From assembly GCA_001314805.1 (NCBI GenBank), contig LJSY01000021.1, positions 1-64,000 on the forward strand: 64,000 nucleotides of DNA. The letters are read 5' to 3'. Positions 1 to 64,000 of this stretch are shown in pieces. Within the stretch, counting starts at the first letter, position 1; each line of letters begins with the position of its first letter. This stretch comes from Rhodobacteraceae bacterium HLUCCO18. Lineage in GTDB: Bacteria; Pseudomonadota; Alphaproteobacteria; Rhodobacterales; Rhodobacteraceae. The position numbers and the translations under genes were made by a program. The notes beneath the pieces are model-generated. The model was not told the origin of the DNA, did no database searches, and saw only the letters and a program-made list of their open reading frames with translations.

Positions 1-57
1 GCCGTCTCTCTCCAAATCAAACACCTCCGCCACGCACCTGCGCGCAGAATGGCCGGA

Positions 58-987
58 TCAGCTCAAAAATGGCAGGAGGGGGTCGACGTTGCGCTTACGA
101 CGATCCATCCATGCACAAATAATCAAAGTGAGGACGAAAGCTGCTTGATTGATAAGAGTCTGCTTCCAGTCACTTTCGGTTTCGCCCGAATGAATTGCCA
201 CCTTTAGGCTGGCAAATCCTTGCTCTGCCTCCACAGAAACAAACTGAGCAAGTGCAAAGACTCCCACCATTGCAAACAAGACGAGCCCAAAGCATCGCCT
301 CCAAAAGAAAGCTGGGTTATGAAGAAGCATCAACACGAACGACCCAAAACCAGTCATGGCGGTTGCTGCCAGGCGGGCATCAAGAGTCCAAGAGGCCGGG
401 ACAAGAAGTAGCCATGTTATGAGACACGATGCCAATCCCACTCCAGCAGAAATCATGAACCATGCAAAGGAATTATTACGTCTCGCAACTTCTCCAGCAG
501 CAATTCGTTCGCGATGGCGCGCTGTCATCTCTATTTGGAGGTTTTGTTGAAATTCTGGGTTGTCTGTCCAAATGCGGTTGAACTCGTGTCCCGGAACTTT
601 AAGGGCGGCGACTTCATCTGTCAGTGCGTATACGCTTGCCGATCTTTTTCTTCCGAGCTCGATCGCTGCCATCTCGCCGACTTGGTTCGGAGCAACGCGC
701 TTTGAACCAAGCTGGCGCCGGAAAACGATATCCACCTCACCGGACAGAAGGAAATATACATCATTGTCCTGACCGCCTTCATGTATCAAGCAGTCGCCCT
801 TGCGAAAAAACACAACCTCGCCATGATTTATTAATCCGTCCAAAATGGACAAGTTGCCTCGAATTGCCCGGTTCTCACGAAGCGTTTGCCTGACAAGGTC
901 AGCCGCGCTGTCCCCGGAGAACAGCCCAGGCAGTTTGGCTTCATTTTCCCGCCCAATAATTTTCTTTAGCTTCGCCGACCAATACAT
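58..987 (-). CDS. Cyclic-nucleotide-binding four-helix membrane protein, probable Pycsar-type effector
   Basis: The protein has 309 residues. Residues about 45-150 form a cyclic-nucleotide-binding domain; the phosphate-binding cassette is seen as GEMAAIE...RSASV at about 104-119. Four hydrophobic segments follow at about 174-196, 206-226, 232-252 and 279-294, ending in a basic tail. A CNB domain joined to membrane helices is the layout of Pycsar PycTM effectors, which disrupt the inner membrane when they bind cCMP or cUMP; that role is inferred here. The start codon lies inside the 3' end of the WYL gene (22-base overlap), so the two are probably translationally coupled. The divergent cyclase would supply the ligand. 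Composition is AT-richer than the core genes. It could instead be an ordinary cNMP-gated membrane sensor; the neighbours argue against that. Confidence 0.8.
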   Translation of the reverse strand: MYWSAKLKKIIGRENEAKLPGLFSGDSAADLVRQTLRENRAIRGNLSILDGLINHGEVVFFRKGDCLIHEGGQDNDVYFLLSGEVDIVFRRQLGSKRVAPNQVGEMAAIELGRKRSASVYALTDEVAALKVPGHEFNRIWTDNPEFQQNLQIEMTARHRERIAAGEVARRNNSFAWFMISAGVGLASCLITWLLLVPASWTLDARLAATAMTGFGSFVLMLLHNPAFFWRRCFGLVLFAMVGVFALAQFVSVEAEQGFASLKVAIHSGETESDWKQTLINQAAFVLTLIICAWMDRRKRNVDPLLPFLS

Positions 988-1841
988 TCGTCTACTTCTT
1001 CCAGATTTTTGATACAGAGTGAAAAGCTACTCTTGTTGCGGATCATGCCTTCTTCAGTTTCGTGAGGGTTAAATCCATAAAAGCGCAGGTAGTAAAACAG
1101 CATCGCTTGGCGCACTTTTAGCAAGAGCTCTCCGCTGCTCATGTTATATTCAATCTCCAGACGTTCGCGCTGCCTATCACTGAGAGCTGGATCAGACTGC
1201 AAGCGTAAATCTACGATATTCGACCACTCTTCGTCTCTTGGAGGCTCTTGATCGTTACCTTTCTTGGTCGCAATTTTTTCAATGCGCGAAAGTACAAAGT
1301 CTGAATGGCGGTTCTTGTCCCCGTCGAAAGCCCGCATGTGCCAGCGGTGGCCATCGCTGGCAATCGCATGCGGGTATAGGCGACGGGGAGAATCCGACTC
1401 TGAACTTAAAGAATCATACATGACCTCTACGCAGTGGCGATCACGAATTGCCCGGAGCACAGTCTTCAGGGTAACGGGATCGATCTTGCGCGAAGAGGCC
1501 ACCACCGCGTCGAATTGAGGGACACTTGCAGGCCATATTTCATCAGCGGCGCGGTAGCCGTGATGCAGCATCTCCAAGTGTTGAAGGTACTCTGCCGCCT
1601 CTCCTTCGACGAAGGCCGGGCGAAAGTTGGACCGAGCTACGTATGTTCTCTGGCGCGGATCGTACGCCATGTTCTTCGGCACCAAGTCGAGGTAGGAAGT
1701 GAGGTCCAGCGTTGCTTGCTGTAGGGAGATTTCGAACTTATCTTTGAGAAGCTTCCGTCCGACCGTACCCTCCCACATGAGCTGGAACTCAATAAATTCA
1801 TAGCGTTTTCGTTGGCTTGGCTTGATGGTCTCGTGCTTCAT
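966..1841 (-). CDS. WYL-domain transcriptional regulator (BrxR/CapW-like)
   Basis: This is a three-part regulator: an N-terminal winged helix-turn-helix (about residues 10-80 of the 291-residue form), a central WYL domain with the typical run DGHRWHMRAFDGD followed by DFVLSRI, and a C-terminal WCX-like domain. I chose the ATG at 1841 because AGGACAAGG lies just upstream; the track's ATG at 1874 has no ribosome binding site and sits on the -35 box of the divergent promoter. BrxR and CapW proteins of this layout repress phage-defence operons by binding palindromes in their promoters. Here the gene lies between the effector and the cyclase, and a palindrome overlaps the cyclase promoter. The effector gene overlaps its 3' end. 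Confidence 0.85.
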   Translation of the reverse strand: MKHETIKPSQRKRYEFIEFQLMWEGTVGRKLLKDKFEISLQQATLDLTSYLDLVPKNMAYDPRQRTYVARSNFRPAFVEGEAAEYLQHLEMLHHGYRAADEIWPASVPQFDAVVASSRKIDPVTLKTVLRAIRDRHCVEVMYDSLSSESDSPRRLYPHAIASDGHRWHMRAFDGDKNRHSDFVLSRIEKIATKKGNDQEPPRDEEWSNIVDLRLQSDPALSDRQRERLEIEYNMSSGELLLKVRQAMLFYYLRFYGFNPHETEEGMIRNKSSFSLCIKNLEEVDECIGRRS

Positions 1842-1875
1842 GGTGGCCTTGTCCTCCCTCCGAAAGACTAGCATA

Positions 1876-1912
1876 TTGACAAATGCTGTAATAGTCCTAA
1901 AATATAGGAGTA
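1876..1912 (+). promoter_or_regulatory. Cyclase promoter with overlapping palindromic operator
   Basis: A TTGACA box (1876-1881) and a TAAAAT box (1898-1903) are 16 bases apart, facing the cyclase. An imperfect palindrome, TAGTCCTA-AAATA-TAGGAGTA (1892-1912), covers the -10 box with one mismatched pair. This is where a WYL repressor would block transcription. The minus-strand promoter for the WYL gene is not clear but must lie in the same 130-base gap, so one site could control both directions. Confidence 0.6.
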
Positions 1913-1970
1913 CATTAAAAACTAGAATCGGCGCGGCGGGTCATCCGGTGACGCAGAAAGGTAGACCAAG

Positions 1971-3572
1971 ATGGCCTGGAACGAAGCAACAGCGCTTGCG
2001 CGCATCAACAAGCTGAAGGGGGAGGCTCCGGATTTCGACGTTCAGCGTTTTGAAGATTACAAGCGTCTGTATGAGGCCGACATGGCGATCCGTGCAGCGA
2101 GAGATCAGCCCACCACGCCGCCGCTGTTCAGCTTGCCAAGGGGCAAGGCCGTGGTGGTTGACACCGTGCAAATCTACATCGCGATCACCAACTATGACGA
2201 CTTTCGCCTTGAGGAAGGCCGCGAGACGGAAGCCTCGCACGAACGCGCCATGCGGCTCTTGCACCTCTACTACAGCGCGGCTGACCGGGCGATCGAGGCA
2301 TCCGCAGCGCAGCGCGTGGATTTCCATAGCGGCCGCGTTCACGCCGTTGTGCTGGAGCGCGGAAAGCAGGGTGTCAGCCGCGACACTGTAGCTGAGGCCC
2401 TCGCTTTCGTTGATGACTTCAAGCGGGTTGCCGACGCGGCGAACCGCGAGCTTGCCAAGAGCGAGTTCACCGCAGAATTTCGAATCGGCATCGACGTGGG
2501 CACTTGCGTCGCCATCAACAACGGAACGGGCTGCGAACAGGAACCCATGTTCCTTGGCAGCGCTGCCAATCACGCCGCGAAACTGGCCTTCGGCAAAGAG
2601 CCAGGCGTCTTTGTTTCTGACCGCGTGCGGGCGCTTCTCAACCTCCAAGAGTTCGGTGTAATCAGCGAATTTGTGGGCCTCTCCGAGACCGATATTGCCG
2701 TGAATGCAGCGCGCCAGGACGCAGGCGGGCATCTGGTGTTCGGCGTTCAGGATCGCCAGGCTTACACGCAGGATTTGGTGGCCAACTGGAAAGATGAAAT
2801 CCGGCGTGGTGAGTTTCCGAACTTCACCGACCCTAGCTTCAGCTTCTCTCACAGGGAGCCGCCGCTCCGCGAGATCGATTATGCTGAGCTTTCGCCAAGC
2901 CGCTCGATCCGCATGCCCTTGGTCTCAATGTATGCCGACCTCTCCGGGTACACCGATTACATCGATAAAGCTGTCGCGTCTGGAGGAATTCGTGAAGCAG
3001 TCCGCGCGCTTCACGTGATCCGGCAAGAGTTCCAGAACGTGGTGGAGAAGGATTTCGGCGGTCGGAAAGTCAGGTTCATCGGAGACTGCATCCATGCACT
3101 CATCGCCGAAGGAACCCGCACCGAGACCGATGAACGCAAAACTGTATCCTCGGCAGTGCAGTGTGCTGGCGGTCTTCATTCGTCATTCGGTCTGTGCAAG
3201 CTCGTTCTTGGCAACCTAAATAGTCTGGGACTGGCCATCGGTCTGGAGCTAGGGCCGACCCCGATTTCCCGGATCGGTATCCGCGGGGATCGGTCCGTGC
3301 GTGCGGCATCCAGCATCGCAACCACGCTCTCGGAGCAGATGCAGCGCGAATGCAAGGACAACGGCGTCAAACTTGGCCATCGCGCCCTGCGCGTTGCTCC
3401 TGTGGCGCTAGAAGACCTGCTGGATAAGGACGGATATGCCGCCAGTATGGACTATGACGATGTGGCCGTCTGCCTGTCGGTTGTTCCGGCGCAGGTTTCC
3501 AGCCCGAATTACGCCAGAGCGCACGTTCCTAGCCAGTCCCCTCAGCCTCGGGCACATTTCAAGCCCGAATGA
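1971..3572 (+). CDS. Tandem class III nucleotide cyclase, probable Pycsar-type cyclase
   Basis: The protein has 533 residues and two cyclase homology domains. Domain 2 (about 312-500) has both metal aspartates, in YADLSGYT (D323) and VRFIGDC (D372), but its transition-state segment reads SVRAASS, without the usual Asn. Domain 1 (about 58-240) has Arg in place of the second metal Asp (HSGRVHAVV, R122) but keeps LGSAANHAAK, with N200 and K204 where Asn and Arg normally sit. The two halves would make one composite active site, as in mammalian C1/C2 cyclases. AAAGG precedes the ATG. The next gene overlaps by ATGA. The linkage to a CNB-membrane protein supports a Pycsar-like role; the product (cCMP, cUMP, cAMP or cGMP) cannot be read from sequence. 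Confidence 0.82.
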   Translation: MAWNEATALARINKLKGEAPDFDVQRFEDYKRLYEADMAIRAARDQPTTPPLFSLPRGKAVVVDTVQIYIAITNYDDFRLEEGRETEASHERAMRLLHLYYSAADRAIEASAAQRVDFHSGRVHAVVLERGKQGVSRDTVAEALAFVDDFKRVADAANRELAKSEFTAEFRIGIDVGTCVAINNGTGCEQEPMFLGSAANHAAKLAFGKEPGVFVSDRVRALLNLQEFGVISEFVGLSETDIAVNAARQDAGGHLVFGVQDRQAYTQDLVANWKDEIRRGEFPNFTDPSFSFSHREPPLREIDYAELSPSRSIRMPLVSMYADLSGYTDYIDKAVASGGIREAVRALHVIRQEFQNVVEKDFGGRKVRFIGDCIHALIAEGTRTETDERKTVSSAVQCAGGLHSSFGLCKLVLGNLNSLGLAIGLELGPTPISRIGIRGDRSVRAASSIATTLSEQMQRECKDNGVKLGHRALRVAPVALEDLLDKDGYAASMDYDDVAVCLSVVPAQVSSPNYARAHVPSQSPQPRAHFKPE

Positions 3573-4363
3573 GCGGACTCAACCAACTACTCCAGACCGT
3601 TCCGCATTGGGCGAGTATCGAGGACAAGGAACAGGTGGCGGCGACCGTGTTAGTCTCGCCGCCTGGCGCCCGTGGGCTGAACTCGGGCGGGTTCTGGCTG
3701 ACGCTTGAGGCTTCAAAGCATGGTGGCGTTGCTGTCAAAGAGGTGCAGGATAAGCGCCAACTTCCTGAGTTTTGTCTCGAACGCCACATCAATTCTGACA
3801 GCACATTCTGCGTTTTCTTCCGTTCCGAATATCCGCTGGAGGACTCAGAGGCCGCCAAGACATGGTGGTCTTACCTAGGAATTTACCTCAGCAACCAGCT
3901 CTATGCACAAAGACGAGGCATTTGGCCGCTAGGTTCCGGCCTGAGCCACGGCGAAGCGGCGCATGTTCAGGTCGCCATGGAAGCTCTGGCCGAGCCTTTG
4001 GGATGGAAGGACGATCTGTGGCTTGCGATGTTTCGCGGCAAAGGGTGGCTGGCCAAACCCTTGCCACGCATATCCAGGCAGCGCGACCGCGTCTTGAATG
4101 CGCGCTCGCCCTGTCCACGAGGTTGCACGTGGAAACATAAACTCTTGCGTAAAGAGTCGTGCAGGACTCCCTCTTGCCTTTCAGGATGCAATCGGCTTCA
4201 TAAGCCGATCTTGCGGGCCGAGTGCCCGAATAGAACAACTATCGAGGAATTGGTTTTGCATGAACATGAGCGGCAACGTATGGAATCGGAAATTATTGAC
4301 GATCTGAGAAAGGAAGGAAAAGTTTGCTGCGGCACGATGGAACGCTGCCCGCTAAAATCATAA
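3569..4363 (+). CDS. E2-like (ubiquitin-conjugating fold) protein with cysteine-rich tail
   Basis: The protein has 264 residues. The N-terminal part (about 1-165) resembles prokaryotic E2-like domains. It has an HxN...C signature, HINSDSTFC (H73, N75, C81), matching the HPN...C of E2 enzymes, then a Trp-rich helix and IWPLGSGLSHG. The C-terminal part (178-264) carries nine cysteines in pairs (CPRGC, CRTPSCLSGC, KVCCGTMERC), probably zinc-binding and typical of E2-associated cysteine-rich proteins. The start overlaps the cyclase stop (ATGA), so the two are made together. In type II CBASS an E2-like protein primes the nucleotidyltransferase by conjugating its C-terminus. A similar service to the cyclase is inferred, although the cyclase ends in KPE rather than Gly or Ala. 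No E1 or JAB gene is present. Confidence 0.7.
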   Translation: MSGLNQLLQTVPHWASIEDKEQVAATVLVSPPGARGLNSGGFWLTLEASKHGGVAVKEVQDKRQLPEFCLERHINSDSTFCVFFRSEYPLEDSEAAKTWWSYLGIYLSNQLYAQRRGIWPLGSGLSHGEAAHVQVAMEALAEPLGWKDDLWLAMFRGKGWLAKPLPRISRQRDRVLNARSPCPRGCTWKHKLLRKESCRTPSCLSGCNRLHKPILRAECPNRTTIEELVLHEHERQRMESEIIDDLRKEGKVCCGTMERCPLKS

Positions 4364-4822
4364 GCCACTTATGACAGTTTTGCATGCGGTCTGTAGCAAT
4401 TCATCCAAAACGCGGAAACTTAAGTGTTAACGGGGTTCTGAGAGTCCATCTCCCTGAAATCCGATTCTAGCATGTGAAAAACAGTTCTCATAGAAAATTC
4501 TCATGAATATTGGTTTTGCTGTGGGCGCATCCGCCCTTGGTTGCGGGCGGACCGGGCTGTCGTGAACCGAGCCCGCCGGTGGCGGTCTCGTCCATCCGGC
4601 GTCCATCCCTTGCGCATCATTGGCCAGCCCTGAGGGGCTGACACCTTTTCTTTTTTGTTTGGGGCCTGCGGCCCCGTCCTCCGTCAAGACCTTAAACGCC
4701 CTTTGGGGCGCACGCGGCGCGTATCCCCATCCTTCCGCGCTTCGCTTGTGCAGGACGGGTGATCCCCCTCACGCCGCGTGGGTCTTGACGGTCCTCCCCC
4801 CGCTCATTGGCGCGGGCCTAGT
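4364..4822. other. Intergenic region with several inverted repeats, no gene supported
   Basis: About 460 bases between the E2-like gene and ardC. It begins AT-rich, with a weak hairpin CATAAG-CCA-CTTATG at 4359-4373 over the E2 stop codon, then turns GC-rich near 4540. Several hairpins follow: CAGCCC/GGGCTG near 4624, GGGGCC/GGCCCC near 4661 and CGCCC/GGGCG near 4700. A pair of CACGCGGCG/CGCCGCGTG arms lies about 60 bases apart (about 4711-4790). The composition step near 4400-4540 marks the join between the defence cassette and the mobilisation module. Confidence 0.5.
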
Positions 4823-4842
4823 CCGGTTGCATGCGCAACCGG
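4823..4842 (+). promoter_or_regulatory. Perfect hairpin just upstream of the ardC ribosome binding site
   Basis: CCGGTTGC-ATGC-GCAACCGG is an 8-base-pair stem with a 4-base loop. It ends about 10 bases before the AAGGAG of ardC. It could be an operator or an RNA structure that limits ardC translation. Confidence 0.45.
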
Positions 4843-4863
4843 CTAAGCAAGGAGAAAAAGCCA

Positions 4864-5775
4864 ATGAAAAAAGACATTTATCAGAAAGTCACCGACAAGA
4901 TTATTGCCGATCTGGAGCAAGGGCAGCTCACATGGCTGAAGCCATGGAGCGCCGGAAACATGGACGGACGGATCACCAAGCCCCTGCGGCACAATGGCAT
5001 GCCCTACAGCGGGATAAACGTCCTGATGCTTTGGGGCGCAACTCAAGAGGCGGGATATCTCTCCCCGTTCTGGATGACGTTCAAACAGGCCAAGGAATTC
5101 GGCGCGCATGTGCGCAAGGGCGAGCGCGGCGAAACCGTTGTCTACGCCAGCACCATCACCAAGGCCGAGGAACAGGACGACGGCAGCGAGAACGAGCGCA
5201 AGATACCGTTCCTGAAACAGTACACCGTTTTCAACGTCGAGCAGGTGGAAGGACTGCCCGAACATTTCTACACCAAGCCTGAACCGATCATCGATCCGTC
5301 GCAGCGCATCGATCATGCAGAAGGGTTCTTTGCCGCAACAGGCGCGGACATTCGCCACGGCGGGAACAGCGCCCACTATAACGGCGGCAGCGATCATGTG
5401 CAGATGCCGTTTTTCGAGAGCTTCCGTAGCCCGGAAAGCTACTACGCCACGCTGGCGCATGAACTGACCCACTGGACGAAGCACAAGAGCCGCCTTGACC
5501 GCGAATTCGGGCGCAAGCGCTGGGGCGATGAAGGCTACGCCAGAGAGGAACTGGTCGCAGAACTTGGCGCGGCATTCTTGTGCGCCGATCTGGAGCTGAC
5601 GCCCGAGCCGGGCAGCGATCATGCAGCCTATATCCAAAGCTGGCTGAAGGTCCTGAGCGAAGATAAGCGGGCGATCTTCAGCGCCGCAGCGCACGCGCAG
5701 CGCGCCGCAGATTACCTGCACAGCCTCCAGACCAAACACGATCAGCAGCCCCAAGCAGAAGGAGTCGCCGCGTAA
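4864..5775 (+). CDS. ardC: ArdC-like antirestriction / zincin protein
   Basis: The protein has 303 residues from the ATG at 4864, which has AAGGAG nine bases upstream; the track start at 4831 lies inside a hairpin. The N-terminal half is the DUF1738/ArcC-like ssDNA-binding domain (MKKDIYQKVTDKIIADLE..., W-L-K-P-W). The C-terminal half is a zinc metallopeptidase-like domain with HELTH (H199, E200, H203) and a downstream EELVAELGAAFL supplying the third ligand. ArdC proteins of conjugative plasmids protect incoming DNA from restriction. Here it leads a plus-strand group of small genes in a mobilisation module, in keeping with early expression after transfer. Confidence 0.88.
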   Translation: MKKDIYQKVTDKIIADLEQGQLTWLKPWSAGNMDGRITKPLRHNGMPYSGINVLMLWGATQEAGYLSPFWMTFKQAKEFGAHVRKGERGETVVYASTITKAEEQDDGSENERKIPFLKQYTVFNVEQVEGLPEHFYTKPEPIIDPSQRIDHAEGFFAATGADIRHGGNSAHYNGGSDHVQMPFFESFRSPESYYATLAHELTHWTKHKSRLDREFGRKRWGDEGYAREELVAELGAAFLCADLELTPEPGSDHAAYIQSWLKVLSEDKRAIFSAAAHAQRAADYLHSLQTKHDQQPQAEGVAA

Positions 5776-5806
5776 GCGGCGGCTCCCTCAAAAGGAGGCA
5801 AAACCA

Positions 5807-6067
5807 ATGGAAAAGCACACGATAGTATGGCGCGGCATCGAGATTAAGATCACTTTCACGTCCCAGAAGTTCGGCATGGTGGAGCATGTCGAACTCATGA
5901 CGGAGCCGCGAACGCCGCTGCCCGTCACCGAAACCGGCTACCGCTCGCACTTCATGCCCTACGGCACGGTTGAGAGCCACGGCGGCGCAGTCGCGTTTGT
6001 CACAGCTTGGCTGGAGCATGACGCGAAGCGCGCCGGCTGGAGCGGCGCGCAACTCACCTTGTTCTAG
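5807..6067 (+). CDS. Small conserved protein of unknown function downstream of ardC
   Basis: This 86-residue protein follows ardC by 31 bases and has an excellent ribosome binding site (AAAGGAGG, 8 bases before ATG). It is predicted soluble and mostly beta-strand at the N-terminus (HTIVWRGIEIKITFTSQKF). The middle is rich in His, Gly and Pro, and a final helix ends in LTLF. I do not recognise a named domain. Its spacing suggests co-transcription with ardC and a role in the establishment phase of the element. Confidence 0.7.
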   Translation: MEKHTIVWRGIEIKITFTSQKFGMVEHVELMTEPRTPLPVTETGYRSHFMPYGTVESHGGAVAFVTAWLEHDAKRAGWSGAQLTLF

Positions 6068-6117
6068 GGTAGAAACAAAATTTTGCGCCCGCCGGAGAGG
6101 CGGGCGCGAGAGCCCCG

Positions 6118-6327
6118 TCACGGCGACGGGGAAGAACCGCTTGGCGGTTTTGGTGCGAGCCTGCGGCGCAGGATTGCTTCTACGCGCTCCAACGCGGCTT
6201 GCATGACCAGACGCTCGGCTGGTGTGAAGCGGCTTGATGCCAGGGATTCCAGCAGAATCGAACGCAGATGCCTCAAGGCGTGGTCGGACAAGCCACCAAG
6301 AGCGGCCGAGTTGAAGATCGGGGACAT
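6118..6327 (-). CDS. Small helical protein, unknown
   Basis: This 69-residue protein lies on the minus strand, facing the ardC group. TGGAGG sits seven bases before the ATG, which supports the start. The sequence is almost all helix (LRHLRSILLESLASSR...ERLVMQAALERVEAILRRRL) with a Ser/Pro tail, as in small DNA- or protein-binding adaptors of plasmids. The function is unknown. Its 3' end converges on the 86-residue gene with a gap of about 50 bases. Confidence 0.55.
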   Translation of the reverse strand: MSPIFNSAALGGLSDHALRHLRSILLESLASSRFTPAERLVMQAALERVEAILRRRLAPKPPSGSSPSP

Positions 6328-6797
6328 GGGGTGCCTCCATTTTTTCCGGTTTTGACCCGAAAACCGTCCGGGCCTTTCTGGCCCCGGCTGGCGGCACGAT
6401 TAGCGATGGTCGGAACACCTCTTTCGGGCGCAACGGATGTGAAGCAGGGCTTGCCCCTTGTTTCCCTTGGCCTCCGCCTTGTCGTGCGACGACGGAATTG
6501 CCCTTCTTCAAGGGCACCGGACGGGTGCGGCAGCACCGGAAAATACCCGCTGGCACCCTTGTCGATCGGCAGATCAGCCGTCTCTGGCGTGACCCTCATC
6601 ACTGAGCTGCTTTGATCGGGATCTCGCTTCTTTCGTGAATGCCTAAGTTCCTGGCCGAACGCGGCCCCCCGTCAATGTCCTGCCCGCGCCAGTTCGCGCT
6701 ATTCGCTGCTCACCCGTGTTGAACCTGACCGGCGTCCTTATCCGTCCGGCCTGATCGGACCGGCATGAAGCGAAACCCCAACCAAAGGAGATCAGAC
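6328..6797. other. Region with no supported gene
   Basis: This 470-base stretch between two oppositely facing small genes must hold the promoter and leader of the minus-strand 69-residue gene and those of the plus-strand gene at 6798. ORFs on both strands (6268-6615 plus, 6273-6602 minus, 6643-6846 minus) are low-complexity, rich in Arg, Pro and Ser, and lack ribosome binding sites. A short CCGG...CCGG inverted repeat lies near 6746-6763. Confidence 0.4.
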
Positions 6798-7040
6798 ATG
6801 GGACGCAATAACGAAACGGGTTCAGCCAATACCGCCGCCAAGGCACCGGATTTTCTGGCCTGGCACGTGGTGCAGAAGGGCGAGAAATCCTTCTGGAACA
6901 AGGTCGGGGCGGCCTGGAGCCACAAGGACGGCCACGGCTACACGATCCAGCTCGAAACCTGCCCGATCAATGGCCGCATCGTCCTGCGCCAGCCGCTGGA
7001 AGATGCAGACCGGGCCGAAAACGGAAAAGAGGGCGCATAA
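6798..7040 (+). CDS. Small conserved protein of mobile elements, unknown
   Basis: I chose the ATG at 6798 (80 residues) because AAAGGAG lies directly upstream; the track's ATG at 6765 adds a basic tail with no ribosome binding site. The core (FLAWHVVQKGEKSFWNKVGAAWSHKDGHGYTIQLETCPINGRIVLRQP, shortened here as FLAWHV...GRIVLRQP) is a compact beta-rich domain. Similar short proteins with a W-H-V and W-x-H-x-D-G pattern occur beside ardC and relaxase genes. The function is not known. It lies 127 bases before the H-NS-like gene. Confidence 0.68.
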   Translation: MGRNNETGSANTAAKAPDFLAWHVVQKGEKSFWNKVGAAWSHKDGHGYTIQLETCPINGRIVLRQPLEDADRAENGKEGA

Positions 7041-7166
7041 GCGCCCTCTACCATCTCCGCTCCATAAGAGCGCGCCGCTGATGCTGGCGCGCGAGAGGCA
7101 GCCGATTGCGCACCCCAGAAGATTGCGCTAGTGGATTCGCGAACCAAAAAAAGGATCGCGAAACTC

Positions 7167-7484
7167 ATGGCCAAGATCGATCTGAGCAAGATGTCTCTCG
7201 ATGAGCTTAAGAAACTGGAGAAGGATACCGGTAAAGCCATCAAAGGCTTTGAGGAACGGCAGCGGAAAGAAGCCTTGGCCGCCGCAGAAGCAGCAGTAAG
7301 CAAGTACGGCTATTCACTTGCCGAATTGACCGGCACAAGCCGGAAAAAGCCAAAGAGCGCGCCGCCTAAATACGCCCACCCCGAAAACCCGTCTCTCATC
7401 TGGAGCGGGCGCGGACGCCAACCGGCCTGGTTCAAGGAAGCCATCGAAAACGGTAAGTCCGAGCAGGATTTGCTGATCGGGTAA
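7167..7484 (+). CDS. H-NS-family nucleoid-associated protein
   Basis: The protein has 105 residues from the ATG at 7167 (AAGGA upstream); a GTG at 7131 would add 12 basic residues. The N-terminal half is a coiled-coil oligomerisation segment (LSKMSLDELKKLEKDTGKAI). The C-terminal half carries the DNA-binding signature PENPSLIWSGRGRQPAWF, the alphaproteobacterial version (HvrA/MvaT-like group) of the H-NS hook. Such proteins on mobile elements bind AT-rich DNA and silence newly acquired genes or hide the element from the host. The AT-rich defence cassette about 3 kb away is a plausible target. Confidence 0.85.
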   Translation: MAKIDLSKMSLDELKKLEKDTGKAIKGFEERQRKEALAAAEAAVSKYGYSLAELTGTSRKKPKSAPPKYAHPENPSLIWSGRGRQPAWFKEAIENGKSEQDLLIG

Positions 7485-7499
7485 ATGCATTAAAGCTCA

Positions 7500-7525
7500 G
7501 CCGTGCGCGGTTTTCACTGCACGGC
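7500..7525. terminator. Hairpin between convergent genes, possible terminator
   Basis: GCCGTGC and GCACGGC form a 7-base-pair stem around a 12-base loop, 16 bases after the H-NS-like stop codon and 10 bases before the 3' end of the opposing small gene. There is no clear T run, so termination is uncertain. Confidence 0.35.
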
Positions 7526-7534
7526 CGCAGCCCA

Positions 7535-7741
7535 TCAACACCACAGCGATATCAAACCGAAGATGGTCCCGATAACGCCGAGTGCAAGTGCGAATACAGC
7601 CAGCCAGGCGGGGACGTGAACGGCGGGATCGCGAGTGTCAAGATACCAGCAAAGCTTTCCCCAGAGACCGACCTTCTCAATTTTGAAGTTCAGCTTGTCA
7701 TCCGTTTCAACACCGAGGGCTTTCCGGATGTCGTAAGGCAT
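7535..7741 (-). CDS. Small single-helix membrane protein, unknown
   Basis: This 68-residue ORF has a soluble start (MPYDIRKALGVETDDKLNF) and one C-terminal membrane helix (about residues 46-66, AWLAVFALALGVIGTIFGLI). The ribosome binding site is weak. The reading is coherent and codon use fits the neighbours, so I keep it as a probable gene, with the function unknown. It lies downstream of the relaxase operon on the same strand. Confidence 0.45.
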   Translation of the reverse strand: MPYDIRKALGVETDDKLNFKIEKVGLWGKLCWYLDTRDPAVHVPAWLAVFALALGVIGTIFGLISLWC

Positions 7742-7792
7742 GAAGATTGCGTCTTTTCTGTCATGTCCGAGAAATAGAACGCGCTCCTTCTT

Positions 7793-7921
7793 TTAGTTCT
7801 CTTCGTTGATGATCCACGCAATCTCGTAGCGATCTATGCCTTTGCGGTAGCCGATATTAAGATGAACGAGCATACGTCCGGCATCACCAGATGGAAGACG
7901 TTCGACCGGTAGTATCGGCAT
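7793..7921 (-). CDS. Small ORF of 42 residues, unknown, not in the ORF track
   Basis: This short minus-strand frame reads MPILPVERLPSGDAGRM...IDRYEIAWIINEEN, with CAGGA about eight bases before its ATG and a TAA stop. The alternation of charged and hydrophobic residues looks like a real small beta-rich protein. It lies between two other minus-strand small genes. It could also be the remnant of a longer gene. Confidence 0.35.
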   Translation of the reverse strand: MPILPVERLPSGDAGRMLVHLNIGYRKGIDRYEIAWIINEEN

Positions 7922-7970
7922 TTTCTATCCTGATCTCGCAAGTCTGAGTGTTTGCAGCAGGCCTGCTCCG

Positions 7971-8243
7971 TCAGTCCACGTCAATAGCAACAAGGAACCG
8001 GTCGCTCCAGCCCGCACAAGTGCGGGCCTCAACGTACCTCCAGATTTCTCTCCAGAGTTGTTCCTCTTCCGTGCCTTTGGCCGCCAGAAACAGGACTCCG
8101 GCCTGCATATGGAAGTCTAGCCCGCACCGGTCGCAGTTGGCTTCCAGTTCCGTGGCCATGCGCCACGCACGGACAGACATCCGGACGACCCATTCGTCTT
8201 CGACGTCGTTCAATTCTTCTGGTCCCATGTTTTGCATCCTCAC
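7971..8243 (-). CDS. Small protein encoded in the relaxase operon, unknown
   Basis: This 90-residue, acidic, helix-rich protein (EELNDVEDEWVVRMSVRAWRMATELE) has a Cys pair CDRCG in the middle and many Trp residues. Its start codon overlaps the stop of the upstream 72-residue gene (ATGA), which supports both genes and shows coupling. No known domain was recognised. As the last gene of the mobC-relaxase operon it may belong to the transfer machinery or be a passenger. Confidence 0.65.
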   Translation of the reverse strand: MRMQNMGPEELNDVEDEWVVRMSVRAWRMATELEANCDRCGLDFHMQAGVLFLAAKGTEEEQLWREIWRYVEARTCAGWSDRFLVAIDVD

Positions 8244-8458
8244 ATTGGCGAGGGATCGTCCGGCAGGTCAGCCTCCGGCTTCTTCGCTTTCGGCCTGAAC
8301 TCCGGCACCAGCACATCGGGCTTCTGCCTGAAGCGGGCATGCGTCAGGCGGATGGCAAATCGCGCCGTATCCTCTGCCGACAGCCGGAAATGCTCCCGGA
8401 GCTCGTCCAAAAGGCGGGCGTGGTTTTCATCAAGATTTAACATGAGTGTATATCTCAT
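8240..8458 (-). CDS. Probable ribbon-helix-helix small protein downstream of relaxase
   Basis: This 72-residue protein has AAGGAG six bases before its ATG, 15 bases after the relaxase stop. The N-terminus fits a ribbon-helix-helix fold: a strand (RYTLMLNLD), a helix (ENHARLLDELREHF), a turn, and a second helix (AEDTARFAIRLTHARF). A Pro/Lys-rich tail follows. Such proteins often repress their own mobilisation operon or assist the relaxosome. The assignment rests on predicted secondary structure only. Confidence 0.6.
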   Translation of the reverse strand: MRYTLMLNLDENHARLLDELREHFRLSAEDTARFAIRLTHARFRQKPDVLVPEFRPKAKKPEADLPDDPSPM

Positions 8459-8473
8459 GGCGGTCTCCTTTCG

Positions 8474-9769
8474 TTAATTTGGCTCAATCCCACGGTGACG
8501 CGGGCGCTCGCGCTCTGCGCGGCGTTCGGGCTGCGGCTGCGGATTCCTGTCCGGCACGCGGCGCAGTTCCATGGCCCGCGCGACATCACGGTTCAGCGCC
8601 TCGATGGAGCGCTGCTGCTTTTCCTTCGCGGCTGTGATCTGTCGTTGCAGTGTCCGGCGTTCGGAAAGCTGGCGCTGGATGATCTCGTGCTTTTCGTTTC
8701 GGTCACGCTGCTGCGCACGCGCCATGTCGGCTTCGTTTTCCTGCCTGATCTTCCTGTTCTTGCCGGTAACCCAGCCCCAGAGGCCGCGAATGCCCTTCGG
8801 CGTTCGCTCAGCGCGCCTCCGCTCTTCGGCCAGCCAGCGCTGCTCTTGTTGCTGGCGGAGCTGGGCGCGCAGGTGACGGTGGCGCTGCACCATCTGGTCA
8901 CGCTGGAATTTCGCGGCGAGGTTCTGTTTCTCGGCGAGCGCTTCGGCCTCTTTCGCCCAGACTTTGAGCTTGGGCGTCATCCGCTCGCCGATGTAAGCCT
9001 TGGCCTGATCGGTCGATTTCAGCTTGCCGGGATCGCCGAGACGGGCTTGCATTGCCTTGGTCTTCGCGCCGGTGGCCCGAGACAAGGAATAGACTTCGCC
9101 CCGCCAGTCCACCGCGACATAGCCGCGCCGGTCGCCTCTGGCGAGGATGTAGCCCCGTTCCTTGAGAGCACTCTCAAAAGCCTGGCGATTATCAGAGGAA
9201 TCCCAACAGGAACGGAACATTTCTTTCAGGGCCTTCGGGTCTTGCCGCGTGCGCCGGGCTTGCTGCCATTCCTCCAGCGTGAAGCCGCGCGGATCACGCG
9301 CGCCCCGGTCCTTAAAGCCTTTTGGCATCTCCCAGCCATGTTCGCGGTAGAGCTCGCGGGCGATACCGTTCAGCGCGCGTTTGTAATGCGGCAGGTTGAT
9401 CGCCTTCATCTCTTCGCCGTCGATCCGGCTCCAGACGGCGTGGGCGTGCCTGCGGCCTTCCTTTTCGTGGAAGACAATGGCGCGCGGCTGGCCCTCAAGA
9501 CCAAGCTCGCCCTCGATCCGGCCTATGGCCGCCTCGAACACTTCAGCGCGGACGCTTTCGTTCTGGGGCGGGTTCAGGCTCAGCGAGAACAGGTAGTTCT
9601 TGCAGCGCGTGCCCTTGGCGATGGCCTCGCTTTCCTGCATCGCCCCATGCAAGTCATCGGCGGCGAAGCCGCGCAGGTCGTGAAGCTCGATATGTTCGTT
9701 TTCCCGGCCCTTCATGAGATGATTGGCCAGCTCGCGCCCGTTCCCGCGCTCATTGCCCTTCAGGATCAT
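8474..9769 (-). CDS. Relaxase / mobilisation nuclease
   Basis: The protein has 431 residues. The N-terminal relaxase domain shows the metal-binding histidine motif FHEKEGRRHAHAVWSRID (H101, H108, H110) and the preceding RCKNYLFSLSLNPP strand seen in VirD2/MobA-type relaxases. The C-terminal half is a long, Arg/Gln-rich coiled region. The protein nicks oriT and pilots the single strand into a recipient through a helper type IV system; no such secretion genes are in the window. No obvious catalytic tyrosine is present near the N-terminus (the usual place reads ELANHLMKG), so the nucleophile is unclear. The start overlaps the mobC stop (ATGA). Confidence 0.87.
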   Translation of the reverse strand: MILKGNERGNGRELANHLMKGRENEHIELHDLRGFAADDLHGAMQESEAIAKGTRCKNYLFSLSLNPPQNESVRAEVFEAAIGRIEGELGLEGQPRAIVFHEKEGRRHAHAVWSRIDGEEMKAINLPHYKRALNGIARELYREHGWEMPKGFKDRGARDPRGFTLEEWQQARRTRQDPKALKEMFRSCWDSSDNRQAFESALKERGYILARGDRRGYVAVDWRGEVYSLSRATGAKTKAMQARLGDPGKLKSTDQAKAYIGERMTPKLKVWAKEAEALAEKQNLAAKFQRDQMVQRHRHLRAQLRQQQEQRWLAEERRRAERTPKGIRGLWGWVTGKNRKIRQENEADMARAQQRDRNEKHEIIQRQLSERRTLQRQITAAKEKQQRSIEALNRDVARAMELRRVPDRNPQPQPERRAERERPRHRGIEPN

Positions 9770-10179
9770 GACGGCCCTCCGTCCCTGCCGAGCGCGCGCA
9801 GCAACTCACCGCGAAGCGCCATCACTTCGCGGCAAGCGTTTTTTAGTTCGTTTTCAGTTTCGGGGGTGACCGGCAGCGAGCCGGTGTTCACAGCGCGGGC
9901 GAGCTGGTTCAGGTTGTTGGACAGGCGTGACTGACCGAGTGAAGCCAGCACGCGGCCCAGAGCCTTGTGGTCTTCCACCGGCCTGGTATTGCGGCGGCGC
10001 ACCTGCGACAGGTCGCCCTCAAACAGCACGGCCTTGATATAGGCCCCGAGCGGAACGCCGTTCGCGGCAGCCTCCAGCCGCGCCCGCTCTTCAAACGTCA
10101 GCCGCAGAGAAAACGGCGCTTCCCGCTTTTTCTTGCCGCTACCGGCTATCTTGTTGAAATCAGGTCGCAATGTCATCAT
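9766..10179 (-). CDS. mobC: MobC-like relaxosome accessory protein
   Basis: This 137-residue protein has the MobC layout: a basic N-terminus, a ribbon-helix-helix-like core (FSLRLTFEERARLEAAANGVPLGAYIKAVLF) and the typical SNNLNQLARAVNTG motif that marks plasmid mobilisation relaxosome proteins. MobC binds oriT and opens the DNA for the relaxase. It is the first gene of the minus-strand mobilisation operon and overlaps the relaxase gene by ATGA. Two ATG codons lie in tandem at the start; either could be used. Confidence 0.87.
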   Translation of the reverse strand: MMTLRPDFNKIAGSGKKKREAPFSLRLTFEERARLEAAANGVPLGAYIKAVLFEGDLSQVRRRNTRPVEDHKALGRVLASLGQSRLSNNLNQLARAVNTGSLPVTPETENELKNACREVMALRGELLRALGRDGGPS

Positions 10180-10446
10180 CAGCGCACCTGAGATCGTTCA
10201 GATCAATAGATGCGAGATGGGCTTCCCACTCTTGAAGTACGTCGAAGAGAGAGTTCAAACTTTCTCCCTCTAGGCGCACCATTCCCGACATGCAACAACC
10301 TGTTGATACGAATTTTTGCCACCCGCAACGGCGGGTGTTGCCTGCAGAGGCGGAGTGGGCGTGAACCCCGCGGCCGGGGCGTCTCCCCGTTCCCGACGTG
10401 TTTCATCGCCGTGGCCGGTTTTGGGCCACCGACATGGCTGGGAGCG
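10180..10446. other. Candidate oriT and right edge of the mobile element
   Basis: This non-coding stretch lies directly upstream of mobC, the usual place for oriT. It contains a perfect hairpin CACCCGC-AACG-GCGGGTG (10320-10337). On the minus strand it also has GTGCGCC (plus-strand 10273-10279), a heptamer also found at the nic region of RSF1010-type origins. Two near-copies, TTCCCGACATG (10282) and TTCCCGACGTG (10390), lie 108 bases apart. The MFS gene with host-like composition follows immediately, so the right boundary of the element is probably here. No integrase or att duplication can be proved. Confidence 0.4.
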
Positions 10447-11721
10447 CTACTGGGTGATTTGCGGCAGAGCGGCGACGGTGTGCACGGCCTTGGCACTGTC
10501 CCCGCTACGTCGCTCGACGGCAATGCGCGCCTTGCCCAGTCGCGGGTGCAGCTTGCGCGTCAGGACCCATGTGCAGAGCAGACCGACGCCTCCGGCCGCG
10601 AACACGCCGGAAAGCGGCGCGACGAGAAGCACCAGCCATGCGGCGCCGGGCGTCACGATTCCGGAGACATCGCGGAACGTGGCGTAGATCGCGGACATTT
10701 CGGTGCGCTCGGATGGTTTGACGGCGAGCAGAAAAGGCAGGCCCGCCGAGACGTCCAGCAGGATGAGGAACAGGGAGCCCGTCATCAGGAGAATCACCGG
10801 GACAAGAGGCGTGCCGGTCGGAGCGCCGGCCAGAAGGAACAGCAGCCCCGACATCAGAAAGCCCGTTCTGACAGCCGTGCGCACCGAATTCCGCTGCATG
10901 TAACGGAGCATCAGCGGGGTCAGGAAAAGGGCGCCGTTCGATATCGAAAGCGCGATCCCGCCAAGCTGGCTGCCAAGCCCGTTCTGCACGGCATAAATCG
11001 GCAGATACACGACGTAGACCCACCAGCCGCAGGACCTGACGACGGCGAATATCCATCCGGTGACGAGGCGCGGTTGCGCGACGAACCTCTGGCAATAGGC
11101 GAAAGGATTGGCCGGTGGCGCGCTGCTCCTGGTGATGAGCTTTCCGTTTCCGAGGCGCATCACCAGGAAGATGACCAGCATCGCGAATGCCGCGAATGCC
11201 GCGATCAGGAACGGCGCGGGCCGCCACCACGCGTAGAGGAACGTTCCCAGCGCCGGACCGACCGTCCACCCCATCGCGCTGTAGAACAGCCGGGAGGTCT
11301 CGAAGCGTCCAAGTTCGATCCTGGCCACGTGGTCGAGGACATAGGCGTTGAAGCACACGAAGGTGATGACGACGGCGAAGGTGATCAGCGCAAGCCCCGT
11401 GATCACCGCCACGGGCGTCTCGAGGATCGTCACCACTGCGCCGCCGACGAACAGGACCGAGCCGAAGACGTAGACCCAACGCCTTGGGACGAACCGGATC
11501 AGGTAGGGGACAAGCAGGCCGATCAGCAGGGAAATCGCGCCGATCACGAAATAGACTTCCGACACCAGGCGCGCGTCTTTCAGCGCGTTGTAGATCACGA
11601 CCGGAAAGACGGAAATCAGGATGCCTCTGGCGATCGCTTCGGTTCCCGCCAGCACGGCGAAGCCGCGCACACTCGGCGCGGGCGCATGGCGAAGCCACTC
11701 GGGTATACGGCGCTCGTGCAT
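10447..11721 (-). CDS. Major facilitator superfamily transporter
   Basis: The protein has 424 residues from the ATG at 11721 (MHERRIPEWLRHAP); the track frame extends far upstream in Arg/Pro-rich non-coding sequence. About twelve hydrophobic segments are visible, with a charged central loop (RLGNGKLITRSS). The substrate cannot be told from sequence; it resembles uncharacterised MFS permeases. It is the first gene with core-like composition to the right of the mobilisation module. Its 3' end faces the candidate oriT and its 5' end faces trxC. Confidence 0.8.
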   Translation of the reverse strand: MHERRIPEWLRHAPAPSVRGFAVLAGTEAIARGILISVFPVVIYNALKDARLVSEVYFVIGAISLLIGLLVPYLIRFVPRRWVYVFGSVLFVGGAVVTILETPVAVITGLALITFAVVITFVCFNAYVLDHVARIELGRFETSRLFYSAMGWTVGPALGTFLYAWWRPAPFLIAAFAAFAMLVIFLVMRLGNGKLITRSSAPPANPFAYCQRFVAQPRLVTGWIFAVVRSCGWWVYVVYLPIYAVQNGLGSQLGGIALSISNGALFLTPLMLRYMQRNSVRTAVRTGFLMSGLLFLLAGAPTGTPLVPVILLMTGSLFLILLDVSAGLPFLLAVKPSERTEMSAIYATFRDVSGIVTPGAAWLVLLVAPLSGVFAAGGVGLLCTWVLTRKLHPRLGKARIAVERRSGDSAKAVHTVAALPQITQ

Positions 11722-12056
11722 GAGGCTTCCCCAGATGTACGGGGACCAGTCAACCGGGTTTGCCCGATGCTGCTCTCCCACTTGCGACCAGATGTCGTTT
11801 TCCGCTGGTCCTTGTGTCCGCTCGACGAGGCCGGGCGGGCCTTCCCGAGCTTCGTGTCGCGGGCCTTCCGGGGCCGGGGCCGGTCGCACGAGGGCGAGGA
11901 TCGGCACAGGCGCGGCCCGCTGGCCGGCCGAATGCCGTGCCGACTTGATCGAACGCAATCCCGTTGCCGTGTTGACCTGATAGCCTTCGGATTCGGACAC
12001 GCGCGGCCCGTTTGCAGGTGCCGACGCGCCGCGGATACGAGCGAGGAGGGTCACCG
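11722..12056. other. Divergent intergenic region between MFS gene and trxC
   Basis: This stretch of 335 bases separates the oppositely transcribed MFS and trxC genes. It is GC-rich and open in several frames by chance, with Arg/Pro/Ala-rich translations and no ribosome binding sites. It must contain both promoters, but no convincing -35/-10 pair or palindrome stands out. Confidence 0.4.
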
Positions 12057-12491
12057 ATGAGTATCAAGCTTGCCTGTCTGGCCTGCGGTCAGGCGAACCG
12101 GGTGCCGGAGAACCGGCTGGACTCGGGTCCGAAATGCGGCACATGCGGCGCGCATTTGATTTCCGACAGGCCTGTCGAGGTGTCGCTCGACGTGCTGAAG
12201 AAGGCCGAGAAGCTCGACGATCTGCCGCTTGTGGTGGATTTCTGGGCGGCATGGTGTGGGCCCTGCCGCATGATGGCGCCCGAATTCGCCAAGGCGGCGC
12301 GCGAGCTCAAGGGCCGCGCCCGTTTCGCCAAGCTCGACACCGAAGCCTTCCCCGAGGCCGGGAACCGCTACGCCATTCGCGGCATCCCGCTTCTGGTGGC
12401 GTTTCGCGGCGGGCGCGAGATCGGCCGCCGTGCCGGGGCGACGCCGGCGAAGGATATCGTCGGCTGGCTCGGCTCAAGCGTTGGCGCGTGA
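12057..12491 (+). CDS. trxC: Thioredoxin 2
   Basis: The protein has 144 residues from the ATG at 12057, preceded by GAGGAGGG. An N-terminal zinc ribbon with C7, C10, C27 and C30 (CLACG...CGTCG) precedes a thioredoxin domain with the WCGPC active site (C67, C70). This is the TrxC layout, a zinc-containing cytoplasmic thioredoxin associated with oxidative stress in E. coli. It is nine bases upstream of cbpA and probably shares a transcript with it, which puts redox repair and protein folding in one unit. Confidence 0.92.
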   Translation: MSIKLACLACGQANRVPENRLDSGPKCGTCGAHLISDRPVEVSLDVLKKAEKLDDLPLVVDFWAAWCGPCRMMAPEFAKAARELKGRARFAKLDTEAFPEAGNRYAIRGIPLLVAFRGGREIGRRAGATPAKDIVGWLGSSVGA

Positions 12492-12500
12492 AGGCCCGAG

Positions 12501-13463
12501 ATGCCTGACATGAACGACGACCCCTACAAGATCCTGGGCGTGTCCAGGGACGCCTCCCAGGACGAGATAAGGAAGGCCTACAGGAAGCTCGCGAAATCCC
12601 TGCACCCCGATCTGCACCCCGACGATCCCGGCAAGCAGGCGGAGTTCCAGGCGGTGTCTTCGGCCCATGACCTGTTGCGCGATCCCGAGAAACGTCGCCG
12701 GTTCGACGCGGGCGAGATCGACGCGTCGGGGCAGGAACGGCCGCAGCGCCAGTATTACCACCAGTATGCCGGGCAGGATCAGGGTCGGCGCTACGATGCA
12801 GGCCCCGGACCGGAGGGCTTCGCGGGCGGTTTCGGGGCCGGTGGTGAGGAAGACCTCTCGGACCTCTTCTCGGAGCTCTTCGGTCGGCGCGCCGGGGCCG
12901 GCGCGGGGTCGCGAGAGTTTCATGCCCGCGGACCCGACATGCGCTATCACCTCGAGGTCGAGTTCATGGACGCCGCCCGGGGGGCGAAACGCGCCGTGAC
13001 CATGCCCGACGGCAAGCCGATCGAACTGACGGTGCCCGCAGGCGTGCGGGATGGCCAGACGCTCCGGCTGCGGGGCAAGGGCGGGCCGGGGTATGGCGAG
13101 GGTCCGCCGGGCGACGCGCTGGTGACGATCTCGGTCAGGCCGCACCCGGTCTTTGCCCGCGATGGTGACGATATCGAGATGGAACTGCCGATCACCTTCG
13201 ACGAGGCGGTGCTGGGCACGAAGGTGGACGTGCCGACAGTGCACGGCCCCGTTTCGATGACGATCCCCAAGGGCGCGTCCTCTGGCCAGCGGCTGCGCCT
13301 CAAGGGCAAGGGCATCACGCGCGGCAAGACCGCCGGCGACCAGATGGTGCGGTTGAAGATCGTGCTGCCCAGGACGATCGATGACGAGATGCGCGACCTG
13401 GCGGAACGCTGGCGCGAGACCTCGAGTTTCGATCCGCGCGCTGATCTCAGGAGGATGACATGA
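12501..13463 (+). CDS. cbpA: DnaJ-class co-chaperone CbpA
   Basis: The protein has 320 residues. It starts with a J domain (about residues 6-70) containing the HPD tripeptide at 35-37, followed by a Gly/Phe-rich linker and two DnaJ C-terminal beta domains. No zinc finger is present, so it is a class II J protein like CbpA and activates DnaK. The next gene, the CbpM-like modulator, overlaps its stop by ATGA, the usual cbpA-cbpM arrangement. A second ATG at codon 4 is also possible as the start. Confidence 0.92.
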   Translation: MPDMNDDPYKILGVSRDASQDEIRKAYRKLAKSLHPDLHPDDPGKQAEFQAVSSAHDLLRDPEKRRRFDAGEIDASGQERPQRQYYHQYAGQDQGRRYDAGPGPEGFAGGFGAGGEEDLSDLFSELFGRRAGAGAGSREFHARGPDMRYHLEVEFMDAARGAKRAVTMPDGKPIELTVPAGVRDGQTLRLRGKGGPGYGEGPPGDALVTISVRPHPVFARDGDDIEMELPITFDEAVLGTKVDVPTVHGPVSMTIPKGASSGQRLRLKGKGITRGKTAGDQMVRLKIVLPRTIDDEMRDLAERWRETSSFDPRADLRRMT

Positions 13464-13813
13464 GCCTCGGTGAAAAGGATGTCGTCGCCCGGGTGGAGCG
13501 CGTCACGCTCCGTGAATTGCGGCTCTGGGTGCGCGAAGGTTGGGTGCGGCCGCTCACGGGCGAGGCGGGACCGGTCTTCGACGAGGTCGATATCGCGCGG
13601 GTGCATCTGCTGTGCGAGCTGCGCAAGGACATGGCGCTGCCCAACGACGCGCTGCCCACGGTGCTGACGCTGCTGGATCACCTGCACCGGGTCCGGCGCG
13701 ACCTGCGCCACCTGACCGAGGCGCTGGAGGAACAGCCCCCCGACGTGCGGCGGTCGGTGATCGATGCGGTGCGCCGGCGTGCGGGGACCGGCGACGAAGG
13801 CGCTTCGTCATGA
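13460..13813 (+). CDS. cbpM: Chaperone modulator CbpM, MerR-like
   Basis: This 117-residue protein has an N-terminal MerR-like winged helix (RVTLRELRLWVREGWVRPL...FDEVDIARVHLLCELRKDM) and a C-terminal helical part. CbpM proteins of this size bind the J domain of CbpA and inhibit its co-chaperone activity. The gene overlaps cbpA (ATGA) and is itself overlapped by the epimerase gene (ATGA). Confidence 0.85.
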   Translation: MSLGEKDVVARVERVTLRELRLWVREGWVRPLTGEAGPVFDEVDIARVHLLCELRKDMALPNDALPTVLTLLDHLHRVRRDLRHLTEALEEQPPDVRRSVIDAVRRRAGTGDEGASS

Positions 13814-14907
13814 CCGGGCGGGAGGGATCGGCCGCACCGCCAGATCCGGACGTGACCGGACAAGCGGAAAGCAAGCGCTTCCTCGTGACCGGCGGGGCGG
13901 GGTTCATGGGGATCAACCTCGTGCGCCACCTGCTGGACCGGGGACATTCCGTCCGCAGCTACGACACCGCGCCTTTCGCCTATCCCGAGGCCGCGCGCAT
14001 CGACGAGCTGCGGGGCGACATCCGGGACGCGTCGCTCCATGACCGCGCCTTCGCCGATATCGACATCGTCGTGCATTGCGCCGCGGCCCTTCCGCTGGCC
14101 GATCCGACGGAAATCCACTCCACCAATGTCGATGGCACGCGGATGATGCTCGAGGCGGCCCGGCAGCGCGGGACCGGGCGCTTCATCCATATCTCCTCGA
14201 CCGCGGTCTACGGCATCCCCGACCATCACCCGCTTCTGGAGGACGATCCGCTGACCGGTGTCGGCCCCTATGGCACGTCGAAGGTCGAGGCCGAGGCGGT
14301 CTGCGCCGAATACCGCGACATGGGGCTGGTGGTGCCGGTCCTGCGGCCGAAAAGCTTCGTCGGCCCCGAGCGGTTGGGCGCGTTCGAACTGCTCTACGAT
14401 TTCGCCGCGACGGGCCACAACTTCCCGGTGTTGGGGAAGGGGAACAACCGCTACCAGCTGCTCGACGTGGAGGATCTGTGCGACGCCGTCACGGCCAGCG
14501 CCTTCGCCGATCCCGCGCGCGCAAACTCCGTCTTCAACATCGGCGCGGAACGGTTCGGGTCGCTGCGGCAGAGCTTTCAGGCGGTGCTGGACCGGGCGGG
14601 TTTCGGCAAGCGCGTCATCGCCCTGCCGGAGGCGCCCGCGATCTGGGCCCTGCGCGCGCTGGAGGCCGCGCACCTCTCGCCGCTCTACAAATGGATCTAC
14701 GAGACCGCCGGGACCGACAGCTATGTCGGGATCGACAGGGCAAGGGAGGTCCTGGGCTACGCGCCGCGCTATTCGAACGAGGAGGCGCTGATCCGCAACT
14801 TCGAGTGGTATCTCGAAAACCGCGCGCGCATCTCGACCGAGACAGGCGTGACCCACCGCGTCCCTTGGAAGCGCGGGGCGCTTGCCGTCGCGCGGTGGTT
14901 CATCTGA
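13810..14907 (+). CDS. NAD-dependent epimerase/dehydratase (extended SDR)
   Basis: The protein has 365 residues from the ATG at 13810; the longer track frame starts inside cbpM. The dinucleotide-binding motif GGAGFMG is at 28-34, and the catalytic YGTSK (Y154, K158) marks an extended short-chain dehydrogenase acting on a nucleotide sugar or a related substrate. The start overlaps the cbpM stop (ATGA), so it is co-translated with the chaperone pair, an unexpected partner. The substrate is unknown. The C-terminus is extended beyond the core fold by about 60 residues. Confidence 0.85.
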   Translation: MTGREGSAAPPDPDVTGQAESKRFLVTGGAGFMGINLVRHLLDRGHSVRSYDTAPFAYPEAARIDELRGDIRDASLHDRAFADIDIVVHCAAALPLADPTEIHSTNVDGTRMMLEAARQRGTGRFIHISSTAVYGIPDHHPLLEDDPLTGVGPYGTSKVEAEAVCAEYRDMGLVVPVLRPKSFVGPERLGAFELLYDFAATGHNFPVLGKGNNRYQLLDVEDLCDAVTASAFADPARANSVFNIGAERFGSLRQSFQAVLDRAGFGKRVIALPEAPAIWALRALEAAHLSPLYKWIYETAGTDSYVGIDRAREVLGYAPRYSNEEALIRNFEWYLENRARISTETGVTHRVPWKRGALAVARWFI

Positions 14908-14922
14908 TCCGCCCGCCGCGCC

Positions 14923-15777
14923 TCAGCGCATCAGGACCACGGGCACCTTGCAGGACCGCACCATCTCGGTCGTTGTCGAACCGATGACAAGGCTGCGGAT
15001 GCGGCTGTGGCCATAAGCGCCCATGACCACCATGCCGAAGCCTTCCGCGTCCACCATCTTGCCCAGTTCGGTCTCGGGCTGCCCCGGCACGATGCGCGTC
15101 TCGGCCGCGATCCCCGCGGCTTTCAGGAGCGCCTTGGCGTCTTCGAGGCCCTTGCGGATCGCGGGCGTCTCGCTGCCCACGGTCACCACGGTGACGGCGA
15201 GCCCCTGGAACAGCGGGCTGCGCGCGATGTGGTCCACGGCCTTCATGGCGGAGGCGCCGCCATCATAGGCCACCAGCACGCTGTCGATGGGCCGGAAGGC
15301 GCGGGCGGCGACGAAGACGGGCCGATGCGCCGCGCGCACGATCCGTTCGAGGTTCGAGCCCAGATGCCCCTTGGCGAAATCAGCCGCCTCGCCACGCTTG
15401 CCCAGGACGATGACGCGGGCCTCGGCCTCGACCTCGCCGATGGCCTCGACCACGTCGCCATGGCGTAGCCGCGTGGTGATGTCGGTCACGCCGTCCTGAT
15501 CCACGATGGCGCGCGCATCCTCCAGGATCGCGCGGCCCCGGTGGCTGACAAGCTTGGCGCGTTGCGCGTCGAGCTCGGCCAGCTCCTCCATCAGTTGCGA
15601 GCGCGCGCCCAGCCGGATCGTGCCGGAAAGGTCGGTCTTGCCGGGCGCCTCGCGCCGGCCCAGAACGTGGATCAGTTCGACCGGCGCCTGCGTGCGCTGC
15701 GCGATCCACGCTGCGTGATGGCAGACGCTTTCGGAATAGATGGAGCCGTCCACCAGCGCGATGATCTTGTCGGTCAT
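14923..15777 (-). CDS. Tandem universal stress protein
   Basis: This 284-residue protein is made of two Usp domains, about 1-145 and 150-284. Each keeps an ATP-binding signature: LGKRGEAADFAKGHLGSN in the first and MGAYGHSRIRSLVIGST in the second. Tandem Usp proteins bind ATP and help cells survive energy or redox stress. It is the last gene of the minus-strand run with the SulP transporter, 13 bases after it, and is probably co-transcribed with it. Confidence 0.9.
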   Translation of the reverse strand: MTDKIIALVDGSIYSESVCHHAAWIAQRTQAPVELIHVLGRREAPGKTDLSGTIRLGARSQLMEELAELDAQRAKLVSHRGRAILEDARAIVDQDGVTDITTRLRHGDVVEAIGEVEAEARVIVLGKRGEAADFAKGHLGSNLERIVRAAHRPVFVAARAFRPIDSVLVAYDGGASAMKAVDHIARSPLFQGLAVTVVTVGSETPAIRKGLEDAKALLKAAGIAAETRIVPGQPETELGKMVDAEGFGMVVMGAYGHSRIRSLVIGSTTTEMVRSCKVPVVLMR

Positions 15778-15790
15778 GGTCGGATCCCCC

Positions 15791-17281
15791 TCAATGGTCC
15801 ATCAGCTTGTCCATGGCGCCGGGCTTGTCGTGGACGGCAAGCCGGTCGACCAGCGTTTCGGTCGCCTCGTTCATGCCCACGACCTCGACCTCGGCCCCGT
15901 CGCGGCGGAATTTCAGGATCGCCATGTCCAGCGCCTGTACCGAGCTGATATCCCAGATATGCGCGCGGCTTACATCGATCACGACGCGTTCGGCGGCCTC
16001 CCTGAAGTCGAAGGCATCCATGAAATCCTCGACCGATCCGTAAAAGAGCTGACCTTCGACGTGATAGGTGCGTACCCGTCCATCGGGGCTGATCTCGGTG
16101 CGGACGGTGAAGAGCTGCGCGATCTTGCCGGCGAAGAAGATCCCCGACAAAAGCACGCCCACCAGCACGCCGATGGCGAGGTTGTGGGTGTAGACCACGG
16201 TCACCACCGTCGCGATCATCACGATGGAGGAGGAGCGCGGGTGTACGGCGAGGTTCTTGATCGAGGACCATGAGAACGTGCCGATCGAGACCATGATCAT
16301 GATCGCCACCAGGGCTGGCATGGGAATGATGCTGACCAGATCGCCAAGACCCACCACGAGGATCAGGAGGAACACGCCCGCCACGAAACACGACAGCCGC
16401 CCGCGCCCGCCGGATTTCACGTTGATGATGGACTGGCCGATCATCGCGCAGCCCGCCATGCCGCCGATGAAGCCCGTGGCGGTGTTGGCCAGACCCTGGC
16501 CCACGCATTCCTGGTTGCGGTTCGACTTCGTGTCGGTCAGGTCGTCGACGATGTTCTGCGTCATCAGGCTTTCGAGAAGGCCCACGACGGCGACCGCGAC
16601 GGAATAGGGGAAGATGATCGCCAGCGTCTCGAGATTGAGCGGGATGTCGGGGATCAGGAACACCGGCAGCGTGTCGGGCAGGGCGCCCATGTCGCCCACG
16701 GTGCGCACGTCGAGCCCCAGGGCGAAGACCAGCGCCGTCAGGACGACGATGGTGACCAGCGGCGAGGGAATCGCCGTGGTCAGGAGCGGGAAGAGATAGA
16801 TGATCGCAAGCCCGGCTGCGACAAGGACATAGGTCAGCCACGTCACGTCCCTCGGATCCAGTTCGGGCAGCTGAGCCATGAAGATCAGGATCGCCAGCGC
16901 GTTGACGAAGCCGGTCATCACCGATTTCGACACGTAGCGCATGACGAAACCCAGCCGCAGCACGCCCGCGCCGATCTGCAGAAGCCCCGCCAGCACGGTG
17001 GCGGCAAGCAGGTATTGCAGCCCGTGGTCGCGCACCAGTGTCACCATCAGAACCGCCGTCGCCGCCGTCGCGGCCGAGATCATGCCGGGCCGTCCCCCGG
17101 TGATGGCGGTGATGACGGCGATCGAGAAACTGGCGTAAAGCCCAACCTTCGGGTCAACGCCCGCGATGATCGAAAACGCGATGGCCTCGGGGATCAGCGC
17201 CAGCGCCACCACCAGACCGGCCAGCAGGTCGCCCCGGACGTTGCGCAGCCATTCATCGCGATAGGCGTGCAGAGAAAACAT
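15791..17281 (-). CDS. SulP-family anion transporter with STAS domain
   Basis: The protein has 496 residues from the ATG at 17281 (GGAAGGAT upstream); the track start adds an unlikely basic tail. It has a transmembrane core of about 12-14 segments with the SulP signature region [20 protein letters not shown], then a C-terminal STAS domain (about 385-490, [20 protein letters not shown]). Family members carry sulfate, bicarbonate or other anions; the substrate here is not known. The Usp gene follows by 13 bases, an arrangement that suggests stress-linked anion uptake. Confidence 0.9.
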
Positions 17282-17473
17282 CGGATATCCTTCCCCGGCG
17301 ACCGCTTGTCGCGGAGCCTGCGCAGCGATGCGAATTGTCCTTCTGGAAATGAACCGGGCGCGTCGCAATGTGCCGTCGCGGACCTGCCCCTTCACGGATT
17401 TCCGCGGCGCAGCATAGGGATTTGCGGCCGGATCGCAAGGCGGTCGGCAACGGGGACGCGCGAAGGGCGGGGC

Positions 17474-17716
17474 TCAGGCCGCCTTCGACAGGTATCCCAC
17501 CGCCCGGCCCGGCGTGGCGATCTCGGGATAGTCCTTTTCGGGAATGTCCACGCCAAGCCTCTCGTGCAGCGCCGCCACGAGGTTCAGGACATCCATCGAG
17601 TCGAGCTCGAGATCGTCCTGGATATGGTCGTCATCGCCGATGCTGTCCGCGTCCAGATCGGGCGCGACGCGCAGGAGTTCCTCAAGGTAAACGGCGCGGA
17701 TGTCGGTGCTGGTCAT
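17474..17716 (-). CDS. Acyl carrier protein
   Basis: This 80-residue acidic four-helix protein has the phosphopantetheine attachment motif LDSMDVLN (S40). It is not the housekeeping ACP of fatty acid synthesis, which has DSLD and normally sits among fab genes. Its gene overlaps the stop of the E2 gene (ATGA), so it is made together with the 2-oxoacid dehydrogenase and the acyl-CoA synthetase. An inferred role is to receive the acyl group made by that complex. Confidence 0.88.
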   Translation of the reverse strand: MTSTDIRAVYLEELLRVAPDLDADSIGDDDHIQDDLELDSMDVLNLVAALHERLGVDIPEKDYPEIATPGRAVGYLSKAA

Positions 17717-18909
17717 GGCTCCTCCGGTGTCTGAACGGATCTGGCGAATTCGGCGATGAAACGGGCGACCTGGCGGCCGTCGCTGACGCGGTGGTCGGCC
17801 GAGACGGTCACGGTCAGGACGCGGCGGGGCACGACCGCGCCGTCCACGACCCAGGGCCGCAGCTTGGGCGCGCCGATGCCCACGAGCGCCACCTGCGGCG
17901 GAAAGATCACGCCGCTCATGGCCTCGGCCCCCGTCTCGCCGAGGCTCGAGACCGTGATCGTGCCTTGCGTCATCTCCGAGCCGCGCAGCCGTCCGGCGCG
18001 CGCGCGGGTCACCAGATCGCGCATGCCCGCCATGGTCTCGGCGAGGCTCATGGCGCCGGCATCCATCAGCGCGGGCGCCACCAGCCCGCCGCCCCGCAGC
18101 GCGATGGCGACGCCGGGGTTCACCATATCGGACGGCACGAAGCCCTTGTCGTCGAGATAGTGGCCGTTCAGCTCCTTGACCTTCGCGGCCGCGAGGGCGG
18201 TCGCGCGCACGAGCACCGCGCCCAGAAGGAAGCGTTCGTCCGGCGGGGCGGTCTCGTTGTGGGTATCGAGAAAGCCGATTGCGTCGTCGATATCGATGGT
18301 CTCGGTCAGGTAGAAATGCGGGATCGTCCGCTTGGACCGCGTCATCGCGGCGGCGATGGCCTTGTGCATCTCCTCCATGGGGGAGGTCTTCTTCGCGGGT
18401 TTCCCGGCCGTCGCATCCTCCACGTCGGAGAGCACGATCGCGCCGCCGGGGCCGCTGCCCTTGAGCGCGGAGAGGTCGACGCCTTTCTCGGCGGCCAGTT
18501 GCCGCGCGGCTGGCGAGACGCGCAGCGCACCGTCGGCGGCGGGTGGCGCAGCGGGCGGCGGCGATGCCGGCGCCGTGGCTGCTGGTTCCGCATGTGCGGG
18601 CTCCGGTTCCGGCTCGGTCGCCGGGGCGGGGGCTTCGGGTGTGGTCGTCTCGGCCGTCTCTGGCACCGCCTCGCCCTCGGCCACCACCGTGGCCAGCGGT
18701 GCGCCGACCGGAAGCTCCCGGCCGAGATCGGCCAGCAGGTCATGCACCACGCCGTCCTGGAAGATCTCGATCTCGATCGCGCCCTTCTGGGTCTCGACCA
18801 CGGCGACCACGTCGCCGCGATGGACGCTGTCACCGGGTTTCACCAGCCATTCGACCAGCTTGCCAACCTCCATGTCCGCGCCGAGCGACGGCATCACGAA
18901 GACGCCCAT
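17713..18909 (-). CDS. 2-oxoacid dehydrogenase E2 (dihydrolipoamide acyltransferase)
   Basis: The protein has 398 residues from the ATG at 18909. An N-terminal lipoyl domain carries the lipoylation lysine in VETQKGAIEIE (K42). A Pro/Ala/Glu-rich linker, a peripheral-subunit-binding domain (RVSPAARQLAAEKGVDL) and the catalytic acyltransferase domain follow. The last has the active-site HRVSDG near the C-terminus. The subunit moves the acyl group from lipoate to CoA. It abuts the fused E1 gene and overlaps the ACP gene. The substrate is probably pyruvate or a branched 2-oxoacid. Confidence 0.92.
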   Translation of the reverse strand: MGVFVMPSLGADMEVGKLVEWLVKPGDSVHRGDVVAVVETQKGAIEIEIFQDGVVHDLLADLGRELPVGAPLATVVAEGEAVPETAETTTPEAPAPATEPEPEPAHAEPAATAPASPPPAAPPAADGALRVSPAARQLAAEKGVDLSALKGSGPGGAIVLSDVEDATAGKPAKKTSPMEEMHKAIAAAMTRSKRTIPHFYLTETIDIDDAIGFLDTHNETAPPDERFLLGAVLVRATALAAAKVKELNGHYLDDKGFVPSDMVNPGVAIALRGGGLVAPALMDAGAMSLAETMAGMRDLVTRARAGRLRGSEMTQGTITVSSLGETGAEAMSGVIFPPQVALVGIGAPKLRPWVVDGAVVPRRVLTVTVSADHRVSDGRQVARFIAEFARSVQTPEEP

Positions 18910-18910
18910 C

Positions 18911-20901
18911 TCAGCGGCCCATCTGCGCGCGGGCGGCGGCGACGATCCGGTCCACCTGCGGGATCGACGCCTGTTCCAGATGCGCGGGGTAGGGGATCGG
19001 CACCTCCTCGGAGCAGACGCGGGACACGGGGCCGTCAAGCGACCAGAACCCGCCCTCCATGATCCGCGCCATGATCTCGGCGGAAAGCGAGCCCGTGCGC
19101 CAGCCCTCGTCCACGATCACCGCGCGCCGCGTCTTTCCCACGGAGGCAAGGATCGTCTCGTCATCCAGCGGGCGCAGCGTGCGCAGGTCGATCACCTCGG
19201 CCTCGATCCCGTCCTTCGCCAGTTCCTCGGCCGCCTCCAGCGTCTTGAAGAGCGAGCCGCCATAGGTGATGAGGCTCAGGTCCTTGCCCTCGCGCCGGAC
19301 CGCGGCCTTGGTGATGTCGACCGGTCCCGCAGTCTCGTCGATCTGCCCGCTCATGTTGTAAAGCATGACGTTCTCGAAGATCAGCACCGGGTCGGGGTCC
19401 TGAAGCGCCGTCCAGAGCATCCCGCGCGCATCCTCCAGCGTCGCGGGCGCCAGCACCTTGAGGCCGGGGATATGCGCATACCAGCCCTCGAGGCTGTGGG
19501 AATGCTGCGCGGCAAGCTGCTTGCCCGCGCCGGTGGCCATGCGGATCACCAGCGGCACGCCGAACTGCCCGCCCGACATGTGCCGGATCGTGGCGGCCGT
19601 GTTCATGATCTGGTCGAGCGCCAGCAGGCTGAAATTGACCGTCATCAGCTCCACGATGGGCCGCAGCCCGGCCGCCGCAGCACCGATGCCCGCGCCGGTG
19701 AAGCCCGACTCGCTGAGCGGCGTGTCGCGGATGCGGTCCTCGCCGAATTGGTCCATCAGACCCTTCGATACCGCGTAGCAGCCGCCATAGGCGCCGACAT
19801 CCTCGCCCATCAGGAACACGCGGTCGTCCCGCTCCATCGCGTCGCGGATCGCCTGTTTGACCGCCTCGCGATAGGTCGTCTCCACCATCTTGCCGCTGGG
19901 CTCGGCGGGCGTGGGCGGCTCGGGTTGCGGGCCAAGCACGTGATGCGTCAGGGTATCGACCGGCTCCCACGCGCCCGCCTCGGCGGCGTCCACGGCCTCC
20001 GCGATCTCGGCGGCGACGCGCGTCTCGATTTCGTCCACGTCGGACTGGTGGATCAGGCCGTTCTCCAGAAGCCAGCCCTGGAAGCGGACGATGGGGCCCT
20101 TGCCGCGCCATTCCGCCACCTCGTCCTTGTCGCGGTAGAGCTGCGCGTCGAACATGGAATGCGCGCGGAACCGGTAGGTGGCGCATTCGAAGAAATGCGG
20201 CCGCCCGGTTTCGCGGATGCGGCCGATGGCGCGGCGCGCGGCGGCCTCCATGGCGACCACGTCCATGCCGTCGACGCGCTCGGCCTCGATGCCGTAGGCG
20301 GCGGCCTTCTCGAAGATGTCGGTCTGCGATTCCGTCCGTGCGATGGCCGAGCCCATGGCGTAGAGGTTGTTCTCGCAGACGAACAGCACCGGAAGATCCC
20401 AGAGCTCGGCAAGGTTCATCGTCTCGTGGAACTCGCCCTCGGCCACCGCGCCCTCGCCGAAGAAGCAGGCGGTGACATTGGCCTCGCCGCGCATCCGGTC
20501 GGCCAGCCCGAGGCCGCCCGCCAGCGGCAGGCCGCCGCCCACGATGGCATTGCCGCCGTAGAAATTCGTCCCGGCGTCGAAGATGTGCATCGACCCGCCG
20601 CGCCCGCCGGAACAGCCATTGGCCTTGCCGTACATCTCGGCCATGACCGACGCCATCGGCACCCCGCGCGCCAGCGCATGGCCATGCTCGCGATAGGTGG
20701 CGACGATCCGGTCGGTGTCCTTCAGCACGGGGATGACGCCCGCCGCGATCGCCTCCTCCCCGTCATAGAGATGCAGGAAGCCGCGGATCTTCTGCTGGGT
20801 ATAAAGCTCGGCGCATTTGTCCTCGAAGCGGCGGATGCGGATCATGTGGGCCAAGAGGTCGAGCACGTGCGCCCGGTCGAGGCGGGGTTTGTCGATAACA
20901 C

Positions 20902-20905
<4 letters not shown>
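18911..20905 (-). CDS. Fused E1 alpha-beta subunit of a 2-oxoacid (pyruvate-type) dehydrogenase
   Basis: The protein has 664 residues. Residues 1 to about 320 are the thiamine-diphosphate-binding E1 alpha part ([26 protein letters not shown]). A Pro-rich linker ([11 protein letters not shown]) leads to the E1 beta part from about 340 to the end ([29 protein letters not shown]). In most alphaproteobacteria these are two separate genes, so this is a natural fusion. It decarboxylates a 2-oxoacid and acylates the E2 lipoyl group. The start overlaps the acyl-CoA synthetase stop (ATGA). No E3 gene is adjacent, so the cell must share an E3 from elsewhere. Confidence 0.92.
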
Positions 20906-22650
<1,745 letters not shown>

Positions 22651-22782
22651 CGTCCATCCTCCCGCCGTCACTGTGCGGGTCAGTGGCGGGCGGGAAAATG
22701 ATTCAGGTCAAACTACTTGCATTGACAATGAAAGGACCGTGGGCCGGTCCTCGGGGCGCAGGACCGGCCCCGCGCCCCTGGA

Positions 22783-25185
22783 CTAGGTGTCGTCCGCCTC
22801 CGCCGCCGCGACGTTCCGCTTCACGTCGAGGAAGCTGTCGGGCGTGACCGAGATGGAATGGATACCCGCCTTGACCAGAAGCCGCGCGAATTCCGGATCG
22901 TTCGACGGCGCCTGACCGCAAAGCCCGATCTTGGAGCCCGTTTCGCGCGCCTTGGCGATGGCCTGTTCGATCATCCACAGAACCGCCGGGTCGCGTTCCT
23001 GGAAGAGGTCCGACAATTCCCCGCTGTCGCGGTCGATGCCCAGCGTCAGCTGGGTCAGGTCGTTGGAACCGATGGAGAATCCGTCGAAGCGTTCGGCGAA
23101 TTCCTCGGCCCGGATCACGTTCGAGGGGATCTCGGTCATGACATAGAGTTGCAGGCCGTTCTTGCCGCGCTCCAGCCCGTGCTCGGCCATCACCTCGATG
23201 ACGCGGTCGGCCTCCTCGGGTGAGCGGCAGAAGGGCACCATGATGGTGATGTTGTCGAAGCCCATCTCCTCGCGCAGATATTTCAACGCCTTGCATTCCA
23301 GCGCGAAGGCGTCGCGGTAGAAATCGGAGTAATACCGCGCCGCGCCGCGCAGGCCGATCATCGGGTTTTCCTCGTCCGGCTCGTACCGCTTGCCCCCCAG
23401 AAGCTCGGCGTATTCGTTCGACTTGAAGTCCGACAGGCGCACGATCACGGGGTTGGGATACCAGACCGCCGCGATCCGGCCGAGGCCGCGCGCGAGCGTG
23501 TCGACGAAATAGTCCGACTTGTTGTCGAAGCCGCGCGTCAGCTTGGCGATGGCCTCTTTCGTGTCGTCCTCGGGCAGGTCGTCGTAGTTCAACAGCGCCA
23601 GAGGATGCGCCCGGATGACGTTGGAGACGAGGAATTCCATCCGCGCCAGCCCCACGCCATCGGCGGGCAGACGCCACCAGCGCGTCGTCGATCCCGGATC
23701 GGCCACGTTCAGCATGACCTTGGTCTTCGTTTCGGGGATGTCGTCGAGGCTCACGTCCTCGGTGGTGATCTCGCCGATGCCCTCGTAGATGATGCCCCGG
23801 CTGTCGGTGCAGTCCACGGTCAGATCCTGCCCGTCATGCAGATCGTGCGTCGCCGTGCCGGTGCCCACGATGGCGGGCAGGCCCAGCTCCCGGCTGACGA
23901 TGGCCGCGTGCGACGTGCGGCCGCCATGGTCCGTGACGATGGCCGCCGCGCGTTTCATGATCGGCACCCAGTCGGGGTCCGTGATCGAGGTGACAAGGAT
24001 CGAGCCGTCGACGAACTTGTCGATATCGGCAGCCGTCTGGATCAGGCAGGCGCGCCCCGTCGCGGCAGCACCGCCCACCGGCAGACCGCTCAGGACCTCG
24101 GGACCGGCGGGCGTGACGGTGTAGGATTGCAGGACATGGCTGCTCTTGCGGGACTGCACCGTTTCGGGCCGGGCCTGCACGATGAAAAGCTCGCCCGTGA
24201 TGCCGTCCTTGGCCCATTCCATGTCCATCGGCAGGCCGTAATGGTCCTCGATGGTCTTGGCCATCCGCGCCAGCTCCAGCACCTCGGCATCGGTCAGGGT
24301 GAACTGTCCGCGCTCCTTCTTCGAGGTGGGCACGTTGCGCGTCATCGCCTCGCCGGGCGCGCCGTAGATCATCTTGACCTCCTTCGCGCCGAGGTCGCGC
24401 GCCACGATGGGCGACAGATCCGGGTTGTCGAGGAACGGCTTGAACACCTGGAACTCGTCGGGATCGACCGCGCCCTGCACGACATTCTCGCCAAGGCCCC
24501 AGGCCCCGGTGATCAGAACGAACTTGTCGAAGCCCGTCTCGGTGTCGATGGAGAACATCACGCCCGAGGACGACATGTCGGAGCGCACCATCTGCTGCAC
24601 CCCGATCGACAGCGCCACCTCGAGGTGATCGAAGCCGTTGAGGTTGCGATAGGTGATCGCCCGGTCGGTGAAAAGCGAGGCATAGCAGCGCCGGCAGGCG
24701 GCCATCAGCGCCTTGGCGCCCACGACGTTCAGGAACGTTTCCTGCTGGCCGGCGAAGCTGGCGTCGGGCAGATCCTCGGCGGTGGCCGAGGACCGGACAG
24801 CGACCGACAGTTCCTCCTGATCCGCGCGGGCGGACATCTGGGCGTAGGCCTCGCGGATATCGGCGGCGATCTGCTCGGGAAACTCACCGGCCTCGAAGGC
24901 CTTGCGGATCGACGATCCGGCCTCCTGCAGCGTGATGCGATGCTCGTCGAGCGCCTCCATCTTTTCGCGGATCACGCTTTGCAGGTCGTTGGCCTCGATG
25001 AAAGCGCGGTAGGCGTCCGAAGTGGTGGCAAAGCCTCCGGGCACCTTGATCCCCTGCGCGGCGAGGGTCGAGATCATCTCGCCCAAAGAGGAGTTCTTGC
25101 CCCCCACCTTGGCCACATCCTCGCGCCGCAGGTCTTCGAGCCAGATGAGGCTGTCGCTGGTCATGATCTTCCCCTGTTCGGTCAT
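22783..25185 (-). CDS. ppsA: Phosphoenolpyruvate synthase
   Basis: The protein has 800 residues from the ATG at 25185; an ATG seven codons later also has a good ribosome binding site. Domains in order: an ATP-grasp nucleotide-binding part (GGKNSSLGEMI...), the phospho-histidine swivel domain (GGRTSHAAIVSRELG) and the C-terminal PEP-binding TIM barrel ending in GLCGQAPSNDPEF. It converts pyruvate, ATP and water to PEP, AMP and phosphate for gluconeogenesis. It lies upstream of the acetate and pyruvate genes and is divergent from the LysR gene. Confidence 0.93.
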   Translation of the reverse strand: MTEQGKIMTSDSLIWLEDLRREDVAKVGGKNSSLGEMISTLAAQGIKVPGGFATTSDAYRAFIEANDLQSVIREKMEALDEHRITLQEAGSSIRKAFEAGEFPEQIAADIREAYAQMSARADQEELSVAVRSSATAEDLPDASFAGQQETFLNVVGAKALMAACRRCYASLFTDRAITYRNLNGFDHLEVALSIGVQQMVRSDMSSSGVMFSIDTETGFDKFVLITGAWGLGENVVQGAVDPDEFQVFKPFLDNPDLSPIVARDLGAKEVKMIYGAPGEAMTRNVPTSKKERGQFTLTDAEVLELARMAKTIEDHYGLPMDMEWAKDGITGELFIVQARPETVQSRKSSHVLQSYTVTPAGPEVLSGLPVGGAAATGRACLIQTAADIDKFVDGSILVTSITDPDWVPIMKRAAAIVTDHGGRTSHAAIVSRELGLPAIVGTGTATHDLHDGQDLTVDCTDSRGIIYEGIGEITTEDVSLDDIPETKTKVMLNVADPGSTTRWWRLPADGVGLARMEFLVSNVIRAHPLALLNYDDLPEDDTKEAIAKLTRGFDNKSDYFVDTLARGLGRIAAVWYPNPVIVRLSDFKSNEYAELLGGKRYEPDEENPMIGLRGAARYYSDFYRDAFALECKALKYLREEMGFDNITIMVPFCRSPEEADRVIEVMAEHGLERGKNGLQLYVMTEIPSNVIRAEEFAERFDGFSIGSNDLTQLTLGIDRDSGELSDLFQERDPAVLWMIEQAIAKARETGSKIGLCGQAPSNDPEFARLLVKAGIHSISVTPDSFLDVKRNVAAAEADDT

Positions 25186-25296
25186 CGGTCTGTCTCCCGG
25201 AACAAAAATCCAATGCAGTTGCAACGACCCTGAAGCGCTCCGGGGGCGCTTGCCTTGACACGGGTCAAACGGGTGGAGGGGAAACCGGGCGGGGCT

Positions 25297-25321
25297 CGAT
25301 TGAATTTTTCAATTGAAATCG
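25297..25321. promoter_or_regulatory. AT-rich palindrome between ppsA and the LysR gene
   Basis: CGATTGAATTTTTCAATTG contains the inverted arms ATTGAA and TTCAAT three bases apart, 26 bases before the LysR start. It stands out in a GC-rich region and is a likely LysR binding site for autoregulation. Confidence 0.5.
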
Positions 25322-25346
25322 GCTGCGATCATCGCAAGAACGGGTC

Positions 25347-26246
25347 ATGATCTCGAAACTCGAAATGTTCCTCGCGGTGGCGAAGGAAGAGCATTTCGGC
25401 CGCGCCGCCGAAAGCCTCGGCATCACCCAGCCGACGCTCTCGACGGGCATCCGCCAGCTGGAGGAAAGCCTCGGCGTGAAGCTGATCTTCCGCGGCCATC
25501 GCTATGGCGGGCTGACGCCGGAGGGTCAGCGCGCGCTGGTCTGGGCGCGCAGCCTCGTGTCGGACGCCCGCACCTTCCGCGAGGAAATGCGCGCCGCGCG
25601 TCACGGTCTTTCGGGGCATATCCGGATGGCGGTGATCCCCACCGCGCTGACCTGGGCCGCGACGCTGTCGGCGCGGTTCGCCGAGGCGCATCCCAACGTG
25701 CGCTTCTCGATCCTGTCGCGGACATCGGCCGAGATCCTCGCGATGATGGAGAACCTCGATATCGACGCGGGCCTGTCCTATCTGGACAACGAACCGCTCG
25801 GCCGGGTCGTGACCGTGCCGATCTACCGCGAACGCTACGTGCTGGTCTGCCGCGCCGACAGCGACATGGCGGGACACGAACGCGTGGCCTGGGGCGCGCT
25901 GGAGGGGCGGCGGCTCTGCCTTCTGACGCCGGACATGCAGAACCGGCGCATCATCAACCAGAACTTCATGGCCGCGGGCGTCACGCCGGATGCGCAGGTC
26001 GAAAGCAACTCCACCCTCGTGCTGGCCGCCCATGTGCGGGAGGGCGACTGGCTGACGATCCTGCCCTCCGACATGGCCGAGGTTCTGGCCGCCGCACCGG
26101 ATCTGTGCGTGCGTCCGATGGAAGACCAGACGGCGGTACATACCGTCGGCCTGATCGCGCCGCATCGCGAACCGCACACGCCGGTGCTCGAGGCGCTGCT
26201 TTCGCAGGCCAGAAAGCTCGCCAAATCCGTCGAATCCGTCGCTTGA
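25347..26246 (+). CDS. LysR-family regulator, probable regulator of formate dehydrogenase
   Basis: This 299-residue protein has the LysR winged helix-turn-helix at the N-terminus (FLAVAKEEHFGRAAESLGITQPTLS) and a periplasmic-binding-like effector domain (about 90-295). It lies 119 bases upstream of fdsG on the same strand. Inverted ATCAAT/ATTGAT arms lie in the gap between them. An equivalent regulator, FdsR, is known beside fds operons. The inducer is probably formate or a C1 intermediate (inference). Confidence 0.88.
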   Translation: MISKLEMFLAVAKEEHFGRAAESLGITQPTLSTGIRQLEESLGVKLIFRGHRYGGLTPEGQRALVWARSLVSDARTFREEMRAARHGLSGHIRMAVIPTALTWAATLSARFAEAHPNVRFSILSRTSAEILAMMENLDIDAGLSYLDNEPLGRVVTVPIYRERYVLVCRADSDMAGHERVAWGALEGRRLCLLTPDMQNRRIINQNFMAAGVTPDAQVESNSTLVLAAHVREGDWLTILPSDMAEVLAAAPDLCVRPMEDQTAVHTVGLIAPHREPHTPVLEALLSQARKLAKSVESVA

Positions 26247-26284
26247 GAGGTGCGAAACGTCGCCCCCGTTTCATTCGATATCTC

Positions 26285-26315
26285 TATCAATCAACGGAAC
26301 TGCGATATTGATTGG
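26285..26315. promoter_or_regulatory. Inverted repeat upstream of fdsG
   Basis: ATCAAT (26286-26291) and ATTGAT (26307-26312) are inverted arms with a 15-base gap, 54 bases before the fdsG start. Partial GATAT copies flank them. This fits a LysR-type T-N11-A activation site for the fds operon. Confidence 0.45.
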
Positions 26316-26365
26316 CGATGAAGTTTCCCGCAGGTTTCCGCGCAGACGACGACCGGAGCAAGCAG

Positions 26366-26854
26366 ATGCCTGCCAGCCAGACCCTGCCGCCAGACACGCA
26401 TGCAGACCCCGACCTCGGTGAGGTCGAAGCGATCCTCGCGCTCCATTCGGGGCGCGAGGGTCCGCTTCTGCCGATCTTGCACGCGTTGCAGGAGGCGTTC
26501 GGCCATGTGCCTTCGGCCTCTCACGCGCCGATCTGCGCCGCGCTCAACATCACGCGGGCGGAGCTTCACGGCGTCATCAGTTTCTATCACGATTTCCGCA
26601 CCGCGCCCGCCGGGCGCCACGTGGTCAAGATCTGCCGCTCCGAGGCCTGTCAGGCCGTCGGCGCCGAGGCGCTTTCGGAGCGCGTGCTGGACATGCTGGG
26701 CCTGGGCTGGGGCGAGACCACGCCCGACGGCCGCGTGACGGTGGAGCCGGTCTATTGCCTCGGGCTCTGCGCCTGCGGGCCCGCGGCGATGGTCGACGGC
26801 GCCCTGCGCGGCCGGGTCCGCGCCGAGGCGCTGGTGGCGGAGGTCGCGCCATGA
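26366..26854 (+). CDS. fdsG: NAD-dependent formate dehydrogenase gamma subunit
   Basis: The protein has 162 residues from the ATG at 26366 (GGAG upstream); the track uses a TTG 18 codons earlier. It is a NuoE-like [2Fe-2S] protein with the cluster cysteines in CRSEAC and CLGLCACGP. FdsG passes electrons within the soluble FdsABG diaphorase. Its stop overlaps the fdsB start (ATGA). The gene order G-B-A-C-D matches the Rhodobacter capsulatus fds operon. Confidence 0.92.
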   Translation: MPASQTLPPDTHADPDLGEVEAILALHSGREGPLLPILHALQEAFGHVPSASHAPICAALNITRAELHGVISFYHDFRTAPAGRHVVKICRSEACQAVGAEALSERVLDMLGLGWGETTPDGRVTVEPVYCLGLCACGPAAMVDGALRGRVRAEALVAEVAP

Positions 26855-28365
26855 AGATCTACGTTCCCCGCGATGCCGCCGCCAAGGCGCTGGGTGCCGA
26901 GGATGTCGTGCGCGCGCTTGAGGCCGAGGCCGGGGCGCGGGGCGTCTCGGTCGAGATCGTCCGCACCGGCACGCGCGGCATGATCTGGCTGGAACCGCTG
27001 GTCGAGGTGGAGCAGGGCGGCGTGCGCCACGGCTACGGCCCTTTCGCGTCCACGGATGCGGCGGCGCTTTTCGACGGAACGCTCGAAGGCCTCGGTCCGG
27101 TGGAGGAGATCCCGTTCTTCGCCCGCCAGCACCGCCTGACATTCGCCCGCGTGGGGCGGATCGACCCGCTGAGCCTTGCCGATTACGAGGCCCATGGCGG
27201 GTTTGTCGGGCTGCGCCGCGCGCTCGGGATGGACCCTGCCGCCATCGTCGCGGAGGTCAGGGAGAGCGGTCTGCGCGGACGCGGCGGCGCGGGCTTCCCC
27301 ACCGGCATCAAGTGGGAGACGGTGCGCACCGCACCCGGCCCCCGCAAATACATCGTCTGCAACGCCGACGAGGGGGACAGCGGCACCTTCGCCGACCGGA
27401 TGCTGATGGAGGGGGATCCCTTCACGCTGATCGAGGGGATGGCCATCGCAGGCCTCGGGACGGGGGCGGAGCAGGGCTATGTCTATCTGCGCTCGGAATA
27501 CCCCGATGCCATCGAGGTGATGGAGCGCGCCGTCGAGATCGCGCGCGACGCCGGTGTTCTGGGCGATGTCCTGGGCTCGGGCCGCCGCTTCGACATGGAA
27601 ATCCGCGTGGGCGCGGGCGCCTATGTCTGCGGCGAGGAAACCTCGCTTCTGAATTCGCTGGAGGGCAAGCGTGGCGTGGTGCGGGCGAAACCGCCGCTGC
27701 CCGCGCTTGAGGGGTTCCTCGGCCGCCCGACCGTGGTCAACAACGTCATTTCGCTCGCCACCGTGCCGGTGATCTTCGAGAAGGGCGCGGCGCACTACGC
27801 GGCCTTCGGGCAAGGCCGGTCGCGCGGGACCATGCCGTTCCAGATCGCAGGCAACGTGAAACATGGCGGGCTTTTCGAGACGGCCTTCGGCATGCCGCTG
27901 GGGGAACTGGTCGAGGATGTCTGCGGCGGAACCGCGAGCGGGCGCCCGGTGAAGGCGGTGCAGGTGGGCGGGCCGCTCGGCGCCTATTTCGGGACCGCGA
28001 AATTCGACACCACGCTGGGTTACGAGGAATTCGACGGGGCGGGCGGGCTGATCGGGCACGCGGGCGTGGTGGTCTTCGACGACACCGCCGACATGCTAGG
28101 CCTCGCGCGCTTCGCGATGGAGTTCTGCGCCATCGAGAGCTGCGGAAAATGCACGCCCTGCCGCATTGGCGCGGTGCGTGGCGTCGAGACGCTCGACCGG
28201 ATCCGGGCCGGCGACGGCGCGGCGACGGAGCTTCTGGTCGATCTTTGCGACACGATGAAGGACGGATCGCTCTGCGCGCTGGGGGGCTTCACGCCTTATC
28301 CGGTGATGAGCGCGCTGCGCCAGTTCCCCGAGGAATTCGCCTGCGCGCGGGAGGCGGCGGAGTGA
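26851..28365 (+). CDS. fdsB: NAD-dependent formate dehydrogenase beta subunit
   Basis: The protein has 504 residues from the ATG at 26851 (the track start lies inside fdsG). An N-terminal thioredoxin-like region precedes the NuoF-like flavoprotein with the FMN/NAD motif GRGGAGFPTGIKWE and the [4Fe-4S] motif CGKCTPCRIG near the C-terminus. This subunit reduces NAD+ with electrons from formate. It is followed by a 109-base gap with a repeat element before fdsA. Confidence 0.94.
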   Translation: MKIYVPRDAAAKALGAEDVVRALEAEAGARGVSVEIVRTGTRGMIWLEPLVEVEQGGVRHGYGPFASTDAAALFDGTLEGLGPVEEIPFFARQHRLTFARVGRIDPLSLADYEAHGGFVGLRRALGMDPAAIVAEVRESGLRGRGGAGFPTGIKWETVRTAPGPRKYIVCNADEGDSGTFADRMLMEGDPFTLIEGMAIAGLGTGAEQGYVYLRSEYPDAIEVMERAVEIARDAGVLGDVLGSGRRFDMEIRVGAGAYVCGEETSLLNSLEGKRGVVRAKPPLPALEGFLGRPTVVNNVISLATVPVIFEKGAAHYAAFGQGRSRGTMPFQIAGNVKHGGLFETAFGMPLGELVEDVCGGTASGRPVKAVQVGGPLGAYFGTAKFDTTLGYEEFDGAGGLIGHAGVVVFDDTADMLGLARFAMEFCAIESCGKCTPCRIGAVRGVETLDRIRAGDGAATELLVDLCDTMKDGSLCALGGFTPYPVMSALRQFPEEFACAREAAE

Positions 28366-28403
28366 GCGGCCAGCCGGTTTCGACGCCTTCGGCGCCGACC
28401 CGG

Positions 28404-28458
28404 GCGAGGGGGCTTTGCCCCCTCGCGCTCCCCCAGAGGTTTTCTGCCAGAATGAAGA
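28404..28458. repeat. REP-like hairpin plus the TTTTCTGCCAGAATGAAG motif
   Basis: A perfect 10-base-pair hairpin GCGAGGGGGC-TTT-GCCCCCTCGC (28404-28426) is followed by GTTTTCTGCCAGAATGAAG (about 28439-28457). The same kind of motif recurs at 38821-38843, inverted at 38863-38885, and in reduced form at 46997-47020. It lies inside the fds operon between fdsB and fdsA, so it must be transcribed and could affect mRNA stability. Confidence 0.7.
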
Positions 28459-28474
28459 AGCAGGGTTCGGCAAG

Positions 28475-31372
28475 ATGAGAGATTTCGTCATTCCCACCGA
28501 TGACCGCGATATGGGCACGCCCGCGAAGGTCGGCGCGCCCGTCACGCTCAGCATCGACGGCATCGAGGTGACCGTGCCCGAGGGCACCTCTGTGATGCGC
28601 GCGGCCGCCGAGGCCGGCATCCAGGTGCCGAAGCTCTGCGCCACCGACAGCGTGGAGGCCTTCGGCTCCTGTCGGCTTTGCGTCGTCGAGATCGAGGGGC
28701 GGCGCGGCACGCCGGCCTCCTGCACCACACCGGTGGCCGAGGGGATGGTGGTTCATACCCAGGCCGAGAAGGTGAAGAAGGTCCGCAAGGGCGTGATGGA
28801 GCTTTATATTTCCGACCACCCGCTCGACTGCCTGACCTGTGCCGCCAATGGCGATTGCGAGCTGCAGGACATGGCCGGTGTCGTGGGCCTGCGCGACGTG
28901 CGTTACGAGGCGCCGCCCGAAGCGCCGCTCGCCAATCATTTCGCGGCGCGCGACACATCGGGCGAGGCCAATCCCGAATGGCTGCCCAAGGACACGTCCA
29001 ACCCCTATTTCACCTATGACCCGTCGAAATGCATCGTCTGCAGCCGCTGCGTGCGCGCCTGCGAGGAGGTGCAGGGCACCTTCGCGCTGACGATCGAAGG
29101 CCGCGGCTTCGACAGCCGTGTCAGCGCGGGCGGGCCGGGCGACGATTTCCTGTCGTCGGATTGCGTGAGCTGCGGCGCCTGCGTGCAGGCCTGCCCGACC
29201 GCGACGCTGCAGGAGAAATCGGTGATCGAGCTTGGCACGCCCACGCGTTCGGTCGTGACCACCTGCGCCTATTGCGGCGTGGGCTGTTCCTTCAAGGCGG
29301 AACTCAACGGCGACGAGCTGGTGCGCATGGTTCCCTACAAGCACGGCAAGGCGAACCGGGGCCATTCCTGCGTAAAGGGCCGTTTCGCCTGGGGCTATGC
29401 CAACCATGCCGAGCGCATCCTGAACCCGATGATCCGCGAGACGATCGACGAACCGTGGCGCGAGGTCAGCTGGGAGGAGGCGCTGAGCTTTGCCGCCGGC
29501 CGCCTGAAGCGCATCCAGGAGCGTCACGGGCGCAAGTCAGTGGGCGTCATCACCTCGAGCCGCTGCACCAACGAGGAAACCTATCTCGTTCAGAAGCTGA
29601 CGCGCGCGGTGTTCGGCAACAACAACACGGACACCTGCGCGCGGGTCTGCCATTCGCCCACGGGCTACGGGCTGGGCCAGACCTTTGGCACCTCCGCGGG
29701 CACGCAGGATTTCGACAGCGTGATGGCCGCCGACGTGGTCGTGGTGATCGGTGCGAATCCCACGGACGGCCACCCGGTCTTCGCCTCGCGGCTCAAGAAA
29801 CGCCTGCGGGAGGGCGCGAAGCTGATCGTGATCGACCCGCGCCGGATCGACCTGGTGAAATCGGCGCATGTGGAGGCCGCCCATCACCTGCCGCTTCGGC
29901 CCGGCACGAACGTGGCTGTCGTCACGGCGCTGGCCCATGTGATCGTGACCGAAAAGCTTTATGACGAGGCGTTCATCCGGGACCGTTGCGACTGGGACGA
30001 GTTCGAGGAATACGCCGAGTTCGTCTCGGACCTGCGCCATTCCCCCGAGATGACGGAGATGCAGACCGGCGTTCCGGCGGAGGAGCTTCGCGCCGCAGCG
30101 CGCCTCTATGCGACCGGCGGAAATGGCGCGATCTACTACGGGCTTGGCGTGACGGAGCATTCCCAGGGCTCCACCACCGTGATGGGTATCGCCAACCTCG
30201 CCATGCTGACCGGCAATATCGGACGCGACGGGGTGGGGGTGAACCCGCTTCGTGGCCAGAACAACGTGCAGGGCTCCTGCGACATGGGGAGCTTTCCCCA
30301 TGAGCTGCCGGGCTATCGCCACGTGAAGAACGCCGATGTGCGCGCGATCTTCGAGAACGCCTGGGGCGTGGAGATCGACCCGGAACCGGGCCTGCGCATT
30401 CCCAACATGCTGGATGCCGCCGTGGCAGGCCAGTTCAAGGGGCTCTACTGCCAGGGTGAGGATATCCTGCAATCGGATCCCGATACGAAGCATGTGGCCG
30501 CCGGCCTTGCGGCGATGGAGTGCGTCATCGTCCATGACCTCTTCCTGAACGAGACCGCGAATTACGCGCATGTCTTCCTGCCGGGTTCCACCTTCCTCGA
30601 AAAGGACGGGACCTTCACCAATGCCGAGCGGCGGATCAACCGCGTGCGCAAGGTGATGGCGCCAAGGAACGGCTATGCCGACTGGGAGATCACCCAGATG
30701 CTCGCCCGCGCGATGGGGGCCGATTGGCACTACACCCATCCTGCCCAGATCATGGAGGAGATCGCGGCGACGACACCCTCCTTCGCGGGCGTGACCTACG
30801 ATCTTCTGGAAGACGTCGGCTCCGTCCAGTGGCCCTGCAACGAGGCGACGCCCGAGGGTTCGCCCATCATGCATGTGGACGGGTTCGTGCGTGGCAAGGG
30901 CCGTCTGATGATCACCGAATACGTGGCCACGGATGAGCGCACCGGCCCGCGTTTTCCGCTGTTGCTGACGACGGGGCGCATCCTCAGCCAGTACAACGTG
31001 GGCGCCCAGACGCGGCGCACGGCCAATACCGTCTGGCACCAGGAGGACGTGCTGGAGGTCCATCCCCATGATGCGGAGCTGCGCGGCATCAAGGAGGGCG
31101 ACTGGGTCAGGCTCGCCTCGCGTTCGGGCGAGACGGCGCTGCGCGCGACGCTGACCGACCGCGTGAGCCCGGGCGTGGTCTACACCACCTTCCACCATCC
31201 CGGTACGCAGGCCAATGTCATCACCACGGACTATTCCGACTGGGCCACCAACTGCCCGGAATACAAGGTGACGGCGGTGCAGGTGTCGCTCTCGAACGGG
31301 CCCACGGACTGGCAGAAGGACTACGCCGCGCAGGCGGAACGCGCGCGGCGGGTGCTTCCGGCGGCGGAATGA
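28475..31372 (+). CDS. fdsA: NAD-dependent formate dehydrogenase alpha subunit (molybdenum/tungsten)
   Basis: The protein has 965 residues from the ATG at 28475. The N-terminal ferredoxin region carries clusters in GSCRLC, CLTCAANGDC, CIVCSRCVRAC and CVSCGACVQAC. The catalytic part then begins with the [4Fe-4S] motif CAYCGVGC. The metal-binding residue is cysteine, not selenocysteine, in ARVCHSPTG (about residue 392). It oxidises formate to CO2 at a bis-molybdopterin-guanine-dinucleotide centre. Its stop overlaps the fdhD start (ATGA). Confidence 0.95.
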   Translation: MRDFVIPTDDRDMGTPAKVGAPVTLSIDGIEVTVPEGTSVMRAAAEAGIQVPKLCATDSVEAFGSCRLCVVEIEGRRGTPASCTTPVAEGMVVHTQAEKVKKVRKGVMELYISDHPLDCLTCAANGDCELQDMAGVVGLRDVRYEAPPEAPLANHFAARDTSGEANPEWLPKDTSNPYFTYDPSKCIVCSRCVRACEEVQGTFALTIEGRGFDSRVSAGGPGDDFLSSDCVSCGACVQACPTATLQEKSVIELGTPTRSVVTTCAYCGVGCSFKAELNGDELVRMVPYKHGKANRGHSCVKGRFAWGYANHAERILNPMIRETIDEPWREVSWEEALSFAAGRLKRIQERHGRKSVGVITSSRCTNEETYLVQKLTRAVFGNNNTDTCARVCHSPTGYGLGQTFGTSAGTQDFDSVMAADVVVVIGANPTDGHPVFASRLKKRLREGAKLIVIDPRRIDLVKSAHVEAAHHLPLRPGTNVAVVTALAHVIVTEKLYDEAFIRDRCDWDEFEEYAEFVSDLRHSPEMTEMQTGVPAEELRAAARLYATGGNGAIYYGLGVTEHSQGSTTVMGIANLAMLTGNIGRDGVGVNPLRGQNNVQGSCDMGSFPHELPGYRHVKNADVRAIFENAWGVEIDPEPGLRIPNMLDAAVAGQFKGLYCQGEDILQSDPDTKHVAAGLAAMECVIVHDLFLNETANYAHVFLPGSTFLEKDGTFTNAERRINRVRKVMAPRNGYADWEITQMLARAMGADWHYTHPAQIMEEIAATTPSFAGVTYDLLEDVGSVQWPCNEATPEGSPIMHVDGFVRGKGRLMITEYVATDERTGPRFPLLLTTGRILSQYNVGAQTRRTANTVWHQEDVLEVHPHDAELRGIKEGDWVRLASRSGETALRATLTDRVSPGVVYTTFHHPGTQANVITTDYSDWATNCPEYKVTAVQVSLSNGPTDWQKDYAAQAERARRVLPAAE

Positions 31373-32202
31373 AGGCGCGGCCGGATATCGCGCGGGTGGC
31401 TACCGGCGCCCGGGGGCTGGCCCATCTGGGTGCGGAGCGGCGGGAGATCACGCGCGCGCTTCCCGAGGAGACGCCGGTCGCGATCACCGTGAACGGTTCT
31501 ACCCAGGCGGTGATGATGGCGAGCCCGGCGGACATCGAGGATTTCGCGACGGGCTTCGCGCTGAGCGAGGGGATCGTCGAAAGCCTCGCCGAGATCGAGA
31601 GCGTCGAGGCGCTCGAGATCGAGGGAGGGATCGAGGCGCGGCTCTGGCTGGACGACGCGCGCGCCGAGGCGCTTGGCGAGCGTCGCCGCGCGATGCTGGG
31701 GCCGGTGGGTTGCGGCCTTTGCGGCATCGACAGCCTCGCGCAGGCGATGCGCCCCTTGCCCGAGGTGCCGGATGGCGCAGATTTCGACGTGGCCGAGATC
31801 GCGGGGGCGGGCGACGGCTTGCGCGCCCATCAGCCGATGCACGACCTGACGCGCGCGGTCCACGCGGCGGGCTTCCTGCAGCCGGGGCAGGGGATCACCC
31901 ACGCGCGGGAGGATGTCGGCCGGCACAACGCGCTCGACAAGCTGATCGGGGCGCTTGCGCGGGATGGGATCTCGGCGACCGGCGGCGCCTTCGTCATGAC
32001 CAGCCGCGTTTCCGTGGACATCGTCCAGAAGGCCGCGATGGCGGGGGTGGGAACCATCGTCTCGGTCTCGGCGCCCACCGCGCACGCGCTGCGGCTGGCC
32101 GAGCAGGCAGGCCTCACGCTGGCCGCCTTCGCCCGCGCCGGGCGGGTCGAGGTTTTCTGTCACCCCCGCAGGATCATGGAGAGCGAAAGCGATGTCGCCT
32201 GA
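31369..32202 (+). CDS. fdhD: Formate dehydrogenase sulfurtransferase FdhD/FdsC
   Basis: This 277-residue protein has the FdhD motifs CGLCG (sulfur-transfer cysteines) and AREDVGRHNALDKL. It transfers sulfur to the molybdenum cofactor before it enters FdsA and is called FdsC in fds operons. The gene is overlapped at both ends: ATGA with fdsA and 11 bases with fdsD. Confidence 0.93.
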   Translation: MKARPDIARVATGARGLAHLGAERREITRALPEETPVAITVNGSTQAVMMASPADIEDFATGFALSEGIVESLAEIESVEALEIEGGIEARLWLDDARAEALGERRRAMLGPVGCGLCGIDSLAQAMRPLPEVPDGADFDVAEIAGAGDGLRAHQPMHDLTRAVHAAGFLQPGQGITHAREDVGRHNALDKLIGALARDGISATGGAFVMTSRVSVDIVQKAAMAGVGTIVSVSAPTAHALRLAEQAGLTLAAFARAGRVEVFCHPRRIMESESDVA

Positions 32203-32398
32203 GAAACTCGTGCGCATGGCCAACCAGATCGCCACCTTCTTCGCCAGCCAGCCGGGAACGGACCAGGCCGAGCGCGTGGCGGCGCATCTCAAGGACTTCT
32301 GGGGTCCGGAGATGCGGTCGGAGCTCAAGAGCTACGTGGCCGCCGGTCACGGTGGCGATGTCGACGAGCTCGTCGTCCGGGCGCTGCCGCTGATCTGA
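32192..32398 (+). CDS. fdsD: Formate dehydrogenase delta subunit
   Basis: This 68-residue protein is typical of FdsD: LVRMANQIATFFASQPG at the start, and HLKDFWGPEMR in the middle. FdsD supports FdsA maturation together with FdsC. It closes the five-gene fds operon. The convergent efflux adaptor gene begins 48 bases downstream on the other strand. Confidence 0.92.
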   Translation: MSPEKLVRMANQIATFFASQPGTDQAERVAAHLKDFWGPEMRSELKSYVAAGHGGDVDELVVRALPLI

Positions 32399-32446
32399 GG
32401 ACGAGGACCTTTCGACGGGTCGTCCTGTCCCGGCCTCATCCCGGCC

Positions 32447-33658
32447 CTACATCGCGTCGCGATCAACGATCGTAACCCCGTCGGTGACCGTGTCGCCGGG
32501 ATGGGTGACGATGCGGTCGCCTTCCTCCAGCCCGTCGAGGATCTGCGCCCGTCGCGCGGCGCGCTCGCCCAGCGCGACGATGCGCTCGCGCGCCACGCCG
32601 TCCTCGGCGACGAACACCGCCCAATCCTCACCCCGCCGGAACAGCGCGCCCAGCGGCACCTGAAGTGCGTCGTCGCTTTCCCATTCCACGATCCGCAGGA
32701 ACACCGCGAAGCCATGGCCCAGCCCCGGCCTTTCCCCGGGCGGGGTCTCGATCTCGAAGATCGCATCCACGCGCTGTTCCTCGATACCCAGCGCCGAGAC
32801 CCGCGTCACCGCCGCCGGTTCGATCCGGGTCAGCACGGCCTGAAGCGGATCGGGCCCGCCCCAGCGTTCGACCATGGCGCGTGTTCCCGGACCGATGCGC
32901 ACGGCATCCGAGGACAGAAGGTCGGACACGATCTCGAGGTCCGCCGGGTCGCCCACGGTCACCAGCGGCGCGCCGGCCTGCACGGGATGCTCGGAGATGG
33001 TCGCGATGGACAGCACGACCCCGTCGCTGGGCGCGCGCAGCTCGACACAGCAATCCTCCGTCGCCGAGGCACTGCCGCCAGGCCGGACAAGGGCGGCCTC
33101 GGCGCGTTCCAGCGAGCCTTCGGACATGGCGACGCGCGACTGCGCCGCGGCCACGGCCGCTTCGGCCACGGCAAGGCTCTGGGTCGCGGTTTCCATTTGG
33201 GTGACCGTCGTGACGCCGCGGTCCATGAGCGTCTGTGTGCGGTCGAACTGGAGGCGGGCAAAGGCCTCTTCCTCCTCGGCGCGGCGCATCTCGGAGCGCG
33301 CCACGTCGAGGGCGGCGCGCGCCTCGGCCTCGCTTGCCTCGGCCTGCGCCCGGCTGCGCGCGTCCAGAAGCGAGGGGCTGAGCGGCTCGACACGCGCGAC
33401 CACGGTCTCTCCCGCCACCACGGGGTCGCCCACGGAAACGGGCGCGCGGCGCGCCGTGCCGGCGATGGGGCTGGCCACTTCGTAGATATCGCGGATGCGT
33501 GTCTGGCCGTCGGCGTCTATGGTCACGCGCAGGGGGCCACGCTCCACCGTCACAAGGTCCACCGGCACCGGATCGTCGCGAAAGGCCACGTAGGAAAGCC
33601 CCCCGATCAGCGCGACGCCGGCCAGCGCCAGACCCACGGTCCGTGTGTTCCAAACCAT
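32447..33658 (-). CDS. HlyD/MacA-like periplasmic adaptor of an export ABC system
   Basis: The protein has 403 residues from the ATG at 33658 (GAGGTCA upstream); the track start adds 64 residues of Arg-rich non-coding sequence. One N-terminal membrane anchor (TVGLALAGVALIGGLSYVAF) is followed by a lipoyl/barrel-sandwich part, a long alpha hairpin rich in Ala, Glu and Arg, and a beta-barrel domain. It links the inner-membrane ABC pump to an outer-membrane channel. It is the last gene of the unit ATPase, permease, adaptor, with only five bases between it and the permease gene. Confidence 0.85.
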   Translation of the reverse strand: MVWNTRTVGLALAGVALIGGLSYVAFRDDPVPVDLVTVERGPLRVTIDADGQTRIRDIYEVASPIAGTARRAPVSVGDPVVAGETVVARVEPLSPSLLDARSRAQAEASEAEARAALDVARSEMRRAEEEEAFARLQFDRTQTLMDRGVTTVTQMETATQSLAVAEAAVAAAQSRVAMSEGSLERAEAALVRPGGSASATEDCCVELRAPSDGVVLSIATISEHPVQAGAPLVTVGDPADLEIVSDLLSSDAVRIGPGTRAMVERWGGPDPLQAVLTRIEPAAVTRVSALGIEEQRVDAIFEIETPPGERPGLGHGFAVFLRIVEWESDDALQVPLGALFRRGEDWAVFVAEDGVARERIVALGERAARRAQILDGLEEGDRIVTHPGDTVTDGVTIVDRDAM

Positions 33659-33663
33659 TGACC

Positions 33664-36021
33664 TCACTCCCTCGTTTTCATGACGGCCACCAGATTCATC
33701 CGGTCGATCCGGCGCCGAACCAGCAGAACCGAGGCGAGGCTCGTGGCCAGCACGACAAGGCTGGCGCGCGCGAAGATCTCGGGCTCCAGCACCAGCGGGA
33801 TCGCGTAGAGATCGGACGAAAAGCTGTTCGACAGGGCAACGGCGATCCACGCGCCCAGCACCCAGCCCAGCGGCTGAGCGAGGATGGCAAGGAGCATCAT
33901 CTCGCCCACCAGCACCGAGGACACCTCGGCCCGGCTGAAGCCGAGGATGCGCAGGCTCGCCAGTTCGCGGGCGCGTTCGCTCATCTGGATGCGCGCGCCG
34001 TTATAGGCCACGCCGATCGTGATCAGGATGGCGATCGCGGCATAAACCCCGTTCACCACGACGATGTTCTGGCTGATCGTGTCCTCGAAGGCGCGCCGGT
34101 TCTCCGTCATCATGATCAGCCCCGACAGCGCCGGCGTGTCCTGCAGGGCCGCGTGCAGGTCAGGCAGCCCATCGGGGTCGATCAGGACATTGACCACCGA
34201 CATCTGCGGCGCGCGCCGGAACTGCCGGTCGAGAAAGTCGATATCGGCATAGGCGCCAAGGCCGAGATACTGTTCCACGAGGCCGGTGACGGTCAGCGCG
34301 TGGGTCTCGCGCAGGCCGGTCATGAACTCCACCTCGACCCTGTCGCCCACGCCCAGCTCCAGATCCTCGGCAAGCCGTTCGGACAGAAGGATACCGCCGG
34401 GCGGGGCCGTGATGGCCGACCCGTCGGCGCCGATCACCCGGCTCAGCGTGGCGTCGGGCGGGCGCGCCTCGAGCGAGACGCGCTTTTCGCGCGGGCCGTT
34501 GCGCAGCGTGGCGGCATGGAACTGTTGCGGTTCCACCTGGATCACGCCGGGCAGGCGCGCGATCTCGGGCAGCGCATCGCGCGGCATGTCCTGGGAAAAG
34601 AGGATCATCGCGTCACCCCGGTAGGACTGGTTGAACGCGAGGTCGATGATGTGGTTGAGCGAGCCGTTCATGGACCCCGCCGCGATGATCGAGGAGGTCG
34701 CGGCCCCCAGCCCCGCCGCCGTCAGGAAACTGCGGACGGGCCAGCGGATCAGGCTGCGCAGCACCATGATCGTGGTCTGGCGCAGCCGCAGCGCCGCCAT
34801 CAGCCGGTCGATCGCGGTGCGGCGGAACATCGGCGGGGCGGGCGGCTGCATCGCCACGGCAGGCGCAAGACGTGCGGCCATGAGCGCCGCGCGCGCCGCC
34901 CCCAGCATCGTCGTCAGCAGCGCCGCGAGCCCGGAGATCGCGTAAACCCATGTCGGCACGCGAAAGATCAGGTAGGGGAAATCGAAGAACCGCGCGTATT
35001 GCCACGCCATCGTGCGCGCGAGGATCGTGCCGAGGCCCCATCCGATCGCCACGCCGAGGACCGCGATCATCGCGGCGAGCAGCAGGTAGTGCAGGCAGAC
35101 CTCGACATCGGAATAGCCCAATGCCTTCAGCAGCCCGATCTCGGACCGGTCAAGCGCCACGATCCGGCTCATGACCATGCCCACGAGGAAGGCGGAGATG
35201 GCGAAGAAGATCGGCGGGACGACCATCGCCATGCCCTGCAACTGCTCGATCTCGGCGCTCACGAAACTGTCCGAGACCTGGCTTGACCGGTCATAGGCGC
35301 CAAGCCCGCCATAGGGGTCTAGCAGCGTGTCGAGCGCCTCCATCACCGTTTCCGGCACCGCGTCGGCGCTGATCGCGAGCGACAGGTGATTGAACGCGCC
35401 CTCCATGTCGAAGCTGGCCGCGACGCTGGCCTCGGTCATCCACAATATGCCGTAGCCCTCGTTGTCGGGCATCAGCGCGCCGGGACCGATCGTGTAGATG
35501 AACTCCGGGCTCATCGCCGTGCCGGTGATCGTCAGCGCGCGACGCTGGCCGTTGATATTGGCATGGAACACGTCGCCCACGTCAAAGCCGTTGGCCTCGG
35601 CGAAGGCGGTGGTCACCATCACGTCGTCGCCATCAAGCGGATAGGTCCCGGTCCGCAGCACCGGCACGTTCAGAAGCGGGTCGTTGCTGGCCGGCCAGGA
35701 CAGGATCTGGCCCATCGCCACCTCCACCCGGTCCGGCAGATCGAGGATGGCCGATCCTTGCACGCGCGGCTCGGCGGCATAGACGCCCGAGATCTCCAGG
35801 ATGTCGGGCAGAAGCGTCAGCGGCGCGCGGCTTGTGTCGGTGAAGATATCCGCGAACCTGTTGCGCTCGTAATAGGCGTCGCGCGTGTCGGTCAGGGCCG
35901 CGTTCATTCCGAAAGCGGTCAGCAGGATCGCGACGCCGCAGGCCAGCACCACGGCGATGGCCAGCCCCTGAACCCAGAGCCTGCCGAAATCGCGCATGAG
36001 TTTCTTGTCGAGCGCCTGCAT
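33664..36021 (-). CDS. FtsX-like ABC transporter permease
   Basis: This 785-residue membrane protein has an N-terminal helix (LWVQGLAIAVVLACGVAILL), a large periplasmic domain, a first FtsX bundle at about 260-420, a second periplasmic domain, and a second FtsX bundle near the C-terminus (about 660-780). The double-FtsX layout is that of large MacB/LolC-relative exporters. It works with the ATPase six bases upstream and the adaptor five bases downstream. The substrate is unknown. Confidence 0.88.
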   Translation of the reverse strand: MQALDKKLMRDFGRLWVQGLAIAVVLACGVAILLTAFGMNAALTDTRDAYYERNRFADIFTDTSRAPLTLLPDILEISGVYAAEPRVQGSAILDLPDRVEVAMGQILSWPASNDPLLNVPVLRTGTYPLDGDDVMVTTAFAEANGFDVGDVFHANINGQRRALTITGTAMSPEFIYTIGPGALMPDNEGYGILWMTEASVAASFDMEGAFNHLSLAISADAVPETVMEALDTLLDPYGGLGAYDRSSQVSDSFVSAEIEQLQGMAMVVPPIFFAISAFLVGMVMSRIVALDRSEIGLLKALGYSDVEVCLHYLLLAAMIAVLGVAIGWGLGTILARTMAWQYARFFDFPYLIFRVPTWVYAISGLAALLTTMLGAARAALMAARLAPAVAMQPPAPPMFRRTAIDRLMAALRLRQTTIMVLRSLIRWPVRSFLTAAGLGAATSSIIAAGSMNGSLNHIIDLAFNQSYRGDAMILFSQDMPRDALPEIARLPGVIQVEPQQFHAATLRNGPREKRVSLEARPPDATLSRVIGADGSAITAPPGGILLSERLAEDLELGVGDRVEVEFMTGLRETHALTVTGLVEQYLGLGAYADIDFLDRQFRRAPQMSVVNVLIDPDGLPDLHAALQDTPALSGLIMMTENRRAFEDTISQNIVVVNGVYAAIAILITIGVAYNGARIQMSERARELASLRILGFSRAEVSSVLVGEMMLLAILAQPLGWVLGAWIAVALSNSFSSDLYAIPLVLEPEIFARASLVVLATSLASVLLVRRRIDRMNLVAVMKTRE

Positions 36022-36027
36022 CCGCTG

Positions 36028-36735
36028 TCACCACGAGATTTCATGCGGGGCGACGCGGGTCTCGTTGACCTCGACGCCCTCGATGCCGCCATCGGCGAAG
36101 AAGATGACACGATGCGCCATGGCCCGGATACCCGCGTTATGGGTGATCACGACCGTGGAGGTGCCAAGCGTGTCGTTGATCTCCTTGAGCACCTCGAGCA
36201 CCTGCACGCCGGTCTTGCTGTCGAGCGCGCCCGTGGGCTCGTCGCAGAGCAGAACCTCGGGCCGTTTCGCGATGGCCCGCGCGATGGCGACGCGCTGCTG
36301 CTCGCCCCCCGAAAGCTCGGCCGGGAAATGGTCGACGCGGTGGCTCAGCCCGACCATCTCCAGCGCCTCGGCGGGCGGCATCGGGTCGGGGGCCACGTCG
36401 GTGACGAGCTGCACGTTCTCGCGCGCGCTCAGCGAGGGGACGAGATTGTAGAACTGGAAGACGAAACCCACGTGATCGCGACGGTAGCGCGTCAGCGCCC
36501 GGTCGCCGAGGTCGGTGAGTTCCAGGTCGCGAAACCACACGCGCCCGGCGCTGGCATGGTCGAGCCCGCCGAGGATGTTCAGAAGGGTCGATTTCCCCGA
36601 GCCCGACGCGCCGAGCAGCACCGCAAGCTCGCCCGCGTAAAGCTCGAGGTCTACGCCGGCCAGCGCATGGACCTGCACCCCGCCGGTGTCGTAGGTCTTG
36701 CGCAGGTCCTCGGTGCGGAACACGAACTGCACCAT
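36028..36735 (-). CDS. ABC transporter ATP-binding protein (LolD/MacB family)
   Basis: The protein has 235 residues from the ATG at 36735 (GGAGG upstream); the longer track frame is unlikely. It has Walker [10 protein letters not shown], signature [14 protein letters not shown] and Walker [14 protein letters not shown]. It powers the FtsX-like permease encoded next. It is the first gene of a three-gene operon on the minus strand, divergent from the dehydratase. Confidence 0.93.
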
Positions 36736-36827
36736 TGCGGTCACCTCCGGTTGCCCATGTCGCAGATTTCGCACGGGCGCGGATTGATCTGGCTCAACGC
36801 CTGCGGGCGTCGGGAAACGCGTGGGGC

Positions 36828-36882
36828 CGTTTTCCAAGGGAAAACGTGCCGGAAATCGTGTGATTTCCGCGCCCTTGAGACC
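36828..36882. repeat. Double hairpin followed by CCCTTGAGACC, copy 1
   Basis: Two hairpins, CGTTTTCC-AAG-GGAAAACG (36828-36846) and GGAAATC-GTGT-GATTTCC (36851-36868), are followed by GCGCCCTTGAGACC (36869-36882). The second hairpin and the tail match a second site at 52283-52313. It lies 80 bases before the dehydratase start codon and may be its leader. Confidence 0.55.
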
Positions 36883-36962
36883 TGCCGCGAAATCCTGTTT
36901 GGTCGGCCCCGTGCGGTCGGCCGGAGAGGCACGGGCCGCGCCCCACGAAAGGCCCCGTTGCA

Positions 36963-38735
36963 ATGTCCAGAGACACCCGCGCCAATCGCCGCTACCGCAG
37001 CCAGGAATGGTTCGACAATCCCAACAACCCGGGCATGACGGCGCTTTACCTCGAGCGCTACCAGAACCAGAGCTTCACGCAGGCCGAGCTTCAGGCCGAG
37101 CGTCCGATCATCGGCATCGCGCAAACGGGCTCGGACCTTGTGCCGTGCAACAAGATCCATGTCTTCCTGATGGACCGGATCAAGGCCGGTATCCGCGACG
37201 CGGGCGGCATCCCCATGGAGTTTCCCGTCCACCCGATCCAGGAGACGGGCAAAAGGCCCACCGCCGCGCTCGACCGGAACCTGCAATACCTGAGCCTTGT
37301 CGAGGTGCTGCACGGATATCCCATCGACGGGGTGGTGCTGACCACGGGTTGCGACAAGACCACGCCCGCGATGCTCATGGGGGCCGCGACGGTCGATCTG
37401 CCCGCGCTGGCGCTCAACGGCGGGCCGATGCTCGACGGCTGGTACAAGGGCAGGCGCGCGGGCTCGGGCACCACGATCTGGGAGGGGCGGCGCATGCTCG
37501 CCCGGGGCGAGATCGGCTACGAGGAGTTCATGGAGCTTGCCTGCGCCTCCTCGCCGTCGCTGGGGCATTGCAACACGATGGGCACGGCTTCGACCATGAA
37601 CGCGCTGGCCGAGGCGCTGGGGATGGCGCTGCCGGGGGCGGCCGCGATCCCGGCGCCGTTCCGCGAACGCATGGAGATGGCGTATCTCACGGGGCGGCGC
37701 ATCGTGGGCATGGTGGAGGAGGACCTGAAGCCCTCCGACATCCTGACCCGCGCGGCCTTCCTGAACGCGATCAAGGTCAACACGGCGATCGGCGGCTCCA
37801 CCAACGCGCCGCCGCATCTGCAGGCGATCGCGCGGCATGTGGGCGTGGCGCTCGACGTCACGGACTGGCAGACCCATGGCCATGACCTGCCGCTTCTGGT
37901 GAACCTGCAGCCGGCGGGGGAATACCTGGGCGAAAGCTTCTTCCGCGCGGGCGGGGTCCCTGCCGTGATGGGAGAGCTTCTGGCGGCGGGGCAGCTCGAC
38001 GGCGGCGTGATGACGGCGACGGGACAGCCGATGCAGGAGGCCATCGGCGGCGCGGGCACCAAGGACAGGGATGTGATCCGGCCCTTCGACGACCCGTTGC
38101 GCGCGGAGGCGGGGTTTCTCGTGCTGTCCGGAAATCTCTTCGACAGCGCCTTGATGAAGACCTCCGTCATCTCGTCGGAGTTCCGCACGCGCTTCCTCGA
38201 GGATGACATCTGCGAGGGGCGCGCCGTGGTCTTCGAAGGCCCCGAGGATTATCACGCGCGTGTCAACGACCCGGCGCTCGGCATCGACGAGAGAAGCTTC
38301 CTCTTCATCCGCAACGTGGGCTGCGTCGGCTATCCCGGCTCGGCCGAGGTGGTGAACATGCAGCCGCCCGACGACCTGATCCGCGCGGGCGTGACCCATC
38401 TGCCGACCGTCGGCGACGGGCGCCAGTCGGGGACGTCGGAAAGCCCCTCGATCCTGAACGCCTCGCCCGAGGCGGTGGTGGGCGGGGGGCTCGCGCTTCT
38501 GCGGACGGGCGATCCGGTGCGGCTCGACCTAAAGGCGGCGCGGCTCGATGCGCTGGTCGACGACGCGGAGTGGGCGGCGCGGCGCAGGGACTGGATGCCG
38601 CCGGAGCTGGACCACCAGACGCCGTGGCAGGAGATCTACCGGACGCATGTGGGCCAACTGGCCGATGGCGGGTGTCTGGAGCTTGCAACGGCCTATCAGC
38701 GCATCGCGAAGGTCCTGCCGCGCGACAATCACTGA
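36963..38735 (+). CDS. IlvD/Edd-family sugar-acid dehydratase (arabinonate/xylonate type)
   Basis: This 590-residue protein carries the family's iron-sulfur motifs [10 protein letters not shown] and [10 protein letters not shown], and the N-terminal region PCNKIHVF. The length and the N-terminal block ([23 protein letters not shown]) fit L-arabinonate or D-xylonate dehydratases better than dihydroxy-acid dehydratase. It would remove water from an aldonic acid to give a 2-keto-3-deoxy acid. No other pentose genes are near, so the substrate is uncertain. Confidence 0.85.
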
Positions 38736-38820
38736 GGGGATGCGCCGACCTCGTCGCATCGAAAAGTAGGAAGCGCCGAGGCGGGGCCGGAAGCCCCACC
38801 CCGGCGCTGGCGCCTCCGGC

Positions 38821-38920
38821 GGGAGTTTTTCGCCAGGATGAAGGGGCGGGGCGGTTCCCGGTCTTCATCCTGGCTGAAAACGCTCAGGGGAGTGCAGAGG
38901 GGGCAGACAGCCCCCTCTGC
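38821..38920. repeat. Paired REP-like motifs and hairpin
   Basis: GGGAGTTTTTCGCCAGGATG (38821-38840) and its inverted relative (38863-38885, reading GAGCGTTTTCAGCCAGGATG on the minus strand) face each other. An 11-base-pair hairpin GCAGAGGGGGC-AGACA-GCCCCCTCTGC (38894-38920) follows, with outer CTCAGG/CCTGAG arms. It lies between the convergent dehydratase and DUF1638 genes and may end transcription from both sides. Confidence 0.65.
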
Positions 38921-38961
38921 CCTGAGCACGGCCTGTCATGGGCCGCGGAGGCCTAGGCGGT

Positions 38962-39594
38962 TCAGAACTGCGTCAGCGCAGCTTCCAGATCCCCGTAGCC
39001 GGTGAAGCGCCGCTCGAAGGCGAGGCCGAGGAAGTCGGCGCAGGCGCGGGCCTTTTCGGTCAGCTCGGGGTCGTCGGTCTGGGCCTGGTAGACCAGTGTT
39101 TCGTAATTGCCGAAATACATGTCGCGCAGCTCGGGGTGGCGGTCGAGGCCGAGGGGTTTCGTCACGAAGGCGTCGAACTGCCGGACGAGGAAATCGGTGA
39201 GGTAGAAGGCCGTCATCTCGTCGCGCGCGGCGAAGGCGGCATTGCCTTCGAAGAAGCTGTAGCAATGGGGGCCTTGCAGCATCTCGACCCCGAGTGCCGC
39301 GCAGCGCGCCTGTAGAAGCCCCCCCGTTCCACAATCGGCATAGAGCACGAAGACCCGGTCATAGGCGTCGCCCGCCTCGGTCACGGCGCGTTCCACGGCG
39401 TCGGGGATCTTTTCGGGGTGGTTGTGCAGGATCGCGGGCAGGCATTGCAGGTCCATGTGCGACCAGCCGTTCATGTCCCTCAGTGCAAGAACCTCGCGCG
39501 CCAGCGCGCCGCAGGCAATCAGCAGGATGCGCCCCTGGCCTGCCGCCTGCAGGCCTTCGGTCACAAGCCCCTGGTCGTCGATCCGGTCCATCAT
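38962..39594 (-). CDS. DUF1638 protein, probably linked to corrinoid methyl transfer
   Basis: The protein has 210 residues from ATG at 39594 or 39591 (AGGAGG just upstream). The ACG motif ILLIACGALAREV, the segment LPAILHNHPEKIP and the VLYADCGTGG motif are typical of DUF1638. Such genes occur in alphaproteobacteria near corrinoid proteins and methyltransferases, and both are found within 6 kb here. The conserved Cys and His residues suggest metal or corrinoid binding (inference). The biochemical role is unknown. Confidence 0.82.
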   Translation of the reverse strand: MMDRIDDQGLVTEGLQAAGQGRILLIACGALAREVLALRDMNGWSHMDLQCLPAILHNHPEKIPDAVERAVTEAGDAYDRVFVLYADCGTGGLLQARCAALGVEMLQGPHCYSFFEGNAAFAARDEMTAFYLTDFLVRQFDAFVTKPLGLDRHPELRDMYFGNYETLVYQAQTDDPELTEKARACADFLGLAFERRFTGYGDLEAALTQF

Positions 39595-39655
39595 CCGCCT
39601 CCTGACACATGCCCAATATGGCCCCGACTTCCCGTCGTGCACAGGCCCGGTTGCG

Positions 39656-40561
39656 TCATTGCCGTCGTCGTCTTCCGCCCAGAACCGACAGGGCCAGCCC
39701 TGCAAGCACCACCAGCGCCGCGATCGCCTCGCCCGTCGTCACCGTCTCGCGCAGCACGATGGCAGCCACGCTGAGGCCCACCACGGGGATCAGGAGCGCG
39801 AAGGGCGTGATGGTGGCGGCCGGGTGGCGCGACAGAAGCACGCCCCAGATCGAGAAGCCCAGCACCGTCGAGACGAAGGCCACATATGTCACCGCGAGCC
39901 AGCCCTGCAGAGAGAGCGCGGCGACGGTCGCCCATGGGGCCGTGCCTTCGGTGGCCAGCGAGAGCGCCAGCATCGGCAGGGGTGGTACGAGGCTGGCCCA
40001 GATGAAGAGCGCGGTCATGTTCACGCCGCCAAGCCTGCGCAGCACGAGGTTGCCGCAGGCCCAGGACAGCGCGCCGGTCAGCACCAGCGCGAGGCCCAGC
40101 GGCGTCACGTTCCCGCCGCCGGCCAGTCCGAAAAGCGCGAGGCCCGCGCAGGCCAGCGCGACCCCCATCCCCTGCAGGAGCCGAACCCGTTCGCCAAAGA
40201 CGAGGGCGGCCAGAACGATGGTGATCGGCGCCTGGCTTTGCATGATGAGCGAGGCCAGGCCCGCCGTCACGTCGGCCTCCATCGCGCTGAAGAGAAACGC
40301 GAATTGGCCGGTGTTGATGAAGGAGCCGATGGCGAGGATCGGCAGCCAGCCCGCCGGGCGTGGAAAGAACACGATGAGCGGGACCAGGATGGCGAAACGC
40401 AGGGCGACGAAGAGGATCGGGGGCAGTTCCTCCAGCCCGATCTTCATCGCGCTGAAATTCGACCCCCAGGCCAGCACGACCAGGAGCACGAGACCCAGAT
40501 CGCGGGCGCCGATCAGCCGAGCCTCGCGACCGGCTGCCGGCCCGAGGGGGTCAGAAGCCAC
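39656..40561 (-). CDS. EamA/DMT-family transporter
   Basis: This is a protein of about 300 residues with ten hydrophobic segments in two EamA repeats (for example GLVLLVVLAWGSNFSAMKIGLEELPP). The start is uncertain: there is no ATG before the first helix. I used the GTG at 40561, which overlaps the phosphoesterase gene by 49 bases; a CTG at the phosphoesterase stop (CTGA) is another option. The substrate is unknown; relatives export amino acids or metabolites. Confidence 0.78.
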   Translation of the reverse strand: MASDPLGPAAGREARLIGARDLGLVLLVVLAWGSNFSAMKIGLEELPPILFVALRFAILVPLIVFFPRPAGWLPILAIGSFINTGQFAFLFSAMEADVTAGLASLIMQSQAPITIVLAALVFGERVRLLQGMGVALACAGLALFGLAGGGNVTPLGLALVLTGALSWACGNLVLRRLGGVNMTALFIWASLVPPLPMLALSLATEGTAPWATVAALSLQGWLAVTYVAFVSTVLGFSIWGVLLSRHPAATITPFALLIPVVGLSVAAIVLRETVTTGEAIAALVVLAGLALSVLGGRRRRQ

Positions 40562-41235
40562 GCCTCGCGCCCCTCGATCACCACCGCCGAGATCGGGCCG
40601 TCCCAGCCCGCGCCGGTGTCGATGGCCAGCCGGTTGCCGTGATGCTCGACCGTGGAGACGGGCGTGTGACCGTGCACGACCAACGCCCCGTGCTCGCGCG
40701 TGTCGAAAAGAAACACGTCGCGGATCCACATCAGGTCGGCGGGGGTCTGGTCCTCGACGGGAATGCCCGGCTGGATGCCCGCATGAACGAAGAGGCATTC
40801 GCCCGCGCGATGGTGAAGGGGCAGCGCGTCGAGGAACGCGCGGTGGTCTTCCGGCACTGCGTCCTGCGCCTTGTCGTGCAGCGCGCGGGCCGATCCGATC
40901 GCGGGCAGGCCGTAGGAGGCGAGTGTCGCGCGTCCGCCGATACCGGGATGCAGGTAGCGGCTTTCGGACCAGCGGCCGGGGCGGTTCCCGAGGAATTCCA
41001 GGAACATCGAATCGTGGTTGCCCTTCAGCACGACGACCGAAGGGTCCTGCAGCGCGAGATCGAGCAGATGGCCCACCACGCCCGCGCTGTCCGGCCCACG
41101 GTCCACCAGGTCGCCCAGATGCACCAGCGGCGCCTCCCGCGTTCCTTCGCGGGCGCGGTCGGCTTCGACCAGGTCATGCGCGCCGCGCAGCTTGTCGAGA
41201 TGTCCGTGAATGTCGCCGATGGCATAGATCGTCAT
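40513..41235 (-). CDS. Metallophosphoesterase of the serine/threonine phosphatase fold
   Basis: The protein has 240 residues from the ATG at 41235. The metal-binding motifs of the calcineurin-like family are all present: GDIHGHLDKL, GDLVDRGPDS and GNHD, then HAGIQPG and HGHTP. Small enzymes of this type (PrpA/ApaH relatives) act on phosphoproteins or dinucleotide polyphosphates. The EamA gene overlaps its 3' end. Confidence 0.9.
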   Translation of the reverse strand: MTIYAIGDIHGHLDKLRGAHDLVEADRAREGTREAPLVHLGDLVDRGPDSAGVVGHLLDLALQDPSVVVLKGNHDSMFLEFLGNRPGRWSESRYLHPGIGGRATLASYGLPAIGSARALHDKAQDAVPEDHRAFLDALPLHHRAGECLFVHAGIQPGIPVEDQTPADLMWIRDVFLFDTREHGALVVHGHTPVSTVEHHGNRLAIDTGAGWDGPISAVVIEGREAWLLTPSGRQPVARLG

Positions 41236-41341
41236 GGGCCAGACCAAACGCTCTGCGCTGCCCGGACGCAAGGGGGCGCGGCGCCGTCAGGGCGGCGGGA
41301 CGACCATGACCTGACGGTCACCGCCGTCGCCGCCCTGGGTC

Positions 41342-42049
41342 TCAGGCCCGCGCGGCCATCTGGTTGTGCTTGCGCAGGACGAATTCCTTGGCGGTTTCCA
41401 CCGCGACGGCGGCATCCCGGCAATAGGCGTCCGCACCGATGGCGCGGCCGAATTCCTCGTTCAGGGGCGCACCGCCCACCAGAACGATGTAGTCGTCGCG
41501 GATGCCCTTTTCCTTGAGCGTGTCGATGACGACCTTCATGTAGGGCATCGTCGTCGTTAGCAGCGCCGACATGCCGAGAATATCGGGTCCTTCGGCCTCC
41601 AGCGCTTCGAGATAGGCATCCACGGCGTTGTTGATGCCAAGATCGACCACCTCGAAGCCCGCGCCCTCCATCATCATCGACACGAGGTTCTTGCCGATGT
41701 CGTGGATGTCGCCCTTCACGGTGCCGATCACCATCTTGCCGATGCGCGGCGCGCCGGTCTCGACCAGAAGCGGCTTGAGGATCGCCATGCCGCCCTTCAT
41801 CGCGTTGGCGGCCATCAGCACCTCGGGCACGAAGAGGATGCCGTCACGGAAATCGTTGCCGACGATGGTCATGCCGCCGACAAGCGCCTTCGTGAGGATG
41901 TCATAGGGCGTCCAGCCGCGTTCGAGCAGGATGTTGACGCCTTCCTCGATCTCTTCCTTCATACCGTCGTAGAGGTCGTCGAACATCTGGCTGACCAGTT
42001 CTTCGTCGTCGAGCTCCGAGAGGACGATGTCGTCTTCTTCCTCGGACAT
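41342..42049 (-). CDS. Corrinoid (B12)-binding methyltransfer protein, MtbC/MetH-like
   Basis: The protein has 235 residues from the ATG at 42049 (AAGGAGA upstream). An in-frame ATG at 42133 also has GGAGG and would add 28 basic residues. The N-terminal cap helices are followed by a Rossmann cobalamin domain with the lower-ligand motif GDIHDIGKNLV and the GGAPLN motif. In roseobacters the functions of methionine synthase are divided between separate proteins; this would be the cobalamin carrier, with the homocysteine methyltransferase at 43950 as partner. Confidence 0.88.
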   Translation of the reverse strand: MSEEEDDIVLSELDDEELVSQMFDDLYDGMKEEIEEGVNILLERGWTPYDILTKALVGGMTIVGNDFRDGILFVPEVLMAANAMKGGMAILKPLLVETGAPRIGKMVIGTVKGDIHDIGKNLVSMMMEGAGFEVVDLGINNAVDAYLEALEAEGPDILGMSALLTTTMPYMKVVIDTLKEKGIRDDYIVLVGGAPLNEEFGRAIGADAYCRDAAVAVETAKEFVLRKHNQMAARA

Positions 42050-42192
42050 GGGCGCGTCTCCTTGTGATGCGGCTTTCGCCGTTTTTGACTTCCTAATCTC
42101 ATTGGGTCTTCCGGCATTGCGTTTTTGCGACATCGGACCTCCGTGGCGCGACCAACGCTTGCCGATGTTCTTATTTCGTTCTAGCTTTGGGC

Positions 42193-43275
42193 ATGTCGAT
42201 CTCTCACCTCGGTTGGTCCAGGGCGCCAAGGGCGCGGGCGGCGCTGTCGAACAGGGCAGGGCGGTTCGAGCGTCACGACCGCGTGGCGGAGCCGGATGGA
42301 TGGGATCCGGCGGAGGATCTGCCGCCGCTGCGCACCGAAGTGACGGACGAACGCCCCCGTTCGGCGATCACGCGCAACCGCTCGCCAGATATCGGCTTCG
42401 ACCGGTCGATCAATCCCTACCGGGGGTGCGAGCATGGCTGCATCTACTGTTTCGCGCGGCCGAGCCATGCGTGGCTGGGGCTGTCGCCGGGGCTCGATTT
42501 CGAAACGCAACTGATCGCGCGCCCCGGTATCGCCGCGGTGCTGGAGGCGGAGCTGCGCAAACCGCGTTACGTGCCGGCCACGATCGCCATCGGCACAAAT
42601 ACCGACCCCTACCAGCCGATCGAGGCGGAGCGGCGCATCATGCGTGGCGTTCTGGAGGTGCTGCATGCTTTCCGTCATCCGGTGACCGTGACGACCAAGG
42701 GCACGCTGGTGGAACGCGATGCCGATATCCTGGGCGAGATGGGGCAGGCGGGGCTGTCGCGGGTGGGCCTGTCGGTCACGACGCTCGACGCGGATCTGGC
42801 GCGCCGGATGGAGCCGCGCTGTCCGTCGCCCGCGCGGCGTCTGCGCGCCATCGAACGGCTGAGCCGGGCGGGCTGTCCGGTGCGGGTCATGGTCTCGCCG
42901 ATCGTTCCGGGGCTCACCGACCATGAGCTCGAGGCGATCCTGACCGCCGCGCGCGACGCCGGCGCGGTGGCGGCGAGCATGATCCCCCTGCGCCTGCCGC
43001 TGGAGGTGTCGGAGCTCTGGCAGGCATGGCTGGCGGAACATTATCCGGCGCGGCAGGGACGCGTCATGTCCAAGATCCGCGACATGCATGGCGGGCGCGA
43101 CTACGACCCCGAATGGGGCAAGCGCATGACCGGCGAGGGGCTTTGGGCCGAGCTTCTGCAGAAGCGATTCGGCCGTGCGGTCAGGGCCTTGGGGCTCGAA
43201 GTTGATCTTCCCGACCTGCGTTCCGATCTTTTTGCGCCGCCGCCGCGCCCGGGCGATCAACTGTCGCTGTTCTGA
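42193..43275 (+). CDS. PA0069-family radical SAM protein
   Basis: The protein has 360 residues from the ATG at 42193 (the track uses a TTG two codons earlier). The cluster motif CEHGCIYC and the pattern SPDIGFDRSINPYRGC with IGTNTDPYQPIE mark the SplB-like PA0069 group of radical SAM proteins, whose substrate is not established. The ribosome binding site is weak. The gene is divergent from the corrinoid protein with little space, so their promoters overlap. Confidence 0.85.
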   Translation: MSISHLGWSRAPRARAALSNRAGRFERHDRVAEPDGWDPAEDLPPLRTEVTDERPRSAITRNRSPDIGFDRSINPYRGCEHGCIYCFARPSHAWLGLSPGLDFETQLIARPGIAAVLEAELRKPRYVPATIAIGTNTDPYQPIEAERRIMRGVLEVLHAFRHPVTVTTKGTLVERDADILGEMGQAGLSRVGLSVTTLDADLARRMEPRCPSPARRLRAIERLSRAGCPVRVMVSPIVPGLTDHELEAILTAARDAGAVAASMIPLRLPLEVSELWQAWLAEHYPARQGRVMSKIRDMHGGRDYDPEWGKRMTGEGLWAELLQKRFGRAVRALGLEVDLPDLRSDLFAPPPRPGDQLSLF

Positions 43276-43326
43276 CGGTCCGTTCCGGTCTAGGGTCGCC
43301 CTCGGATCGCAAGAACGGAGGCCGGG

Positions 43327-43926
43327 ATGAACTGGGACGCGCGTTACGCCCGCGAGGGCTACCTGTTCGGAAAGCACCCCGCCGCGTTCCTGTCGCGCGA
43401 GGCCACGCGCATCCCCGATGGCGCCCGCGTTCTCAGCGTCGCCGATGGCGAGGGCCGCAATTCCGTCTATCTCGCGACCCTCGGCCATGACGTGCGCGCC
43501 TTCGACCTCAGCCCCAATGCCGTGGCCAAGGCCCGCACTCTTGCCGCCGAGGCGGGCGTCGATGTGGCGTTCAACCTCTCCGGCATCGAGGACTGGGACT
43601 GGACGCAGCCTGTCGACGCCATCGTCGCGATCTTCATCCAGTTCCAGGGCCCCGAGGCGCGCGCGGCGACCTTCGCGCGCTTCCGCGAAGGCCTCGCCCC
43701 GGGCGGTCTCCTGCTGCTGCACGGCTATGCGCCGCGGCAGGTCGACTACGGCACCGGCGGCCCGCCCCATGCCGAGAACATGTATACCCTGCCCATGCTG
43801 CGGGAGGCCTTCGCGGGCTGGGAGGTGCTGCATGAGGCCGATTACGACGCAGTGATCGAGGAAGGGAGCGGCCATTCCGGCCAGTCGGGTCTGATCGATT
43901 TCGTGGCGCGCAAACCCGCCGCCTGA
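43327..43926 (+). CDS. Class I SAM-dependent methyltransferase
   Basis: This 199-residue protein has GGAGG before the ATG. It opens with MNWDARYAREGYLFG and has the SAM-binding motif VLSVADGEGRNSVYLA, as in TehB-like small methyltransferases. The substrate is unknown. It follows the radical SAM gene by 51 bases, and its 3' end converges on the homocysteine methyltransferase gene. Confidence 0.85.
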   Translation: MNWDARYAREGYLFGKHPAAFLSREATRIPDGARVLSVADGEGRNSVYLATLGHDVRAFDLSPNAVAKARTLAAEAGVDVAFNLSGIEDWDWTQPVDAIVAIFIQFQGPEARAATFARFREGLAPGGLLLLHGYAPRQVDYGTGGPPHAENMYTLPMLREAFAGWEVLHEADYDAVIEEGSGHSGQSGLIDFVARKPAA

Positions 43927-43949
43927 GACCGGACGCGGAGGCCGGGCCA

Positions 43950-44969
43950 TCAGCTCCGGACGCGCCGCCGTCCGCGACGTTCGCGCGTGGGGCCGCCGCC
44001 GTCCTCGGTGCCGTCCGATCCCGAGGAGAACCCGCCCAGTTCGGCCGCGATGACTTCGAGCGTGGGGGCGTCCCCGCGCGGCGTTTCCTCCAGCGCGGCA
44101 CGCATGTGGCGCAGGTGTTCGGGCTGCGTGCCGCAACATCCGCCGATGATCCGCGCGCCTGCATCGCGCGCCAGCACGGCGTAACGCGCCATCAGCTCGG
44201 GCGTGCCGTCGTAATGGATGTGCCCGTCCACGTATTTCGGGATGCCCGCGTTGCCCTTGGCGATGATGGGCCGTTCCGAGCCCGCCGCGCGGAAGCCCAG
44301 CACGGTGCGCAACAGGTCCGAGGCGCCCACGCCGCAATTGGCGCCATAGGCGAGGGGCGGCGGGTCGAGCTTTTCCACCAGCGCCGACAGATCGGCCGAG
44401 GTGAAACCCATCATCGTGCGGCCGGCGGTGTCGAAGCTCATGGTGCCGCACCATGGCATACCGGCGAGGCGCGCGGCCTCGGCTGCGGCCTCGTATTCCT
44501 CATGCGCCGAGATCGTCTCGACCCAGAGCACATCGGCGCCGCCCGCCTTCAGCCCCTCGGCCTGTTCGTGGAACATCTCCACGGCGCGCTCGTGGGTCAG
44601 CGCCCCCATCGGCGCCATGATCTCACCCGTGGGGCCCATGGAGCCCGCCACGATCACCGTGCGCGTCTGGGCATCGGCGACCTCGCGCCCGATTTCGGCG
44701 GCGAGGCGGTTGAGCTCGAACACCCGATCTTGGGCGTCGTGCAGCTTGAGCCGCGCGGCGGTGCCTCCGAAGGAATTGGTCAGGAACAGGTCCGACCCCG
44801 CGTCCACCGCGCCTCGGTAGAGCGTGGCAATGCGGTCGGGATGGTCCACGTTCCACAGCTCGGGCGCGTCGCCCGACTGCAGACCCATGTTGAAGAGCGT
44901 CGTGCCCGTCGCCCCGTCGGCGAGGATCCAGTCACGCTCTGCGAGAAGCGTGGAAAGTTTGTCTGACAT
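43950..44969 (-). CDS. Homocysteine S-methyltransferase (BHMT/MetH N-domain type)
   Basis: This 339-residue TIM-barrel protein has the zinc motifs NCGVG and GGCCGT, and the opening DGATGTTLFNMG. It transfers a methyl group to homocysteine to give methionine. With the corrinoid protein at 41342 it could form the homocysteine-facing part of a divided methionine synthase; the methyl-tetrahydrofolate part is not in the window. The Arg-rich C-terminal tail (RERRGRRRVRS) is unusual. Confidence 0.9.
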   Translation of the reverse strand: MSDKLSTLLAERDWILADGATGTTLFNMGLQSGDAPELWNVDHPDRIATLYRGAVDAGSDLFLTNSFGGTAARLKLHDAQDRVFELNRLAAEIGREVADAQTRTVIVAGSMGPTGEIMAPMGALTHERAVEMFHEQAEGLKAGGADVLWVETISAHEEYEAAAEAARLAGMPWCGTMSFDTAGRTMMGFTSADLSALVEKLDPPPLAYGANCGVGASDLLRTVLGFRAAGSERPIIAKGNAGIPKYVDGHIHYDGTPELMARYAVLARDAGARIIGGCCGTQPEHLRHMRAALEETPRGDAPTLEVIAAELGGFSSGSDGTEDGGGPTRERRGRRRVRS

Positions 44970-45018
44970 GGGCGCGGGCTCCGGGTTTCATCCTGCGCGC
45001 GGCATGCCACGGGCCGCG

Positions 45019-45037
45019 ACTTGACGCAAATGCAAGT
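45019..45037. promoter_or_regulatory. Inverted repeat upstream of the homocysteine methyltransferase
   Basis: ACTTG and CAAGT arms nine bases apart lie 50 bases upstream of the methyltransferase start. They could be an operator. The 143-base leader was also checked for SAM-II, SAM/SAH and SAH riboswitch motifs; none was recognised. Confidence 0.3.
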
Positions 45038-45112
45038 TGCTCATGTTTTTCTTGAGTGTCGTGCATTGATGGGCCTACCGGGCTGGCGACCCTGTCGGCC
45101 CGCGGCCCCCGT

Positions 45113-45583
45113 TTACCCGAGATAGGTGCAGCATTCGGTCCGCAGCTCTGCCTCCGCCACGACGTCGGGATCGTTGAGGTAAAGCTCCCAGCTCGGCGGC
45201 TTCAGGCTCAGGCCTTCCTCCGCGACGTGCCGCATCAGCAGGTCATAGTCGTCGCGCAGCGTGGCGTAGCTGCCCTCATGCACGAAACTCACGACGCGGC
45301 CTGCCGGCAAGGTGTCGTCCCCGATACTGCCCTCGGCGAGACCAAGATGCTCCGGGGTGATGACGATGCCGGCGCGGAAGCGCATCGTCTCGCCCATGGA
45401 GAAATCGTGGTACACCGAGAGCGGCGGGCCCGCGGGCGTGATGCCCTTTTCTGCGGCAAAGGCAAAGACCTCTCCAAAGGCGGCCCCCATCGCCTGAGAG
45501 ATTTCTTCCGGCGATGTGCCGGTTGTCCGTTCGCTGTAGATATACGGGGTTTCCGCCACATCCTTGATCACGAAATCCGGCAT
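45113..45583 (-). CDS. GyrI-like small-molecule-binding domain protein
   Basis: The protein has 156 residues from the ATG at 45583 (GGGAGGACACG). It is a stand-alone GyrI/AraC effector-binding domain: VIKDVAETPYIYSERTT at the start, VYHDFSMG in the middle, VVSFVHEGSYATL and an acidic C-terminus with ELYLNDP. Such proteins bind hydrophobic or cationic small molecules or protect gyrase. No DNA-binding domain is attached, so it is a sensor or a hydrolase-like domain of unknown ligand. Confidence 0.82.
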   Translation of the reverse strand: MPDFVIKDVAETPYIYSERTTGTSPEEISQAMGAAFGEVFAFAAEKGITPAGPPLSVYHDFSMGETMRFRAGIVITPEHLGLAEGSIGDDTLPAGRVVSFVHEGSYATLRDDYDLLMRHVAEEGLSLKPPSWELYLNDPDVVAEAELRTECCTYLG

Positions 45584-45728
45584 CGTGTCCTCCCTTCCGA
45601 CCCGGATGTGAGGCTGCGCCGAAAAGCCGGACCACGCATTGATCTGGCGCAACGGAATGAACACGTCAAAGCCGGCGCCAAAAGGGCGCCCGGCGCAGGC
45701 CCGCAGCGCGTGTCGCGCTATCCCGCGC

Positions 45729-46043
45729 TCAGGTCTCGTCCATCAGCTGCACCTTCGCCACGGCGAGTAGCTCGTCGTATTTCTTGCGCACCTCGGCCTC
45801 GGCCACGCGGCCGTCGAGATCGCCCAGCACCTTGCGCATGACGTCCTCGTGGCCGGCCTCCTCGAAATCGGCCTTCACGACCTCCTTGGCGTATTCGGCC
45901 GCGTCTTCGCCGGTCTTGCCAAGAATGTCGGCGACCCAGAGGCCCATGAGCTTGTTGCGCCGCGCCTCGGCCCGGAACTGCATCTCCTGGTCATGGGCGA
46001 ACTTGTTCTCGAAGGCGTTTTCGCGATCGTCGAAGGTTGTCAT
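45729..46043 (-). CDS. F1-ATPase inhibitory zeta subunit (DUF1476)
   Basis: This 104-residue all-helical protein ([21 protein letters not shown]...RRNKLMGLW) belongs to the DUF1476 family, first characterised as the zeta subunit that inhibits ATP hydrolysis by F1-ATPase in Paracoccus denitrificans. The start at 46043 replaces the track's longer Arg-rich frame. It is divergent from purC, a conserved neighbourhood in Rhodobacteraceae. Confidence 0.9.
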
Positions 46044-46218
46044 CGGGGTCTCCGCTCTGGACTGTCTGCCGGTCGGGGCAAAGTCTAGGCCCGCGGAGAG
46101 GGGCGCCGCAAGGCGCGATCGACGGCGCGCCTTGCGACACAGCGCGCTTTGGCCTATAGCCGCTCGCACCCCGACCGCGGCGCAACGGCGCGCGGAGGTC
46201 CCTGTTTCCGGAGCACGC

Positions 46219-46980
46219 ATGGCACGCCGCAAGAAGGTCTACGAGGGCAAGGCCAAGATCCTGTATGAAGGCCCCGAACCCGGCACTTTGGTGCAGTATT
46301 TCAAGGATGACGCGACCGCGTTCAACGCCGAGAAGCGCGCCACGATCGAGGGCAAGGGCGTGCTCAACAACCGGTTGAGCGAATTCTTCATGACCGGCCT
46401 GAATCACGTCGGCGTTCCGACCCATTTCATCCGCCGCATCAACATGCGTGAGCAGCTGATCCGCGCGGTCGAGATCATCCCGCTGGAAGTGGTGGTGCGC
46501 AACGTGGCGGCGGGCTCCATCTCCAAGCGGCTCGGCATCGAGGAGGGCACGGCCCTGCCGCGGCCGATCGTGGAGTTCTACTTCAAGAACGACGATCTGG
46601 GCGACCCGCTGGTATCCGAGGAGCATATCCTCGCCTTCGGATGGGCCACGCAGCAGGATCTCGACGACATGGTCAGCCTCGCACTCAGGGTCAACGACTT
46701 CCTGTCGGGCCTGTTTCTCGGCGTCGGCATCCGGCTGGTGGATTTCAAGATCGAGATCGGACGGATCTGGGACGGCGATTACATGCGGCTGATCGTGGCC
46801 GACGAGATCAGCCCCGATTCGTGCCGGCTGTGGGACATGGAGACGGGCAAGAAGCTCGACAAGGACGTGTTCCGCCGCGACCTCGGCGACCTCGCGGATG
46901 CCTATACGGAGGTCGCACGACGTCTCGGCGTGATGCCGCAGGGCCCGACGGGGGTGACCAAGCCCACGCTCATCAACTAG
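46219..46980 (+). CDS. purC: SAICAR synthase
   Basis: The protein has 253 residues from the ATG at 46219. It opens with [24 protein letters not shown] and keeps the signature [14 protein letters not shown]-like segment ([16 protein letters not shown]) and [10 protein letters not shown]. It joins CAIR and aspartate in purine synthesis. Downstream, a repeat element and purS follow within 62 bases. Confidence 0.95.
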
Positions 46981-46996
46981 GTCAGAGGTCGGGTTT

Positions 46997-47020
46997 GCGT
47001 ATTTTCGGAAAGATGAAGGG
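46997..47020. repeat. Reduced copy of the intergenic motif
   Basis: GCGTATTTTCGGAAAGATGAAG resembles the TTTTTCGCCAGGATGAAG motif at 38821, without a flanking hairpin. It lies between purC and purS. Confidence 0.5.
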
Positions 47021-47041
47021 TGGGTCGCCCTGGAGACGAAC

Positions 47042-47272
47042 ATGAAAGCAACCGTGACCGTGATGCTGAAACAGGGCGTGCTGGACCCGCAGGGGGCGGC
47101 CGTGAAATCGGCGCTGGGCGCGCTGGGCTTCGACGGGGTCGAGGATGTGCGCCAGGGCAAGGTGATCGAGCTCGACCTCGCGCCCGGCACGACCGAAGCG
47201 CAGGTGACCGAGATGTGCGAGAAGCTGCTGGCCAACACCGTGATCGAAAGCTACCGGGTGGAGATCGGCTGA
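47042..47272 (+). CDS. purS: Phosphoribosylformylglycinamidine synthase subunit PurS
   Basis: This 76-residue protein has the small PurS fold: TVTVMLKQGVLDPQGAAVKSAL, then VRQGKVIELDL. It forms a complex with PurQ and PurL that makes FGAM from FGAR. Its stop overlaps the start of the alcohol dehydrogenase gene (TGATG), so it is coupled to that gene rather than directly to purQ. Confidence 0.93.
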   Translation: MKATVTVMLKQGVLDPQGAAVKSALGALGFDGVEDVRQGKVIELDLAPGTTEAQVTEMCEKLLANTVIESYRVEIG

Positions 47273-48312
47273 TGCGGGCCGCCCGGCTGACGGGCTGGCG
47301 CGCGGCCCTCGAGATCGGCACCGTGCCCGAGCCCGATTGTCCGAGGGACGGCGTGGTTCTCGAGGTTCTGGCCTGCGGGATCTGCCGCTCGGACTGGCAC
47401 GTCTGGACCGGTGCCGATCCGGTGGCGCTGCCCCATGTGCCGGGCCACGAATATTGCGGCATCGTCGTCGCGGCCGGCCCCGAGGTGCGAGGCTGGCGCG
47501 TGGGCGACCGGGTGATCGCGCCCTTCATCCTCGCCTGCGGGGGCTGCGGCGATTGCCGGGCCGGGAACCAGACCATCTGTGCGTCGCAGGTTCTGCCGGG
47601 CTTCACCTGCGACGGGGCGTTCGCCGAACGCGTGGCCGTGGCCCATGCCGACGCCAATCTCACGCGCCTGCCCGAGGGCATGGACCCGGCCCTTGCGGCG
47701 GCCCTGGGCTGCCGCGTGACGACGGCGTGGCATGCGCTGACCGGGCGCGCGGCCCTGAAACCCGGCGAATGGCTGGGCATCTGGGGCGGCGGCGGCGTGG
47801 GGATGGCGGCGCTGATGCTGGGCCGGGCCATGGGCGCGCGGGTGGCGCTGGCCGACGTGGTGGTCGAAAAGCTCGATCAGGCGCGCGCGCTGGGTGCGGA
47901 GGCCGTGATCGACGCCTCGGACGCGCAGGCGGCGGATGCCATGCGGGAGGCCACGGGCGGCGGCGTGCATGTGGCGGTCGAGGCGCTGGGCCTGCCCGTG
48001 ACGACCGCCAACGCGCTCGGTTCGCTCAGGAAGCTCGGCCGCATGGTGCAGGTGGGCATGCCCGCCGGCGACCACGCCCGGATGACGCTGCCATGGGACG
48101 CGGTCTATGGCGGGCAGCTTGCCGTTTATGGTACGCGGGGTATGCCCGCCCATCGCTACCCTTCGCTGCTCGATTTCCTTGCGGCCACGCGCCTCGACCT
48201 CGCGCCGATGATCGCGCGGCGCGTGGCTCTGTCGGACGCTTCGGCCGAGCTTGCCCGTTTCGACGCGCCGGCCCCGCCCGGCATCGCCGTCATCACCGAT
48301 TTCGCCGCCTGA
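47272..48312 (+). CDS. Zinc-dependent alcohol dehydrogenase inserted between purS and purQ
   Basis: This 346-residue medium-chain dehydrogenase has the catalytic zinc region CGICRSDWHVW and GHEYCG, the structural zinc motif CGGCGDCRAGNQTIC, and the NAD-binding GGGGVGMAALMLGR. The start is the ATG overlapping the purS stop (TGATG). The substrate is unknown. Its position, splitting the purSQ pair, is unusual because its function has no evident link to purine synthesis. Confidence 0.9.
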   Translation: MRAARLTGWRAALEIGTVPEPDCPRDGVVLEVLACGICRSDWHVWTGADPVALPHVPGHEYCGIVVAAGPEVRGWRVGDRVIAPFILACGGCGDCRAGNQTICASQVLPGFTCDGAFAERVAVAHADANLTRLPEGMDPALAAALGCRVTTAWHALTGRAALKPGEWLGIWGGGGVGMAALMLGRAMGARVALADVVVEKLDQARALGAEAVIDASDAQAADAMREATGGGVHVAVEALGLPVTTANALGSLRKLGRMVQVGMPAGDHARMTLPWDAVYGGQLAVYGTRGMPAHRYPSLLDFLAATRLDLAPMIARRVALSDASAELARFDAPAPPGIAVITDFAA

Positions 48313-48342
48313 GCGCGAAACGACCCCGGAGGATCCGACCCC

Positions 48343-49011
48343 ATGAAAGCCGCCATACTCGTTTTTCCCGGCTCCAACTGCGACCGCGACCTCGCCGTGG
48401 CCTTCCGCGCGGCGGGCTTCGAGACCGAGATGGTCTGGCACAAGGAGACCGAACTGCCCCGGGGCGTCGACATCGTTGGCGTGCCGGGTGGGTTTTCCTA
48501 TGGCGATTACCTGCGCTGCGGGGCCATCGCGGCGCAATCGCCGATCATGCGGGCTGTGGCTGGGTTCGCGGGCAAGGGCGGCCATGTCCTGGGCATCTGC
48601 AACGGCTTTCAGGTCCTGTGCGAGACGCGGCTTCTGCCGGGCGCGCTGATGCGCAATGCGGGGCTGAAGTTCGTCTGCCGCATGCAGGGGTTGCGGGTGG
48701 CGACGACCGACTGCGCCTTCACCGGCGGCTACAAGCCGGGGCAGGACGTGGTCTTTCCCATCGCCCACCATGACGGCAACTACCAGATCGACGCCGAGGG
48801 TCTCGCGCGGCTGGAGGGTGAGGACCGGATCGCCTTCACCTATGTCGGCAACCCGAACGGGGCGACGGCGGATATCGCGGGCATCCTGTCGGAGAACCGG
48901 CGCGTGCTTGGCCTGATGCCGCATCCCGAACGGGTCGTCGATCCGGCGCAGGGCGGCAGCGATGGCGCAACGTTGTTCACGTCGCTGTCCGAGGCGCTGG
49001 TTGCGGCGTGA
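48343..49011 (+). CDS. purQ: Phosphoribosylformylglycinamidine synthase subunit PurQ
   Basis: This 222-residue class I glutamine amidotransferase has the nucleophile motif GICNGFQVL and the His/Glu pair PHPERVVDP. It gives ammonia to PurL in the PurLQS complex. A well-placed GGAGGATC precedes the ATG, 30 bases after the dehydrogenase stop. Confidence 0.95.
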
Positions 49012-49066
49012 CTCGTCCTGCCCCGCGAGGCTTGAGCGGCGAGGGGCGGAGGCATAGTCTCCGGAC

Positions 49067-50887
49067 ATGAGCGCGAGCGATATCACAGGGGCCTCCACCG
49101 GGAGCCGGCCGAACGGACGGGCAGAGCCCGCCCTGCGGCGCACCTGGCTGCTGCGGATCGCCATGGTGCTCTTTCTGGGCATCGCGGTGCTGGTGATCTG
49201 GATTTCCAACATCTGGCTCACGGACCGTTTCACAGAGAGCACCCGCAACCGGTCCGAGCTGCGTCTCGCGCTCTATTCCGGGTCGGTCATGTCGGAGCTT
49301 CAGCGTCATTCGGTGGTGCCGCTTCTGCTGTCGCGCGATCCGGTCCTGATCCGCTCGCTCGAGCAGAACGATTTCTCGGCCACCTCGCAGCGGCTGATCT
49401 CCTATGTGGAGGAAATCGGCGCGGCCTCGCTGATCCTGCTGAACCGCGAGGGGCGCGTCGTGGCCGCCACCGACCGGCAGCTGATATCCGAATTGCGTTC
49501 CTCGGACCCCTTCTTCCTTGAGGCGCTGCGGGCCGCCGACACCGTCTTCACCACAAACGAGCCGGAGACCGGCCGCTTCGATTTCACGTTTTCGCGGCGG
49601 ATAGAGGTCGGCAACGACCTGCTTGGCGTGATCCTCGTGGAGGTCGATCTGGGCCGCATCGTCGATCGTTGGCGCGGCACGACCGAGGCCGTGTTCCTGA
49701 CCAGTTCCGAAGGCGAGATCATCCTGTCGACCGAGCCGCGCTGGCGTGGCCGGACCGAGGAGGAGGCGCTGGACCTCGAACCCGCACCCTCGGCCATCGA
49801 GCGCGCGATCGAGGCCACCGGCAACTGGGCGTTCGGGGATCAGGGCGCGTTGTTCTTCGGGGCCGAGACGATCCGGCTGGAGGCGCGCATCCCGTTCCGC
49901 GGCTGGCGCATCGTCAGCCACACCGCCTATGCCTCGGTGCGGGAGCGGGTGAACGGGGTTCTGGCGCTCCAGATCATGGGATTCGCGCTTTTGCTGGCGG
50001 GGGGATTCTACGTCCTGAGTCGCCGCGCCCGCATCCAGTCGGCGATGTTCCAGCGGGAATCGGCAGAGCTTCGCCGTCTCAACGCCCGCCTGCAGCGGGA
50101 AATCGCCGAGCGTCAGAAGGCCGAAAAGAACCTCCAGCAGGCGGAGCAGAGCCTCGCGCAGAGCCAGAAACTCGCGGCGCTGGGCGAGATGTCGGCCGCG
50201 GTCAGCCATGAGCTGAACCAGCCGCTCGCGGCGATGAAGACCTACCTCGCCGGGGCGCGGCTTCTGCTCGACCGGCGCCGTTTCGCCGAGGCCGGGTCCT
50301 CGTTTCAGCGGATAGACGATCTGATCGAGCGGATGGGTGCGATCACGCGGCAGCTCAAGTCCTACGCCCGGAAGGGCGGCGATGCCTTCGAACCCGTGGA
50401 TTTGCGGGACGCGCTGAAGGGCGCGATCACGATGATGGAGCCTCAAGTGAGGTCCATGCGCGTGGAGATCACGCTGAATCTGCCGCGCCGCCCGGTCATG
50501 GTTCTGGCCGACCGGCTGCGGCTGGAGCAGGTCATCATCAACCTCCTGCGCAACGCGCTCGACGCGATGAAGGACAACGAGCGCCGCGAGATCGATCTGC
50601 TGATCGCGGAAGGCGACGAGGCAGTGCTTTCGGTGCGCGACAACGGGACGGGCATCGAGGATCTCGAGACGCTCTTCGAGCCGTTCTACACCACCAAGAA
50701 ACCGGGAGAGGGTGTCGGGCTGGGGCTTGCCATTTCGTCAGGGATCGTGTCCGACCTCGGGGGACGTCTGACCGCGCGCAACCCCGACACGGGCGGCGCG
50801 GTCTTCGAGATCCGGCTGCCGCTTCTGGCGGACAGGGCCGACCTGCCCGCCGCCGATCTTTCCGGCGGCGGGCAGGCGGCGGAATGA
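49067..50887 (+). CDS. DctB-like sensor histidine kinase
   Basis: This 606-residue protein has a first membrane helix at about 27-47, a periplasmic dual-Cache sensory domain (about 50-290), and a second helix at about 295-315. A coiled coil, the phosphoacceptor box AAVSHELNQPLAAMKTY and an ATPase domain with GTGIED and GLGLAIS follow. This is the DctB layout, which senses C4-dicarboxylates. The regulator gene starts 22 bases downstream. No dctP/Q/M transporter is in the window. Confidence 0.88.
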   Translation: MSASDITGASTGSRPNGRAEPALRRTWLLRIAMVLFLGIAVLVIWISNIWLTDRFTESTRNRSELRLALYSGSVMSELQRHSVVPLLLSRDPVLIRSLEQNDFSATSQRLISYVEEIGAASLILLNREGRVVAATDRQLISELRSSDPFFLEALRAADTVFTTNEPETGRFDFTFSRRIEVGNDLLGVILVEVDLGRIVDRWRGTTEAVFLTSSEGEIILSTEPRWRGRTEEEALDLEPAPSAIERAIEATGNWAFGDQGALFFGAETIRLEARIPFRGWRIVSHTAYASVRERVNGVLALQIMGFALLLAGGFYVLSRRARIQSAMFQRESAELRRLNARLQREIAERQKAEKNLQQAEQSLAQSQKLAALGEMSAAVSHELNQPLAAMKTYLAGARLLLDRRRFAEAGSSFQRIDDLIERMGAITRQLKSYARKGGDAFEPVDLRDALKGAITMMEPQVRSMRVEITLNLPRRPVMVLADRLRLEQVIINLLRNALDAMKDNERREIDLLIAEGDEAVLSVRDNGTGIEDLETLFEPFYTTKKPGEGVGLGLAISSGIVSDLGGRLTARNPDTGGAVFEIRLPLLADRADLPAADLSGGGQAAE

Positions 50888-50909
50888 TGACGACGAAAGG
50901 GATGCCGCG

Positions 50910-52226
50910 ATGAAGATTGCGATCGTGGATGACGAACAGGACATGCGCCAGTCGATCAGCCAGTGGCTGGCGCTCTCGGGCTTCGAGACCGAGACCTACC
51001 CCTCGGCCGAGGAGGCCCTGAAGGGGATCGGTGCCGATTTTCCCGGTGTCGTGATCACCGACGTGAAGATGCCGGGGATGGATGGCGTCACGTTCCTCAA
51101 GCGCCTGATGGCGCAGGACAGCGGGCTGCCGGTGATCATGATCACCGGCCATGGCGACGTTCCGATGGCGGTGGACGCGATGCGCATCGGCGCTTTCGAC
51201 TTCCTCGAAAAGCCCTTCAACCCCGACAAGATGACGGAGCTTGCCAAGAAGGCCAGCCAGCAGCGGCGCATGACGCTCGACAACCGGGCGCTCAGGCGGG
51301 AGCTTGCCGACGGCAAGGCGGTCATGAAGAAGCTCATCGGCTCCTCGCCCGAGATGGAGCGGCTGCGCGAGGACATCCTCGACCTTGGTCAGGCCGACAG
51401 CCACGTGCTGATCGACGGCGAGACGGGGACGGGCAAGACGCTGGTGGCGCACGCGCTCCATGCCGTGGGGCCGCGCGCGACAAAGAAGTTCATCACGCTC
51501 TCGTGCTCCGCCTGGGCCGAGCAGCAGTTGTCCGAAAAGCTCTTCGGCCCCGATCCGGGCGACGCGCTGCCCCTGGTGGAGGAGGCGCGTGGCGGCACGC
51601 TCTGCCTCGAGGATATCGAGGCGCTGCCGAACGCGATCCAGGCCCGCCTGCTGACCTTCATCAACGAGCAGGAGACGCCGCCCCAGACCCGCATCATCGC
51701 GATCTGCAACGAACACACCGCCGGCAAGACGCTGGAGGACAGCCTGCGCCCCGACCTGTTCTTCCGTCTCTCGGCCATGACGATCATCTGCCCGCCGCTG
51801 CGCGCCCGTGGCGAGGATATCCTGACGCTGTTCAACCGCATGTCCGAGACCTTCGCCGAGGAATACGGCTGCGACGCGCCGCAGGTCACCGCGCAGGAGG
51901 CCGCGCAGCTTCTGCAGGCGCCATGGCCGGGCAACGTGCGGCAGCTGGTCAACATCGCCGAGCGCGCGGTCTTGCAGAACCGGCGCGGGTCGGGCTCGAT
52001 CACGTCGCTTCTGATGGCCGACAACGAGGCGACGGGGCCGACCATCTCGACCGAGGGCAAGCCGCTCAAGGAATACGTGGAAGCCTTCGAGCGGATGCTC
52101 ATCGACAACACGATGCGCCGCCACAAGGGATCGATCTCGGCGGTGATGGACGAGCTGTGCCTGCCGCGGCGGACCCTGAACGAGAAGATGGCGAAATACG
52201 GGTTGAGCCGGGGGGATTACCTCTGA
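50910..52226 (+). CDS. DctD/NtrC-like response regulator lacking the GAFTGA loop
   Basis: This 438-residue protein has a receiver domain with phospho-acceptor D51 (TDVKMPGMDG) and an AAA+ domain with Walker A GETGTGKT (170-177) and Walker B GGTLCLEDIE. An Arg finger RPDLFFRLS and a Fis-type helix-turn-helix at the end complete it. Between LFG (211-213) and EEARGGT only about ten residues remain, so the GAFTGA loop that contacts sigma-54 is deleted. It should therefore act without sigma-54, as is known for NtrC of Rhodobacter capsulatus. It is co-transcribed with the kinase. Confidence 0.9.
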   Translation: MKIAIVDDEQDMRQSISQWLALSGFETETYPSAEEALKGIGADFPGVVITDVKMPGMDGVTFLKRLMAQDSGLPVIMITGHGDVPMAVDAMRIGAFDFLEKPFNPDKMTELAKKASQQRRMTLDNRALRRELADGKAVMKKLIGSSPEMERLREDILDLGQADSHVLIDGETGTGKTLVAHALHAVGPRATKKFITLSCSAWAEQQLSEKLFGPDPGDALPLVEEARGGTLCLEDIEALPNAIQARLLTFINEQETPPQTRIIAICNEHTAGKTLEDSLRPDLFFRLSAMTIICPPLRARGEDILTLFNRMSETFAEEYGCDAPQVTAQEAAQLLQAPWPGNVRQLVNIAERAVLQNRRGSGSITSLLMADNEATGPTISTEGKPLKEYVEAFERMLIDNTMRRHKGSISAVMDELCLPRRTLNEKMAKYGLSRGDYL

Positions 52227-52282
52227 GCCCGCTGCCGTTTTCCCCACGGAGGACGGCAGGACAAACCCGGGTTTTTCCTGCC

Positions 52283-52313
52283 GGAAAACGCGCGTTTTCC
52301 GCCCCTTGAGACC
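52283..52313. repeat. Palindrome followed by CCCTTGAGACC, copy 2
   Basis: The perfect 18-base palindrome GGAAAACGCGCGTTTTCC is followed at once by GCCCCTTGAGACC. It repeats the hairpin plus tail seen at 36851-36882, with compensating base changes in the stem (AATC/GATT versus AAAC/GTTT). It lies 57 bases after the dctD-like stop. Confidence 0.55.
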
Positions 52314-52379
52314 GCTCTGGCGCGGGAGGTGATGCGAATTGCCATTGCCATTTCGCGTCCGCGCCCCTTAATGTGACGT

Positions 52380-52399
52380 AACCGGCGTTTCCGCCGGTT
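52380..52399. other. Perfect hairpin in the rne leader
   Basis: AACCGGCG-TTTC-CGCCGGTT forms an 8-base-pair stem with a 4-base loop about 340 bases before the rne start. No T run follows, so it is more likely a leader structure than a terminator. Confidence 0.4.
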
Positions 52400-52742
52400 C
52401 GATCAGTTTCTCTGCACTCAGACGGATCGCCGCGCCAGTATCGCCGCGACAGGGGCTGCAGGTCACTCGGATGTCGGGACGCGAAACGCGTCCGGTCCAC
52501 CCTGAACCGCCCCCTTGGGGGCAAGTTGGGCCGCCGATGCTTGTTCATCCGTGGCCGGAGACAGACACGATGCTTGGGCCATGGGCAGTCGAGGCGAGAT
52601 GTGACGGGGCACCCCCCCGCGCAGACCTTGCCCCGTGCCGGCCGTCACGCAGCGTGCTATTCAACGATCGCAACCGCTCGACCCGACCCATGCCCGACCG
52701 GCAGGGTTCGGTGGCTCCGCGCGGTTCGCGGGCAAGGACATC

Positions 52743-55361
52743 ATGGCAAAGAAGATGCTTATCGATGCCACGCACCCGGAGGAGACCCGGGTTGTCGTGG
52801 TTGACGGAACCAAGGTCGAGGAGTTCGATTTCGAGTCGCTGAGCAAGCGGCAACTGGCGGGAAACATCTATCTGGCAAAGGTGACGCGGGTCGAACCCTC
52901 GTTGCAGGCTGCCTTCATAGATTACGGCGGCAACCGCCACGGCTTTCTCGCCTTTTCCGAAATCCACCCCGATTATTACCAGATCCCCGTCGCGGACCGT
53001 GAGGCGCTGCTGGCCGAGGAACGCGAGTATGCCGAGGCGATGGCCGCCGAGGCCGACGAGGAGGCCAAGCCCAAGCGCCGCCGCACCCGTCGGCGCAAGC
53101 CCAATGAAACGAAGGCCGAGGCGGCCGATACGGACTCGGTGACACGGGGCACGCCCGCAGGAATGGACGTGGTCGATCTGGACGCGCCTCACGACGATGA
53201 CGCGTCGGACGACAACGGGCAGGACGAGGCGCTGACCGACGCCGATGACGCGGATGCGCGTTCTGACGAGACCTCCGCCGCCGATGCGTCCGACGCTCGG
53301 GATGACATGTCCCGGGACGAAGATGACGGAGCGGGTGACGAGGATCCCGGCGACGACGGCGATGACGGCGCGCCCGGTGCCGAAACCGTGGCCGATGACG
53401 ACACCGAGGAGGACATCCGACCGGTGCGCAAGCCGCGGCCGCGCAAATACAAGATCCAGGAGGTCGTGAAGGTCCGCCAGATCATGCTGGTGCAGGTGGT
53501 CAAGGAGGAACGCGGCAACAAGGGCGCGGCGCTCACGACCTATCTCAGCCTCGCGGGCCGGTACTGCGTGCTGATGCCCAACACCGCGCGCGGCGGCGGG
53601 ATCAGCCGCAAGATCACCAACGCCGCCGACCGCAAGAAGCTCAAGGAAATCGCGCAGTCGCTCGACGTGCCGCAGGGGGCGGGGCTCATCATCCGGACCG
53701 CCGGCAGCCAGCGCACGAAGACCGAGATCAAGCGCGATTACGAATACCTGCAACGCCAGTGGGAACAGGTGCGCGAACTGACGCTGAAATCGGTCGCGCC
53801 CGCGCTGATCTACCAGGAAGGCGACCTGATCCACCGCACGATCCGCGACCTCTACAACCGCGACATCGACGAGGTGCTGGTCGAGGGCGAGGCGGGCTAC
53901 CGCCGGGCCAAGGACTTCATGAAGATGATCATGCCGTCCCACGCCAAGAACGTGAAGCACTATGCCGACCCGATGCCGATCTTCGCCAGGTACAAGGTCG
54001 AAGGCTATCTGGCCGACATGTTCAACCCGGTTGTCCAGCTCAGATCGGGCGGCTACATCGTGATCGGCGTGACCGAGGCGCTCGTGGCCATCGACGTGAA
54101 CTCCGGCCGGGCCACCAAGGAAGGCTCGATCGAGGAGACGGCGACCAAGACCAACCTCGAGGCCGCCGAGGAGGTCGCGCGTCAGTTGCGCCTGCGCGAC
54201 CTTGCGGGCCTGATCGTGATCGACTTCATCGACATGGACGAGCGGCGCAACAACGTCGCCGTCGAAAAGCGACTGAAGGACAAGCTCAAGACCGACCGGG
54301 CCCGTATCCAGGTGGGCCGCATCTCGACCTTCGGCCTGATGGAGATGAGCCGCCAGCGTCTGCGCCCGGGCATGCTCGAGGCCACGACGCAGCCCTGTTC
54401 CCATTGCCACGGCACCGGGCTTCTGCGGTCGGATGACAGTCTCGGCCTGTCGATCCTGCGCCAGCTGGAAGAGGAAGGCACCCGTGGCCGCGCGCGGGAG
54501 GTGCTGCTGACCGCGCCGGTCGGGATCGTGAATTTCCTGATCAACAACAAGCGCGACTATATCGAGGCGATCGAGGCGCGCACCGGCCTGTCGATCCGTA
54601 TCGAGGCCGACGCGCACATGGTCTCGCCCGATTTCAAGATCGAGCGCTTCAAGACCGCCACGCGACGCGTCGTGGCCGCAGCGCCCGTCTCGTCGATGGA
54701 TGCCTCCCTGATGGACGATGTCGAGGAGGAGACGCCGGTCGAAGAGGCCGAGGTCGTGGAAACGCCCGAATTGCCCGAAGAGGACGACCAGCCCCGGAAG
54801 AAGCGTCGCCGCAGGCGGGGCGGACGCGGACGGCGCAAGGCCGGCGAGGGCGAGGACGCGCAGGACGGTTCGGACCAGGAGAACGGCTCCGAGGATGACG
54901 AAACCGACGAGGCGGAGACCGCCGATGCGGAGGCGTCCGGCGCAGCAGGCAGCGATGACGGTGGCGAGGGCGAGGATCAGCCCCGCAAGAAGCGCCGTGG
55001 CCGGCGCGGTGGCCGTGGGCGAAAGCCCACCCGGGCCGAGGGCGACGAGACGGAAGGCTCCGACGCAGCAGAAGAGGCAGACGCGGCCGCCGAGCCGTCC
55101 GTGGCCGAGGCGCTCGCGGATGCTGCCTCCGACGAGGCTCCCGACATGGTCGAGGAACCGGCGCCCGAGGCGGAACCCGCCGAGATGGAGTCCGTTGCAG
55201 AGCCGGAGCCTGCGCCCGAACCGGAGCCTGACACCGCACCGGAGCCCGAGCCGGAGCCCGAGCCCGAGCCCGTGGCAACGGCGGAGCCCGAGCGAGAGCC
55301 GGTGACGGCCGACGGAGGCGACACAAAGCCCAAGAAACGCGGCTGGTGGTCCATCGGCTGA
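52743..55361 (+). CDS. rne: Ribonuclease E
   Basis: The protein has 872 residues from the ATG at 52743. The catalytic half has the S1-like start (MAKKMLIDA...GNIYLAKV), but an acidic insertion of about 130 residues (about 100-225) splits it, as in other alphaproteobacteria. The DNase I-like part has IDVNSGR and VIDFIDM with the catalytic aspartates, and the zinc link is CSHCHGTG. The C-terminal scaffold has two arginine-rich blocks (RKKRRRRRGGRGRRK, RKKRRGRRGGRGRK) for RNA binding and a repetitive PEPEPEP tail. It is the central enzyme of mRNA decay and rRNA processing. A strong terminator follows. Confidence 0.96.
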   Translation: MAKKMLIDATHPEETRVVVVDGTKVEEFDFESLSKRQLAGNIYLAKVTRVEPSLQAAFIDYGGNRHGFLAFSEIHPDYYQIPVADREALLAEEREYAEAMAAEADEEAKPKRRRTRRRKPNETKAEAADTDSVTRGTPAGMDVVDLDAPHDDDASDDNGQDEALTDADDADARSDETSAADASDARDDMSRDEDDGAGDEDPGDDGDDGAPGAETVADDDTEEDIRPVRKPRPRKYKIQEVVKVRQIMLVQVVKEERGNKGAALTTYLSLAGRYCVLMPNTARGGGISRKITNAADRKKLKEIAQSLDVPQGAGLIIRTAGSQRTKTEIKRDYEYLQRQWEQVRELTLKSVAPALIYQEGDLIHRTIRDLYNRDIDEVLVEGEAGYRRAKDFMKMIMPSHAKNVKHYADPMPIFARYKVEGYLADMFNPVVQLRSGGYIVIGVTEALVAIDVNSGRATKEGSIEETATKTNLEAAEEVARQLRLRDLAGLIVIDFIDMDERRNNVAVEKRLKDKLKTDRARIQVGRISTFGLMEMSRQRLRPGMLEATTQPCSHCHGTGLLRSDDSLGLSILRQLEEEGTRGRAREVLLTAPVGIVNFLINNKRDYIEAIEARTGLSIRIEADAHMVSPDFKIERFKTATRRVVAAAPVSSMDASLMDDVEEETPVEEAEVVETPELPEEDDQPRKKRRRRRGGRGRRKAGEGEDAQDGSDQENGSEDDETDEAETADAEASGAAGSDDGGEGEDQPRKKRRGRRGGRGRKPTRAEGDETEGSDAAEEADAAAEPSVAEALADAASDEAPDMVEEPAPEAEPAEMESVAEPEPAPEPEPDTAPEPEPEPEPEPVATAEPEREPVTADGGDTKPKKRGWWSIG

Positions 55362-55368
55362 CGGAACG

Positions 55369-55410
55369 AAAAAAGGCGCCCGGGGGTCACGTTTCCCCGG
55401 GCGCCTTCTT
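55369..55410. terminator. Bidirectional rho-independent terminator
   Basis: AAGGCGCCCGGGG and CCCCGGGCGCCTT form a 13-base-pair stem with a 9-base loop. On the plus strand CTTCTTCGTTT follows; on the minus strand the stem is followed by CTTTTTTCG. It ends both rne (plus) and the dsbA-like gene (minus). Confidence 0.9.
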
Positions 55411-55431
55411 CGTTTCCGATGCGGCGATGGC

Positions 55432-56181
55432 TCAGTTCGTGTCCATGCGCACCGTGTCCACGATCTCGAGCATCGCATCGAGCGGGACGTAGCCCCGCAC
55501 CAGCTGATCCCCGAAGACGAAGGTGGGCGTGCCGGAAATCTGCAGCCGCTGGGCGAGGTCGCGGTTGTAGGAGATCGTCTGCGCCACCAGCGGATCGCCC
55601 ATGGCGTCGAGGATCGGCCCCGAGTCGAGGCCCAGGTCGTCCGCGGTGGCGGCAAGCGAGGCCTCGGTCACATCGCCGCGCATGGTCATGAGCGCGTCGT
55701 TCATCTGCGCATAGGCATCGTCGCCGTTGACGATACGTGTGGCGATCGCGAACTGCGAGGCCAGAACCGACTGTTCGCCGAGGATCGGGAATTCCTTGAC
55801 GACGTAGCGGATGTTGCCGTCGAGTTCGACCAGGTCAGCCACCTCGGGATGCGCCCGCCGGCAGTAGCCGCAGCGGTAGTCCATGAATTCCACCAGCACC
55901 ACGTCGCCCTCGGGATTGCCGCCGACCCAGTCGAAGGCCGAGTTGAAAAGCGCGTCGTCATTGGCGGCGATGCCCATCTCGTCCCGCTCCGCGTCGGCGG
56001 CGGCCTGGCGCTGTTCGAGGACGCCGATCGCCTCCATCAGGACCTCGGGATTGTCGAGCAGGTAGGCCCGCACCTCGGCGCGGAAGGCGTCACGTTCCGC
56101 ATCGTCGAGATCGGTCAGGTCCGCCTTGGCGGGTGTTGCGGCCATCAGGCCGGCAAGGGCCAATGGGGCGAGGAATTTCAT
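55432..56181 (-). CDS. DsbA-family periplasmic thiol oxidoreductase
   Basis: The protein has 249 residues from the ATG at 56181. A signal peptide (MKFLAPLALAGLMAATPAKA) precedes a helical region, then the thioredoxin fold with the CGYC active site (DYRCGYCRRAHPE) and the cis-proline segment SGTPTFVFG. It resembles Com1/BdbD-type proteins that form disulfides in exported proteins. The M48 protease gene ends just upstream (4-base gap), so the two are co-transcribed. Confidence 0.9.
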   Translation of the reverse strand: MKFLAPLALAGLMAATPAKADLTDLDDAERDAFRAEVRAYLLDNPEVLMEAIGVLEQRQAAADAERDEMGIAANDDALFNSAFDWVGGNPEGDVVLVEFMDYRCGYCRRAHPEVADLVELDGNIRYVVKEFPILGEQSVLASQFAIATRIVNGDDAYAQMNDALMTMRGDVTEASLAATADDLGLDSGPILDAMGDPLVAQTISYNRDLAQRLQISGTPTFVFGDQLVRGYVPLDAMLEIVDTVRMDTN

Positions 56182-56185
56182 GCGC

Positions 56186-57529
56186 TCATCTCCGTCGTTG
56201 GGCGGCTTCGGCCACGCGTAGCACATCCTGTGCGCGAATCCAGCCGGGTGATCCTTGCGGCAGCAGACCGACGGCGCGGTTGGCGAGCGCGGCGGCATCC
56301 TCCATCCGTCCAAGAACCGCGTAGCGTTCCGCGGTGACCGTCGCGGCCATTCCCGGCTGGCCGGCGCGTGCATGGGCCAGCGCCAGGTCGCGCAGCATGC
56401 GAGGGTCGAACGGGTCGCGGGCCTGCGCCCGGCTGAGAACATCGAGCGCGCGGGCATTGCTCGCGGCGCTGTCCGGCGCCAGCAATGCCCGGCCATACCC
56501 CGCGAGGATCAGCGGCTCGCGCGGGGCAAGCTCCACCGCGCGGCCATAGGCGGCAATGGCGGCGTCGAAGCGACGGCTTTCGAACAGGATCTGGCCCTGA
56601 AGCTCCTGGTAGAACGGATCGCCCGGCCGCATCTGCAGCAGGCGTCCCACCTCTGCCAGCGCGCGGTCGGCATCCGGCGTGCGGTGATGGGCGATGGCCC
56701 GGCTCAGCGTCGCGATCTCGCCGGTATCGTTTCGGTCCACGCGGCGCAGCGTCCACGAGGGATTGCGCAGGAAGGCCGAAAGCTTGGCGTTGAGCCGGGC
56801 GTACCAGTATGCGCTGGCGGCCGATGGCTCAGCGTCGGTCCCCCGGGTCGCGAGGAAGGCCTGCACGGTGCGGTAGCGGTCGCGCGTCAGCGGGTGGGAC
56901 CGGACGTAGGGGTCCTGCCGGCCGACCGACAGGGCCTCCTGCCCGCGGAAGAGGTCGAGGACCTCGAGCATCGCCTCCGGGTCGATACCCGCCGACACCA
57001 TGTAGCGCAGGGCCGACTGGTCGGCGCTCGCCTCCTCGGCGCGGGTGTGGGCCATCAGGCTGCGCTGCGCCGAACTCATGCCACCGGCGGCAAGGCCGAT
57101 CGCTGCGCCGCCTTCGCCAGAGGCCGCGCCCGCGGCCAGCGCCAGCAACAGCCCCATGCGCGCCGCCGTCTGGGCCGAAGCCGCCGCGGCGGGACGAGCG
57201 GTCAGGTGCCCGTTGGCAATATGCGCCGCCTCATGGGCCAGCACGGCCTGCAACTGGTCGGGACTGTCGAGCCGCAACAGCAGGCCCGAATGGACGAAGA
57301 TGTGCCGCGCGTCGGCCACGAAGGCGTTCATGGAGCCATCGTTGATGATGATCACGCGCGTGCTCTGCGGCAAGCCGGCCACGCGAAAGACGGGAGCCGC
57401 AAGCTCCTGCAGGGCGCGCTCGATCTCGGCGTCGCGGATGATCGACTGCGCCAGCGCGACCACGGGTGCGCAGGCCAGCAGGACCGCCAGCGCGATCGCG
57501 CGCCCGATGATCGGCATCCGACCCGGCAT
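56186..57529 (-). CDS. Periplasmic M48 metalloprotease with TPR repeats (BepA-like)
   Basis: The protein has 447 residues from the ATG at 57529 (GAGGATC upstream). A signal peptide (about 1-27) precedes the zincin domain with HEAAH (H99, E100, H103) and the third ligand in EEASADQSAL. A TPR domain occupies the last 200 residues. BepA-type proteins check assembly of LptD and other outer-membrane proteins. The dsbA-like gene downstream fits that job, since LptD needs disulfides (inference). Confidence 0.9.
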   Translation of the reverse strand: MPGRMPIIGRAIALAVLLACAPVVALAQSIIRDAEIERALQELAAPVFRVAGLPQSTRVIIINDGSMNAFVADARHIFVHSGLLLRLDSPDQLQAVLAHEAAHIANGHLTARPAAAASAQTAARMGLLLALAAGAASGEGGAAIGLAAGGMSSAQRSLMAHTRAEEASADQSALRYMVSAGIDPEAMLEVLDLFRGQEALSVGRQDPYVRSHPLTRDRYRTVQAFLATRGTDAEPSAASAYWYARLNAKLSAFLRNPSWTLRRVDRNDTGEIATLSRAIAHHRTPDADRALAEVGRLLQMRPGDPFYQELQGQILFESRRFDAAIAAYGRAVELAPREPLILAGYGRALLAPDSAASNARALDVLSRAQARDPFDPRMLRDLALAHARAGQPGMAATVTAERYAVLGRMEDAAALANRAVGLLPQGSPGWIRAQDVLRVAEAAQRRR

Positions 57530-57601
57530 TGACGATCCTCTTCCCGGCTGGTTTGACAAAAGCCCGCCCCTCGCGATTTTTCGCAGAATACGGAGTGAAG
57601 C

Positions 57602-58747
57602 ATGCGGCATTCAACCCGATCCGAGGTCGATCCCTTTATCGTGATGGACGTGATGGAGGCCGCCCGCGTCGCCGAGGAGGCGGGCCGCGACATCGTCCAC
57701 ATGGAGGTGGGCCAGCCCGGCAGCGGCGCGCCGGAGGCCGCGCGCGCCCGGCTGCGGCAGGAGATGGAGCGCGGGCCGCTGGGCTACACCGTGGCGCTCG
57801 GCCGGCCGGACCTGCGCGCCGAGATCGCGGCGCTTTACGGCGAGTGGTACGATCTCGACCTCGACCCCGCGCGCGTCGTGCTGACCTCGGGCGCATCGGG
57901 CGGCTTCCTGCTGGCCTTCACCGCGCTCTTCGACGCGGGCGAGAAGGTGGCATTGGGGGAGCCCTGCTACCCGTCCTATCGCCAGATCCTGACGGCGCTG
58001 AGCCTTCGACCCGTGGGTCTGGTGACCGAGGCCGAAACGCGGTTTCAGCCGGTGGCGCGGCAACTGACCGACGATCTGGCGGGGCTGATCGTGGCCAGCC
58101 CCGCGAACCCCACCGGCACGATGCTCGGCCGCGCTGAACTGCAAGATCTGTCAGATGCTTGCGAGGCGAAGCGCATATCGCTCATCTCCGACGAGATCTA
58201 TCATGGCCTGCAATACGAGGGCCGAGCGGTCAGCGCGCTGGAGGTCACGGACGAGGTCTACGTGATCAACTCCTTCTCCAAGTATTTCTCGATGACGGGA
58301 TGGCGGCTCGGCTGGATGGTCGTTCCGCCCGATCACGTCCGCAGCGTCGAACGTCTGGCGCAGAACATGTTCATCTGCCCCGCCCATGCGAGCCAGGTCG
58401 CGGCGCTTGGCGCGCTTAGCCCCGAGGGGCGCGCGGAGCTGGATGAACATCGCGTCACATATACCCGGAATCGTGAGATTTTACTGGCAGGCCTGAAGGA
58501 AGCGGGCCTGACGAACACGGCGCCTGCGGACGGCGCGTTCTATGTCTACGCGGATGTGGGCCACCTGACCGACGACAGCCGGGCGCTGTCCCGGCAGATC
58601 CTTGACGAGGCGGGTGTCGCCGTCACGCCGGGTCTCGACTTCGACAAGGCGCGCGGCCACCGGACGCTGCGGTTTTCCTACGCGCGCGGCACGGCGGAAA
58701 TCGAGGAGGGCGTGGCGCGCCTGACGCGGTTTTTCGCGCGCGGCTGA
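57602..58747 (+). CDS. Class I/II pyridoxal-phosphate aminotransferase
   Basis: The protein has 381 residues and GGAG before the ATG. The PLP lysine is in NSFSKYFSMTGWRLGW, with SPANPTGTML earlier and a C-terminal Arg in RTLRFSYA. It is a fold-type I aspartate-aminotransferase-like enzyme; the amino donor cannot be determined. It is divergent from the M48 protease gene. Confidence 0.9.
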   Translation: MRHSTRSEVDPFIVMDVMEAARVAEEAGRDIVHMEVGQPGSGAPEAARARLRQEMERGPLGYTVALGRPDLRAEIAALYGEWYDLDLDPARVVLTSGASGGFLLAFTALFDAGEKVALGEPCYPSYRQILTALSLRPVGLVTEAETRFQPVARQLTDDLAGLIVASPANPTGTMLGRAELQDLSDACEAKRISLISDEIYHGLQYEGRAVSALEVTDEVYVINSFSKYFSMTGWRLGWMVVPPDHVRSVERLAQNMFICPAHASQVAALGALSPEGRAELDEHRVTYTRNREILLAGLKEAGLTNTAPADGAFYVYADVGHLTDDSRALSRQILDEAGVAVTPGLDFDKARGHRTLRFSYARGTAEIEEGVARLTRFFARG

Positions 58748-58824
58748 GCCCGCGCATCCCGCGCTTGGGAGACGCCGCGCGGTCTGCTAGGGCTTCGTCA
58801 ACGAAACCGATCCGGGATGAGCCC

Positions 58825-60051
58825 GTGCGCCGAGCAGTCCATCTTCTGACCGCCGCCTGTGCGGCCCTCTTTCTCGTCCTGTCAGCGGCGTCGTCCGCAG
58901 CGCAGTCCTTCGGCGCGCTCGCCCGCGTCGTGCCGTCCGAGACCGGGGCCGAGGCGCGGGGTGACGAGGTGATCCTGCGCCTCGGTCTCAGCCAGCCGGT
59001 GCCCTTCCGGGTCTACGCGCTCGACGCGCCGTGGCGGGTGGTGGTGGATTTCCGCGAAGTCCTCTGGGACGGGGTGCCATGGGCGCTCGCGGAACTGCCC
59101 GGCGTGGCCGGCATCGACGTGGGTGCCGCCTTCGAGCCGGGTTGGTCGCGCATGGTCCTGACGCTTGACGCGCCGATGCTGCCCGGCATCGCCGCGATGG
59201 AAACCGACGCGGCCTCGGGGCAGGCCAGTGTGCGCCTGTCGCTGGAACCGGCGACGGCGGAGGCTTTCGCCCGCGTCGCCGGACTGCCCGACGGCGTGGC
59301 CTCGGGGCTTGCACCCCGGTCGGTCGAAACCGCAGTGGCGCCGGACGGGCGGCCGGTCATCGTGCTCGATCCGGGCCATGGCGGTATCGATCCGGGCGCG
59401 GTGCGCGGCGAGCATACCGAGGCCGATCTGGTCCTGACCTTCGCGCGGGAACTGGCCGAGGCGCTGCGGCGCACGGGCCGCGTCGAGGTTGTGTTGACGC
59501 GCGAGGCGGATGTTTTCGTGCCCCTGCCGACGCGGGTCACGATCGCCCGCGCGGCGGCGGCGGACGCCCTGATTTCGATCCATGCCGACGCGCTGGCCGC
59601 GGGGCGGGCGCAGGGCGCGACGCTCTACACCCTGTCCGAGACCGCCTCGGACGCGGCCAGTGCGGCGCTTGCCGAACAGCATGACCGCGCGGACATGCTG
59701 CAGGGGATCGATCTTTCGACCTCCGACGACGTGGTGGCCGACGTCCTGATGGACCTCGCGCGCGTCGAAACCGCGCCTCGGGCCGATGCGCTGGCCGACG
59801 GGCTGGTGGCGGCCATCGAAGAGGACGGTCTGCGCCTGCACCGCCGTCCGCGCGGGGAGGCGGGGTTTACCGTGCTCAGGGCGGCCGACATCCCCTCGGT
59901 CCTGCTGGAGATCGGCTTCATGTCGGACCGGGGCGATCTGGAGAACATCCTCGACCCGGACTGGCGGGCCGCGATGCAGGCGGCGCTGGTGGAGGGCCTT
60001 TTGCGATGGACAGAGGACGACGCGATGCGCGCCGCGCTCCTGCGGCAGTAG
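58825..60051 (+). CDS. amiC: N-acetylmuramoyl-L-alanine amidase, AmiC type
   Basis: The protein has 408 residues from a GTG at 58825 (GGGATGAG upstream). A signal peptide (LLTAACAALFLVLSAASSAAQ) leads into an AMIN domain (about 40-160), and then the Amidase_3 domain with zinc motif DPGHGGIDPG, SIHADA and the catalytic Glu in LLEIGFMSD. It splits daughter-cell peptidoglycan. The PBP1A gene lies about 800 bases downstream, grouping cell-wall functions. Confidence 0.92.
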   Translation: MRRAVHLLTAACAALFLVLSAASSAAQSFGALARVVPSETGAEARGDEVILRLGLSQPVPFRVYALDAPWRVVVDFREVLWDGVPWALAELPGVAGIDVGAAFEPGWSRMVLTLDAPMLPGIAAMETDAASGQASVRLSLEPATAEAFARVAGLPDGVASGLAPRSVETAVAPDGRPVIVLDPGHGGIDPGAVRGEHTEADLVLTFARELAEALRRTGRVEVVLTREADVFVPLPTRVTIARAAAADALISIHADALAAGRAQGATLYTLSETASDAASAALAEQHDRADMLQGIDLSTSDDVVADVLMDLARVETAPRADALADGLVAAIEEDGLRLHRRPRGEAGFTVLRAADIPSVLLEIGFMSDRGDLENILDPDWRAAMQAALVEGLLRWTEDDAMRAALLRQ

Positions 60052-60053
60052 CC

Positions 60054-60683
60054 TCAAGGCGCGTGGCGATACCGCGCCAGCCAGACCGAATGGCCCGTCA
60101 GTTCGGCGTCCTCGGGCCGAAACCAGACCACGTCGAAGCCGTTTTCCGCCAACAGCGTCCGGTAGTCCCCGGGATCGAGTGACGCATGATAGACGTCCGA
60201 CACGCCCACGCGGCCCCAGGCCTCGCTCGCCGCCGGGCCGGTCGTGAAGAGAAGCGTCGCCTCCTGCGCGGCATGTGCGGCAAAGACGGGAAACATCGCG
60301 CGCTGATCGGCGGGACAGAGGTAAAAGAAGGAATTGAACGCCACGATCACGTCGAAGCGCCGCCCCAGCGACAGGCCGCGCATATCTGCGCGGATCGCCT
60401 CGCCCCTCGGAACGCGGGCGCGGAACTCCGCGATCATCGCCGCCGCGCCGTCGACCCCGGTCACGCGGTCGCCCCGTTGAACGAACCAGGCCGCGATCGG
60501 CTCCCCGGAGCCGCAACCGAGGTCGAGAACCGTCAGCCCCGGCGGGCGGGCGTCCACGGCGGCCTCGAGGGCAGGCGCTTCCCAGAGCGTTCGGTTGCGG
60601 TCGCGCGCCCAACCGGGGGCTTCCCGCTCGTAGGCCGGCAGGATCGCCTCGGGACCGGGGCGTTCGGGGTCTTCGGTGTCCAT
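60054..60683 (-). CDS. Class I SAM-dependent methyltransferase
   Basis: This 209-residue protein has the SAM motif VLDLGCGSGEPIAAW and the acidic second motif VTGVDGAAAM. The substrate is not known. It lies on the minus strand between the amidase and PBP1A genes, with its stop two bases from the amidase stop and its start divergent from mrcA. Confidence 0.85.
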   Translation of the reverse strand: MDTEDPERPGPEAILPAYEREAPGWARDRNRTLWEAPALEAAVDARPPGLTVLDLGCGSGEPIAAWFVQRGDRVTGVDGAAAMIAEFRARVPRGEAIRADMRGLSLGRRFDVIVAFNSFFYLCPADQRAMFPVFAAHAAQEATLLFTTGPAASEAWGRVGVSDVYHASLDPGDYRTLLAENGFDVVWFRPEDAELTGHSVWLARYRHAP

Positions 60684-60859
60684 GGCTCAGCCTGCACCGT
60701 TCACGATTGCGCGAAAAGCCGCCTCGTGTCGATCACGCCATGTTTTGACCCATTGTGCCTGTCGGCGTATAAGGCCACAGACCCGGCGGCAGACCGGGAT
60801 GGGGCGGAGGCGCGCAGGCGCATGGCAGGTGGCCTGACGGCAGCATAAGGTATTTCGGT

Positions 60860-63472
60860 ATGATCCGTTTCGTTCTTGGGATTTTCGGCGCCACGTTCAG
60901 CGCCATCACGCTGGGGCTGGTCTTCGCCGCCCTGGGGGTGGGTGGATTGCTGTACCTCTACAGCCACGATCTTCCCGACCACGACACCCTTTCGAACTAC
61001 GCGCCGCCCACGATCAGCCGTATCTATTCGCGCGAGGGCGTCGTGGTCGACGAGTTCGCCACGGAGCGCCGCCTCTTCGTCGCCAGCGCGGAAATCCCGG
61101 ACATGGTGGCCAATGCCTTCATCTCGGCGGAGGACCGGAATTTCTGGGAACATCCGGGCTATGACCCGCGCGCCATCGCCGCCGCCTTCGTGGAGGCGGT
61201 GCAGACCCGCGGCCAGTCCGTGCGCGGCGCCTCGACGATCACGCAGCAGGTGATGAAGAACTTCCTCCTCGACGGAAGCCGGACCATCGAGCGCAAGGTG
61301 CGCGAGATCATCCTCGCGGCCCGGATCGAAGGGACGCTGTCGAAGGAGCGTATTCTCGAACTTTATCTCAACGAGATCTTTCTCGGCCAGAACTCCTACG
61401 GGGTGGCGGCGGCCGCGCAGACCTATTTCAACGCGCCGCTCGAGGACCTGACACTGGAACAGGCGGCCTATCTTGCGGCGCTCCCGCAGGCGCCGTCGAA
61501 CTTCCACCCCGTGCGCGACTACGACCGGGCGATCAGCCGCCGCAACTACGTGCTGCGCGAGATGTACGAAAACGGCTATATCGACGAGGCGGAGCTTCAG
61601 CGCGCCTCTGCAGCCCCGCTCGAGACCGTGCAGGGCGGGCATATCGAGCCCTACCGCTCCACCCAGCCGCCGCGGAACTACTTCACCGACGAGATCCGCC
61701 GCCAGTTCTCGGCGCAATACGGCGAGGACGATTTCTTTACCGGCGGTTATGCCGTGCGCGCCTCGATGGACGAGGACCTGCAGCGCGTGGCCGCGCGCGC
61801 GCTCCGCCGCGCGCTGGAAGACTTCGACCGCGATCAGGGCCGCTGGCGCGGGCCGGTCGACCGGATCGATCCCGCGCTTCTGGATGGCGGCGAGGAGGCC
61901 TGGCGCGAGGCGCTGGCCGAGGCCGAGATCCCGCGCGACATCGACGGCTGGCACGCCGCCGTGGTGCTCGAGGTCGGCGAGAGTTCCGCGCGCATCGGGA
62001 TCGAGGACGTGGCCGAGGACGAGGACGGCCATTTCATCCCGGCCGAGGATGTCACATGGGCCCGGCCCGTGGACGAGGACGGGAACGCGGGGTCTCAGGC
62101 CCGCGTCGCTGGTGATCTGCTGAGCGTCGGCGACGTGGTCCATGTGCGCGCCATGACACGCGACAGCGACGGGTCCTTCATGCGCTGGACCCTCCGGCAG
62201 GTGCCAGAGGTGCAGGGCGGCTTCATGGCGATGGACGTCAATACCGGCCGCGTTCTGGCGATGCAGGGCGGTTTTTCCTACCAGCAGTCCAGCTTCAACC
62301 GCGCCACGCAGGCCACGCGGCAGCCGGGATCGGCCTTCAAGCCGCTGGTCTACGCCGCGGCGCTCGATTCCGGCTACGGGCCCAACACGATCGTCATCGA
62401 CGCGCCCATCGAGCTGGAGACGCCCGAGGGGATCTGGAGGCCCAGCAACGCGTCGAACCGGTTCTACGGCCCCGCACCGCTGAGGACCGGTATCGAACGG
62501 TCGCGGAACCTGATGACCGTTCGGCTGTCCCAGGACGTCGGCATGGAGACCGTTGCCCGCTATGCCGAGCGCTTCGGCGTCTATGACGACATGCAGCCGT
62601 TCCTCGCCAATTCGCTGGGCAGCCAGGAGACGACGCTTTTCCGCATGGTCGCGGCCTATGCGATGTTCGCCAATGGCGGCGAGCAGGTCGAACCGACGCT
62701 GGTCGACCGCATCCAGGACCGCTACGGGAGCACCGTCTACCGCCACGACCAGCGGCTCTGTCCCGATTGCGAGCTTGCCTCGCTCGACCCCGGCATGGGG
62801 CCGCGCATCGTGTCGAACCGGGAACGGGTGATCGACCCGGTCACGGCCTACCAGGTCACGTCGATGATGCAGGGCGTGGTGCAGCGCGGCACGGCGGCCG
62901 CAACTGTCGGCGGCGCGCTGATCCCCGCGGCGCTGGCGGGCAAGACCGGCACCACGAACGACGCCCGCGACGTGTGGTTCGTGGGCTTTTCATCGACCAT
63001 CGTGGCCGGATGCTACATCGGCTACGACCAGCCTCGCAGCCTCGGCAGCCGCGCCTCGGGCGGCGGCATGTGCGGGCCTGTCTTCGCCGAGTTCATGCGC
63101 GCGGCGGTTCAGGAGTACGGCGGCGCACCCTTCGCGGTGCCGCCCGGCGGGGTGTTCTACCCGATCGACCGCTATTCGGGCCAGCGCCTGCCGTCGGGCA
63201 GTGCGGGCGAGCATGTCGTCTACGAGCTGTTCCGCGAGGGCGAGGCGCCCTTCGAGGGGCTGTTGTCGGTGATCGACGGCGGCTGGGGCATGGGCTCTGA
63301 CCTGCCGTTGTTCGGGCGTGGAGGGGGCGGAGACGCGGACGCGGAGACGATCCAGCCGGGGGCTGCGTCGGCTCCGCGCGAGGATACGACCGTCACCACC
63401 TCGGGCGGTGGCACCGCGCGGGTGCCCACCGGAACCGGATTCGGCACGCTCAGCGCGGGCGGACTTTACTGA
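60860..63472 (+). CDS. mrcA: Penicillin-binding protein 1A
   Basis: This 870-residue protein has an N-terminal membrane anchor (about 10-32), a glycosyltransferase domain with the motifs EDRNFWEHPGYDPRAI and RGASTITQQVMKNF, and an OB-like insertion. The transpeptidase part has the catalytic Ser in RQPGSAFKP, SRN and KTGTT. It makes and cross-links peptidoglycan. The Gly/Ser-rich C-terminal tail is low-complexity. Confidence 0.95.
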   Translation: MIRFVLGIFGATFSAITLGLVFAALGVGGLLYLYSHDLPDHDTLSNYAPPTISRIYSREGVVVDEFATERRLFVASAEIPDMVANAFISAEDRNFWEHPGYDPRAIAAAFVEAVQTRGQSVRGASTITQQVMKNFLLDGSRTIERKVREIILAARIEGTLSKERILELYLNEIFLGQNSYGVAAAAQTYFNAPLEDLTLEQAAYLAALPQAPSNFHPVRDYDRAISRRNYVLREMYENGYIDEAELQRASAAPLETVQGGHIEPYRSTQPPRNYFTDEIRRQFSAQYGEDDFFTGGYAVRASMDEDLQRVAARALRRALEDFDRDQGRWRGPVDRIDPALLDGGEEAWREALAEAEIPRDIDGWHAAVVLEVGESSARIGIEDVAEDEDGHFIPAEDVTWARPVDEDGNAGSQARVAGDLLSVGDVVHVRAMTRDSDGSFMRWTLRQVPEVQGGFMAMDVNTGRVLAMQGGFSYQQSSFNRATQATRQPGSAFKPLVYAAALDSGYGPNTIVIDAPIELETPEGIWRPSNASNRFYGPAPLRTGIERSRNLMTVRLSQDVGMETVARYAERFGVYDDMQPFLANSLGSQETTLFRMVAAYAMFANGGEQVEPTLVDRIQDRYGSTVYRHDQRLCPDCELASLDPGMGPRIVSNRERVIDPVTAYQVTSMMQGVVQRGTAAATVGGALIPAALAGKTGTTNDARDVWFVGFSSTIVAGCYIGYDQPRSLGSRASGGGMCGPVFAEFMRAAVQEYGGAPFAVPPGGVFYPIDRYSGQRLPSGSAGEHVVYELFREGEAPFEGLLSVIDGGWGMGSDLPLFGRGGGGDADAETIQPGAASAPREDTTVTTSGGGTARVPTGTGFGTLSAGGLY

Positions 63473-63560
63473 TCGCATCCCTGCGGCGCGGTCGCGCCAC
63501 CTTGAGGGCCCCGGCAGTATTGTCTATCTCATGCGGAACCGCGAGCGAGAAGGCAGGACC

Positions 63561-64000
63561 ATGCGCGCCGAAACCCAGGGCCATATCGAGAAAATTCGCA
63601 AGTCGCTGGACCTTCTGGGCCAGCGCATGGGCCTCGAGACGGTGCAGCACCGGCTGGAGGAATTCAACGCGCGGGTGGAGGACCCCGACCTCTGGAACGA
63701 TCCCGAGCGCGCGCAGAAACTGATGCGCGACCGGCAGCTTCTGGTCGATCAGATCGGCACCTACGAGGCGATCAGGTCGGGGCTGCGGGACAATTCCGAA
63801 CTGATCGAGTTGGGGGAGGCGGAAGGCGACACGGAGGTCGTGGCCGAGGCCGAGGCGGCGCTGGCGGATCTGGCGAAGACGGCCGCAGCCAAGGAACTCG
63901 AGGCGCTGCTCGACGGCGAAGCGGACGCCAACGACACGTTCCTCGAGATCAACGCGGGCGCGGGCGGCACCGAAAGCTGCGACTGGGCCGGTATGCTGGC
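63561..64000 (+). CDS. prfB: Peptide chain release factor 2 (partial, N-terminal part)
   Basis: The reading frame is open from the ATG at 63561 to the window edge (146 codons) and is absent from the ORF track because it has no stop. It matches the RF2 N-terminal domain: GLETVQHRLEEFNARVEDPDLWNDPERAQ and the start of the conserved AGAGGTESCDWA. The frame runs through the site of the usual +1 frameshift (near codon 25) without a stop, so autoregulation by frameshifting is missing. Confidence 0.93.
   Translation, partial: MRAETQGHIEKIRKSLDLLGQRMGLETVQHRLEEFNARVEDPDLWNDPERAQKLMRDRQLLVDQIGTYEAIRSGLRDNSELIELGEAEGDTEVVAEAEAALADLAKTAAAKELEALLDGEADANDTFLEINAGAGGTESCDWAGML

Follow-up and report, generated by a model that had tools for sequence, protein, structure and literature searches.

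It is likely, judging from gene content and sequence comparison, that the locus described here is an anti-phage Pycsar locus in which the cyclase is under the control of a dedicated, stand-alone E2 that would conjugate this PycC-type cyclase without an E1. CBASS provides known examples of immune cyclases under ubiquitin-like control, and the E2 and cysteine-rich domains, the PADLOC models, Pycsar and type II-short CBASS are all already known. Here, the same two kinds of conjugation module turn out to be obligate partners of an unrelated cyclase family, and near the cyclase C-terminus lies a short tag that tracks the module and not the cyclase. The trigger of Pycsar is poorly understood, and the pairing with an E2 supplies a concrete, testable activation step. 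Throughout, the window is the whole stretch of DNA that was analysed, 64,000 nt in length.

Gene content of the locus

Table 1. Genes and sequence elements of the locus, in window coordinates
Feature	Position	Strand	Remarks
Pycsar effector	58..987	-	cNMP-binding domain and hydrophobic (transmembrane) C-terminal region
WYL-domain protein, likely transcriptional regulator	966..1874	-	Divergent from the cyclase; Pfam WYL 48 bits
PycC-type class III cyclase, 533 aa	1971..3572	+	Two cyclase-like domains; PaPycC (PDB 6YII) type
Second, upstream copy of the tag, R516-A517-H518	3516..3524	+
Cyclase C-terminal tag, R527-A528-H529, then FKPE	3549..3557	+	Proposed E2 recognition/processing site
E2 gene, 264 aa	3569..4363	+	E2-ntca at residues 46-120, then E2-Crich at residues 202-262; no fused E1
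E2 active-site motif HINSDSTFC, H73 to C81	3785..3811	+	H-x-[NQ]-x5-C
KVCCGTMERC, E2 residues 251-260	4319..4348	+	Cys-rich tail

The start of the E2 ORF overlaps the stop of the cyclase ORF by 4 bp, an overlap that a sequence-only reading of this DNA had already reported. The E2 is translationally coupled to PycC. The divergent effector matches Pfam cNMP_binding (44 bits) and the PADLOC models Effector PDLC00730 (497 bits) and PycTIR (224 bits), has hydrophobic peaks at residues 173-202 and 226-254, and provides the linked cyclic-nucleotide-responsive effector that Pycsar requires. WYL homologues are present in 26 of the 90 loci searched. On gene content, the locus is a Pycsar and not a CBASS locus, because its cyclase is of the class III PycC type and is accompanied by a cNMP-binding effector and a WYL gene. 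No match to an E1 or a JAB protein was found among the ORFs of the window. The sequence-only reading had proposed an E2-like protein coupled to a nucleotide cyclase, by comparison with type II CBASS. The coupling of an E2 to an adjoining cyclase stands, but that cyclase is a class III enzyme rather than a CBASS-type nucleotidyltransferase, and a lone E2 beside a Pycsar cyclase does not amount to a full type II system.

The same gene order occurs on plasmids of Sulfitobacter, Roseovarius and Falsihalocynthiibacter, with conjugation genes adjoining in three of the four cases. Downstream in the window, an ArdC-type anti-restriction protein (Pfam) is encoded at 4831-5775 (+), and the region at 8474-10179 (-) holds ORFs that resemble, by eye, a relaxase and a small MobC-like protein; together, these three kinds of ORF suggest a mobilizable element.

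The E2 protein

The E2-like ORF, picked out initially by its HINSDSTFC motif, is real and well above chance. It matches Pfam E2-ntca at 62.5 bits (cut-off 27.5) and then E2-Crich at 54.0 bits (cut-off 27), and the PADLOC E2 model PDLC00878 at 462 bits across its full length. With both domains above the curated cut-offs, it is a member of PF20298 (E2-ntca) and PF20272 (E2-Crich), Pfam families that are already catalogued, as is the PADLOC E2 model, and that are named without a demonstrated function.

The initial assignment had been staked on the conservation of C81 and on an E2 fold. C81 is invariant in an alignment of 77 E2 sequences, as are E58, P66, C69, R72, H73, W99, Q110, H127, A130, C253, C254 and C260; position N75 is mostly N or Q. 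In loci L012-L090, C81 conservation is partly selected, since the patterns used to collect them contain the active site or the CCG tail; it was therefore rechecked on E2s reached via the neighbouring PycC and not via an E2 sequence pattern, and there, too, C81 and the RH-x7-C arrangement are kept. The paired cysteines that had been remarked upon at the end of the protein fall in the E2-Crich match, and this tail (C253, C254 and C260, with C182 and C219) is probably metal-binding.

The AlphaFold2 model of the E2 has a pLDDT of 93.1 and a pTM of 0.87. When it was compared with the PDB by Foldseek, all 50 matches listed were E2/UBC enzymes or their complexes, and all were weak: the best listed match is Rad6b (2ybf; E 0.015, probability 0.92), with none at E <= 0.001. 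A PDB sequence search with the window E2 returned no relative of solved structure. The model supports an E2 fold that is present but diverged. With the E2/UBC superfamily, the window E2 shares this predicted UBC-like fold, the conserved cysteine and an upstream H-x-N, and it is predicted to form a thioester at the cysteine. On an Acinetobacter plasmid (L096:5514-6271), the E2 and the Cys-rich domain lie in two overlapping frames, which may be a natural split or a frameshift.

The cyclase and its partnership with E2

The cyclase matches the PADLOC PycC model at 592.8 bits and Pfam Guanylate_cyc, and phmmer gives 8.2e-70 against PaPycC (6yii_A). The catalytic-type aspartates D323 and D372 are invariant in 61 relatives. 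The putative product is cUMP or cCMP, and the system would protect against phage. The AlphaFold2 model (pLDDT 90.9) is confident to about residue 500 and disordered thereafter; pLDDT is below 50 at residues 507-524, disorder is predicted for the final ~25 residues, and the tail is thus predicted to be accessible. As had been noted from the sequence, the cyclase ends in KPE and not in Gly or Ala. The full ending is ...RAHFKPE, with RAH doubled (516-518, 527-529), and an RAH-type tag occurs twice in 28 of 95 PycC tails.

A PycC of the window type is found in all 90 loci of a set gathered with E2 queries or with the window's own E2, directly upstream of the E2 and mostly with a 4-bp overlap. In the reverse search, each of the 28 plasmid records found by PycC alone has an E2, which is stand-alone in 23 and E1-fused in five. 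Across these records, the searches show an obligate partnership between window-type PycC and E2. Among the five PycC loci with an E1-fused (Cap2-like) protein, three also have a JAB (Cap3-like) gene (Mesorhizobium, Cupriavidus and Sphingobium baderi), and two, from Agrobacterium, are without JAB. When the Cap2-like partner of PycC is compared with the Cap2 found beside DncV-like CD-NTases, identity is 34-36% across about 96% of the Cap2-like protein. A PycC tree puts the JAB pair in one place and the Agrobacterium E1 pair in another, both among E2-only cyclases, and the tail is changed in each. IMG/VR yielded no confirmed phage-encoded match for PycC or E2, INPHARED phages no PycC match, and complete E. 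coli genomes no DNA similarity to the PaPycC-E2 pair.

Several of these loci have features of their own. In Pseudomonas aeruginosa p382, the E2 directly behind PaPycC (L010:4815-5588) is unannotated in the record, which makes it easy to overlook that the crystallised PaPycC has this partner; the E2 directly behind PycC in Xanthomonas euvesicatoria (L099:5530-6350) is unannotated as well. A second PycC-like cyclase, single-domain and of ~232 aa, is encoded at L003:829-1521, L006:2248-2946, L035:747-1445 and L057:1352-2050, and in about 20 other E2-PycC loci. In L003 and L006 it adjoins a cNMP-binding or TIR effector, giving a two-cyclase Pycsar arrangement; in Agrobacterium (L097/L106) a fusion of a cNMP-binding domain and a cyclase lies upstream instead of a second single-domain cyclase.

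A C-terminal tag that follows the E2 type

The motif R[PAS][HYF], placed 1-12 residues from the end, is present in 52 of 65 non-redundant E2-only PycC tails; shuffled tails give 2.4 on average, and none of 2000 shuffles gave more than 11. A looser form, [PAS][HYFW], is present in all 66 non-redundant E2-only PycCs, later finds having been added to the set. The same PycC set had supplied the pattern, which was widened from [HYF] to [HYFW] upon seeing the CBASS tails, and sequences seen later are the fairer test. In all eight later-seen CBASS cyclases with a lone SEC-C-type E2 behind them, KPW, SPW or RPH stands 2-5 residues before the end, the single class III cyclase with a SEC-C-type E2 (Chryseobacterium plasmid L118) ends in RPWLKRS, and two further PycCs, both tagged, have the tails RPYAESR and RPHAQR. 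The tag is absent from all seven CD-NTases with Cap2, which end without exception in Gly or Ala, from all four PycCs with Cap2, three of which (with Cap2 and JAB) end in G-F-[SA] and the Agrobacterium one in ..RHA, and from four cyclases without a neighbouring E2. Tagged later-seen sequences (11/11) and controls (0/15) differ with a Fisher p of about 1e-7, a value made optimistic by the relatedness of the sequences.

Within the sequences compared, these counts show the tag going with the type of E2 rather than with the cyclase fold, across two unrelated cyclase superfamilies, and the simplest reading is therefore that the E2 handles the cyclase tail. The tag would then be a sequence rule for E2 action without an E1. 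A terminal Gly or Ala, found in 8 of 66 E2-only PycC tails, was rejected as the mark of the substrate in E2-only systems. The idea that the tag is a by-product of conserved cyclase structure was also rejected, since the tail is disordered, the linkers before the tags are variable, and the tag is absent from PycCs with Cap2.

The tag is not universal: a third, smaller CBASS E2 family goes with other tails (NTFFG/NQFYG). Small E2-like proteins with HVY...LCLYLP lie behind SmCdnG-like CD-NTases at L122:2210-2740, L124:2217-2714 and L125:2213-2680, and the CD-NTase tails there read NTFFG[DR] or NQFYGD, a third pairing of E2 and tail. On the Chryseobacterium plasmid (L118:895-3016), PycTM, a different class III cyclase and the SEC-C-type E2, which is like that of type II-short CBASS, occur together: a second, distinct case of a class III cyclase paired with an E2.

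Proposed mechanism and alternatives

For the KPE ending, the sequence-only reading had offered two explanations: that conjugation works differently, or that the target is another protein. The first explains the ending best, given the RAH tag before FKPE. The second is the less likely, because E2-only cyclases mostly carry R-[PAS]-[HYF] and the cyclases of E1-fused partners end in Gly/Ala or G-F-[SA].

In the mechanism proposed here, C81 of the E2 would, without an E1, attack the tag in the disordered PycC tail. The last cyclase residues would be removed and the aromatic residue would become the donor, as the position of Y405 in a bacterial cGAS suggests if that protein is SmCdnG; by analogy, the donor here would be H529 (or H518), with FKPE released. 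C81 would hold the processed tail as a thioester and pass PycC to a lysine, which may belong to a second PycC molecule. This conjugation would raise cUMP/cCMP output, and the cNMP-binding membrane effector would then kill the infected cell. These elements are guesses: which bond is cut, what the acceptor is, that conjugation activates instead of restraining, which nucleotide is produced, and what the doubled RAH does. The E1-free chemistry is modelled by analogy on one published CBASS system, as other papers summarize it, and the PycC tail might serve for docking and not be the substrate.

An ordinary E2, charged in trans by a cellular E1-like enzyme of the MoeB/ThiF type, might conjugate PycC instead, with the tag serving only as a docking or processing signal. 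The predicted UBC-like fold, the H-x-N...C site and the existence of E1-fused versions of the E2-PycC partnership agree with this, but it is unlikely: cyclases with E1 partners have the Gly/Ala or G-F-[SA] ends that E1 chemistry needs, whereas the E2-only tails mostly lack a final Gly or Ala and are marked by another tag, and no E1 was found in the window. It is similarly improbable that the E2 is a non-covalent or protease-like regulator, which would bind and/or cleave the PycC tail and so lift autoinhibition without ligation to a lysine. A disordered tail with a conserved tag would suit such a regulator, and doubled tags could be two cleavage sites; however, ligation is reported for the related CBASS system, the protein has the fold and active site of an enzyme that conjugates, and where this kind of cyclase has a different partner, that partner is a complete E1-E2 conjugation machinery. 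That the E2 acts on another protein, of phage or host, with PycC merely a regulator or neighbour, is very improbable: CBASS with Cap2 does join the cyclase to other proteins such as PspA (PMC11153139), but there too the cyclase is the donor, and covariation of the tag with E2 type in two cyclase superfamilies points to the cyclase tail as the recognized piece.

Comparison with known systems

The window shares with Pycsar (PycC clade A, PaPycC, with PycTIR or PycTM effectors) the cyclase family, the kinds of effector and the linkage to mobile elements, and the same E2 directly follows the PaPycC gene. PMC11224242 describes Pycsar as cyclase and receptor only, with the E2 unmentioned.

With type II-short CBASS (a CD-NTase and a single E2, as in Serratia), the window shares a lone E2 after the cyclase with no E1 or JAB, an H-x-N...C-like site, a Cys-rich C-terminus and an aromatic/His tag near the cyclase C-terminus, the last being a criterion from the present analysis and not a published one. 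It differs in its cyclase, a class III PycC and not a CD-NTase (cGAS/DncV-like), and in the end of its E2, which is E2-Crich where that of type II-short CBASS is SEC-C-like. The tag is mostly R-[PA]-[HY] in Pycsar and K-P-W in type II-short CBASS, though RPH occurs in L132. For CBASS with only an E2, conjugation of cyclase to cyclase is proposed as the activating step in PMC11153139. PMC12135389, crediting Yan et al. 2024, gives 'cGASylation, Y405, E2, promotes cGAS activation' for a bacterial cGAS. SmCdnG in the PDB (8hsb) is 407 residues long; if it is the bacterial cGAS with Y405, that tyrosine would be third from the end, matching the Tyr of the tail NQFYGD in its relative at L122.

Counterparts of the type II CBASS proteins Cap2 and Cap3, namely Cap2-like (E2-E1) and Cap3-like (JAB) proteins, occupy the same place beside related PycCs (L094, L095 and L105). 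The window differs from type II CBASS in having neither E1 nor JAB, and in a cyclase that ends in KPE and not in Gly or Ala. In the literature searched, key subscription papers apart, there is no description of an E2, Cap2 or Cap3 acting in Pycsar, or of a tail tag common to CBASS and Pycsar.

A wider proposal, for and against which the case seems evenly balanced, is that E2-only modules are portable, E1-independent cyclase ligases. The E2 would cleave a [KR]-[PA]-[aromatic/His] tag lying 1-12 residues from the end of the adjoining immune cyclase and transfer the cyclase via the aromatic residue or His. The same module would have moved between CBASS, with its CD-NTases, and Pycsar, with its class III cyclases, and Pycsar would have complete short (E2) and long (Cap2/Cap3) branches. 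The findings suggest that nucleotide-signalling immunity uses conjugation as a general and transferable means of activation.

In two Bradyrhizobium loci (L048:3-1908 and L058:2-1980), an E2-only PycC locus has Cap2-like and JAB genes lying a few kb upstream, as if the long and short versions stood side by side; in L058 these genes adjoin a cNMP/TIR-type effector.
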